A DNA stretch of 60,000 nt from positions 19,075,765 through 19,135,764 of the forward strand of contig NC_087078.1 in NCBI RefSeq assembly GCF_026151205.1, in the 5' to 3' direction. A program made the translations under genes and the position numbers. The notes under the pieces are model-generated. The model saw nothing but the letters and a program-made list of their open reading frames with translations, did not search any database and was not told the DNA's origin. The stretch comes from Bolinopsis microptera. Its lineage: Eukaryota > Ctenophora > Tentaculata > Lobata > Bolinopsidae. Shown here piece after piece: positions 1 to 60,000 of this stretch. Each line of letters begins with the position of its first letter. Position 1 is the stretch's first letter.

Positions 1-432
1 TTAAGTTAGCATCCTGGATACCATGTAAGAAGGGTCACTCACTTCTAAATGCAACTATCTAGCGATTATAACATTTTCTTTTGACCCGTATTCCCTGCCG
101 GAAATTTTGATTAAGTTCCAGATTGTACAACTATAATCATATCTATAAGTGTACCACAATACAACTTATCAAATCATCTAGAAGTGGTGCTTTGTGACCG
201 GGACGTTACGTCACGGTGTACAATAGTGGTAGTTGTAAATCCTAATCAAATCAAGGTCACGGTCCTGCAGCTATTTGTTAATACTACCCAACAACCTTCC
301 TTGAACAATGGTATCAATGCTTGCAAGACTATTTGCTGATTACAAGCATGGGTCTGTCAGTAATACAGTTTGGTTATTTAAGAGAGAGATAGGGAGAGCA
401 CAGCCCCAATTTGTACCTCCACTTCCGCAGCT
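1..432. other. non-coding, 5' flank of the NMT-like gene
   Basis: AT-rich sequence with no convincing exon or repeat. A short purine-rich run at about 379-400 lies just before the start codon at 433. The promoter of the following gene should be here, but I see no clear TATA box. Confidence 0.4.
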
Positions 433-1869
433 ATGGCCCAGGAAGACGACAGACTCGTTAAACAGCCGGTAACCCCGAGGACCCGCCTCTGGCAACGTCC
501 TCTGCCTCTCCAGAGACAAGATTCCAACAGGAACGACTTCATAGACAAGGAGTTTATCACCAGGTTGAAAGGGTTACCCAACATTCTACCAGAGGGTTTG
601 GAGTGGTTGGACTATCGTCCAGAGATGTGCTCAGCAATTGCAGTGTTTTACCATGAGACCTTTATCCATGGCACTGGTAACGTAGTCAATATTACATAGT
701 TTTATTGTATGAGATTGTATTAGAATTGACAGTTTACTCGTATCTATCTCATGAGCATTTAAGGAATTTGGTCCATAATTTCATCACAAACTTAGAGCCA
801 AGAAACAAATTCCTTTAACAACTACAACGCTTTCAGGGAAGCCTCCGAAGCAATTCGAGGAATACATATGCAGAGAATGAGTGCTAATCCTCCTCATCTA
901 ATCCTCATGATTGCAGATACTCAAAGCAAAGATGCATCCCTTGATGTGAAGACAGCTGATGGACGCGCCGCCAAAATGGTGGGGATGATGATGTCGGAGG
1001 CATTTGATGTGATAAACCAAGGAAAGAAAGTACCCACATTAACGATCGGGGGCCTGGCAATAGCGGAACCATGGCGTGGTATGGGACTAGTTCTCAACTT
1101 CATAAAGAGAGGGGCCAGCAGGGTCAGTGGGGAACACATGCACCTTTTCAACCTAAAGAAAGATAGACGTCTCTTCCCTTGCGCAGAACTCACAGTCTGG
1201 TGGTACCCCTTTGAAGCCGGCTTCCTGCACGAAGATGACCCTCTTCAAGCTAGATCCAGGACCTCCGAGTGCTGTTATAACTGCACTGTGCAGCAGGGTA
1301 ACAGAGGAGTACTCCACTCTGCCTTGCAGACAGATGACATACTGTGATGTGGACACAGTCTGTAAGATGTTGGGTCAGGAGGCTAGTAGTTACTCCCTGG
1401 CAAGGTGTTGGACTGCGGAGCATGTCGCCAGATGGCTCCTTCCTAAAGAAGACGTCCAGTTCTCTTACATAGTCACTGATGAAGCTGGGGTTGAAGATCT
1501 GGACTTTTTCTCTTTCCACATAATGTCGTATTGTGTGCCCAAGCATGATAAGGGAGAGGGTATTAGCCGGTTAGAGTTATTAGAGAGGAGGTGGAAGAAG
1601 AAGACACCCAGGAGATAAGAGTTGCAGTGCCGGGCTACCTTACTACCAGGAATACAAGAAAACAAGACATGCTAAAGTTCATGATGCACGCTGCAAAACT
1701 TGCAGACGTCGACTATATCCACGGTTATGGGGCGTTCTCCTACGACGAAACTTTCAACAATCTTGGGTTCATCAAAAACGAAAACGAAGTCCATTATTTG
1801 CAGATGTTCAACTGGGAAACGAGATCATTTAAAGGTGAAGAGATTGGGTTGGCGTGGATACAGTTTTAA
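433..1869 (+). CDS. Divergent N-myristoyltransferase-like protein, with two frame breaks
   Basis: The family (glycylpeptide N-tetradecanoyltransferase, two fused GNAT folds) transfers myristate from myristoyl-CoA to N-terminal glycines of cytosolic proteins. Exon 1 is 433-676, with ATG in good context (gcagctATGG), and holds LPEGLEW, which matches the family's LPxGFEW. Exon 2 starts at about 842 (phase-consistent after donor G|GTAACG). Later matches are WLLPKEDV (family HWLLPKEN), DFFSFHIMS (family DFxSFYTLPS) and YDETFNNLGF...VHYLQMFNW (family NxTFLxELKF...LHYYLYNW). The frame changes near 1269-1296 and again near 1560-1585. Each change can be bridged by a 26-28-nt GT-AG segment, or reflects a broken copy or a sequence error. 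The NFLCVHKKLR acyl-CoA region is poorly conserved, and the C-terminus is GLAWIQF rather than the usual GLVLL. Homology is fairly sure; activity is doubtful, and it may be a pseudogene. Confidence 0.68.
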
Positions 1870-2491
1870 ATGAACTCCATCTTGAGGTCTAGACTGAGGG
1901 CACTGAATATGTCCATTGTCCACGTCCGCGAAAATGTGGCTTTTGTATTGGCAACTAAAGGTACTGACGGCGGATTGATAATAAAACGGAACGGTTTTCA
2001 GGTCAGGAACAGGTGTTAGATAATGCTTGTGATACTCTTCCCAAAGATAAAAATAAGTGAGCAATAAGAAACAAACAATAACATTTTCGACAACTATTTT
2101 ACAACATTAAATGTTGATTTACAATAGCTATTATTTATTTATGCTATGCAGTTATTCTTCTTTACATGAGTCTTGTTAACGTAACACGTCAACTACTAAA
2201 TTAGAGTTGTCGTGAAATTAAAATCAAATTTCACCAGACACTTTAAGTGCAAGAGGTATTAGCTACCCTTTACGGCAGAGATTTTTTAGCAAACTGTCGA
2301 CCATTGTCCACAAAAAGTAAAATATTCAGACATTGCGAAACAAGACTTCATGTCTGTTCTTCTGTTGTAACTCTCAGTGCAAGGTACTGAATCTGACGAT
2401 GAGGACTTGAGGATCGCGAATAACTCACCAGGTTTCTAGCCTAGCACGGTTACTGGACAAAAAATACAATGTGGCAAAAAAATTTTTTAAC
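1870..2491. other. non-coding, 3' of the NMT-like gene
   Basis: AT-rich sequence. I see no exon, RNA gene or clear repeat in it. Confidence 0.4.
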
Positions 2492-2570
2492 GGCCAGGTA
2501 GCGCAGTTGGTTAGAACGCCTGTCTTACAATCGTTAGGTTGCGAGTTCGAAACCCACTGACTGCCTGGTC
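2492..2570 (+). mobile_element. tRNA-Val-like sequence, probably a SINE head
   Basis: A 7-bp acceptor-like stem is visible: GGCCAGG at 2492 against CCTGGTC at 2564, with one G-T pair. The A box TAGCGCAGTTGG and B box AGTTCGAAACC match the internal Pol III promoter consensus. An anticodon-like loop CTTACAA reads TAC (valine). The T stem is poorly paired and about six extra bases lie before the 3' acceptor strand, so this is unlikely to be a working tRNA. A tRNA-derived SINE head or tRNA pseudogene fits better. The SINE body, if present, would run into 2571-2650. No second copy is seen in the window. Confidence 0.6.
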
Positions 2571-5500
2571 GTGGGGTGAGCGTCGTCGACGTTCAGCTAA
2601 GGATCATGAGTGGTCTATGCAGCCCCCCGGTCTACTCAGCCGAATACTCGAGAAATCGGGTGTGAGGGTTAAATGAGGAACTGCACATTGCAGCAAAGTC
2701 TCGGACGAAGAAAGTATGGTACACACTACCTTAACCGTCACTGGCCAAAAAGATCCTTCGGCTTCCTGTAATTGGCTGGTTGCACTTGTGTAACATTGTG
2801 GCTGTTGGAATACACCGAAGTAAAATAAGTGTCTAGATAAAAAAAAATTTGAAATTACAGACTTCATGAAAAACCACATTTAACGTCGGAAGCTGCTTTC
2901 TCGAGGGTAGAAATTGCTTTTTCCCTGCATTTAGTAAGTTAAGCATCTTGCAAATTCAGCAAGTAAAACGTTATACAAACTTATCTTATCAACCTCCTCA
3001 TCTTGACAGCTTCCAGAATACTTGGCACTGTCCAGACAGAGAGCAGAATACAATTCTAGAATTATTCAAATGTGCATAACATAAGTGCATAAGTTATAAT
3101 ATAATATAAATACAACAAACAAATTCATCCGGACATATTGTGCGTTCTGAAGACGGACGTATCACAGGGAGCCACATAAATAACTAAATTCCAAACCTAT
3201 CTGAGAAATAACGTAATGATATTCGAAATAGTTATAACTTATACAGGGTTCACTTGAAGAAGAACAAACGGGCATTTAACAAAAAACAAAGTATAACACT
3301 CGCGTCTCGCACGATTTTATTATTTCCGACCGTTGGTAGCAACCAGTTAACAAGCTAACCAATATGCACATCAGGTCGATTTAAATGGAAAACCTACAAG
3401 TACAAAAATATGAACTTATATTTTCCCATCCTTAAAACTACAGATAATAATTCTATCAGCAAACAGATTGACCTGTGGCAAACACTGTTTATTATGATTT
3501 ATGACGAATGAGGAAAAAGACATTATGTAAAAACTTTTGCTTCTGGCAGGTCATTTAGGGCAGGACTTAAGGTGAAGGGAAACCTGAGCCCATAATGTGA
3601 GGATAGAGCGGAAACCTTACTTTGAGAAGGCTTGTATAAGAGGTATTGTTCGGTAACTGCGCTACTCCTCGCGTAACTATGTACTCCTGTACTTACTGTG
3701 GTGATGTGATAGTTGGTGATTTGTAAACATGGCCCTGAAGTGGTAACTGTGGTAACTGTGGTAACTGTGGTAAATGTGTATAACTACCGCACTGAAGATA
3801 TAAAGTCCTGCACTTGTAGGGTGGGGTGAAGAAAATGGGGCCTTGTCTGTATAATATAATAGTAGCTTTTAGATTAAAACAATTCTTTTATTACTTAAAA
3901 CGTTATGCTGACGAGGCAGTGGCAGTAAAATAGAAAATAGACGGGGAAATATACGCAAATTCTAGAAAATTAATAGACAACTATAAAATTAACGAGGCCT
4001 AGATAATTACAGCTATTGATGAAGTAATTGATGATGTTGTTATTAAAATCACAGGAAATTACAAATTCTGTCACATTTACAAAATAGCACAGTATTGGTT
4101 CTGATGGGTGTGTTAATTGACGGTATAATTGAGCTATTAGAGCGACTTGCCACTAACACTCTCCCATTATTTGTTTTCACACTCGTAAAATGTCCTGTTA
4201 GTGGGAGAGTCAACTATTTAACCAATAAACTAAGGCAGTCGTTAACTGGTAATATTCAACCGGCGGTTTGCGCATAATTATTAATTATCGATTATCGGCG
4301 AATATTTTGTGCCGGAGAGAACGGACAAAACGTAGATAACTAAAGCTCTAATGTATGATTCCGCAATATCTATAATATTCCGCAAAATCTATTCTAGTTA
4401 TGTAATACTAAATTTCATTTTCACACTTCCGTAATTTGCATGTTTATCACGAAAAAAAGCAATTCAAAACAACAATTCAGTACGCGAGGAATTTCAACAC
4501 GGCTTACTCTAAGGTAAAGGAGTAAACGAGGGGAAAATAACCCACGAAATCGGGAAAATTACTCAACAATTTATCATTGAGTGGCTAACGGCACGATCAG
4601 TATCACGGTTATAAGAATATAAGTAAACATGATCACTTACGAACAGCTGCATTTCTATCGGCACTAGCCATTTCGATTACTGCACTATAAAACAACAGTG
4701 ATAACCGATAATATATGGCAAGGGTAAACACATAATCAAAATGTAAGAAATTGCTAAATTGAATATTTTATCCACATTAGCTCGACCCCATAATACCACA
4801 AGTCCAGGTCTAATTTTATAATTTGTGACCACGGACAAAGCATCCTTCTTATTATTATCGTTACACAATACACAAGCATGTGTGGCAGGTGGCTGACAAC
4901 AAATACAGCGGTGTTCAATAGCATCATGTGGCAAATTATATCATAATTTGTCACATAGCTTCAGTTAAAATGTGCAAATTTATCTAGATATTTATATGTT
5001 AGCAGTGCGACAAGCTTGGCATTATTTACATAAAAGCTCCTAAGAATAGGTAGGGTATAGCATGGATATTCATGAGTTTTACAAAGCTCGAGCCATAGCT
5101 TAGTGCTCATAACAAATAACAAATTACATGACGGCATAACCGTTCAAAGACGCAACTAATCTAACAATCACCACTTATAGATCACAACCACTATTATCAA
5201 ATTTGAGTAATCAAATCCATCTCTATAGTCAAATAGTGAGCAGATTATTTAAATTTATAAAACTCCCAAGAATTGAACAGCTACAGCAAATGAACTCCTG
5301 TGACAGCCCAGTGTGCATAACAATTAACAGGACAGTTAACACTGATCATGACAGCTAACAATTAACAGGACAGTTAACAATTATCAGGACAGTTAACATG
5401 ATAGTTAACATATGGCAGGTAATGGAAAGTAGCTAATTTAACAGCCAGCTTTATGGAATATTATAATTATCGTAAATGATGTAAGGCTTTTACTTTCGGC

Positions 5501-5701
5501 TTTTACTTTCGACTATAAGTATATTACCATGCTTTACACCAAGCTTCACAATTAAACCATTAGTGTTGCCATGAGGTGGCAAGTCCCCATACATCGTGGT
5601 CAGGTAGTTTCATTGCGTCTTAATATATTTTAAAGAAGTGAAGTCCATCTCTTTATAGTCACATAATTAGCGCATTATACAATAACCAACCAGGTTATAT
5701 T
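2571..5701. other. non-coding stretch with minor repeats
   Basis: About 3 kb of AT-rich sequence without a convincing exon. It holds a short tandem GGTAACTGT repeat (about 3739-3775) and three loose copies of a GACAGTTAACA-type repeat (about 5325-5410). Short open frames here (such as 4095-4277) have no coding signature. Confidence 0.4.
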
Positions 5702-6096
5702 GGGGGGGGGGGGGGGGCCAAGTGGATATTTGTAGATATTTGTAGATTAATGTAGAGTGGATAATCCACGAAAAAAGTGGATGACATTCTACAAATTTAT
5801 ACATTTATCTCCAAAAATTCAGTAGAATATCTGGGCACATATTTGAGATTACATTTTTTGTAGATAAATGTAGATATTTGTAGATTATTGTCAATGGATA
5901 ATTCACGAAAATTCTACAAATTCTACAAATTTATACATTTATCTCCAAAAATTCAGTAGAATTTCTGGGCACATATTTGAGATATACATTTTTTGTAGAT
6001 AAATGTAGATATTTGTAGATTATTGTAATGGATAATTCACGAAAAAAGTGGATGACATTATCCAAATATCTACAAATATCCACTTGGCTCCCCCCC
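5702..6096. mobile_element. MITE with G-run/C-run terminal inverted repeats
   Basis: A non-autonomous inverted-repeat element. The left end is a run of 16 G followed by CCAAGTGGATATTTGTAGAT. The right end is its inverse, ATCTACAAATATCCACTTGG, then CT and a C run. It is flanked by a perfect 6-bp direct repeat, TATATT (5696-5701 and 6097-6102), consistent with a target-site duplication. The interior has two imperfect copies of a unit of about 145 bp, each carrying a GTAGATAAATGTAGATATTT motif. There is no coding capacity. The superfamily cannot be assigned from this; the G run looks like secondary expansion of the terminal bases. Confidence 0.85.
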
Positions 6097-6102
6097 TATA
6101 TT

Positions 6103-6775
6103 CTTAGGGCCTGTCGTGATATCATGGATCGCCTAGGTTCCACCAGGATCTGGTAGTCCTCATAATTCTGCGGCCTCTATGTATCGTCATCTCGTACAAC
6201 TCTTTAAGAATCTTAGGGATTTGGCATGTGAAAATTTGCAGCTTTCCAGACATTGATTGGGTTAACGAGGTGTCGTACGTCACCTCAAGATCGGGTGACA
6301 GGGGGCTGACCAGGCCAGAACCCAATTGATTGGTTCTGAGGTCACGTGATTATGAGCCTGAGGTAACGTGACTATGACGTCACCAGACCTTGTTCTCCGT
6401 TTCCCGCTCATTGGACCAGGTGAGCTTGCATGCTTGTGAATGTGGGTGTAAGTACAGCTGTTTATACCTAATTAACCCCTATAGAAACCGAAAATTTATT
6501 TTCTGGCAGAAAGCTAGAAATTTACCAAAATATCGACATTGTTAAAAATTATTTTGATGACCATTCCTGATCTAAAATTGCACGAGAAATCGATTAAACT
6601 TGGTTTCAGGACTCAACAATGCTTCTTTATGCCTTAAAATCCATGTTTTATCGATACAATCAACATTATGATCCCGTTGATTAATTAGTAACAAGTACCT
6701 AACAAATACGCAGAAACAACCATCACACCTACATTGCATTCCTAACGGGTCGATTTCGAGTGACCAATAATCGTC
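6103..6775. other. non-coding or unassigned
   Basis: No supported gene. The minus strand at 6122-6325 is open for 67 codons with a fairly protein-like composition (ends WWNLGDP), but I recognise nothing and see no good splice context. Confidence 0.3.
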
Positions 6776-7007
6776 GTGATGATACGTCATGTGTTCCTCT
6801 CACCCTACGACATTCTTAAAACGCTCGACATACCCTCTCCCACATTTCATGGTCCTCTCCTCAAGACCTCAAGCTCACCTACCCCCAAGAAAGACACCAC
6901 AGCCAAAACAGTGATCAAATTTCTACAATCTCCGTATCATAAAAAGCGAGCTCCTGTAGTAATGTTTTATTTAAATTCTCGGTATTTTCCCAGTATCTGG
7001 CAAAACT
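6776..7007 (+). CDS. Possible exon of an unrecognised gene
   Basis: An open frame begins at ATG 6776 and runs to a strong splice donor, ACTG|GTAAGTAA, at 7008. The product is Pro/Lys/Ser-rich (for example SPTPKKDTTAKTVIKF) and I do not recognise it. No partner exon was found. The donor is the main reason to list it; it could be chance. Confidence 0.22.
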
Positions 7008-7034
7008 GGTAAGTAAAAATAAGCCACTATGAAG

Positions 7035-7052
7035 GGGGGGGGGGGGGGGGGG
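7035..7052 (+). repeat. poly-G tract (18 G)
   Basis: An uninterrupted run of about 18 G, able to form a G-quadruplex. Similar runs occur at 5702, 8392 and, on the other strand, at about 17968. Confidence 0.9.
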
Positions 7053-7142
7053 TATTGATAAATTCACAAATTACTAAACCACCACTTAAGCGTTTATCTA
7101 TGACACACCCCACAACACTTACCATCATCCTTGATTACACAT

Positions 7143-7265
7143 CTTGATTCCACTGGCATCCTCCCACAGGACTGCCATACCCCAGAGGTAGGCAAAGCAT
7201 TCATATGCTATCCTCTCGTGGGCCAACCAGGCCCAGCCTCTCTTAAAAAAAAAAAAAAAAAAAAT
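7143..7265 (+). mobile_element. SINE-like dispersed repeat with A tail
   Basis: The sequence ending CTCTCGTGGGCCAACCAGG, followed by a poly-A run of about 20, resembles 17888-17955, which shares CATCC..CC, CCCAGAG.TAG.CAAA and TCCTCT.GTGGG.CAACCA in the same order. Two diverged copies plus an A tail suggest a short retroposon. No Pol III boxes are visible, so this may be a 5'-truncated 3' part. Confidence 0.5.
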
Positions 7266-8391
7266 TACTAAATGACCCAAACGATATGATATTTATGAAT
7301 TGAAAAAAAAAAAGCAAACCAAAAAGCAAAAACCGTAACGTACAGATATAATGTGCAGCTTCAACTGAGGTTGGGCAAAACAGATTATCTTCTAACCCAG
7401 TCAGGCTGAACCACGTGATTCCAACGGAAAGTGTGAGTTGGTCCTGACTACGTGCCTGGTCCTGACTCCTGTTGACTCACGAAGCATAACAAATGAACTT
7501 AATAACCCGAACGGCGAACCGTAAAGTGGTTAAAAGGGCAGTTCTAGTTTATTGATTTGGGTGTAAGCTCTACCACTCTCTACCCCTGTGTAACGTTGTC
7601 CAGGCGTTCCATGTAGTTTACACGGAGAAAAGCTTAACGAGCTTACAACAAATTCAATAAAATGTGGACTGAAATCATGGCTCTGGTTCTTTCCAGAGTT
7701 ACCACCTAAATTATATTTCTGTTTTGTGTGTCGTAAGTGTAAGTGAATCACACGATAAGTGAATATATGAGTTAATTTCCTCCCACAAATATTGAATAAG
7801 TGAATCGTTAGCCTCTCATATTAGAATTAGTATAAGCTGGAGTCTCGAGGCTAGTTTCTTATTACGAATATGAGGCTGAAATCATCAACAGAAACTATGT
7901 TAACTCAAAGCTATTCGAAGTCAAATAAATTAACGAAAATCAGGAAATCAGAGACAATGCAGCATCAATTGTCCAAACTCGCTATTTGCCGGACCAGGTT
8001 GTCTATGCCACGGTTTTGATAATGCCTTTTCATTCTTCTTCTTTGAGCCTCTAGCACGAATAGGTATAGAGTATAGACATTAGACAGCAAATACTGTAGT
8101 TACCCTAACTAATGGGCAATATTCTAATTATAGAGTTCGTGTGCTTCAGTTGGAACATGGGAGAGAAAGACTAATTGGATTGCTCAGCTATAATAAGCTT
8201 GTAAGAGAACTATTTAGAAGCACTAATATAACTTATCAACTTCTGCATCGTTTTCGTGTCCACTGCATAATAATATTATCCTTGACGGGCTTGTTGAAGC
8301 TAGAAGCGAACTCTATGCTCTTGATGTAATGAAATAATGTTTTCTCTGTTTAACGAAACCACTTCACAGACAAGTCGAAAGTAAACATAAA
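7266..8391. other. non-coding stretch
   Basis: AT-rich, with scattered A runs near 7302-7312. I see no convincing exon. Confidence 0.35.
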
Positions 8392-8549
8392 GGGGGGGGG
8401 GGGGGGGGGGGGTCACCCTGATAAACATTAAGGGGGGGGGGGTCACCCTGATAAACATTAAGGGGGGGGGGGTCACCCTGATAAACATTAAGGGGGGGTC
8501 ACCCTGATAAACATTAAGGGGGGGGGGGGGGTCACCCTGATAAACATTA
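8392..8549 (+). repeat. G-tract minisatellite, about 30-bp unit
   Basis: Five copies of a unit made of a G run plus TCACCCTGATAAACATTAA. The G runs are 21, about 11, 11, 7 and 13-14 bases. Apart from run length, the non-G part is unchanged from copy to copy. Confidence 0.9.
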
Positions 8550-9918
8550 ATTAATAATCATAGCAGCTTCTTGAGATTCTCTTCGAATTATGAAATTGGA
8601 AGTCATTTGTAAAATCTTCAAAACTATTAAAAGTATAAAACAGAGGCGTTGATATTATGCAGCCACGAACGCTAAAGGTTAGTAGACGAGCAATAGTCAC
8701 TATGTATACCACCTATGGCTATAGTCACACACAGCATTCATATTACACATTTTATGGTTCATTCCAACTCAACTTGACAACTGATGACAACACCTTCAGG
8801 CTAATCTACGTCAATTATACCTACGCCATATTCTAATTAATAGATCATATCTAATATCTATTCTAGAAGTCAACACCTTCACGCTATCCTACCTCAATAC
8901 AGACGAAGGAGGCACTCCTATCTCAATACAGACGAAGGAGACACTCCTATATCCAGTAGTGTCTCCTATATCAGGTAGTGTCTCCTATATCCAGTAGTGT
9001 CTCCTATATCCAGTCTCTACTGGGGTGCAATTTGAAATCTTCCCACCTGACCGTAATGGCCCATTTCAAAGACCATTTGTGGTTTTCCTCGGCTTCAGCT
9101 TGCTTTTATTTACTATAATTTACCGTCAAAGTATCAACAATTTCGCAATGCTAAGCAATTTAAATGTTTCTCGGCTTAAATTGTTTTGATCTACTTTAAT
9201 CTTTTAATCTATGGAAGGGCACCGAACTTTGTGCATATTGTGATATTTAACTAACCCAAGTTAGCAGAGTTTGTCTAGACGAAATAGAAATCGCTATTTT
9301 GATTTTAATTTTTGTGACTTCCTTATATTATTAATATTGAGGAAGTTTTTAAAAACCGTTAAATCCGGTCACATATATAAGTAGTTAAGTAGTTAGTAGA
9401 TTGAGGTTATTACAAGGTTGATGGTTGACAGAACCTATCTGTGAGCACTTTGGCCGAGGAAAGCTCATTACGTTTCTAATACAGCTCATACTGATTTACT
9501 GGTTATAATTAATGAGCGAGTGGCTCAGCAAAGAGAGCGTAGTCAGTGTGACGCACCCAATGATAGCAATATTATGATGGTTCTCTCTTGAATTTCATCG
9601 TAATTCTTTAAATAACAAAGTTTGAACAATACTTTTGCTATTCCATGTGGTGTAACATCATTCGAGAACAATTGGAATATATTATGTGCTTCTCAAAACT
9701 GCAGTAAAGGTTGAGCGTATCTAACATGGCCCTGACTCCTGAGTTCACATCTACATATTTATAATTATTCAAATTAACTCCAATGATTATCTTATATCTG
9801 GGCACCTGGTCTCATAGAAACATTATCGGCTGATATGTCCAAGAGGTGTCGTCAAATGAAGCAACTTTGCTCATTTCTCAACTTACTTTAGCTGATTTGT
9901 GCTGCACCCTGATAAGCG
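8550..9918. other. non-coding, 5' flank of the secreted-protein gene
   Basis: Non-coding. It contains short tandem copies of a GTGTCTCCTATATCCA motif (about 8935-9012) and a hairpin-like CTTCCTTATA/..GAGGAAG pair near 9310-9350. No clear core promoter was identified before the ATG at 9919. Confidence 0.35.
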
Positions 9919-12900
9919 ATGAACCTTGTTTATGTAGTCGTAGCAACAGTTCTTCTCTCCCTTGCTACGAGTAAATGTCCGTTAAAGAAGAAAAAGCTCC
10001 AAAAGACGATCAGGCAGTACCAGATCAAATGTCTTAATAAAGGTTACATCTCGAAACTAGGGTGCGACTCCAAAGACATGAAGAAACCGAACAGGAAGGT
10101 TGTGAAGAAGTGCAGCAAGATGGAGAAGAAAGTAAAGAAGTGCGGGTACAAATGAAGAAGTGCAGCAAGATGGAGAAGAAAGTAAAGAAGTGCGGGTACA
10201 AATGAAGAAGTGCAGCAAGATGGAGAAGAAAGTAAAGAAGTGCGGGTACAAATGAAGAAGTGCAGCAAGATGGAGAAGAAAGTAAAGAAGTGCGGGTACA
10301 AATGAAGAAGTGCAGCAAGATGGTGAAGAAAGTAAAGAAGTGCGGGTACAAATGAAGAAGTGCAGCAAGATGGAGAAGAAAGTAAAGAAGTGCGGGTACA
10401 AACGCGAACAGGAAGGTTGTGAAGAAGTGCACTAAGATGGAGAAGAAAGTAAAGAAGTGCGGGTACAAATGCGAACAGGAAGGTTGTGAAGAAAGTAAAG
10501 AAGTGCGGGTACAAATGAAGAAGTGCAGCAAGATGGAGAAGAAAGTAAAGAAGTGCGGGTACAAATGCGAACAGGAAGGTTGTGAAGAAGTGCAGCAAGA
10601 TGGAGAAGAAAGTAAAGAAGTGCGGGTACAAATGCGAACAGGAAGGTTGTGAAGAAGTGCACCAAGATGGAGAAGAAAGTAAAGAAGTGCGGGTACAAAT
10701 GTGAACAGGAAGGTTGTGAAGAAGTGCAGCAAGATGGAGAAGAAAGTAAAGAAGTGCGGGTACAAATGCGAACAGGAAGGTTGTGAAGAAAGTAAAGAAG
10801 TGCGGGTACAAATGAAGAAGTGCAGCAAGATGGAGAAGAAAGTAAAGAAGTGCGGGTACAAATGAAGAAGTGCAGCAAGATGGTGAAGAAAGTAAAGAAG
10901 TGCGGGTACAAATGAAGAAGTGCAGCAAGATGGAGAAGAAAGTAAAGAAGTGCGGGTACAAATGCGAACAGGAAGGTTGTGAAGAAGTGCAGCAAGATGG
11001 AGAAGAAAGTAAAGAAGTGCGGGTACAAATGTGAACAGGGGATGACGCTGAGAGCTACATGTGACAACATCATGACGGTTTACGTGGACGGAGCTGAACA
11101 GGAAGCCACTGGAACGAGTGATTGGAAAAAGGAATCTGTGGTTCACGTTACCTCCTCTTTTAAAGTCATGGCTATAAAATGCACAAACTTGCGATCTTCC
11201 CAAGGTATTCTGGCGTCACTACAAGACAATGATGATGAGTATGTTATTGTAACGGTATTCTGGCGTCACTACAAGACAATGATGATGAGTATGTTATTGT
11301 AACGGACGGTTCCCAAGGTATTCTGGCGTCACTACAAGACAATGATGATGAGTATGTTATTGTAACGGTATTCTGGCGTCACTACAAGACAATGATGATG
11401 AGTATGTTATTGTAACGGTATTCTGGCGTCACTACAAGACAATGATGATGAGTATGTTATTGTAACGGACGGTTCCCAAGGTATTCTGGCGTCACTACAA
11501 GACAATGATGATGAGTATGTTATTGTAACGGTATTCTGGCGTCACTACAAGACAATGATGATGAGTATGTTATTGTAACGGTATTCTGGCGTCACTACAA
11601 GACAATGATGATGAGTATGTTATTGTAACGGTATTCTGGCGTCACTACAAGACAATGATGATGAGTATGTTATTGTAACGGTATTCTGGCGTCACTACAA
11701 GACAATGATGATGAGTATGTTATTGTAACGGTATTCTGGCGTCACTACAAGACAATGATGATGAGTATGTTATTGTAACGGTATTCTGGCGTCACTACAA
11801 GACAATGATGAGTATGTTATTGTAACGGTATTCTGGCGTCACTACAAGACAATGATGATGAGTATTTTATTGTAACGGTATTCTGGCGTCGCTACAAGAC
11901 AATGATGATGAGTATTTTATTGTAACGGTATTCTGGCGTCGCTACAAGACAATGATGATGGGTATTTTATTGTAACGGTATTCTGGCGTCACTACAAGAC
12001 AATGATGAGTATTTTATTGTAACGGTATTCTGGCGTCGCTACAAGACAATGATGATGGGTATTTTATTGTAACGGTATTCTGGCGTCACTACAAGACAAT
12101 GATGAGTATGTTATTGTAACGGTATTCTGGCGTCACTACAAGACAATGATGATGAGTATGTTATTGTAACGGTATTCTGGCGTCACTACAAGACAATGAT
12201 GAGTATGTTATTGTAACGGTATTCTGGCGTCACTACAAGACAATGATGATGAGTATTTTATTGTAACGGTATTCTGGCGTCGCTACAAGACAATGATGAT
12301 GAGTATTTTATTGTAACGGTATTCTGGCGTCGCTACAAGACAATGATGATGGGTATTTTATTGTAACGGTATTCTGGCGTCACTACAAGACAATGATGAG
12401 TATTTTATTGTAACGGTATTCTGGCGTCGCTACAAGACAATGATGATGGGTATTTTATTGTAACGGTATTCTGGCGTCACTACAAGACAATGATGAGTAT
12501 GTTATTGTAACGGTATTCTGGCGTCACTACAAGACAATGATGATGAGTATGTTATTGTAACGGTATTCTGGCGTCACTACAAGACGATGATGATGGGTAT
12601 GTTATTGTAACGGACGTCGCTACAAGACAATGATGATGGGTATGTTATTGTAACGGACGTCGCTACAAGACAATGATGATGAGTATGTTATTGTAACGGA
12701 CGTCGCTACAAGACAATGATGATGGGTATGTTATTGTAACGGACGTCGCTACAAGACAATGATGATGAGTATGTTATTGTAATTTGTAACGGACGGTTCC
12801 TGGAGGTGTTCTAGTGAGGAAGAAATAGGGTGGATGAAACCGAACTTTGGGGAAAGTTCTGGAAACTGGCAACCAGCTGATATCATCGGTCCACATATGC

Positions 12901-13004
12901 GGATGTGGCCTTGGATAAAGATAGGCCAAATCTCTGAAAGTGCCAATTGGATTTGGACGAATGGACGCCACCGAACAGTTTATTGCAGATACAAAGTGAA
13001 CTAA
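9919..13004 (+). CDS. Secreted Cys/Lys-rich protein gene broken by two minisatellites
   Basis: ATG at 9919 opens a signal peptide (MNLVYVVVATVLLSLATS, cleavage about residue 18), then a short Lys/Cys-rich region. The original frame resumes at 10997-11200 with CDNIMTVYVDG, VMAIKCTNL and GILASL. It resumes again after 12785 with DGSWRCSSEEE, ANWIWT and a final TVYCRYKVN, stop 13002-13004. This motif order (DN..VY.DG, GILAS, TD.SW.C, WIWT, VYCR) recalls an uncharacterised extracellular domain of cnidarian and other invertebrate proteins (memory, unverified). Between the blocks lie two arrays whose 50-, 67- and 47-bp units are not multiples of three, so no single frame reads through as it stands. 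Either the copy is dead, the arrays are spliced out, or array length varies between alleles. No partner gene is evident nearby. Confidence 0.6.
10090..11038 (+). repeat. Exonic minisatellite 1 (50/67-bp units)
   Basis: Tandem copies derived from the coding sequence for KKCSKMEKKVKKCGYK. The long unit is 67 bp; the common short unit is 50 bp and lacks the 17-bp CGAACAGGAAGGTTGTG part. A further variant lacks the SKMEKK part. The heptamer GAACAGG flanks both outer ends, suggesting the first duplication used this microhomology. About 17 units in all. Confidence 0.9.
11204..12795 (+). repeat. Exonic minisatellite 2 (50/47-bp units)
   Basis: About 31 copies of a unit from the coding sequence for GILASLQDNDDEYVIV. 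Most are 50 bp; some are 47 bp after loss of one GAT. Two early junctions keep a longer unit containing GGACGGTTCCCAAGG, which joins the 3' flank (GGTTCC) to the 5' flank (TTCCCAAGG) at a shared TTCC. The last units are shortened and begin GGACGTCGC. ATG/GTG and A/G variants are shared by blocks of units, showing later block duplications. Confidence 0.92.
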
Positions 13005-15410
13005 AAAGGTTGAACGTTTTCGATTACGGAGAGACTTATGTGGCTGAAGATAGTTGGAGATATTTGAATAGTTGCGACATTTTATTTGGTGACAGCAAAG
13101 CGTCGATGAAATGGCCGCACAGTTGGATATATTGTCAACATGAGTTATCGAAATTAAATATCCCGTAAAAACTAAAAAGGGTGTAAATTCTAAGATTTAA
13201 TTTGTAACACACTTGATTTTATGACTTATCTGCATAAGCCATAGCCCATAATACATATTGATGCGTAACTATAGAACAAACAAATATTATGATACAAAAG
13301 GCTTCAAAGGATGTCTTTAAAAGCAAAAATTTATAGCTCCTGCTAAACATAAAAATCCCATTTATCCTGGAAAGGATTGTAATTCAGAAGGTTACAGCAG
13401 GAATAATTGTAAGTTTCAAACATACGCCTTTAACCATTTAAACTTAAACTGAATGTTGCACCATCCAGCCAAGACAATCGTTTGATTAAATAATAATGAC
13501 AAATTATTAAATGAAAAAGATGTAATATTAACCAAACTTATAAATGGTTCCGAATTTTCTCGTATGATCCACATTCGACTAAAAGGACCAGTGAAGATTA
13601 ACAACACTAAGCGGTCACGGTATTGGTCACTAAATACCGTATTTATCTACAGACTGGGCAGTATAATATTTCTCATGCCAACAGTAGGGGTGGTCGAAGT
13701 AAAATATTCAGCACTAATATTATGAGAGTATAAAATACCAGAATTAAAAATCGTAAACGCCTAGATAAAAGGGCTTGGTTATAATTAATGAGGAATTAAA
13801 TAATAAAATCTTTAGAACGCAGACGACTGCACCTAAAACACTATAGGTTTTAAAGGAAGGGTAAGGCATCGTTATCTTAGAGAAACCAAATAATTAAATG
13901 ATTGAGAAATAAAGCTAAGATAAACCCACATCCAGAAACGCGGGAGGTAATCTGCGAGGAAATTTTGGATTTTGGAGGAAATTAGGTGCCACAAAGGAAA
14001 TTTTTAGAAGACCTGACCTTTTTAAAACTTCCTGGATGTGAGAAGGTTAATATTACAGATATGTGGCTCTTATACTATTACTATTCTAAATGTAATGAAA
14101 TTATTTGATCAAGCTTGACGTTGTAGACGAAATTAATCCTAAAAACAGAACTAACCAAGAGAAGCTAATCTCTAGTTACCATAGTTACACTACTAGTTAC
14201 CATAGTGTTTGGGCTCCAAATACATTAACTCATCGTTCTAAAAACAGAACCAAGATAAGCTAATTTTTACAGTGTTCGGGCTCCAAATACATTAACTCAT
14301 CGTTAAAGGCTCTTAGTCATATCTCGAGCGGGTGCAAATTCTCGAAAACCTCCTGGTCATCGTCGACGTTAATATGGTGAAGGATTTTTTACCAAACCGC
14401 TATAACTTTTGTGCCGTCTGCTCGCCGTTTATTATTATAGTACAACTTTGTACTTAGTCGACATATATCGCTCGTTCAATAAACCAAATAGACCCAACAA
14501 TTTTGAACTCAAACACTGTTTGAAACAAACAAAGTGGAAAGGAACCAAGAAATGAAGATAACTATTGCCCTGAGCAGTACGTGTGTAATCCAATACATGA
14601 GAACGGGCGGTGCTTAAATTAATGCGACTTAAACTAGTTGTTGTTAAACTAGTTAAACTAGTTGTTGTGACACCACATTACTCTCCGCAAATGCTCGCCC
14701 CTAGATTAGTCCGCTTTCTTTTAATGTGAAGTAAGATGGGGACTAGACACGGGAAATGTGAAGTAGGATCAGGACTAGACATGGGAAGGCGTGTGGAATG
14801 AAGATCTGTAGTTTGAAGTTGAACGAGCCACAACACGGTGAGATGACTAATGCTGCAACGTTACGCCACTGTGCAGGAGATAGATACTCGGCCGGGGACA
14901 ACGTTCGAATATTGAATGATAAAGAGGACCCTATCATGTAGACTATATCTAGATCAATCTAGCCTTCTGAATCAAAACAAGTATGATTATGTTGTTACAT
15001 TGTTCGCTGTAGGTCATTTAATAACGAAGAAATCTTAAACAAGAACATGTTGCCATGACGATGATTAATCAATACTAGAGATCATAAAGTTGGCACGAAA
15101 AACCGAAAGGTCTAGGCTATCAGTAGAATAACTAGGATATAATGGTATTAAGATATTGAACATTAGATACTGAACTGAAATGTCGAATCACAGGGATACG
15201 ACGTATGTATCCTCAATGCGAGATAAAGTTCGTTATCTATCAACCATCCTGGAGAATGCATGAAATTGAACGCAAGGTAAGAGATATAATATCAACTTGC
15301 ACGATCAGCAACTCAATAACCCGTACAGTGGAAATGGATCTCAATGTTAGAGAGGTGAGACTGGAAATGAAAACAGATTTGCGAGCGTGTTGTGTCACGT
15401 GACTAGTTAT
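13005..15410. other. non-coding stretch
   Basis: Non-coding AT-rich sequence. A duplicated segment with GGCTCCAAATACATTAACTC occurs at about 14206 and 14278. The open frame at 15205-15402 has no splice or family support. Confidence 0.35.
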
Positions 15411-15419
15411 ATCCTCCAC

Positions 15420-15545
15420 TCAGACGCGCGCGTTGTAATAGCGCGCTCTGATTGGCTCCTTGATCGGTCACATGACATGCTTACGTGCATTGATCTTGTC
15501 CAATCAGGAACGCGTGTGTGAGGTTTCGCAGTTTGAGTGTGCCCT
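15420..15545 (+). promoter_or_regulatory. CpG-rich, CCAAT-bearing promoter-like patch
   Basis: A local cluster of CpG (GACGCGCGCGTT, TAGCGCGCTC, GGAACGCGTGTG) in an otherwise CpG-poor stretch. It holds an inverted CCAAT box (GATTGGCTCC, about 15450) and a direct one (CCAATCAGG, about 15500). It lies about 120 bp before a first coding exon with a clean donor. The opposed CCAAT boxes suit a two-way promoter, but no minus-strand exon was found. Confidence 0.5.
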
Positions 15546-15653
15546 TTACTGTTTGCCATATTACTGCTGATACTCCATACAACACCGTCCCGTTATCTCT
15601 GTAGAATGTATATTAACCCTTCGATTGCTAGCATCATGTAGGACAGATATCAG

Positions 15654-15728
15654 ATGGCGCCTGGCGGAGGGTTTACATTATTACACTACAGTCTACACTC
15701 TACCCAAGCTGCTGACCCCAGATATCAG
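15654..15728 (+). CDS. Probable first coding exon of an unrecognised gene
   Basis: ATGGCGCCTGGCGG opens a 25-codon exon (MAPGGGFTLL...ADPRYQ) ending at donor CAG|GTATGG, phase 0. The CpG/CCAAT patch upstream supports it. An ATG directly followed by TAG at 15635 would be a minimal start-stop upstream ORF. The next exon is uncertain; a phase-0 candidate begins after TTTTCAG at about 16720 and stays open to about 16876 (starts SRLSGFGYL). Confidence 0.42.
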
Positions 15729-16884
15729 GTATGGTATGTTAAATCTGTCTATTATAATCGTCGTGAACACGTTCAAGTTCTAAAGGTCGAATTTTAACCC
15801 ATTTCATATGAAGAGTTCTTCAATTTGGAGCAAAATCTACAGTATAACGAATTTTAAACGTCCCGTTGTCGTGAAAATATGTTAAGGATAGGAAATAGGA
15901 GACAATGTAACAGTACAGGGTAAAAAGTTATATAGAAATATAATTGAAATGAGGCGATTTTTACACGCATTTAACCATTATAACAACAATTGTAGTACTT
16001 CTGTGTATCTTGTTCTGCAAATTAATCAAAATTATAAATTACAAATTCAGCAAAAGTTTACAGCACCAATTAGAAATTCGTAGGACAAGGAAAAAAGCGC
16101 TGTAGGTTCCTAAACCAATTTCGGTAGTCTGCTGAACATATCAAGCCATTGTAATGCGACAATACAGCGACATACACCATAAAGTAAAGTAAAATGAACT
16201 GTAATGTACGATTATAGTTTCCTTTATGTCAAAGTCAGCGCAAACAAATATAAAACAATGTGTACCAGCCGCCAGGAATAAATTCCGACCTCATTTCTGC
16301 AGATGGTGGAACAGCCATAATTTTACTCAAATTTGCAACCGATAGTCGGGATAATTTCTATCAGTTGATGGTGGTCCGTGGTATAGACTTGTAGTATATT
16401 ATAACGATTCATTGTTGTAAATGTAATGTATCAATATTCGATAATATAATATCATTAATAATACATTATTGTTATAAAATATATAAAATGATTTAGCACA
16501 TTGAAGCATTGACATGCATTTGTAATTTTGTGTCAAACTCAGGACTAAATCTATGGTAGTACTAGTAACTACCTCTCTCGAATAACACAAAGAGTAAATC
16601 GCAACCCATGCTCTATTGCAGAAGAATATACTGATGCACTTAATAACTATTCATAGTAATAAAGTGAATAGAATGGTCTCGACCTCTCACCGATTCCTAG
16701 AGCAATCCGACGTATTTTCAGTCTAGACTGTCGGGTTTCGGGTATTTAATTTGTACTTCCTCGCCGCACTCTGCACCCAGCTTTTTGGCTCATATAGTAC
16801 GTGTAAATATAACCAGTTTTATAGAAACCGTTTTACTGTCTCGCCGAAAAGTAGATCTGTATTTAACACATAGCTAAAATCATC

Positions 16885-17455
16885 AGTATAAAGGGTATAA
16901 TCTAGTAGCGGGGTATACTTGATATAAAGGGTATAATCTAGTAGCAGGGTATACTATAGTAGCAGGGTATACTTGATTAAAGATATCAGTATAAAGGGTA
17001 TAATCTAGTAGCAGGGTATAATCTAGTAGCAGGGTATACTTGATTAAAGATATCAGTATAAAGGGTATAATCTAGTAGCAGGGTATAATCTAGTAGCAGG
17101 GTATACTTGATTAAAGATATCAGTATAAAGGGTATAATCTAGTAGCAGGGTATACTTGATTAAAGATATCAGTATAAAGGGTATAATCTAGTAGCAGGGT
17201 ATACTTGATTAAAGATATCAGTATAAAGGGTATAATCTAGTAGCAGGGTATACTTGATTAAAGATATCAGTATAAAGGGTATAATCTAGTAGCAGGGTAT
17301 ACTTGATTAAAGATATCAGTATAAAGGGTATAATCTAGTAGCAGGGTATACTTGATTAAAGATATCGGTATAAAGGGTATAATCTAGTAGCAGGGTATAC
17401 TTGATTAAAGATATCAGTATAAAGGGTATAATCTAGTAGCAGGGTATACTTGATA
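16885..17455 (+). repeat. 49-bp minisatellite
   Basis: About 11 copies of a 49-bp unit containing AGTATAAAGGGTATAATC and AGCAGGGTATACTTG, with internal partial duplications of the AATCTAGTAGCAGGGTAT half in the first copies. Later units are almost identical, so the array is young. No exon touches it. Confidence 0.9.
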
Positions 17456-17887
17456 AAGATATGCAACGTTTACCACTGGAGCACCAAAAATTGTCACGCA
17501 ATGTTATATTTTCCATGACAACAATTTCGCTACCTACCTATTTTGGCCACTGAAAACTGTGTCGATATTCTTATCTCTTAGAGTCACAGAGTAGGGACAT
17601 CAAAATGGTTATTTTCAGCATTTCCCTTATCCACAAAGTACGTTTAAAAAAAGCCAAAATATTTGTATAATACAATGTGACCTGCAGCGACTACAAACAC
17701 ACGTCCCAGAGTTGAATTTAATTTTCGGGTAGCAACCCTGCTGATCTATGTCATGTTTTAGAATTACAAGGTAAAATAAGTGAATGTTTCTGACCAGCGA
17801 GTAACAGTCCATGGTGCAGCTTGCAAGTTCTACTTCAAAAGACATTGTGAAACTACGATTAGGAAAGAGAGTATCTTCTTCCGGCAT

Positions 17888-18008
17888 CATCCCCCTGGAG
17901 GGTTGTCACGCCCAGAGTTAGACAAACTGTCTGCTGTCCTCTTGTGGGTCAACCACTAACAGGTCCACCCCCCCCCCCCCCCCAACCACTAACAGATCCA
18001 CCCCCTTA
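17888..18008 (+). mobile_element. Second copy of the SINE-like dispersed repeat, with poly-C
   Basis: Shares blocks in order with 7143-7265 (CATCC, CCCAGAG, TCCTCTTGTGGGTCAACCA). It is followed by a C run of about 18 and a second copy of AACCACTAACAGRTCCACCC. Confidence 0.45.
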
Positions 18009-18009
18009 A

Positions 18010-19125
18010 AAATAAACATATTCTTACGCATTAAAGCTATCGTCGCAACGTTGATCTTGCCCGGTTCAATAATTTAAAGCTAAACCTAAGATTTACCGTG
18101 ATAAAAATGTAACACCACAGGAAAAGAATACAACAGTAATAAGATCTAACAAGATCTTGCCTTGCCGTGTTTCCTAGGGCTGTCGCCAATGTTGGTATTT
18201 GTAAGATTCTGTAACTTTTTGACCCGACAAATAGCGTGTCATCTGCATCGCTTTGTGTTTCACTTTTACCAAAATCAGGCCAAAAGATTACAGTGCCACG
18301 AACAGTAGGGACTGTAATAATTGTATTAACTGTAACATTCTACTTTAGTACTAATTCATGCTCTGGAGGAGAGTCAAGTGTCAGAGTTTGACAATGTTTG
18401 ACACGTGAAGTATCTCGGAGCTGCGTCCACACTTCTCGGAAAGAAGACCCAAATATACCGGGCCTGTTTCTGATCCTAAAATACTGGATTTATGTATAAT
18501 TCAGATACTACCAGTACCACTATTTAGTATTTACCCTCCATTTGACGGACATTTTTGCCTTCCCTTGATAGACTCGCTAAATGGGGGGTCTGATTGTACA
18601 GTAGTAGTATAGTAATAGTGTAGTACAGGGAACCAGAATAATCTATCAAAACTACTAATTGCTTTTATAATCCGAAAAATATGGTTTAAAGGAAAATCAT
18701 TTTGATCAGGGAGACCATTACGTCAAACAGAGTAACCGCATTTAGATTTTAGAGGGCGAAGTTAGGTAATGATTTCTGTGGCTGACCATTTAACCGCTGG
18801 GCCGGTAATCCACAGTCCACACTTGACAAATTCTCAAACAAATTAGGAGGCAACTTACTTGCTATATATACTTGAGACCCCTTAATTACAGCAAGCTTAA
18901 ATTCCTGAGGTAGCACCATAACAGAATAGCAATTTGTGAGAAATCAAAAATTGATAGGGACTTGAAACTTGGTATGCATAAATTCGACACATATTGACAA
19001 AATGTGATCAATATGCTCCTTCATAATATTTTGTATCATTTCTCAAAAAAGTCACCCTGTATATGTTAGCTTCAGCGCAGCTTCTTTTTAATTTCGCCAC
19101 ATGATTTCTGAAATTAAGAAGTTGC
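18010..19125. other. non-coding stretch
   Basis: I see no gene, RNA or notable repeat. Confidence 0.35.
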
Positions 19126-19129
19126 CCTT

Positions 19130-19226
19130 GGTGTGACACGTGGTGTGACACGTGGTGTGACACGTGTTGTGACACGTGGTGTGACACGTGGTGTGACACG
19201 TGGTGTGACACGTGGTGTGACACGTG
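19130..19226. repeat. 12-bp E-box minisatellite
   Basis: Eight copies of GTGTGACACGTG. Every copy contains the palindromic E-box core CACGTG. Confidence 0.95.
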
Positions 19227-19229
19227 CCT

Positions 19230-20204
19230 GTCAAGAAAGTGTGTGCATATTCAAATTCTTGGGCCGGTAATAGTCGAGAAACCATCAAAGTCAAACTATG
19301 GTTACTTTAGTATTGGTAATAAACTAGAGTCAAAACGGTAATAGTGGTGGGGAAATTACCCTATCGTTGTTTTCAAGTATTCGGCATTAATTGGTAAGGT
19401 GCAGCTGAACGTTTTTATGAAGTTCTGTATAGTAATTATTTAATAGCCACTTCTAAAGATGCCAAATAATATAACTCAAACTTTACCGAAACAAAGCAGG
19501 GGGTTCAACTTAAGAAGCTACTTGTCTGCTGAGCATGCATTCATTATGCTGTTCTTAAATTATACTAGAAGGCTGAGGTAAAATGCTATGCGTAACCAAA
19601 TATAATTGTAGAATTGTATTATATAAATTATAAAATGGCCGAACAAATTAAAACGATAAATTAAAGTATAGCTGAAATATTCAAGAAATGTTTAATGAGA
19701 ATATGAGAATGAGGCTTCAGGTTCTTGAAAACACAAGACATTACTAATTAGTAAGTAGTAGACATTGTTTTGATAAATTGTACTAATAAACTAATTACTA
19801 AACAGCTCTTACTGAAACACAATCATACAACTGATTTAGATAATAAGTTAATCGAATTACATAAAGTTCAAACTCCGATTGAACCATTGGCTCGAATATA
19901 CGGTAACATAGTTCCATCAAGTTTCTATTTGACCCGTTTTGCACGAGGTGAGTGAATCACAAGATATATTTCATCTCTCTGAATTGTCCAACAAAATGGT
20001 TGCTATCTTCAGTTTCACTTATAGATTCTGGCATTCTTCTAGCAGAGTACTAACCCAGCCAGTACATCTTCAGTCTTCTCTTCTCTTCCTCTTACCACCT
20101 AGTTGCTCAGGGAAATCAGAATTTCAGTCGCTGATATTGCACCGCTGCATAAGTTGCTCCGTTGAAACATGAAGTGAGAACTCAATTCTCGACCCATACA
20201 CTGT
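19230..20204. other. non-coding, 3' of amnionless
   Basis: AT-rich. Short plus-strand open frames (19770-20172) lack supporting signals. The 3' UTR of the minus-strand amnionless gene should start here. Confidence 0.35.
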
Positions 20205-23200
20205 TCAGACTGATGTTAAAGTGTTTTGTTTGTCCATCCCCAACCGGCTGCTAAGCTCAATGTTGTCAGGGTGACAACAGGGAGTCTGTTCGTCTCCAGG
20301 GTAACGGTAGAGGCACGGCTCTCTCTTATCTTGGCTGGGTGAGTACTCTGTTACCGGACTGTAGTATTCGTCAGATTTAACTCTGCTTATTCTGATCGTC
20401 TCGTACAAGTGCTGGTCTGGCTCAAGTGTTTCATACCTGGGAGAGAATAGTGGTTAGAGAGTTATAGTTGGGAATGAGGTAGTTGTCTGTTCACAGATCG
20501 CCCTCTAAACTTACAAGGAAATATTTCCTGTAGATCCTTGGTATATAAGCAACATTTGACAGAGCATAGTGTGGAGTGAGCTATGTGCCCATCCTTGGAG
20601 AACCCGGTGGATGTCCTTGTTGTACGGCAGTGTTAAACAAGGAACTGAAACCGAGGGGTTCCGTTCAGGCCCTTCACACTTTGTTTCTGTCTAGTTCTAA
20701 TGTACCGTCACAATAGTGACTTTAATATATTGAATGAAATGGATATTGGACGGTTCATGTTCAGCGTATTAGCACTATAACTTCGTCATTATAATTCCAC
20801 TTCGTTATAAATCTCACGCTTGTGCTTGATTGTTATTTCGAGAAAATGTGTTGCTTATAAGCTACTTACGTATTACAGGCATTCATCTGAGAGTCATTTC
20901 TTTGGACTGGTCTGAACATGGACGTTTTTCTTCGTATGATGTACAACAAAACTAGACCTAGTGGGAATTATAGATGGTTAGTTACGTTAACAACTTGGAA
21001 ACTAGACCTAGTGGGAATTATAGATGGTTAGTCACGTTAACAACTTGGAAATTCATAATAATAACATCATTTGATAACTCCTGAGACCAGATAATTCACT
21101 GATAATTATATGTCCAGTGGTTTAAATTATATTCCTTTATTTTTGTGAAGTAAAGTTCCTAACAATACTCAAAGAACACGAAGTACCAGTTCAATGTTTA
21201 AGTTTTAATACAATTATTAAATTACCAAATTAATTACCGAATGTGTTTAAATTACCTAGAGTAATGAGACAGAGCACCATACAGGCTAGAACAACTAACA
21301 AGATGGAGTTTGTGTGCACTTTAGTCTGATGGATAGGATCTGCAATGACTGGAGCTGAGCTTCTAACCACCTGGAAGGGAAAATAGGGTTCAAGGTTTAT
21401 TAAGTGGGATCTATGTAAAAACTGACAGATAACTGAAATTATCTTGGTGGCATCCAGCTGTTTTTAAGCCCCTCAATGAATCGCATACACGAAATAATAA
21501 GAAATTGTCTCCTAAATAATATTCTATCCGGATATTACAATGAGGACAATCTTTCGGGTATAGATTTATTTTTTCATAGATTTTATTTTTTACAGGGGGA
21601 AAGTGTGATGTTATATTTATATCTAATGATATTATTTTGTAGGAATGTCACTTAATGTCTGATTTTCCAAAACTACAACACTTCACAGTACGCACCTCTA
21701 TCTGTTGTGGTGTAGAGTAGTTACTGAGTATGAGGCGTTGCATCACCACCTCTGATACGTCAACGGTGGATTGGTCTCCGCGCTGCTCTACAACTAGGTA
21801 CAGTTTACCTGGGGAGACAAGATGTTATTAATGGGGATCTCAAATCTTACATCTTTACCAATTCAGTGGTTTAAATTGAGCTAAACAATCCGTTAGATTC
21901 TTGTATTTTGTCTCCGTGTGGTTATGTACCTTACTCGGGAATATTATAGCGGGGTAATTTATGACTGGTAAAATTAATGACCGGGAAAAATATGGCGGAA
22001 TTTTCCAAAACCCACCAAGCATCAAAATGTATTACTATTAGTTTACCTTACTCGGGAACATTATAGCTGGTTAATTTATGACTGGGAAAATTAATGACCG
22101 GGAAAAATATGGCGGAATTTTCCAAAATCCACCACTTTATCCCAGTCATAATATTCCCGAGTAAGGTAACCATAATCTGATAATCAGACATACCTTGATC
22201 AATGCCCATTTTGAGGTTTTGCGGAATGCTCAGATGAGAGAGAATTGTGGAGAGTTCAAGTTGGAGTTGCCTGTAGGACTTCTCATAATTAACTGGAACT
22301 GTCATGAGAGAACCACAGAAAGGACAACACATGGTGGGAGTAGTTACTGAGAGGGGGGGGGGATGTTAGCTTGTCAATATGGAACATATTTCTCTCTTTT
22401 TATCCGGGTTTTAATTATCAGTTTTAAAGAGATTCATCGTAATTTGTCTACTGAAACAAGTACTTAACTGCTAAGTAAAGTGTTATGTTAATCAGGTTTA
22501 AAGAACTCACCAGGGTAATCACAGAGAAGAGGAGACCTACAGGTGGTTCCATTACAAGAAGCTTCATTCCCACACTCACACCCACTCCTTGACTTGCAGT
22601 AGGAAACATCACTCAGCACGAACGAAGATAACATCCTCAGCTCATTTCTTCCATCAGGAGAGTTGAGCCAGTCATGGACTTGGTCTCTGGAGAGATGCTG
22701 TCCTCCGTAGCTGACTGCCCCCACTTTGACTGGGGAGTGTAGTTCTGCTCTCATTTGGCGGTGGGGAACTTCTATGATGTCGTTCTGACCTGGGATTATC
22801 GGATTTGTTAGAAAAGCAGTTAGAGGCTTAACCTATGCGAGATTCTCAAGAAATCCCTACCTTTAATTCATAGATAAGTTTAAATTCCAACTGTCCATTT
22901 TATCGAAAATGCGATGTTAAAAAACCAACTTACAAGGTATTCTGTGGATATCGAGAAGGTCCAAATCGTCCAGGTCACCATCTGCCTCCCAGTTCTCTAC
23001 AGACAAGAAGTCGTCTCTAGCTGCTTCGTAAAACTTTATGCTCTTATCCACATCGTTACAGTAATTTCCACCCTGCCCGAACGCAACTTCTGAAAAACTA
23101 TCAAAGACAATCGCACTGTCGCCTCCAAAGGATATTTCAGCTATGTTGGCCTGGGCTGCTATGGTGAGAATCTGGTTTGGTTCTATAAGAGCTCCGTCAC

Positions 23201-23533
23201 AGCCGCTTGGTAATCCTGCAATAAGATAAATTATAATTCTCTGGAAATTTTAGATTAGAATTAGAACGAATTTGGAAGTTCCAGTGGGCAACTCATATTT
23301 AAATTATTTTTAGAATCGATGTAATAAAATTATTGGAGCACAACACTAGGATTCCAGGAAATCTAATAATACATGACTGATAAAGTGTAAGTAGAGAACT
23401 AGAATAACTCACCATTATTCCAGTTGTTGGGTTCACTCCAGGTTGCCTCCCCCACCCATCTCTTGCGGGCTGTATCAGTTCCGCTGATCAGCTGCAGTGC
23501 CAGCAGAGACTTTATCATTAGGTTAAATGTCAT
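20205..23533 (-). CDS. amn: Amnionless homologue (cubam receptor subunit), eight exons
   Basis: Amnionless is a type I membrane protein that pairs with cubilin and drives its surface delivery and endocytosis. Exons: 23533-23413, 23215-22934, 22789-22511, 22346-22194, 21808-21696, 21370-21256, 20906-20870, 20436-20205; all GT-AG and phase-consistent, giving about 443 residues (human about 450). The N-terminus is a signal peptide (MTFNLMIKSLLALQLISG). It is followed by KRWVGEATWSEPNNWNNG, matching the family's KLWVP...ANW start. Further family marks are RIPCQNDIIEVP (human RVPCRHDDVFFP), GCECGNEASC (GCVCGN) and CCPFCGSLMTV (CCDLCGAVVLL). A transmembrane helix (SILLVVLACMVLCLITL) is in exon 6. 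The cytoplasmic tail has YETL and YETI but no FxNPxF motif. Exon 7's acceptor is the least certain (CAGACCAG|TC). Confidence 0.92.
21927..22169. mobile_element. MITE plus partial copy inside an amnionless intron
   Basis: TTACCTTACTCGGGAACATT at 22043 is inverted at 22146-22169 (AATATTCCCGAGTAAGGTAA), giving a small element of about 125 bp. A second, left-end-only copy precedes it at 21927-22020 and shares the TATGGCGGAATTTTCCAAAA part. It lies within the amn intron between exons 4 and 5, about 25 bp from the exon 4 donor. Its ends resemble those of the element at 31629. Confidence 0.75.
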
Positions 23534-24040
23534 TCTGAGATTAATAAGTGGGTTAAATCTTGAAATTATTATGGTGTTATGCTATAATTTGTTGTGTTTT
23601 GTTCATCAACTGCTCTTGCAGAATTTGCAAACTAGAAAGCTGACGAAAACTCAAGTACGGCTTTAAAACGATCCTGAATTATGAGGATTCATTTGAGTAT
23701 CAATGACCAAAACATATCAATGTAATTAAATCTTGGAACTGACAGACAGATTTGGTCGGAGCTAAAAAGCAAATACGCTTTCAACAACTGCACTTCAAAG
23801 GTGCTTTTAGTAAAGAAACAAAATTCAGTAAAACTTTCGTTACCTCAACAATAAGCCGCCATGGAAGCCATAAAAAGCTCATGAACAAAAAATTTGTTTG
23901 GTGACCACACTGCGACGAAAATAGAACTGATATCCAGCACATATTGTAGTCATAAGTGAAAATGGATAACAGTTGTCTCAGTTGACAAAGGGTGACACAT
24001 CAGAAGTAACATGCCATGAACTGACCAGGAAACTGATCCT
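23534..24040 (-). promoter_or_regulatory. 5' flank of amnionless (probable promoter region)
   Basis: About 500 bp lie between the amn start codon (23533) and the 10-bp repeat array. The promoter and 5' UTR must lie here or beyond the array. I see no unambiguous core element. Confidence 0.3.
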
Positions 24041-24044
24041 TACC

Positions 24045-26276
24045 AGGTGAAATATGGTGAAATGTGGTGAAATGTGGTGAAATGTGGTGAAATGTGGTGA
24101 AATGTGGTGAAATGTGGTGAAATGTGGTGAAATGTAGTGAAATGTAGTGAAATGTGGTGAAATGTAGTGAAATATGGTGAAATGTGGTGAAATGTAGTGA
24201 AATGTAGTGAAATGTAGTGAAATGTGGTGAAATGTGGTGAAATGTAGTGAAATGTAGTGAAATGTGGTGAAATGTGGTGAAATGTGGTGAAATGTGGTGA
24301 AATGTGGTGAAATGTGGTGAAATGTGGTGAAATGTGGTGAAATGTGGTGAAATGTGGTGAAATGTAGTGAAATGTAGTGAAATGTGGTGAAATGTAGTGA
24401 AATATGGTGAAATGTGGTGAAATGTAGTGAAATGTAGTGAAATGTAGTGAAATGTGGTGAAATGTGGTGAAATGTAGTGAAATGTAGTGAAATGTGGTGA
24501 AATGTGGTGAAATGTGGTGAAATGTGGTGAAATGTGGTGAAATGTAGTGAAATGTAGTGAAATGTGGTGAAATGTAGTGAAATATGGTGAAATGTGGTGA
24601 AATGTAGTGAAATGTAGTGAAATGTAGTGAAATGTGGTGAAATGTGGTGAAATGTGGTGAAATGTGGTGAAATGTGGTGAAATGTAGTGAAATGTAGTGA
24701 AATGTGGTGAAATGTAGTGAAATATGGTGAAATGTGGTGAAATGTAGTGAAATGTAGTGAAATGTAGTGAAATGTGGTGAAATGTGGTGAAATGTGGTGA
24801 AATGTGGTGAAATGTGGTGAAATGTGGTGAAATGTGGTGAAATGTGGTGAAATGTGGTGAAATGTAGTGAAATGTAGTGAAATGTGGTGAAATGTAGTGA
24901 AATATGGTGAAATGTGGTGAAATGTAGTGAAATGTAGTGAAATGTAGTGAAATGTGGTGAAATGTGGTGAAATGTAGTGAAATGTAGTGAAATGTGGTGA
25001 AATGTGGTGAAATGTGGTGAAATGTGGTGAAATGTGGTGAAATGTGGTGAAATGTAGTGAAATGTAGTGAAATGTGGTGAAATGTAGTGAAATATGGTGA
25101 AATGTGGTGAAATGTAGTGAAATGTAGTGAAATGTAGTGAAATGTGGTGAAATGTGGTGAAATGTGGTGAAATGTGGTGAAATGTGGTGAAATGTAGTGA
25201 AATGTAGTGAAATGTGGTGAAATGTAGTGAAATATGGTGAAATGTGGTGAAATGTAGTGAAATGTAGTGAAATGTAGTGAAATGTGGTGAAATGTGGTGA
25301 AATGTAGTGAAATGTAGTGAAATGTAGTGAAATGTGGTGAAATGTGGTGAAATGTGGTGAAATGTGGTGAAATGTAGTGAAATATGGTGAAATGTGGTGA
25401 AATGTAGTGAAATGTAGTGAAATGTAGTGAAATGTGGTGAAATGTGGTGAAATGTGGTGAAATGTGGTGAAATGTGGTGAAATGTAGTGAAATGTAGTGA
25501 AATGTAGTGAAATGTGGTGAAATGTGGTGAGATGTGGTGAAATGTGGTGAAATGTGGTGAAATGTAGTGAAATGTAGTGAAATGTAGTGAAATGTAGTGA
25601 AATGTGGTGAAATGTGGTGAAATGTGGTGAAATGTGGTGAGATGTAGTGAAATGTAGTGAAATGTAGTGAAATGTGGTGAAATGTGGTGAAATGTAGTGA
25701 AATGTAGTGAAATGTAGTGAAATGTGGTGAAATGTGGTGAAATGTGGTGAAATGTGGTGAAATGTAGTGAAATGTAGTGAAATGTGGTGAAATGTAGTGA
25801 AATGTAGTGAAATGTAGTGAAATGTAGTGAAATGTAGTGAAATGTGGTGAAATGTGGTGAAATGTGGTGAAATGTGGTGAAATGTGGTGAAATGTAGTGA
25901 AATGTGGTGAAATGTAGTGAAATATGGTGAAATGTGGTGAAATGTAGTGAAATGTAGTGAAATGTAGTGAAATGTGGTGAAATGTGGTGAAATGTGGTGA
26001 AATGTGGTGAAATGTAGTGAAATGTGGTGAAATGTGGTGAAATGTGGTGAAATGTGGTGAAATGTAGTGAAATGTAGTGAAATGTGGTGAAATGTAGTGA
26101 AATGTAGTGAAATGTAGTGAAATGTAGTGAAATGTAGTGAAATGTGGTGAAATGTGGTGAAATGTGGTGAAATGTGGTGAGATGTAGTGAAATGTAGTGA
26201 AATGTAGTGAAATGTGGTGAAATGTGGTGAAATGTGGTGAAATGTGGTGAGATGTAGTGAAATGTAGTGAAATGTG
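24045..26276. repeat. 10-bp minisatellite, about 223 copies
   Basis: Head-to-tail AATGTGGTGA units. Variants are mainly G/A (AATGTAGTGA), with rarer AATATGGTGA and a few GATGTGGTGA/GATGTAGTGA. The rare AATATGGTGA units recur at 24171, 24401, 24581, 24721, 24901, 25091, 25231, 25381 and 25921, always followed by one GG and then AG units, so blocks of roughly 140-230 bp were duplicated as higher-order repeats. The array ends at the 3' side in AATGTGGAGTTTT. Confidence 0.95.
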
Positions 26277-26279
26277 GAG

Positions 26280-27070
26280 TTTTATCATATGAAGTATCAC
26301 CATACTTCATGCGGTAAAACATGGTGATGTTGTTATGTCGTGTGTGTTTTGAGCTTGACAAGGAAATACTAACCACCACCACTAGCTGTGTGTACAATGC
26401 TAATATGTGTGGTAATGCTACCTACTTACTGGCGCGTATAACTTCACTGTAACTGTAACTGCACTGTAACTACTTTACTTGCTGCTTGTGACCACTGTGG
26501 TACTGTCGCTGTGATTCTTCCCGTGTGAATATACCTGATAAGATGCCATACCAGTGTAAGTGACAGTTTATTGTGAAATTAACTGGCGATTGTTCAAAAT
26601 CTTCCAGCAGAACTTTTAGGCAAAACAAACAATGAAACCACAACCAAACATACAGACTGAGCAAGAATTCAAAACATACCAAGATCAAAGATCATGCAAA
26701 AAATGAGAATTAAAATGGCTTCCAACGTCAAATAGTTACATTTAATTTTAAGGTTAAATATAGTAGAGCACGTAAACGACTACCACATATTCTGACTGGA
26801 ACTGGAACCTCAATATTCTATAATGAGAAAACTCGGTTCCATCTCCAGACGACTCAACAACCTCCATTCCCAGGCATGGAAGTGGTAGTAGTTTTACTGG
26901 AAGTTGACGGCGCCATTCTATTGGTTGGTTGGTGATGGTTCAACCATTCAGTTGCAGAAATTAACGGGTTGATGACGTCTGTGGTACTAAGTAGTGGTAT
27001 GGTGGTGTAGTGGTGACCTGCTCTCATTCTGGAATCATTTAAAACGCTCTCATTTTAAAGCTGCGTGACA
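26280..27070. other. non-coding stretch
   Basis: No convincing exon. Short CTGTAACTGTAACTG-type repeats lie at about 26448-26470. Confidence 0.35.
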
Positions 27071-27075
27071 AGGGG

Positions 27076-27273
27076 GACTGGGTAACTACGTGCTATTGTC
27101 TGGGAGAGAATTATCGCTAGACATGATATATAATAAAGGGGCACTGGGTAACTACGTGCTATTGTCTGGCAGAGAATTATCGCTAGACATGATATATAAT
27201 AAAGGGGCACTGGGTAACTACGTGCTATTGTCTGGCAGAGAATTATCGCTAGACATGATATATAATAAAGTTG
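27076..27273 (+). repeat. 66-bp minisatellite, three copies
   Basis: Three nearly identical 66-bp units containing GGTAACTACGTGCTATTGTC and AGACATGATATATAATAAA. Because 66 is divisible by three, both strands stay open across it (a 22-residue repeat), but there is no other coding support. Confidence 0.9.
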
Positions 27274-28365
27274 ATGTACCACTACCATACGGCGACAGTT
27301 AAATCTCACCTGCATTAGAATTTAGCATGGTCATAATACTTTTAAAAATGCAAGTCAGATTATAGGAACGATTAAGATAGGTACAAGCTAAAACTCTTTA
27401 ATGCCAGTTTAGTTACTAGTGCTCAGCAGAATAAACGATAATGATTGTTAACAAGCGATGCTATGCAAGAGTAAAAGAGCTCGAGACCGACCACAATTAA
27501 AGCTGGCAATCGTGCTACAATCAAACTACAATCATGCTGGCTGTACAATGAGAAATAAATGAGAATAATGAATCTCGTGCTGGCGGCACCACCTACTCCT
27601 CCGCAAGCAACCCTACTCCGCAAGCACCTACTCTACTGCAGGAGAGAGCCGTACGACTAATCAAAACAAAAAAAGCAACAAGCACTTCTAGAAACTCCCA
27701 ACGTCGGATACGACGGCAGTTCTACAAGCTTAACAAGATCACTGAAACTACTTTCTCTGATTTGACGCGGTAGATAGCTGGTTGTTTGTGTGCTCTGTGA
27801 GAATAGTGAGGACGGCTGGTGGTTGCTGTTATATGCTAGGAAGAGTGGAATTAGTGCTGGTTGGTTCCGATTGCGAGGAGAACTTGAGAGGTATATGTGG
27901 CGAGTTGGATGCGAGAATGGAGACGTAGTGCGGAACGTCACAACACGTGAGAACACGTGAGTTGAGAAGTTGAGATCGGGGGATCAATTAGCAATGGAGT
28001 GACTTGAGACAAGAGGTCAATTAGCAGAGGAGATCACTTGGTTGTGACGAGAATAAACGTGAACGGAGAAGTGAAGAAAGGGATCAATCGATCACGTATT
28101 CCTAAAGTAAGTAATCTTAGGTATATTGGATGCTGAGACTGGAATCTTATCTCCTTATCCGATACAAGGTATCATTAATGTAAGTATGGAATTTGGTGTC
28201 TTATCTCCTTTTCCGATACATAGAATTATTAATGTAATTTTGCAAGATGCTCATTGCCATAATCATCATAATGATAAAGTTTACCGCAGGTCCAACAACA
28301 TTATCAGGTTAAACTTGGACCTGTTAATTGAGCCAGGTTAGGAAGCAGTAAATCTGCACGGTCAT
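27274..28365. other. non-coding stretch
   Basis: I see no supported gene. The stretch about 27421-27946 starts TGCTCAGCA and ends GTCACAACA, which looks like a possible solo LTR, but no matching target duplication flanks it. Confidence 0.3.
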
Positions 28366-28547
28366 TCCTTGCGCAGGAAGTTCCTTCCTCGGGTAATTCC
28401 TTGCTCAGGAAGTTCCTTGCTCAGGAAGTTCCTTGCTCAGGAAGTTCCTTCCTCGGGAAGTTCCTTCCTCAGGAAGTTCCTTCCTCGGGAAGTTCCTTCC
28501 TCGGGAAGTTCCTTCCTCGGGAAGTTCCTTCCTCAGGAAGTTCCTTG
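28366..28547. repeat. 16-bp GGAAGTTCC minisatellite
   Basis: About 11 copies of a 16-bp unit with the near-palindrome GGAAGTTCC. Units alternate CTCAGGAAGTTCCTTC, CTCGGGAAGTTCCTTC and CTCAGGAAGTTCCTTG. Four copies read GGGAAGTTCC. Confidence 0.9.
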
Positions 28548-28879
28548 TAGACCTAATAGAGCTAGGTGGGAAGTATTTAACAGTTTAAAAACTTATGCTT
28601 ATATATTTATTAAGCTTATAACAACCTGCCACATGCTATCAAAATAATTTATTGGGTTCTTTTTTACCAACTGCTGAATGCCTAAATTTTGTCTCCTTAA
28701 TGAAGTTGTGCAATGTGCAATGTGCTAATTGAGTATGTGATCATTTTTAACACGACGTAGGATGCTGTACTTGTGAAATATATCGAATAATGGGAACATG
28801 AACTTACTCAGTCTAATAAATAACTATTCTACAAGATTCGCAATGATATCCATGATAAGTATGGAAACTGGTAAGGAGG

Positions 28880-28947
28880 TGTACCTTATCTTCCTGACAC
28901 GTGACCTTATCTTCCTGACACGTGACCTTATCTTCCTGACACGTGAC
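28880..28947. repeat. 21-bp E-box minisatellite, three copies
   Basis: Three copies of CTTATCTTCCTGACACGTGA-type units, each with a CACGTG E-box, like the array at 19130. Confidence 0.9.
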
Positions 28948-31628
28948 AGCGATTAACCAATCAGCTTTATCACGGATCAACCACTGACAACCCATAATCA
29001 CTATCACGTAACACGGCCTACCACTACCAGCTGCTCACCAGCATCTGAAGCGATAAAACTAAACAGCAGTACAACAGTAAGTCAGATGTACACGACGCTG
29101 CACACGTCAAAGAGCTTGCCAATAATTAAAGGGGTCTCGAGTCTGCCCCCCTGCGGGTTGATTGGACCCTCCATCATCATCATAAGCTGGCCTCTACAAT
29201 TCATGCAGGGCACACTCGTTAGCTGACACACTCCGGTGTAGTGTCCGGAGAGAAGGATTAATCATTAACATTTAATCTCTGTCTGTCGTGACCCGCGCTG
29301 GATCCGGTCCAGCGATTACTGCCTTTGTTTAGCCGGTGGAACGTTCAATGTTCGTAAATTACGAATTCACGCCTGAAGGAATGGATGAGCTGATATGTAG
29401 GTAGCACTCATTCGACCTTGATGCTAGAGATGGAGCGGTGGGATAGGCAGTTATGAGATAATTCCACCAAATTCTCGCATAAAATCTTCTTATACAATGT
29501 TCAAGTCAACTTAACGATTCAAATTTCAACAAACACTGGTGCTGCAAGAGAAAACACGGGAAAATAAGAAACCTGAGTCAGAATGTTCTGGCTAGATTCA
29601 TGAAGTTATAACCACTGAATTTCCAAGAATCATAATTTGGTCGAGAGAAAGATAATGTGGCACCGAAGTCTACAGCTGAGTTTTAGAGTTGCAGGTAAAG
29701 ATGACGATGATGGAATGCCTTATCTGAAAGCACGACGTCAATCCACGTTAGTGTGACTCCATGGTTCCTTCAGTATCAGCTGCGCAATTTAACAGCTAAA
29801 ATCCTGTGCCAACGGAGCACTGTTACTACATACTAGCTCTAATCATTTATCCCACCTTCGCTGCATACTTGTGCCCGTTGCGTAATTTCGCTTTGCACTC
29901 TCAGTTTGCAGTGGAACCAAAACAATCAACGGGTGAAAAATGAATACGAATCGGTATTTTCCTTTTAAAATAGGAGCATCGTGGATATACGGCATCAAAG
30001 CTACGTCGGAAAATGGTTCACTGACTACTATTAAAAAATCCTAGTGACAGTAATCAAACAAAAACACAATACAAAAACAAACCAGTAATGAACCAAAAAC
30101 AAACCAAAAACCCGACAACTCGTGGAATTTGTAACTCAACACCCTCCCCGTGACGGGCGGTAAGAGCAGGATCAGGCTATGTAACTCAGTGAGAGATAGG
30201 TCTGTGGTTGGTGTGACGTGTGCTTCCTCGGATATTTGGAAATACTTCCTGGTTTACTCCACCCACCAGTCATCAGTCCCTCTTTCTCCTCTGACCAGTT
30301 ATCGGTCTCTCTTTCTCCGCTGACCATGGTAATCGGTCTCTCTCCGCTGATCATGGTAATCGGTCTCTCTCCGCTGATCATGGTAATGGGTCTCTCTCCT
30401 CTGACGACCAGTTATCAGTCTCTCTTCGCTGGAGATTTCATGGTCCTGTCGTGAAGAGACATTTACAACAATCATAGGATGGTCAGGTCTAGCCGCGGAA
30501 CAATCAAAGACGTTGGCAGATTCAGACTTTAATCATGATATGAATGTTGAGTCTATATATAATGGGTTGATCAAGGTAGAAATAACCCCAAATAACTTCA
30601 TTTTAAGACAATTCATTGATCAAAATAATTCGGGATGAACCTTCAAAATTGGAGAATAAGACCGGATCACGAAAATTGACATAGAACCAAGATATTAAGT
30701 GTGCGACATTTGATAACACTAACAGTTTAATATTTTAATGATATTAGTCGAATTCTCCTCGATCCTCACGTACTTTTTATACCGGGGAGCTGTTTTCTAA
30801 TTAATCTCACCTTAAGATATCGAGGGAACAGTTCAGTACAGTTTCATAACAACACACGGAGGTGGTGGTATGGTTAGCGGTATAATATAGGGACCCAGAT
30901 ATTCTTATCAGGCGTGGTTACCACCACAATATTGCACACTAAGAGGCAAACGATTACTGACCTTGATTAATAACTTCTTTGGCAAGGTTGCCCGGAAAAC
31001 TCATCTTATTTCCAACAAAGACTGGCTGTTTTGAAAGTTCATTGCATATGATCGGGAGTAACCAAAGAACCGCCTTCTTAGGCTGTGCAGGGGGCGCTTC
31101 AATCCCGTTTGAAAATCATCTTTATCAAAGCAAGGGTTCGTTTGATCATTTCATTTGGAGATGAGATTTACAGCGCTCTCATACTCAAATACATTGCACT
31201 CCGTAGGTGGTCAATGAATGCACAATCAATGATGCAGCATGCGTTATAATATCAATAAAACTCTAGTCATTCTACAATACGAGTAACTTTTACAAATATC
31301 ATAGCGGTTATTGCGGTTTATTGCTTAAAGTGCAATTGTTCAGAGAAAGTAAGCACTTCAACCGCCGCCCCACCAACAGTGAACAGGATACTGAGGTGAT
31401 GTGTATTCATGTATTGTTTCAACAGTTACAACTATGGGGCACTTCCTTGAAACCGACAAAGTATCTAAGTATACCAACCCCCTCCTTTTAGGTGGCGGAC
31501 CAATGCCAATGATCCTCAGATCATTTAAGTTTAACTAGTTACTAGGTAGGTGTCTAGAAAATAGGCACTTAAAGTTAAACGCTCGAATTGGATTCAATTT
31601 AGCGGCCACTTCCACAACTCGGACTACA
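28948..31628. other. non-coding stretch with one small minisatellite
   Basis: No supported gene. A 30-bp repeat (CTCTCCGCTGATCATGGTAA core) has about four imperfect copies at 30295-30420. A segment at 29135-29165 (CTGCCCCCCTGCGGGTTGAT) faintly resembles the dispersed repeat at 17888. Confidence 0.4.
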
Positions 31629-32110
31629 TTAGTCGGTAATATTATGGGGGGTCTAATTTGGTCCTTTTCGGGCCAAAGAACCATATTTATAACAGTTCAT
31701 ATTTTTACCCCCCTTAATTTAACCCCCCGAGTCAAATTTTGGTGTTGCTTTTGGTATATCAGTCATAATATACGTCCAGAAGTATGCTTACTTTATTGTT
31801 TGCTGAATTGAAGCTAGTTCTGGTTCAAAAAGTCCGATTTGTCTACTATTCCCCCCATCCTTTCAATTCGAGGGGTTAACTAGGAACAATTTAAATTTAA
31901 ATTTCAGATCAGCAACTTCAGATGACTAATAGAAGTTCAGTAGCAGCTGTTTCGTTGATCAATATTTTCGATTTGAGATTTTTTCACGAAAGAAAGTCGC
32001 AGTTAAAATTGTGGAGGGTCAAATTTGGTTCTTTTCGGGCCAAAGAACCATATTTATAACAGTCCATATTTTTAACACCCATAATTTCCCCTCATAATAT
32101 TACCGACTAA
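31629..32110. mobile_element. MITE with TTAGTCGGTAATATTAT ends
   Basis: The left end TTAGTCGGTAATATTATGGG is inverted at the right end (ATAATATTACCGACTAA, 32094-32110). A segment containing TTCGGGCCAAAGAACCATAT occurs twice inside, at about 31666 and 32033, in direct orientation. No coding capacity. No certain target-site duplication. Its ends match those of the element at 21927-22169 at most positions (TTAsTCGGkAATATTAT). Confidence 0.7.
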
Positions 32111-32126
32111 GGTAGATATTTCACAA

Positions 32127-32597
32127 TTAACTATAAAGTTCCGTTAATCTTAATATAAGGCTTAATACGTTTAATAAAGGAGTTTTAAGCGAACATTTCA
32201 AGCTCGAACGATTAATTTCGGAGTTCGGAGTGGGAGCGATTGGGTTAAAGCCAGAAAGTCGACAATCATGCCACTGATTCCAAGTAAATCTTGTCGTACA
32301 AGTACCACTACCACCGTCGTTTGGAACCGCTACTTTCATTTGCCATATTGTGTCTACGAGCAAAATCATAACTAGTACTACTATCATTATATTTCTATGG
32401 TTTGTAGTGGCACTGTCTGATGGATTAGTGGGGGAGCTTGGGGCTAATAATTGATAAATAAACATAACTTCCAAATTTGGTATAGTAGTCCTGAATAATT
32501 GATGAACTGAAGGCTCTAGAAAGTGTACAGACTTAAATGTAGCAAAATCACGAATTTTCGGTTTTAATTGGGTTAAATCAACCTCCAAACTCGACAT
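32127..32597 (-). CDS. Possible small single-pass membrane protein
   Basis: From ATG at 32597 (MMSSLEVDLTQLKPK) the frame is open for about 156 codons, longer than expected by chance at this base composition. About 70 polar residues come first, then a hydrophobic stretch NIMIVVLVMILLVDTIW, then a Cys-containing tail (GTCTTRFTWNQWHDC). No signal peptide, no recognised family and no obvious splice partners. The stop lies 17 bp from the MITE end, so the 3' end may have been changed by it. It may be chance. Confidence 0.3.
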   Translation of the reverse strand: MSSLEVDLTQLKPKIRDFATFKSVHFLEPSVHQLFRTTIPNLEVMFIYQLLAPSSPTNPSDSATTNHRNIMIVVLVMILLVDTIWQMKVAVPNDGGSGTCTTRFTWNQWHDCRLSGFNPIAPTPNSEINRSSLKCSLKTPLLNVLSLILRLTELYS

Positions 32598-33280
32598 CAT
32601 TCTACTTTTTATTAAGAGTGGTTTCGAAAACCTACGAGCACAGGAGAAGCTCAATCTAAGCTGCTGAAGTAATTTTCAAAAAGACATACCTTCAAAAAGG
32701 CATACCTTTTCCCAAAACTGGTGCCGGATCAGAAAAAGATTACATGGTGTATTTTGATGGTACTGAAGGAAACACTCTAGACGCTATCAGACTACTTTTA
32801 ATCTCTATGAATTTCAAGCATCCCGAAGACCTATTTCATTTCTGACAAAAGCGTTCACATTTTATGATTTATCCCTAAAGATGTCAGCCGTAGCCGATAC
32901 AGTTGAACGTTTGCGATGATCCATAGATCTAAAACCACGTACCATTCACCACAGCTTATTTAATATGATCTTATCAAGTAAAAAGCAGTTTCCTCGCTAG
33001 AACAAACGATTTATTAAATACAAGAGATACACAACAAAATCGATCGGAGCATTATTGTTCGTCCTGTGTTTTATCATGCCTGAGTTTCTCATATTTTTCA
33101 GGACAATAGTTGAAGCTTAAATTCTTTTTAAGGTACTGAGGCATGAGGATGTCAAAATAAAAGTGTTCTAGACCTCCTATTACATGTATATGATAAAGAT
33201 TTGATAAACTCCTTACAATCCATCGCTCAACTCACTGCTCGGGAAATTAATTACACAAAATAATTTAGTTTAATTAATTC

Positions 33281-36200
33281 CTAAGTCTGTCTTTGCATTC
33301 GCTTATAAATAAGCATCCTCTCACTAGTCACCCCGAACTGAGCAGACTGATAAAGCCCCACCCGCCTCATTATCAGCTGACAATAAATACAGTTTTCCTT
33401 GCTTGAAACCTCCAAATTATTCCCGTTTTTCGAGTTCAGCCCTGAGTTTAACTTCCCAGTTTTACTACTCAACTTGGCCAGTTCCTTGGCCAGGTTAAAG
33501 TCGTGGATGTTGTTTTTATCCTTACAAAGATCTACAAGTCGTTGGTAATTGTAGAGGTGCATGGAGGGGTGGCTGGAAGGGGGGCTTTCTCTCGAACCGG
33601 ATCAGGTTGATCACCAGGGAAAGGTGTCATGAACGCCTCTTTCATAGCTTTCTCTGTTATCTTTACTACAGCCTGGATGTCTGGTAGGTGTATCTTGTTG
33701 CTTGATCCTGGGGTAGAACCTTTCAAAACTTGGTGAGATTATTAATTAAAAGTTCTGGACAAGGGATAAAAATAACGCCCAAGTCTTATCTTTCCCTAAA
33801 GCAAATAACTAAATCCATTTTTATTTCTGCTTGCAGTGAGGGTGAAATAAATGATCGATAAATGCCAGTAAAAATACTTTTGTATGGAACAGAATATAAC
33901 TCATCTGACTATAACTCAAAGTTTATTAAAGCAGCTACTACATTAAAGATAACCTCATAACACACCTATATCGTAACTAAAGCAGTAACTTAAAGCAGCT
34001 ACTACAATAAAGATAACCTCAGAACACACCTATATCGTAACTCATTACAATAAAGATAACCTCAGAACACACCTAAATCGTAACTCATTACAATAGAGAT
34101 AACCTCAGAACACACCTATATCGTAACTAAAGCAGTAACTTAAAGCAGCTACTACAATAAAGATAACCTCAGAACACACCTATATCGTAACTCATTACAA
34201 TAAAGATAACCTCAGAACACACCTATATCGTAACTCATTACAATAAAGATAACCTCAGAACACACCTATATCGTAACTCATTACAATAAAGATAACCTCA
34301 GAACACACCTATATCGTAACTAAAGCAGTAACTTAAAGCAGCTACTACAATAAAGATAACCTCAGAACACACCTATATCGTAACTCATTACAATAAAGAT
34401 AACCTCAGAACACACCTAAATCGTAACTCATTACAATAGAGATAACCTCAGAACACACCTATATCGTAACTAAAGCAGTAACTTAAAGCAGCTACTACAA
34501 TAAAGATAACCTCAGAACACACCTATATCGTAACTCATTACAATAAAGATAACCTCAGAACACACCTATATCGTAACTCATTACAATAAAGATAACCTCA
34601 GAACACACCTATATCGTAACTCATTACAATAAAGATAACCTCAGAACACACCTATATCGTAACTCATTACAATAAAGATAACCTCAGAACACACCTATAT
34701 CGTAACTCATCGGTTGTTGCCACATAATGGTAGATTGTCTGGAGTGTCTGTAATCACCCTTGCTCCCTCTGGATACTCCCTGGTCCTCTGAAGACGGCAT
34801 ACACTCATGATCTAGCCGGTGATTGCTCGGACTTACTGCTGAGCGTCGTTGGTCGTGCTTGCTCGGGGTGATTGTTGCCTGGGGAATGTGGGTGTGATTA
34901 TCTGATCTCGATGTATTTTTTACATGTTTTCGATTATTGTTTAACCTCGATGTTAAGTTTTATAGTTCATGAATTAGGTAACCTCAGTCTAAGGTTTTGC
35001 ACATTGACGAGTAATGTTTAAAATAGTGCGTTGCAATCTTGTTAGTGGTTAGTGGTTATCTTATCGACGCAAAGTTTTCGCCGTTATAATTTGCACTTTA
35101 CAGTGGAAATAGTGAGCGCTGGAAATACTCGGGTTTGAAAAAATTTTGGTCTTTTTCCAGCTTTCATTTTAATTCAGCTCTCGGGAAAAGCAAAAATATC
35201 CATTTAAAGAAGGTAGATGGTAAAACAGGTAGGAATTAAACTATTCTTCACATGAAATGAGTATTTGGTTTCATTTTAACATGCAAAACATTCAGTTTCA
35301 TGGGTAAGAATTCATGCAAAAGACCAGTAATTGAAAGGACCCAGAAAAATGAATTTAAAACATGTTGATCAAATTAAAATTAGCACAATCAAATTTCCTT
35401 AAATTTGATCCTAATCCTTTGATATTGACCAGCGTACAACAAAATTAAATCCGACGAAAATTGTTATTTAAAGAAATTTCTAAACGTAGAGCTGATATGA
35501 GAAGGTATTCTTATATTAGTTACCGAAACAAATAATGATATCGTCAACGGTCAACGGCAGCTAGACTCGAAACAATTTCGACAAAGTTTATGTTGTCTTC
35601 AAGTTCAACAATAATTTAAGAATCGTTATAAAAAGCTACAAACAAACGCTGACGTACTCCAGTCGTCTCTCCCAACTTCTTGGTACCCGGACTGCTATAA
35701 CCGTACGACTTCTCCCTTTTTGGGTACACAAAGGAAGCTTTGCTGTTCTGCCTCCTCACTTCCACCCCCGACAGATAATCCGACAACTTCTCTTTCTGCT
35801 GGTCTATTGTGTATGATCTGATGGTGTCTACAGCTGTTTTAACCTTGGTTGGTAGGAGAGGAGGCGGCTCTCTGACCGGGAGATCTAGTTTGTTGGAGGT
35901 AGTTGTAGACTGTTCGCTCATGGCGGAGGAAGTGTTACTTATCCTGAATGTTTTGGGGTCCCGGGGTTCTATTATCGTACAGATACTCTGAGCTCTCAGT
36001 TCGGTTAGGTGTTGTGTAAGGTGATCTACATATGGTACGCTTACTTTGCGACATTTTTTCGGTTGTTTTAGTTGAGTCCGAGGTTGTAATCCGTGAGGGA
36101 TGTGGTTCTGAAAAATTTGGGATTGGGTAGATTTTGTGAGGATGAAATTCCCAGAAATTAGGTCACCTTTATCGATCAGAGTCTGATGAAATCGCATGAG

Positions 36201-39200
36201 AGAGTGTGAGATAATTATCAATTTATCTCAACGAGCAACCGATTCTTGAAATAATTTAGATGTTTCTGAGAAATTTACTGACCTGTTCCATCGAGGTGTG
36301 GTCAGCTGCATCGTACTTGAGTATGGTCTGGGACAAGGAGGGCAGATTCTTACCGAGCTTCGCCAAATCTTGATAGTCGCACAATTTAACGTCTGTTAAA
36401 CTCAGCGAGGGTTTCTTATCTGTACCTTGTAAGTTTGAAAATTAGTACATTTCACCGTTCAGCGAGGGTTTCTTATCTGTACCTTGTATGTTTGAAAATT
36501 AGTACATTTTACCGTTCAGCGAGGGTTTCTTATCTGTACCTTGTATGTTTGAAAATTAGTACATTTCAGCGAGGGTTTCTTATCTGTACCTTGTAAGTTT
36601 GAAAATTAGTACATTTTACCGTTCAGAGAGGGTTTCTTATCTGTACCTTGTAAGTTTGAAAATTAGTACATTTTACCGTTCAGCGAGGGTTTCTTATCTG
36701 TACCTTGTAAGTTTGAAAATTAGTACATTTCAGCGAGGGTTTCTTATCTGTACCTTGTAAGTTTGAAAATTAGTACATTTTACCGTTCAGAGAGGGTTTC
36801 TTATCTGTACCTTGTAAGTTTGAAAATTAGTACATTTTACCGTTCAGCGAGGGTTTCTTATCTGTACCTTGTAAGTTTGAAAATTAGTACATTTTACCGT
36901 TCAGCGAGGGTTTCTTATCTGTACCTTGTAAGTTTGAAAATTAGTACATTTCAGCGAGGGTTTCTTATCTGTACCTTGTAAGTTTGAAAATTAGTACATT
37001 TTACCGTTCAGAGAGGGTTTCTTATCTGTACCTTGTAAGTTTGAAAATTAGTACATTTTACCGTTCAGAGAGGGTTTCTTATCTGTACCTTGTAAGTTTG
37101 AAAATTAGTACATTTTACCGTTCAGCGAGGGTTTCTTATCTGTACCTTGTAAGTTTGAAAATTAGTACATTTTACCGTTCAGAGAGGGTTTCTTATCTGT
37201 ACCTTGTAAGTTTGAAAATTAGTACATTTTACCGTTCAGCGAGGGTTTCTTATCTGTACCTTGTAAGTTTGAAAATTAGTACATTTCAGAGAGGGTTTCT
37301 TATCTGTACCTTGTATGTTTGAAAATTAGTACATTTCAGCGAGGGTTTCTTATCTGTACCTTGTATGTTTGAAAATTAGTACATTTCAGCGAGGGTTTCT
37401 TATCTGTACCTTGTATGTTTGAAAATTAGTACATTTCAGCGAGGGTTTCTTATCTGTACCTTGTATGTTTGAAAATTAGTACATTTCAGCGAGGGTTTCT
37501 TATCTGTACCTTGTGTGTTTGAAAATTAGTACATTTCAGCGAGGGTTTCTTATCTGTACCTTGTATGTTTGAAAATTAGTACATTTCAGCGAGGGTTTCT
37601 TATCTGTACCTTGTATGTTTGAAAATTAGTACATTTTACCGTTCAGAGAGGGTTTCTTATCTGTACCTTGTATGTTTGAAAATTAGTACATTTCAGCGAG
37701 GGTTTCTTATCTGTACCTTGTATGTTTGAAAATTAGTACATTTCAGCGAGGGTTTCTTATCTGTACCTTGTATGTTTGAAAATTAGTACATTTTACCGTT
37801 CAGAGAGGGTTTCTTATCTGTACCTTGTATGTTTGAAAATTAGTACATTTTACCGTTCAGCGAGGGTTTCTTATCTGTACCTTGTATGTTTGAAAATTAG
37901 TACATTTTACCGTTCAGCGAGGGTTTCTTATCTGTACCTTGTATGTTTGAAAATTAGTACATTTTACCGTTCAGCGAGGGTTTCTTATCTGTACCTTGTA
38001 TGTTTGAAAATTAGTACATTTCAGAGAGGGTTTCTTATCTGTACCTTGTATGTTTGAAAATTAGTACATTTTACCGTTCAGCGAGGGTTTCTTATCTGTA
38101 CCTTGTATGTTTGAAAATTAGTACATTTCAGAGAGGGTTTCTTATCTGTACCTTGTATGTTTGAAAATTAGTACATTTCAGAGAGGGTTTCTTATCTGTA
38201 CCTTGTATGTTTGAAAATTAGTACATTTTACCGTTCGCGTTTTTAGTTACAACAGCTTGTATCTAGTTACAACTTACAACATATTATAGTATACATTACA
38301 TTTTACAGAATTTTAAAAACATAGTTTCTCGATGACTCTCTTGATAACGAAGTATGAACTCTGGATAGCACACGCTGTCACGCATTAATAAACTCTCAAT
38401 TAACTATTGCTTGTCAGTAAAGTAAAGTTCCTATGAGATCAAAGACATGTAGAAACAATGTACAATGAGGCCGCTGATATCAGAAAATTGTACTTGTTAT
38501 TTCTGGCTTCTTTTCTAATAAAATCATAACCACTTCATCGGCTTAACGAGTAGAATCAGCACTCTATTGCTCAGGTTGTTAAGTGTACTTTGTAATAATT
38601 GTCCTTTTTTATGCTTAATGCTGATGTTTCTTTGTTTTTCTAAATCTGTAACAACATGCCAGACGCCAGTCCGAATTGAACACCGCCCTTTTTGATAGTT
38701 TAACAAAATTATTTGCTAAACAAGGTGATTGGTGAATGAAAGATGCTTAAAAGCTTTAAAATGTTTTGTTGCTAATTTCAATTTTTCACCGTGTACCGGC
38801 TTATCTTTCATCTTGTCTTATTAATCTTATTTTCATCACAATTATGGGAAAAATTCCAATTGAGGTGGCTTTCTATGCAAGTTTACAGTAAACTGGAACA
38901 GTTAGATAGTTTTTTCAGATGATTTGTTTATTGAATTTAACCAGTAATTCTTACCATTGTGAAAATGGAAAATTCTAGGCTTAGCATCAAAGCTTCCTCA
39001 TATTTGCATTGGACTTGGAGATCGGAAATCGAGAAATGTGCTATAATTAACTTAAAGAACAAAGAAATTGTGTCACTTAAAACACCGCACATGATTAATT
39101 ACAAAACAATTGTAATATTAGTATTTACAGCCAATTAATCATCTTATATCTTCGTGAGAACGTCTTCTAGTTTCAATAACAAAGCTGCTATAGGTAAGCC

Positions 39201-42200
39201 AACCAATCTGAGTTTATCGCCAGGCTACTAGTTGTTACCAGGTTTTATTGAATTTATTTGTTTCGGCGGTCAAAAAACAAATTTTTAAAGAGATTATTGA
39301 CGAACCTGTTGTGGTTACAGTACGAACCTGTTGTGGTTACAGTACGAACCTGTTGTGGTTACAGTACGAACCTGTTGTGGTTACAGTACGAACCTGTTGT
39401 GGTTACAGTACGAACCTGTTGTGGTTACAGTACGAACCTGTTGTGGTTACAGTACGAACCTGTTGTGGTTACAGTACGAACCTGTTGTGGTTACAGTACG
39501 AACCTGTTGTGGTTACAGTACGAACCTGTTGTGGTTACAGTACGAACCTGTTGTGGTTACAGTACGAACCTATTTTGGTTACAGTACGAACCTGTTGTGG
39601 TTACAGTACGAACCTGTTGTGGTTACAGTACGAACCTGTTGTGGTTACAGTACGAACCTGTTGTGGTTACAGTACGAACCTGTTGTGGTTACAGTACGAA
39701 CCTGTTGTGGTTACAGTACGAACCTGTTGTGGTTACAGTACGAACCTATTTTGGTTACAGTACGAACCTGTTGTGGTTACAGTACGAACCTGTTGTGGTT
39801 ACAGTACGAACCTGTTGTGGTTACAGTACGAACCTGTTGTGGTTACAGTACGAACCTGTTGTGGTTACAGTACGAACCTGTTGTGGTTACAGTACGAACC
39901 TGTTGTGGTTACAGTACGAACCTGTTGTGGTTACAGTACGAACCTGTTGTGGTTACAGTACGAACCTATTTTGGTTACAGTACGAACCTGTTGTGGTTAC
40001 AGTACGAACCTGTTGTGGTTACAGTACGAACCTGTTGTGGTTACAGTACGAACCTGTTGTGGTTACAGTACGAACCTGTTGTGGTTACAGTACGAACCTG
40101 TTGTGGTTACAGTACGAACCTGCTGTGGTTACAGTACGAACCTGTTGTGGTTACAGTACGAACCTGTTGTGGTTACAGTACGAACCTGTTGTGGTTACAG
40201 TACGAACCTGTTGTGGTTACAGTACGAACCTGTTGTGGTTACAGTACGAACCTGTTGTGGTTACAGTACGAACCTGTTGTGGTTACAGTACGAACCTGTT
40301 GTGGTTACAGTACGAACCTGTTGTGGTTACAGTACGAACCTGTTGTGGTTACAGTACGAACCTGTTGTGGTTACAGTACGAACCTGCTGTGGTTACAGTA
40401 CGAACCTGTTGTGGTTACAGTACGAACCTGTTGTGGTTACAGTACGAACCTGTTGTGGTTACAGTACGAACCTGTTGTGGTTACAGTACGAACCTGTTGT
40501 GGTTACAGTACGAACCTGTTGTGGTTACAGTACGAACCTGTTGTGGTTACAGTACGAACCTGTTGTGGTTACAGTACGAACCTGTTGTGGTTACAGTACG
40601 AACCTGCTGTGGTTACAGTACGAACCTGTTGTGGTTACAGTACGAACCTGTTGTGGTTACAGTACGAACCTGTTGTGGTTACAGTACGAACCTGTTGTGG
40701 TTACAGTACGAACCTGTTGTGGTTACAGTACGAACCTGTTGTGGTTACAGTACGAACCTGTTGTGGTTACAGTACGAACCTGTTGTGGTTACAGTACGAA
40801 CCTGTTGTGGTTACAGTACGAACCTGTTGTGGTTACAGTACGAACCTGTTGTGGTTACAGTACGAACCTGTTGTGGTTACAGTACGAACCTGTTGTGGTT
40901 ACAGTACGAACCTGTTGTGGTTACAGTACGAACCTGCTGTGGTTACAGTACGAACCTGTTGTGGTTACAGTACGAACTTGTTGTGGTTACAGTACGAACC
41001 TGTTGTGGTTACAGTATCGGTGTCCTTCTTTTTGTTAAGCCTCCTAGCCAGCTCCTGTTTCTGGCGCTTGTAGTCTTGAAGATATGACGAAGGGAAGGAT
41101 GCTACTGACCTGAAAATTATATGTAAAGTAGGATACTTACGGCATTATCCATGAACCGCTATTTTAAACCTTTTAAACCGCTTTGGAGTCGACTCAAAGT
41201 AAAAAAGTGTTTCAAACGGTATTTCAAATGCGGTCATTTAAAACTTACGCTGTTGATATCCTGGGAAACATTATAGAAAAAGGAGGCTAAACGGATATAA
41301 TCACAACGAAGTTCAATCGAGATTTAGTTATTTCTTACTAAGTTTTTGAACCTTTGATCTTGAACGTGCATCATTATTTGCAACCGATGCTCAATATCAA
41401 CAACAAACAATAATTGCAGAAAAAAATATTACGATCCTAGAAGCAATAGCTTCTAAGTCAATAGCTTCTAGTCTAAGTGCAGCTATGTGGTTTCAAATAA
41501 TGTTTGATGTGGGTGTTGTTGATTTTATTTATAATCTGCAGGTCACATAACAGGTCACATAACAGGCGAAAAGATACGAACTTAGCTGTCCTCGGATATT
41601 TTAAACATACCACAATATTTCGTAAATTTCACGTAAATGACGGTCACATTTTCACACACCACATTAGTGCCCTTTTTGCTAGTATTAATTCTAAATAGAT
41701 TGGATTTTGAACGGTTCAAGATTAATCACAAGATGGTTCAAACTTGCTCCAACCTGACTGAGAACAACGATTACTCGCCATCACGAGAATGAATGACTTT
41801 ATCACGAGGCGAATCATGCTGTTTTATTTAGAGATGAGACGATACAGTGTTGTATCACCTGCAGATTTTAGAAAGACAACTGAATTCAGAAGGAATAAGT
41901 CTACCTTACTCTCTACCCTCGAAATACGAGCTCAGAAACTTGGTAAGAACTTGGTAATAAATTGGCTTAGCTTAACTAACCAATTGGCTTAACTGACACT
42001 CAATGCCCAGTGCCCATTTGTACTTTCCTGAATAACATAATTTTGTAAATCCTCTCTCAGGTTCGACCGCAGATAAGGGATCGAGAAGGAGGTCGTCCAC
42101 GATTCAAAATGTCATATCCCCTTCCATAGTGGCTTTCAAGGTTAGTTGTTTGTATTAAAATGCTGTTTATTTAATAATTTGTGAATTCCCTGTACTTTCT

Positions 42201-42709
42201 AGAATATTTGTCCTAATAATATATAAGCGGTACGTCTCGAAGTGCCACGGAACTTATAGTAGTAATACCTTGTGTCCAAAGTAACAGTCATTCTCCTTTT
42301 GGGGTGAATCTTTCTCGTAGATTGCCTCCTTTTTCCCCTCCTCGAATTTTTCTTTCCTCTCTTGGGAGTCTTTGTCCAACATCTGCTGGAATAAGGAGAT
42401 TAAAATTTAATTCCTGCTTGCACAGTGCACATTGTCGGACGCATTGCTGCTTACCATCTGATTTTATAAAGATTAAAAACAGTATTTAGCGCGATATTCG
42501 AAACATCAGATATCTATCAGGATATTCAACAAATAAAATAAAATGCCAGAAAACCAACTTTTACCTTGAAAAATGAGTTGTATCACCCCAGGGTCCAAAC
42601 ACCACATGTTTTTGGCACTTAATTTCGGTTTCAAGCTCGAAAAGGTCCACTTTTAAGGGATCAAATTCAAAATGACACGATGGGGACATTTGCCAAACGG
42701 GTCGAGAGG
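33281..42709 (-). CDS. Unrecognised multi-exon gene with minisatellites on its splice junctions (5' end missing)
   Basis: Seven phase-consistent exons: 42709-42565, 42385-42269, 41109-41000, 36425-36283, 36107-35658, 34878-34707, 33719-33281, about 515 residues. Motifs in order: FELETEIKCQKHVVFGPWGD; a Lys/Arg-rich exon; YLQDYKRQKQELARRLNKKK (likely helix); KLCDYQDLAKLGKNLPSLSQ; PYVDHLTQHLTELRAQS; VDTIRSYTIDQQKEKLSDYL; KIHLPDIQAVVKITEKAMKE; YNYQRLVDLCKDKNNIHDFN; stop at 33281. No signal peptide or membrane segment, so probably intracellular; I recognise no family. The last exon needs a frame change near 33614-33589, explained by one base missing in a C6 run or by a 26-nt GT-AG segment. The exon before 42709 was not found. 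Exons 3, 4 and 6 each have one splice site inside a tandem array. The second exon is also open in another frame, but only the basic frame agrees with both neighbours. Confidence 0.72.
33940..34706 (-). repeat. 43/66-bp minisatellite starting at a splice donor
   Basis: Sixteen copies of a 43-bp unit (motif CCTCAGAACACACC on the plus strand). Four are lengthened to about 66 bp by an AAAGCAGTAACTTAAAGCAG insert. On the minus strand the array starts exactly at the donor of the exon ending at 34707 (ATGA|GTTACG), and every unit repeats ATGA|GTTACG. It fills the 5' three-quarters of that intron. Confidence 0.9.
36402..38237 (-). repeat. 50/57-bp minisatellite carrying a 3' splice site
   Basis: About 34 units, roughly half 57 bp and half 50 bp (lacking a 7-bp TACCGTT part on the plus strand). 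Read on the minus strand, each unit has TACTAAT (branch-point-like), then a short tract and an acceptor (CTTACAAG or CATACAAG). Next come about 24 nt identical to the start of the coding exon 36425-36283. Differences between units are few: CTTACAAG/CATACAAG, TCG/TCT and presence of the 7-bp part. Confidence 0.95.
39301..41016 (-). repeat. 22-bp minisatellite carrying a 5' splice site, 78 copies
   Basis: Exactly 1716 bp, or 78 units of 22 bp (plus strand CGAACCTGTTGTGGTTACAG plus TA). Rare unit variants are TATTTTG and TGCTGTG. On the minus strand each unit is about 16 nt copied from the end of the coding exon 41109-41000 (ACTGTAACCACAACAG) plus six intron bases (GTTCGT). The exon's own donor CAG|GTTCGT is therefore repeated every 22 bp down the intron. 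Confidence 0.97.
41832..42140 (+). CDS. Possible pair of antisense exons
   Basis: Within a minus-strand intron, two plus-strand segments look like exons. They are 41832-41942 (TTTAG|AG...CTTG|GTAAGA; MRRYSVVSPADFRKTTEFRR) and 42061-42140 (TCTCAG|GT...CAAG|GTTAGT; STADKGSRRRSSTIQNVISP). Phases agree (1, then 0). The product is basic and Ser-rich, and unrecognised. No start, stop or further exons were found, and part of the second segment is also open on the minus strand (HYGRGYDILNRGRPP). Confidence 0.3.
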
Positions 42710-44305
42710 CTGGAGTTAAAAACATAACGTTAAGACAAATCGAAATACAACCCTCCTGAGTCCTGACGGCTATGTCACAAACAAATCAGGAATGTCAATC
42801 CGTTTAATCAATACATGCTAAGCAACTCTAGATAGCGCAAGTGAGCCTTGAAATACTACGATTTCCAAGCTGATAGTATACGATATCCAAGTGTGCTGCT
42901 TGATAAAGCACTAATTGCACTGCGCATATTATCTAGAAGTATAATAATATGTTATGCTTCATACGATATTAAATAGTGTAAACAAAGACAGACTCTGATG
43001 CTGTTTTAAAAGTCATTCAAACGTCGGTTGTACTTCAGTAGACAATCTGTCCTGTGAACCAAAGCTAAATTTAAATATCTGCAGGTTTTTGTGAGATTGT
43101 GGTATCGCAAATAACTCGTTATGACATCAACCAAAATCAGATTCATCAATAATCACCAATCAACATGTTAACATTTTTCGAAAAAGTTAATGCATTACCA
43201 ATTATGTACTATTGCAATCACATAGAGGTTAATCCAGTGGCAAAACATTGGTAAAACAGTAGGTAGCTCATGAAACTTTCTCGTTGTTATGCAGCCCAGA
43301 TGGCGTACTTTTAGACTTATCAATGCCTTTTCAAATCGATAGGAGGAGAGGGGCTAACTTTTTGCATTTTTGGCCCTTTTGCTGAGTTTGAAATAATTGT
43401 TTGTCGTGCTTTCTTTTGGTATTAATTAGAATTGTGGCTATCCTGCAAAAGTTTGACATAATATTGCAATGGATTGGTATTAATCTAACTCGAAGTCGAA
43501 TAATATTGAGCGCTTCTAATTTCGAAGCAGTATCTTCTTAGGTCCTCTCAAATAGGTGAAGAGAAAATCATTTTCTTAAATAATCAAAGTAGTGGTCCAA
43601 ACTCCAGAGCAAAGATCCTAAATTTAAATAAAAGCAAAAGTGGAATGTAAACTAATATCTTCAAGGAAAGCACGAATTATCAAAGGTATTTCGCTTACTG
43701 TCCCCTTTTTTGGGAGTTCAACTCCTGCACAAGCGTACTAAAACTGTAAATAAATCTACTTCAGTTGTGTGAAAGTTAATAACAGTTAGTAACATCAAGC
43801 TTGAGGTACTCAGGTTACTGTGCATCAATTAGTAAAAAGAAGAAGAGTAAAAACGAGTATGAGGTATGAAGTATTGGCAGCACGCAGACAAGATAAGAAG
43901 GCAAAATATGTCTAGGGCAGCGTCTGCCGTGCAAATTCTGCTGTACTAGTGTACTGTGGGAGAGTCTGCCAAATATGCGGTAGAGTCCAGCAAGCAGAAT
44001 TCAGGAATTAAAAAATGTCGTTATTTTTACGTAAAGCAAGTGAAGAATGTACATGATGTTCTTGATGTACTTGATTGTACATGCTGGTGCCGCTTCCGAT
44101 CGAATGGATCTTCGCTTTACATCAGACTACAAGCCTTCAAACAAATTGTCGTATGCAGTTGACCACTAGTAGAAATATCGAGCAAATTTATGTTGAATAA
44201 AACTGAAGGCTCTGGTTCAATCAATGGACAGAAAATAATTTTCTGACATGTTGATCAACCTTTAGATGTTGGTCGCTGTGTCGGCTCCCCACTGGTAAAT
44301 GCAAC
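42710..44305. other. non-coding or unassigned
   Basis: The missing 5' exon(s) of the minus-strand gene may be here, but no segment matched the required phase with good splice sites. Confidence 0.3.
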
Positions 44306-44309
44306 TCAA

Positions 44310-44441
44310 TCTCGAGAACAGATCTCGAGAAGGGATCTCGAGAACAGATCTCGAGAACAGATCTCGAGAACAGATCTCGAGAACAGATCTCGAGAACAGA
44401 TCTCGAGAACAGATCTCGAGAACAGATCTCGAGAAGGGATC
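44310..44441. repeat. 13-bp AGATCTCGAGAAC minisatellite
   Basis: About ten copies of AGATCTCGAGAAC, the first and last copies carrying AGGG in place of ACAG. Each unit holds overlapping palindromes (AGATCT, CTCGAG). Confidence 0.92.
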
Positions 44442-45540
44442 AGTCTTGTAGGTTTATAACCTACCAGGACGCGCGCCGAGTTGGACTCGGAACAGATATT
44501 TTACGAGTATCACCCGTTAAGGATCAGTCACATCGTTAAAACACATCCTTTCCATCGACTAAATGCCAAACCAGAAATATTTTTGCAAACCTAGCTGCAG
44601 CTGACCAATAATTAACAAAGAAGTTTGTGACAAAGCCTTGAGTACACTCAGTAAAAGGTGCCCCCGAACAGAAAGGATAGAGATCATTGGTTGCCGTAAT
44701 GGCGTAATGACGTACCTACTGTACGCGCAATGTCAAATGTGGAGGATTGTGGTTAGCATTGTGGTTGGCACCATATGTCCCATATTCGATACTTAGCCGG
44801 CAATTACTAGTGAATTATGAGTGATTGATTGGCCGAATTTGCAAAGTTAGCTTACTGTGAAAGTTTGGTTATACAATAGAATCACGTAGGGTCACCTAGA
44901 CTAATTTTATCCAAGCCGGAACTCCTCAGACTTACAATACTAATTGCAGATTCTTCACATTTGAACTTGAAGCTAGTTCGATCCGTTTCATAATAAAACC
45001 TCTCTTACTGCTTCACTTATAGAGTGTATAAACTGTCACTAAATTCAGAGTGCGTTAAAAGAACTTTTATTTTGGAAATTGTAAATTCAGCTCTGTGGAA
45101 ATTAAAAACACCTCCCCAATCCCAGGTCTCCTCTACAAGCTTTCGTCACAGGTTCAATTGAGATGTTTATTCTTTTCATGCTTTTGTGGCCCTGATCCCT
45201 GTAGCTCTTTGCCATCACTTCACCGTTAATTTTAACTGTGCGTCAATTCTAGGTAACCGTTTAATGTTTGTCAACTGTGCGTCAACCATATTTTAAGTGT
45301 CCATGATCGACATTTCAAGTTACCGACTACAAACTACAACGTCAATCATTGCATCATCATTTAACATCAGGATTTCTAGGTCGAAATTGTTCAATCTGAT
45401 ATTTAAAACATTTTCCTGGATATGAGCACTCTATTAAATGATCTGATCAGTGCTCACATAATTGTGATATGGTTAATATATTTGGATACTAATTGTGGGA
45501 CGTGTGTGGTCGTTCTTACACGTGTCAGTGACTCTGGGTT
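44442..45540. other. non-coding stretch
   Basis: I see no gene or notable repeat. Confidence 0.35.
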
Positions 45541-45547
45541 TTGATTG

Positions 45548-45763
45548 GTTAATACTAGAAGCTGATTGGATGTTAACTTTAATACTAGAAGCTGATTGGT
45601 TGTTAACTTTAATACTAGAAGCTGATTGGATGTTAACTTTGATACTAGAAGCTGATTGGTTGTTAACTTTAATACTAGAAGCTGATTGGTTGTTAACTTT
45701 AATACTAGAAGCTGATTGGTTGTTAACTTTAATACTAGAAGCTGATTGGTTGTTAACTTTAAT
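45548..45763. repeat. 30-bp minisatellite, seven copies
   Basis: Seven copies of a 30-bp unit with AATACTAGAAGCTGATTGG and TGTTAACTTT. Each carries an inverted CCAAT core (ATTGG) and the palindrome GTTAAC. The only variation is TGGT/TGGA and AATACT/GATACT. Confidence 0.92.
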
Positions 45764-45769
45764 ATGGTT

Positions 45770-46915
45770 CATCTCCACACGAGTACCTGCTATCCAATTC
45801 CAGATCTATGTTATCGAAATATTTGTGATAGTTATTAATAGTTCTTGTTGATAGTTATGTCTACGCGCATCTATGTAGCTTCACAAATCTTTCTGAATTG
45901 TGGTTTTGAAAACAGCTGATTTGTTGATTGAAAGTGGAAATTTCCGCTTAACTGAAACTCTGAAGCCACTTATATAAGGTGAACAAAATATTTTTCAATT
46001 GCACTGTCTTATATTTTGTGAATATTACCGGCAGGTCTAATTCAACCTATACAATTACAAATGATATAGGTTATTATGATGACACCAGCGCTACAAAGTC
46101 ATGATCTAAATTTTAATTAGATTTTGGATGCATTAGTTTGTTTATTTTAATGGTTTTTAAGCACAAGTTTTTCAGATGAAGGCAGCCTGTAATAAATGTG
46201 GTTCGGTTAAAAATAATCATTGCATCATATTCATAACTTAAAGTTCAAAGATAATTTGTAAACCATCTCATTTTCTGATTGGTAGATTATTGGATTGAAA
46301 TTTATCGGTAGAGCTGTTAGGTATATGATGATCCAGTTAGTTATTGGATTGTTCCAGAAAGTTCTAGAATAATCCTGAAATAATGCAATACAACCTAAAT
46401 TTTGTTAGAGGTTTGAACACGTGCTTGATTCCCGGCTTGTAGTATAGAATATAGATATCTTATTATTATATTGTATTATATTTTATAATAGGCACAAGTA
46501 CGTATAAAGACAGCTTTTGATATAACTTGTTTTTTCTTGATTTTCGTCTTCTTAAGAGCGTTTTATATTTTTATAATGTTTAAGTGCTTATTGATATTCT
46601 ATTCCAATGCTATGGACATCACCACTTAGATGCTTAATGCTTATTAAATATAAATATTGTACGTGCGTCAATGTTATGCATAATTTGCTTAAATTATCAT
46701 AACTTAAAGATAATCTTTAAATAGACACATGTCCCATACGGCATACGAAGCAACTACATAATATTATTATTATCGTACAGCTGTCCGATGATGAATCTCA
46801 ACATGCTAGCTGTCATAGTGTCATAGTGTCATAACCATTAGTCCAACCAACTCCATGGTCAAAGGAATCTCGAATAAAAGAACCTGGATTTTATAAAAGT
46901 GCTAAGGTCAACCGC
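45770..46915. other. non-coding stretch
   Basis: Very AT-rich, with no supported gene. Confidence 0.35.
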
Positions 46916-46920
46916 AAATA

Positions 46921-47611
46921 GGCCTCTGCCTCTGCCTCTGCCTCTGCCTCTGCCTCTGCCTCTGCCTCTGCCTCTGCCTCTGCCTCTGCCTCTGCCTCTG
47001 CCTCTGCCTCTGCCTCTGCCTCTGCCTCTGCCTCTGCCTCTGCCTCTGCCTCTGCCTCTGCCTCTGCCTCTGCCTCTGCCTCTGCCTCTGCCTCTGCCTC
47101 TGCCTCTGCCTCTGCCTCTGCCTCTGCCTCTGCCTCTGCCTCTGCCTCTGCCTCTGCCTCTGCCTCTGCCTCTGCCTCTGCCTCTGCCTCTGCCTCTGCC
47201 TCTGCCTCTGCCTCTGCCTCTGCCTCTGCCTCTGCCTCTGCCTCTGCCTCTGCCTCTGCCTCTGCCTCTGCCTCTGCCTCTGCCTCTGCCTCTGCCTCTG
47301 CCTCTGCCTCTGCCTCTGCCTCTGCCTCTGCCTCTGCCTCTGCCTCTGCCTCTGCCTCTGCCTCTGCCTCTGCCTCTGCCTCTGCCTCTGCCTCTGCCTC
47401 TGCCTCTGCCTCTGCCTCTGCCTCTGCCTCTGCCTCTGCCTCTGCCTCTGCCTCTGCCTCTGCCTCTGCCTCTGCCTCTGCCTCTGCCTCTGCCTCTGCC
47501 TCTGCCTCTGCCTCTGCCTCTGCCTCTGCCTCTGCCTCTGCCTCTGCCTCTGCCTCTACCTCTACCTCTACCTCTACCTCTGCCTCTACCTTTGCCTTTG
47601 CCTTTGCCTAG
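46921..47611. repeat. (TGCCTC)n hexanucleotide array, about 115 units
   Basis: A perfect GCCTCT repeat for about 630 bp, then a degenerate tail with TACCTC and TTTGCC variants at 47554-47609. Variants occur only at this end, so the array has a pure core and a decayed right edge. All frames are open on both strands purely because of the repeat. Confidence 0.97.
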
Positions 47612-47712
47612 TGCATATGCGGCCATGACCTCGCCACTTGTACATAGTCTGAACGTCACCGCGGTAATATCTGCATCAGATAAAATGTGAGGCTTTACAG
47701 ATTAAAATGTAC

Positions 47713-47765
47713 ATGACCCTGGTCATTAGGAAAATTTAGGGGTGTTTCTAATGACCAGGGTCACA
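47713..47765. repeat. Hairpin with TGACCCTGGTCATTAG arms
   Basis: TGACCCTGGTCATTAG at 47714-47729 is inverted perfectly at 47749-47764. An extra AAA/TTT extension follows one bulged base, and the loop is about 13 bases. Confidence 0.9.
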
Positions 47766-48098
47766 TACACACTACACAGTACACAGCCCCCTTTTAAAAT
47801 CAAAGTGTGTCGATCGACAACTGACCAACACGTACTTATAATCACTACTAGAAGTGACGCGGCCGGAAAGCAACTTATTCAAAGTCTTCAGCGTACAAAA
47901 ATCAAATGTAAAGCACGAGAAGCTGAACACACAGCTCCGCTCTAAACCGAGGGATAGCAAATGACTAGCATTGTAAGATATATTGGTGTACGTTAAAATA
48001 ACCCCATGTGTGGTAGCCAGGTAAGGTGTTCAGGCTGATTACTATCAATAAGCACTGACCATGTCACTCGTAGCTCCAGGAATACCATCGCCGATAAA

Positions 48099-48428
48099 AT
48101 GGCTGCAGTTTTAGAACACCTTGCTTGTGGCGCTCCTTCACATTTAATCGCTCATTTTCTGAATTTTTCATCTCTCGTGAGAGCAGAATTCTCATCGTAC
48201 ATATTACATGATGCTAGGATGGTGATGAAATACAGCTCTCACAGTCTGGAAGCTGTATTTAGAGCTCATTTAATTCTGTGCTATGTAAAAGTACGCGTGG
48301 TTAATCTTCTTTTCGTCCAATCAGGGATGAGGTGTCGCGTTATCTTTTCAGCTGTACTGTTGCAAGCAACCGCAGGAAACATTTTAAAATTTGAATATTG
48401 TTTGGGACTAAAAGTTAAATTAAGCTAA
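48099..48428 (+). CDS. Possible 109-residue open frame
   Basis: ATG in good context (GATAAAATGG) opens 109 codons (MAAVLEHLACGAPSHLIAHF...). Mixed hydrophobic composition; no signal peptide or family recognised. It may be a first exon: TGTAAAAG|TACGCG at 48289 is not a donor, and no better one is clear. Confidence 0.25.
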   Translation: MAAVLEHLACGAPSHLIAHFLNFSSLVRAEFSSYILHDARMVMKYSSHSLEAVFRAHLILCYVKVRVVNLLFVQSGMRCRVIFSAVLLQATAGNILKFEYCLGLKVKLS

Positions 48429-48429
48429 A

Positions 48430-49165
48430 GTAAGTCAAAACAGATGCCTGAATTTAACATTTTAGGATTAAACATATTCAGAATTTTAAAATTTCAGGAT
48501 TAAGCGAATCGACCGCTTGTAAGGTCAAGGATTATACTTAAAATGCAAGATAGCGTTTGTAAGCTCTAACTAATTGAGCATAGATTTATGTTTACTCGCC
48601 TGAATCCGTTAAACATTTTAATAATAATAATCACTATCAACAGCCACGGTCTCGATATGTTATATTTGAATGTTAAACGAGACTATTTTTATAGGCTTGA
48701 AAATAAGAATCGATCAAGCGTTATACGACGTAACGTTCAATAATTTGCCACGTGATAGCATTCGTTGGTGGTCATTTTGTTCCAATTTTACAAAAAATCC
48801 GTCCTTTACATTAAAAATTGCTCGTTCAACACGAGAAGTTTTGGTATGATCTAACTGTGAAGTGTTCAATACACGCCGCGCTGGGTTCACGAATAAATTC
48901 GCTGCTGAAAAAGAGAAATTTGGTATGTAGCTGAGTTGAAAAAATATTTCTCCCTAAAAGGACAAATTTCACACAGATTCAAAAGATATACCCCTGTTTA
49001 TTCTCCAAACCTATGATAGATATGATCTAATGCCCCAGTAGCTTGAGTAATGATATAATGGCAGTGCAAGGGGAGATTAACTTGCCTAGATACTGTGTTA
49101 TAATCACCATAAAGCCTCGTGACCTACACGTTAGACCTCCAGATAAGCTCTGCATGGTTGATCAC
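48430..49165. other. non-coding stretch
   Basis: I see no gene or repeat. Confidence 0.35.
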
Positions 49166-49169
49166 GTCA

Positions 49170-49323
<154 letters not shown>

Positions 49324-50725
49324 GGCCATACTGCTCAGCTTAATGAATTACATGAGAGTTATTCACCTTCTAATATATAGCATATGGGGAGTTATTTTGT
49401 GTACCGTGGTATTGATATTTGGTTTATTGCATTCGCATAGTATGGTTTTTCTTGCTCTGCTGTCATTCAAGCATTCTTCTGGATTCTTGAGTTTGTTTGC
49501 CGCAGATAAAATGTATGTGTCTTTATCGGTCGATTGAAAGGTTGGTTTAAATTTTAAAATTCAGTTGACAGATGATTAAACAATTCCATATTTGAACAAG
49601 TCGTGGATTGTCTCTTACACTAACATAATTATTTGAAAAGTAAACTTGCGTCTTACACATGGGTAGGGGAGAAAACCTGGATGATATCGTCCAAATATGG
49701 TATTATATTGTTCGACCGTCTTTTCAACTGTCTTTCTAACGGACCTTTCAATCGACCTATGACGACAAATTACAGTATTTGAGTACTTGGTAAGGTAAAG
49801 AATGGGCTCTCAATCAGTAGCACTGTTACTTCATTACATATAAAGCTCGAGTGTGTATAATAAGCCGTTGATACAGAATGAGTTTATATTATTAATCATT
49901 GACCGTAAGCAATCGTTATCGGTCGGCAATATCGAGACGTTATTGACTATTGACTATATATTATTGATTTCATTCTTAGATTCGACGTGATTCTTGGGGC
50001 GGTCTGTGGTCAATTTTACTTAAAACATAACCTCAATATCACTGGCTGGCTCAATAACTTAAACTCTTAAATCATTGGACAATGAGATATTGAGCTACAT
50101 TCTATTAAAAAAGTTGTGAAAAAGTTTCTGCGACCACTACCGTTGTTAGATCACTGGAAAGACTTATTTTATAGAATTCCAATTATCATAATCTGTGTTA
50201 AACGATGTAAAATATATTTGAGTGCAATCTTCTGCTTGGTAGAATCAAGCATGTTATAAAATTTAGCGCGTACCTCCTCACGGTTTTCATGAAGAAAAAT
50301 TGAAAATCGATTCCCTTAAACAGAAACCATTGTTTAAGCTCCATTTTAATCGTACTCGCGTTCTTCATCTCCGATATATATTATGCTTGTCTCATATATA
50401 TGTTCGGCTATTCAGGGCTTTCTTCATCTAGAAGCTAATTGTGTTAAAACCATGTTGTAGTTGTTGTCAAAGCACCAGCCGTTGTGATTGCCGCGGCGTG
50501 GCGGTCAGGTGGCCACGCAAGGAATTCAACATTGACGTAAAAACTATAGCAGTTATTCAGGCATGCTCATTTTACAGAATTTGTCAAAGGAACAGAGCAT
50601 TTGATTTTAAATCGGAGTGTTAAGCACCATGCTGAAACTTGGCATTTGTTAAGTTGATAAGCTCGCTAGATATAGTGATACTGTTAGGGTATTGTTGCTT
50701 TTACTCGTTACATTTTGTTAATATT
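49324..50725. other. non-coding, 5' flank of the three-exon gene
   Basis: No supported gene. The open frame at 50441-50623 is Cys-rich at its start (MLKPCCSCCQS) but has no further support. Confidence 0.35.
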
Positions 50726-53700
50726 ATGTCAGAAGTGGTGGAGGACTATATGGAGGCCGAAGTACCTGCAGCTACTACAGTAGAACCTGTACCTGCAGCT
50801 ACTACAGTAACACCGGTAAGTTGAAAACACCGCACATATCAATAATATAGTTCACCAGATACTTGTAACGAATAATAAAAGATGTGGTTGCACTGTTGTG
50901 CACTGTGGATTGACTGTTCATGCGAAGTTAAACCGAGGATTTAAAGCTTTTGATCTCTTCTTTTGTACCGAGCCCGACCTTTTGTACATATTTCGATCTT
51001 GAAAATGACTTTGAACGTGAGTTTTAAGTTATAGTTAAACATCGATCCATTCATATGTTAGTGCGTTAGAATTTGGATCAAAAGATCAAAAAAGTTTCAT
51101 TTGTTTAATTCGTATGAAGCAAGTATGCCGAAAACCGACCTCCTTGAAACATCGAAAGTATCTGAAGTCTGAGCTCATAAACAAAGTTGTATTGCGGTTA
51201 GATCCAAGCCATATTTTATATAATAGAACAACTCTTATATTATTACATTCCTTATTTAGTTAGTAGGGAACTTCAGAGTCAAACCAGAAAGCATTCTTTT
51301 CTCTAAAATTTGTCAGTAATGATTAGAATTAAAAGGGTAATTATTCGATGGATAACTAACTCTTAAGGTATTTACTACCCCGCTCATATGCAGCAAAGAT
51401 ATTGTATAAGATAGAACTAAATATAATACGTTATTATTTCAACGGTCTTCTGGTAGAATTCATGGTAGACAAGCCAGGCTATAAATCATTAAAGTATTTT
51501 CCGAGGAATATTGTTGATGGTTGCATGTAATAACAAATGTTTTATAAATGTATAGATACAGTATTTCTAATTCCACCATTTAACAAATACTTCGAGAATA
51601 ATGAAAAAAAAAACATACATGATCTCGGTTATTGAGGGGGAATTGACTGTAACACAATATTTATCGAATTCTTAGATACTTACAGAATTATTAAGCCACA
51701 TATTGGTGTTACAATGTCCTGTAATCATCATAAGCATGATAAAACTCAAATACGTAAAATACATATTTTAGATTTTGCTAGATTGCATTCTTGAGAATGA
51801 AATCTATTTTTACAGATTTGCGGGGGCATCGTCCGCAATTACAACATGCTTGAAACAAGATCCCAAATCGACTGCAAGTGCAATTGTTTTGCTTGTTTTC
51901 GTTTCTGCGAGCCAACTCTCGTTTACTTACTCCTAGAATTCGTTTCTGGTAACACATTTAAGGTCCTCTCTGGCATATAATATCTTTGCTAGATGTTATT
52001 TCTGTGGACCTATTTTATTATTTGTATGAGTATGATTTCTACGATATCACCCCTCAAGTCAAACTATGATCCAAATTGGCCTTATACTAACTACTAGTGT
52101 AACCCGTGCCTACGGCCGGTACTTCACTATTGCAGTTGAAATGCAAAAGTATAAACCCGCCTATTATATTCGCTCAGTCCAAACATACCGCAATTTAATT
52201 CTGAGTGCCCCTCATGTATCTAATAGTAATACTTGATAGTCAATCTTGAAGACCACTGCCAAATTACCTAATTATATCGCAAATCTGTTATTAGGGGAGA
52301 GAGAGCGAGAGTGGGAGAGAGGGAGAGTACACACACACACTTTAGTATCACATTTTGGTCACAAAATGATCAATTAAACCACTTACCGCCAACCGATTTA
52401 AAAAAACCTTAATCATTTGGCTTCGTCAGATTTTTTCGGCACTACACCGAAAAATCCAGTCCCATATCTCTTACTGTTATCTTGATTTAACCATTCGTAA
52501 ATTACAGACAGACAGACAGACACACACATTTATTGAGATTATTAGTATGGATTCTTACTCATTTTATTGCTTAATTTGCCCCAAAAACATTTTCCCTATA
52601 CCTTCCCTGAAGCTGAGATGAATCATTATTCGATATTAAATCCCTTCGATATCGGTCATTGATTAAAAAATCAATGTAAACTATTCGCTAAGTAGAACCC
52701 ATCTGCTGACAAATCTTCCTATTTTGCAATAAACTTTATTATGGTACATAATACTGTTACAGTACATTTACAGTACTGTTACATATTGCTGTATTATCAC
52801 GTCATAACTTATCAAACATACAGGTCTTTCGACTTTCTCAACACAATGCATCACAATTACTCATTCGCAATTTCAATCGGGCACTTTGCCTAAAAGGGTC
52901 ATCGGCTGAGCAACTTACTCGATGTTGGAACTTGACAAACATTACATATGCTTGGGGCCGTGAACCTCTGATGAACGGAAAGCGTGCATAATATAACCGT
53001 GCATAATTTCGAGCGTGTGAATAATAACCGGTAAACTATAAAAATTGCCACACCATAATTGTCGTGAATATTGCATCAGCTGCACATTATTTTATTTCAA
53101 GTAACAATTATTAAGAAATTAAAATATTCTTCAGAAAATTATGCATTGCAAAGTGTCGGACTATGGATAAGACTAGGAGTAGAAGCAATCAACATATAAT
53201 AAAACGAGAAGACAAGTCACTAGCGGACTTAAAGTTTCACGAAATGAATAAATGATCGATTTATTAATTTCGTGAAACTTAAATTTCTTTAGAATTTGAG
53301 TTCTATCTGTATTAATGAATTAAGACTTTAATGTAAGTGCAGATTATTTTCCATATCATGGTTGAGCCCCTGTATCAAAGGGCACTTTGACTTAGTTAAT
53401 TGCGTGAAATGCAAAGTAACAATTTTACATGTGCTATAAGTGAATAAGTCATATTTTTGCCTGGAAGTAACATCGACGCATGAAACAGTCATCTTCATTA
53501 TCACGTCTATCAAACCATTCGCAAAGGATTGAATTCCGGGTGTGCTAAATCACTCTACAAAAATAGTCACGTGACAGTCGACTGTAATCATCATCCATTG
53601 AATTCTGCATCAAGCACCAACACGCCACATGGTGTCCAGTTGAACTTTAAAAACCTTCACATGCCTGAAGTCCACCTTCCTCATTTTCGACTCCTCTGCT

Positions 53701-53765
53701 TCCCCGTTTCCAATACTCTCTTGTCTCCTCCCCCTAGCCGTGGGAGAGACATGAACAAGCCGTGA
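50726..53765 (+). CDS. Possible three-exon gene for a small Cys-rich protein
   Basis: Exons 50726-50815, 51816-51948 and 53578-53765 join in phase (0, then 1) and give 136 residues. Exon 1 is acidic with a duplicated PAATTVEPV/PAATTVTP segment and ends in a consensus donor (CCG|GTAAGT). Exon 2 (TTTTTACAG|ATT...CTG|GTAACA) holds a Cys cluster, CKCNCFACFRFC. Exon 3 (GTGACAG|TC) ends PPPSRGRDMNKP, stop. No signal peptide or family recognised. The single-exon evidence is modest; the phase agreement across three exons is the main support. Introns are about 1.0 and 1.6 kb. Confidence 0.42.
53229..53283. repeat. Hairpin with 22-bp arms and 5-nt loop
   Basis: AAGTTTCACGAAATGAATAA and its neighbours pair with TTATTAATTTCGTGAAACTT, with one unpaired A; the loop is GATCG. 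It lies in the second intron of the three-exon gene. Confidence 0.88.
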
Positions 53766-53769
53766 AGAT

Positions 53770-54323
53770 CTGCTCCTCGCTACCCGCGCACGTGGGGACC
53801 ATGATTATTTTGTTCATTGTTACACAGTCTTTAAAAAGCAATTGTTAACAATTATTAAACTGCGATTCTGAGCACGCGAAATGTTTATTGGCGTGCAGGG
53901 AGCTTTGTTAAACACAGCGTTATAAGTAGACTTCTCATTTGTCAGCGACCATGTTGATTGTTGAGTGGCTCCAACTCGTGACACCCCGCAAACGGCTATT
54001 TCCACCTAACTATCAGTCCAACTTCCAATCCTACTGGTTCTATTTATAGCGTTATAGTCAATAAAAAACAAGGTTTTATCACCTTTAATTTAAGGCGCTT
54101 GATGCAATTTTGTGATTTGTTTATATTGATTTTCGTGCATCAATAAGTTATGAGTCGCTTTTCTTTGCTTAACGATAACATTGATTACTTATGCTGTAAT
54201 CCGTGTGGCGTTTCTAAACAACAGTTATAGCAGAGATCATGTTTAACTTTCGTTTTGAAGTAGGTTGCCGAACGAGATCGTATTAATTACTCGCTTTTAC
54301 GCTTTAAAGTAACACTTTCTGTC
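53770..54323. promoter_or_regulatory. 5' flank of the coiled-coil gene
   Basis: Intergenic, about 560 bp between a stop at 53765 and the ATG at 54324. The promoter should be here. No distinct core element is certain. Confidence 0.3.
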
Positions 54324-57059
54324 ATGTCGGACCGAGATACATTAGTTCAGGTAAGTTTACGCTTTTGATTATAGTTTTAATGTTAATGTTACTCTAGAGT
54401 TTATCTGGAGTTCTATCAGTTTTACTTATCTTTAAAGTATTTATCATGTATACTGGAGAGATTCCAGACATTAGCCGATGTCTGCTAGCGGTGACGCTCG
54501 CTTGATGTTATGTTCTCTCATTGCAACATCCTTAATTCCTCTCCCCAGATCATTACAACATCCTTAATTCCTCTCCCCACATTATTTTTTCACAAACAGG
54601 GTTCAACAGAATTAAAAAGGATTTAACATATCGTAATCTAATTTTATGTTTTGTGCTGGGAGACTCAATCTGCGAAAATTGTTTACAAAATTGTCTGTAA
54701 GAACTAAGATTCCAGTCCGTTCCAAAAATATGACAGTCTGAAGCCTGTATCCTCAGTCGTGTCTTTTAATTGTTTACGATAGTACAAATTGTGATGTGCA
54801 TATACCCTAGGACCCTGGATCGTTGGCGACTGATATGCTGAAGAAACGTCTGGATGAAGCGATTCAGTCTAACAATACCTTGAAAAAAGAGAACGGGGAA
54901 CTTAAAACAAAGGTAACTTTATTTCCTAATCCTTCGGTATCGAAGTTGAAACTGCTCACAAAATTCTATAAGAATCATTATTGCACGGTACGAACTTTAA
55001 TACAATAATTAATATGCTTATCTAGCCGACACATTTGCTTGGTCCTATGAGAATTATCGTATAAACTGAAATACTGGCCTCTACGTTCTCGAGGTTTTAC
55101 TGACACAGCAATATCATACACAGACACTCCCAAATAAGAACTAACATTTCCTGCCGATAAATTTAAAACTCACTTTTCACATCATGATAAAGCGCTTCTC
55201 CCTGCAGTTGGCCCAATGTTTAACCCCTGAGCAGACGAAACGGTTGAAGAACGATAATAAACGACTTGTGGGGTTGACAGAGCGAGTCAATGCTCAACGA
55301 GCCATTATGGAGGACAGGTTTAAGGAGAAGAAGGCTGAACTAGTGGAACTGGACAAACAGATGGCTGCAAAAAAGGTGTGAATTACTTAGAAAATGGGGT
55401 CTAAAACTAATCAGTCAATCGTTCGTTGAGAGTTGAGACACAACTCTTCATGATAAGATAGAGTTCATTATTATAAAATATTCATTATCTCTCAGGAAGA
55501 GCTTGCTAATATTGTAGTCGATAGAAACAAACTAAAAGGACTCGTTGAAAGCGTCCTAGCAGAAGTTGCCAATCAGAGAAATGAAATAAAAGTTCTAAAA
55601 GATGGAAAGTCTTTTGCAGACTTTGTTGAGCTGAAAAGGCAGATAAAAGAGTTAAAGGATGAAAATACTGTTTTGACTCAAGGACTACAGTCCGATCGAA
55701 AGGTGTGTTTCTGAATTTTACTGTTTTACAAAAAACTTTTCCCTAACCCTCTTTGTTGGTTGTAATGGTGTAATGGTGTAATAAGCTTATCTCCATCTTA
55801 CACTGCAATTCCCAGGGCAGTCTTTACTTCAATCTGAACGACCTAGCAACAATGTTGCACCTCAAACAAGGCACAACTATAGAAGCCTTATCACAACGGC
55901 ACCAAAACCAGAGAGTGTTGGTACTGGACGAGAGGGAGTTGGAAGAGAGTATAAGAAAGGGGGATCACAGCACCACTGATCAGGCACCTCCTTGTTGTAG
56001 AGAGTCACCCAGTCCCAGGACTCCCTCCGCTCACAATTGTGGTGGTTACGGTGGATTGCCCAGGTGAGACACCGGTGATTTACAGTGGGATAGATAGCAT
56101 TAGTATGAGAAAATTCTGTATGAGAAAATTATAATACTTTAATTAATGAATGGATATTACTATAATGAAGACTTTTTTGCTCGTATTTGCAAATTCATAG
56201 TGCCTCTTTATAGTACTAGTACTACATGACCATGATGAAATATAATTTCATCACAGTAGACCGCTCACAAGCAGACAGTCCTCGGTGAACAGAATCAACT
56301 TCATCTCCCCTCCTCGCTCCCTCGTTTCCTCGCCCCGTGTCTTCTCCAGACAGTGTTCCAGGGAGAAATCATCAACCACCTGGAATGGATCCGGTACTAA
56401 AAAGTACAGTTTCAATGTTCCTTGTGTTCATTGACTGGTGCATGGTTTATCTTCCTGTCTTTCTCAACCATTTGAATTGTGATCTTTTCATTTTTCTTAT
56501 CCATGTGCTTAAAATCGTGTTTAAAATGAAGAATGACCTGAGTAGTAAGAACAAAATCCTATTCTTTTAATTAATTTAGCCAGACGATCTTTTCAACATT
56601 GGGAAAATTACAAACTTTCCATCTAATCCCAGTAGGGAACAAGACGACGAATCAGAACCATTTCACCGCAAAACGACGGTCTTCTCCAAGATGGCCTTCA
56701 CTAAGCGAATTAAACGAGCGATACCAATTAGCGTGGGTACTTGTTATTTATTTGATATTCTGGTAACTGGTATATGGAAGGTTTTTATTTTCTATTAATA
56801 TTTGCGTTTATCACTGACGAGTGACGAGATTCTGATTTGGTTCATGGTTACTTCTTTACGGTCTTCCATAAATGAAGCACATCATATCATGATGCCACTT
56901 AGTTATGTCTTATAATTTCATTTTATAAGCTCATTGTGAAACAGCTCAGTTTCAATTATTCTCCAAAATATAACCCGCTATTTTCAGTATGCAGGGGGGC
57001 TGGATAGCGAAGCCGTCTATCGAAGAAGTCTCGGAATATATAAAAAATCGACAAAGTGA
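54324..57059 (+). CDS. Coiled-coil protein, eight exons, family not recognised
   Basis: Exons 54324-54350, 54811-54912, 55208-55375, 55496-55702, 55816-56063, 56257-56393, 56584-56732 and 56988-57059 all have GT-AG ends. Phases 0,0,0,0,2,1,0 agree and the product is about 369 residues. It starts MSDRDTLVQ. Residues about 15-170 are heptad-rich helix (MLKKRLDEAIQSNNTLKKEN, MEDRFKEKKAELVELDKQM, LKRQIKELKDENTVL), so it probably forms a parallel coiled-coil dimer. Then follow a shorter region (FNLNDLATMLHLKQGTT), a Ser/Pro/Arg-rich low-complexity stretch (INFISPPRSLVSSPRVF) and a basic C-terminus (MAFTKRIKRAIPI...RSLGIYKKSTK, stop). No membrane segment, so probably cytoskeletal or nuclear. The exon 7 ends are the least sure (CCAG|AC and AGC|GTGGGT were chosen by phase). 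Confidence 0.85.
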
Positions 57060-57397
57060 GAACTGACTGTAAACGAAGCCAGCCCTCTGTCATGTTAATA
57101 GTTGGGTTTTGATAAATATCACGATTCCTAATCATCGCAACGGCAACGCTCTGTTCTGAAAGTTATATTAACGGGCTAGTTTCAGATAAATCGCCGAACT
57201 GTGTTGTTACAATGTTACAAAAACTTGCCGTGGATAACCGATTACAGTGTAAAAGTAAACAATTAGCAGACTGGATAGTTGCAAGGTCTTTAGTTTCTTC
57301 GTCCCCTATAATATAGGCTATATTTTGAATTATTGACCTAATAATCATATGAAGACTTCATCTGCAGCTCTGCTTACTGGGCGGCGCTCAGCCTGTC

Positions 57398-57425
57398 ATT
57401 CCGCCGAATCTCTATTCGGCGGAAT
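57398..57425. repeat. Perfect 12-bp hairpin ATTCCGCCGAAT
   Basis: ATTCCGCCGAAT, a 4-base loop (CTCT), then ATTCGGCGGAAT. GC-rich in an AT-rich region, about 340 bp after the coiled-coil gene's stop codon. Confidence 0.9.
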
Positions 57426-58559
57426 CTATGTTTATGAACATTATAGCCTGGCCTGGGGTCCCCAGGTAACAATCACTTGATGTTACATTAGAACGCGTTA
57501 ATCAATTCTTTGCTGCGAGAAGTTATTGTTTGATCTTGAAATTTTGAAGTGTTTTACTGAAATAAAAAGTCATGACTTGTGTTTTTGTGGTTGTTTCTGT
57601 TAAACTTTAACTCATTAAAGACCGCACGTGGTACTGGTAACAACTTAAATGTTTAAAAAGCTAATCTCCACACAAAAATTCGATATGCAAACTTCAGTGC
57701 AAAACTAACAACGATTACTTACAGTTACACACATTACTGCTAAAATATATTGCTATACTAGTGCTATGGTACTAGTGCTATACTACGCTTTGACTCAGCA
57801 TGTACTTCTAGTAATTACAATTTTCGAGTACAGTCGCGATCTATCTTAACGGGTGATACTCGTCTATCCTACTCCTAGCTGCGCCCATATACTGCATACC
57901 AGTATGAGTATGCAGTTATCATTTCTTTCATAGTTATTTCACACAAATTTTCCGCAATCAATATTGTAGGTTTGATCAGATCCATCTCTTGCTCTAATGG
58001 CAGAAAATTTGCTCAAGTAAACTCCACGTCCCATTTTGCATATGCAATATGACGCAATTAGGAACCAGTGCTACCATTTATATAGTTACACGCTAGTCCG
58101 GCCCTTTGTAGAGCTCACAGGTTGACTCTTAGCTGTACTGCCACTGGGACGCCGTCGCTCTTTTATTGATGACAATAGCCGCGAAATTGTTATTGATCTA
58201 TGTACGATTACAAGATACGAGATCTTTTAATTTTATTATAACGTGTTATATCTTCATTTCACCTAACCATGTGCCTTTTGACACACCTGTGCCTCTTGGT
58301 ACACGCTGTATACCTCTTTTCGCGCGCGGCCCGGCAGCCGAAGTTGCCATATAACGGTCAACGTGTACTTGTAGCAATGTGCCTTCACGTATTACGTTGC
58401 TACACAGACACCACAATCTACATGTTGTATACTTCTTATTTGCAATATAGTCCCCCTGTGACGAGTTCGATTGTTTATGGATCGGGTTATATATATTATG
58501 GATAGCTTCGGGGTTGTGTCTTGTACTTGTAGCGCGATGCGTTACTGGGCCGCATTGAT

Positions 58560-58770
58560 TCACGATGCCAATCCTTCGCAGCTCGGCGAGGCCCAGTAGT
58601 GCATCTCGCCGATCTATCGAAGTGTGGTTGCGAGGAGCATTATTTGATACGCGGCCCAGTAGTGGCAGTGCATCGCACTACTATTGGGCCGCGCCGCGCA
58701 TTCAATAATGCTTCTCGTTAGATCGGCGAGATGCGCTACCTCGCCGAGCTGCGAAGAATTGACATCGTCA
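58560..58770. repeat. Long GC-rich imperfect palindrome (arms about 100 bp)
   Basis: The arms pair in matching blocks in mirror order: CTTCGCAGCTCGGCGAGG with CTCGCCGAGCTGCGAAG; CATCTCGCCGATCT with AGATCGGCGAGATG; GAGCATTATT with AATAATGCTTC; CGCGGCCCAGTAG with CTATTGGGCCGCG. The centre is near 58667. A partial extra copy of the GGGCCGC block precedes it (about 58547). It could be a foldback element or a hairpin RNA locus. Confidence 0.88.
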
Positions 58771-59878
58771 ATTAAGCTTCGGGGTTATATGCTATATTAT
58801 ATATTAGGATTAGGGTTTATGAAAAACCGTTTAGTTCGGCTGCAAAACCCTAAAAACCAAGATTTTACACATGTTTTCTAGAACCCACATTTGAACAGAT
58901 ATTGAGTTGTTAATCACAGAGCATATGTAGATTAGGTTTAACTTTGATATAAAGTATTATAATCTAAAAATAATGATATTTGACCCGTTTATGGGCGTAT
59001 GCCCAAATATGGCCATATATTTTTTGCCCATAACTCAGCCAATTTTTGTCCAATGTTGACCAAATTTACATACGACAGATTGGTGTCCAGGAGAAAAATA
59101 ACATAAAAACGTGAACGACCTCTTCACAAGGAATACTACTGTCTAGTAAAAATAAAATTTTAAAACAAAATTACTAAAAAATGGTCGTAGCTTATAATAT
59201 CCATACATTCAGTCAAATAGCTATTTGCGTAGTGCCGGTATCGTGGCAGTATCTGGAATGCACTTGAGCTTTACTTAGGCAGGAAGGGTATTAGGACGTT
59301 CGGTAATCGGTTATATAAGTATTCATTTCCAGCATATCAACCAAGAAAACTTAATACTGTGTCATTATATCCCATTATTCGAAACACACTAGCTTGCATG
59401 TAAATTATGCAGATATTAGGTGGCCCGGAGGGGACTATTTGTTACATCGCATCGGACTTATTGAAACGGGTGTATATGTAAAAAATATATCCTGACAGGC
59501 AAACAATAACAATCGGAAATAATACTTTAAATTATTTGTCATCATAAGAAAAATGCCATAAAATCAAGACTAAGAGCAGCTAATTCCTAAATACACCATT
59601 TATTTGAATCAAAAATTTTCATCGAGAATTAATCAAAATTAATACCAACAGTCAACTCAATCGATATCACGAGAATGGGATAACGTCTCGAGTCTGAGAT
59701 GACGTATTTCAATACAAAAAATATCATTTCTATCAAAATAATAAACAGGGACCATCTCATTCTAGGGACGCTCTATAATTCTTCCTTAAACATACAACAC
59801 TGTCCAACAACAACATCTTCAATCTTCTCATCAACATAAACATGGTCTGTTGCCATGGAAACTCTGTCAGCATGGTTT

Positions 59879-60000
59879 CTAGGAGTACAACTCGACGTAT
59901 TCGATGTAATTCCCTGGAACGAGCCCGATTTCGTTGTCATTACGCTTGGCTTTGACCCAGCCAGTTCCGTTGTCCTCGACTATGGAGAGAGCTTCTCCCG
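59879..60000 (-). CDS. C-terminal SH3 domain of a gene running off the window
   Basis: The minus strand is open from the window edge to TAG at 59881-59879. The 39 visible residues are the second half of an SH3 domain: GEALSIVEDNGTGWVKAKR, then EIGLVPGNYIEYVELYS, stop. The conserved Trp of the n-Src/diverging turn and the G-x-V-P-x-N-Y-I 3-10 helix motif, which binds Pro-rich ligands, are present. An SH3 at the extreme C-terminus is typical of F-BAR/BAR adaptors (CIP4/FNBP1, PACSIN types) and other membrane-cytoskeleton adaptors, but the part that would decide lies outside. Confidence 0.85.
   Translation of the reverse strand, partial: GEALSIVEDNGTGWVKAKRNDNEIGLVPGNYIEYVELYS

Follow-up and report, generated by a model that had tools for sequence, protein, structure and literature searches.

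Tandem arrays over three splice junctions of a gene in the ctenophore Bolinopsis microptera: probably tolerated, locally born minisatellites akin to amphioxus mirages

In the lobate ctenophore Bolinopsis microptera, three of the twelve coding splice sites of the gene LOC134818366 are straddled by tandem arrays, two of them at opposite ends of a single intron. The explanation that best accommodates the evidence, and to which we assign a probability of about 0.8, is that these are splice-junction minisatellites of the same kind as the mirages of amphioxus: born locally, overlapping a splice site, and tolerated since the surplus copies are removed with the intron.

The window, by which the whole stretch of 60,000 nucleotides is meant, sits on C7, and the gene runs on its minus strand from 42725 to 33532 in seven coding exons. 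Most of the model was pieced together manually from splice signals and open reading frames, and the predicted protein P0001 (NCBI, LOC134818366 isoform X2, B. microptera), which is 99% identical to it, served to correct a start placed at 41145 and a last exon placed at 33719; at the junction of exons 1 and 2, where seven placements give an identical protein, AAG|GTAAAA ... CAG|ATG was taken. The label "isoform X2" implies that a further isoform of LOC134818366 is annotated. A protein search with the gene model returned three matches at E values up to 10, namely LOC134818366 isoform X2 itself, a hypothetical protein of Mnemiopsis leidyi (75% identity) and a nameless protein of 200 residues. The Mnemiopsis orthologue is ACHWQZ_G003030. 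The homologues found by this search carry no Pfam label, and a Pfam scan of the 84-residue exon join gave nothing usable, its single match (E 0.085) falling short of the cut-off. The features of the gene, with the basis of each in brackets, are as follows.

42565..42725, minus strand: coding exon 1, ATG at 42725 (bounds give the N-terminus of P0001)
42269..42382, minus strand: coding exon 2 (P0001)
41000..41109, minus strand: coding exon 3, 3' end at the outermost donor CAG|GTTCGT (open frame and P0001)
36426..40999, minus strand: intron with both splice sites arrayed, 4574 bp (junction as in P0001)
39300..41016, minus strand: donor array, 78 copies of a 22-bp unit (TRF and copy count)
36402..38236, minus strand: acceptor array, 34 copies of 50/57-bp units (TRF and copy count)
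36283..36425, minus strand: coding exon 4, beginning at the outermost acceptor (open frame and P0001)
35658..36107, minus strand: coding exon 5 (gene model and P0001)
34695..34878, minus strand: coding exon 6, 3' end ATATAG|GTGTGT (gene model and P0001)
33939..34710, minus strand: third array, over the last intron's donor, which is present 16 times in units mostly 43 bp long (TRF and copy count)
33532..33707, minus strand: last coding exon and stop, acceptor CCCCAG|GATC (as in P0001)

The first-pass annotation had joined the exons 41109-41000 and 36425-36283 and placed both junctions of the intron between them inside arrays, and on both points it was right: the join keeps an open frame, P0001 contains the identical junction TTTG|TDKK, and the two flanks are exons of one gene according to that prediction. 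Its 78 donor copies of a 22-bp unit were likewise recovered (TRF period 22, 78.0 copies, 39300-41016). Each unit consists of the last 16 exon bases followed by GTTCGT, a motif found 78 times in the array and preceded by CAG in 74 copies, TAG in three and CAA in one, with AG|GT present in 77 of the 78. The units are of four types (70, 4, 3 and 1 copies), the rare variants being scattered through the array, and their mean pairwise identity of 0.988 rules out chance as an issue. At the other end of the intron the proposed count of about 34 acceptor copies stands (TRF period 57, 34.0 copies, 36402-38236), but the single acceptor sequence given with it does not: the units measure 50 or 57 bp, and the acceptor reads CTTACAAG in 14 of the 34 copies, CATACAAG in 19 and CACACAAG in one. 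The acceptor unit combines TACTAAT and ACAAG with the first 24 bases of the exon, and ACAAG|GTACAG recurs 34 times at 50- or 57-bp spacing. The splice signal is carried by the units themselves, as GT in 78 donor copies and AAG|GT in 34 acceptor copies, and about 1.06 kb of mid-intron (38237-39299) lies outside both arrays. The third array, absent from the first-pass annotation, straddles the last intron's donor, at 34695, and its units also include the last 16 exon bases.

All 78 donors were combined in turn with all 34 acceptors and the frame followed as far as the annotated stop; a single pair of 2652 remained open, that of the first donor and the last acceptor. This outermost pair is the junction in P0001, and if either member is replaced by the next copy, translation ends after some dozen codons at most. 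As far as the protein is concerned, one copy thus cannot stand in for another, and the "huge choice of equivalent splice-site pairs" suggested earlier finds no support here. In the third array, too, the outermost copy is the sole one to keep the frame.

These observations are consistent with a simple course of events. A short local tandem duplication that happened to span an exon-intron boundary would leave the outermost site intact, and the duplicated unit could then grow by replication slippage or unequal exchange; as long as the outermost site is used, further growth would be invisible to selection on the protein. Extra copies on the intron side of that site would be spliced out with the protein unchanged, which would explain why such arrays survive. 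The spliceosome would have to favour the outermost site over near-identical inner ones. Exon definition would favour short exons bounded by the outermost sites, and across the short exons concerned (110 and 143 nt) it may be what selects the outer sites.

Arrays of this sort are not confined to the one gene. The genome was searched with two Pfam families chosen irrespective of arrays, kinesin (109 matches) and myosin (73 matches); DNA was examined for 107 and 55 of these, respectively, and the intron between neighbouring matched exons could be resolved for 60 of the 63 kinesin and 29 of the 30 myosin pairs. Arrays cross 7 of the 120 junctions of the 60 kinesin introns and, among arrays counted, none of the 58 junctions of the 29 myosin introns. 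The straddling rate may be uneven between the families (Fisher P 0.10), the myosin set being poorer in long introns (2 of 29 above 1 kb, against 14 of 60 in kinesins) because the sequence available around its matches was mostly limited to 1.5 kb of flank. The straddled kinesin junctions are listed by site, unit length and number of copies.

C2:22504379, donor: 35 bp x 25
C2:16577959, donor: 53 bp x 8
C12:14430091, donor: 33 bp x 52
C13:6732394, donor: 38 bp x 2
C5:9864627, donor: 53 bp x 2
C2:22514490, acceptor: 49 bp x 29
C13:6736837, acceptor: 21 bp x 24

These seven junctions come from five gene regions, and some lie in stretches encoding DLAGSE, SSRSH or LGNV, which we take to be kinesin motifs. 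In two pairs of nearly identical kinesin loci that were compared, the array falls outside the alignable part. Arrays at C12:14833833 and C2:22511842 were excluded, as they start at the first or second intron base, and the following match ends, likewise overlapped by arrays, were left uncounted, either because the junction could not be placed or was placed elsewhere, or because the array's score fell short of 50.

C12:14430589, kinesin match end, acceptor: 26 bp x 112
C7:4102748, kinesin match end, donor: degenerate, 11-21 bp
C2:6087295, kinesin match end, acceptor: 49 bp x 7
C12:14434913, kinesin match end, donor: 18 bp x 3
C12:14836690-14836857, kinesin match, both ends: AT-rich
C7:16227279, kinesin match end, acceptor: 9 bp x 4
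C3:11064165, largest (8 bp x 141) of five array-overlapped myosin match ends

Given that arrays straddle a few percent of junctions, introns arrayed at both ends would be expected to turn up now and then. In each of the seven kinesin cases the coding copy is again both the outermost and the only one to keep the frame; at C13:6736837, where the downstream match holds a stop, the test was repeated with a trimmed exon, and one of 39 candidate sites, the last, keeps the frame, while C12:14833833, with its single site copy, was left out of this count. By splice-site scores based on a donor table and on acceptor weights that we drew up ourselves, inner copies outscore the coding copy in two of ten arrays (3 of 29 copies at C2:22514490 and 8 of 39 at C13:6736837), and position, not site strength, would thus have to decide.

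These comparisons also bear on whether the arrays do something for the gene. The multiplied sites might buffer or regulate splicing, through recursive splicing at AG|GT ratchet points or a switch to non-productive isoforms: splicing within an array could regenerate the same site, AG|GT being present in 77 of the 78 donor copies and in the 34 acceptor copies, and use of inner copies would switch the product off, since the other 2651 pairs leave the frame or meet a stop. Against such a function, which we regard as improbable, stand the lack of AG|GT at four of the five straddled kinesin donors and the variation in site copies per array, which range from 2 to 78 across the window gene and the kinesin cases.

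On the origin of the units, whole-genome DNA searches with the exon end of each array, run with very common words skipped, matched the acceptor array only at its own locus and the donor array at its own locus and at a C2 stretch of 73-76% identity. Introner elements are repeated sequences carrying splice sites and dispersed across a genome; the present units share with them the repetition of sequence with splice sites but appear private to one junction in these searches, and an introner-like dispersed element was rejected on the same results. Being near-private to their locus, the units look like the outcome of local birth, in which the boundary was copied in place, and unlike a mobile element. 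Furthermore, the donor 22-bp and acceptor 57-bp units share at most five consecutive bases, as much as do 324 of 500 shuffles, and the two are unrelated to each other.

This last result weighs on the proposal that the arrays are debris of intron birth, the intron having been gained by tandem duplication of an AGGT-containing exon segment (the Rogers model). Mnemiopsis P0002 lacks two residues exactly at the junction of the arrayed intron, and such a route is put forward by the amphioxus authors in the available text of PMC3087553; one duplicated exon segment would, however, yield one unit, in place of two that resemble each other no more than shuffled units do, and some 1 kb of intron separates the arrays, so that we consider intron gain very unlikely. 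Less probable still is an assembly artefact with inflated or collapsed copy numbers. Assembling 1.7 kb of 22-bp units is difficult, but the array has rare variants of its unit scattered along it and unrelated arrays lie over other junctions of the B. microptera genome; an assembly error would, moreover, alter the copy number and not the existence of the arrays.

A rival of greater standing, yet still doubtful on the present evidence, concerns where the duplications begin: junction sequence or co-transcriptional processing might make tandem duplication start at junctions more often than elsewhere in introns. Seeding at junctions is possible. Exon-side array edges were counted in 89 introns, and their density in the last 30 exon bases was set against that inside the introns, with P values uncorrected across four TRF thresholds. 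At donors, five edges were seen against 0.7 expected at a period of at least 10 and a score of at least 100 (P 0.001) and against 1.0 at a score of at least 80 (P 0.003), but the same five stand against 2.1 at a score of at least 50 (P 0.06); donors and acceptors together gave seven against 1.7 at a score of at least 100 (P 0.002). For acceptors alone, none of the four thresholds gave significance in the exonic bin, with two against 2.1 at a score of at least 50 (P 0.6) and two against 1.0 at period 10 and score 100 (P 0.28). The three of twelve straddled sites in the window gene would favour seeding, but this gene was itself chosen for its arrays, the seven kinesin junctions come from so few gene regions, and a simulation of uniform placement in 76 introns, a set that included only some of the kinesin introns, gave 4.4 straddles expected against four seen. 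The earlier argument that such arrays are hard to explain as random minisatellites meets mixed results: arrays make up 22% of the 52 kb of sampled intron, the simulation gave no surplus at junctions, and the later edge count gave one that hinges on the TRF threshold. Its companion, growth seeded at AG|GT proto-splice sites, was rejected as a general rule, since straddled donors show no enrichment of AG|GT (three of seven, two in the window and one of the five in kinesins, against 49 of 89 sampled donors).

Within the first 30 intron bases, at TRF score 50, there were six donor edges against 2.0 expected (P 0.017) and seven acceptor edges against 2.0 (P 0.005); part of this excess consists of short AT-rich repeats. 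The full form of the seeding proposal would make splice junctions preferred birthplaces of minisatellites in this genome, with strong arrays starting in the last exon bases severalfold above the intron rate, a few percent of junctions carrying decoy arrays, and the spliceosome ranking sites by position alone; we hold it as tentatively as seeding itself. Our preferred explanation, tolerated minisatellites of local birth, has its own difficulties here, in that the surplus of strong arrays which donors may show is not what purely blind birth predicts, and the empty myosin sample hints at an uneven rate.

The closest known system is that of the amphioxus mirages, reported, in the available portions of PMC3087553 and PMC3902484, from the Adh3, globin, troponin C and PGBD5 genes, with Canestro et al. 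(2002) cited there for them. According to the same portions, their units measure 10-72 bp in Adh3 and 150-160 bp in globin, one globin case has three or six units depending on haplotype, and the authors' data suggest that normal splicing goes on unimpaired. As far as these texts allow comparison, LOC134818366 is alike in that tandem repeats span the exon-intron boundary (at three junctions), that the units carry the splice signal, and that the 78 donor units are homogenised; it differs in belonging to a ctenophore, in having both sites of one intron and a third site arrayed, and in array sizes of 78, 34 and 16 copies. The potato RdRp case, as given in the accessible part of PMC4974935, where introners are mentioned in passing, likewise involves tandem duplication with splice signals whose extra copies become intronic, whereas LOC134818366 bears no sign of a new intron, has two unrelated units, and belongs to a set of arrays whose donors are not necessarily AG|GT.

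Among the titles and abstracts returned by searches of the open literature on ctenophores, Bolinopsis and Mnemiopsis, no report of such splice-site arrays was found. In the portions available, the Hormiphora genome paper puts tandem repeats at 13% of the genome and the Mnemiopsis genome paper mentions one discarded tandem-repeat scaffold; a comparative chromatin paper contained no term of this kind. Within that literature, the present case is the first from a ctenophore.

Altogether, what had been a lancelet curiosity now appears in a very distant animal phylum, and the kinesin and myosin counts suggest that such arrays may be common in this ctenophore. They offer a natural test of how the spliceosome settles on one site where as many as 78 donors or 34 acceptors are near-identical and differ in little but position, and a natural test of where minisatellites are born.

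At the 3' end of the minus-strand gene LOC134818366, an alternative minus-strand frame (33281-33601) adjoins the end of the predicted isoform X2 protein and codes for a near match to the C-terminus of the homologous Mnemiopsis leidyi hypothetical protein, from MHLYNYQRLVDL onward. Comparison of the C-terminal frames places a shift of reading frame between B. microptera and the Mnemiopsis homologue near 33565, which may be real, polymorphic, or an assembly slip.

Elsewhere in the window, further tandem arrays are present:

10103-12782: two adjoining 50-bp minisatellites, 17 and 32 copies
24046-26277: 10-bp unit GGTGAAATGT, 223 copies, open in three minus-strand frames
46922-47609: GCCTCT, 115 copies, several frames open

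Long open frames span the first of the two 50-bp minisatellites, and the 10-bp unit, when read on the plus strand, has a weakly donor-like look.

Among the kinesin-matched loci of the genome, two pairs, L007/L008 and L010/L011, show approximately 99% identity across the alignable part; within each pair the partners share a chromosome, and one pair is inverted. In the myosin family search, two adjacent matches on sequence C3 (9154012-9154203 and 9154255-9154485) fall on one and the same part of the myosin head, the first on 105-167 and the second on 102-167, an arrangement that perhaps represents a duplicated alternative exon.

Donor and acceptor arrays were also observed in kinesin genes elsewhere in the genome, including a single gene bearing both an acceptor and a donor array (L035, C12:14427000-14436500) and another in which two different introns are arrayed (L073-L074, C2:22503900-22518000):

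L035, acceptor array: 26 bp, 112 copies, ahead of one matched kinesin exon
L035, donor array: 33 bp, 52 copies, behind the next matched kinesin exon
L073-L074, acceptor array: 29 copies in one intron, the unit comprising the acceptor and the DLAGS-coding start of the following exon
L073-L074, donor array: 25 donor copies in a second intron of the same gene
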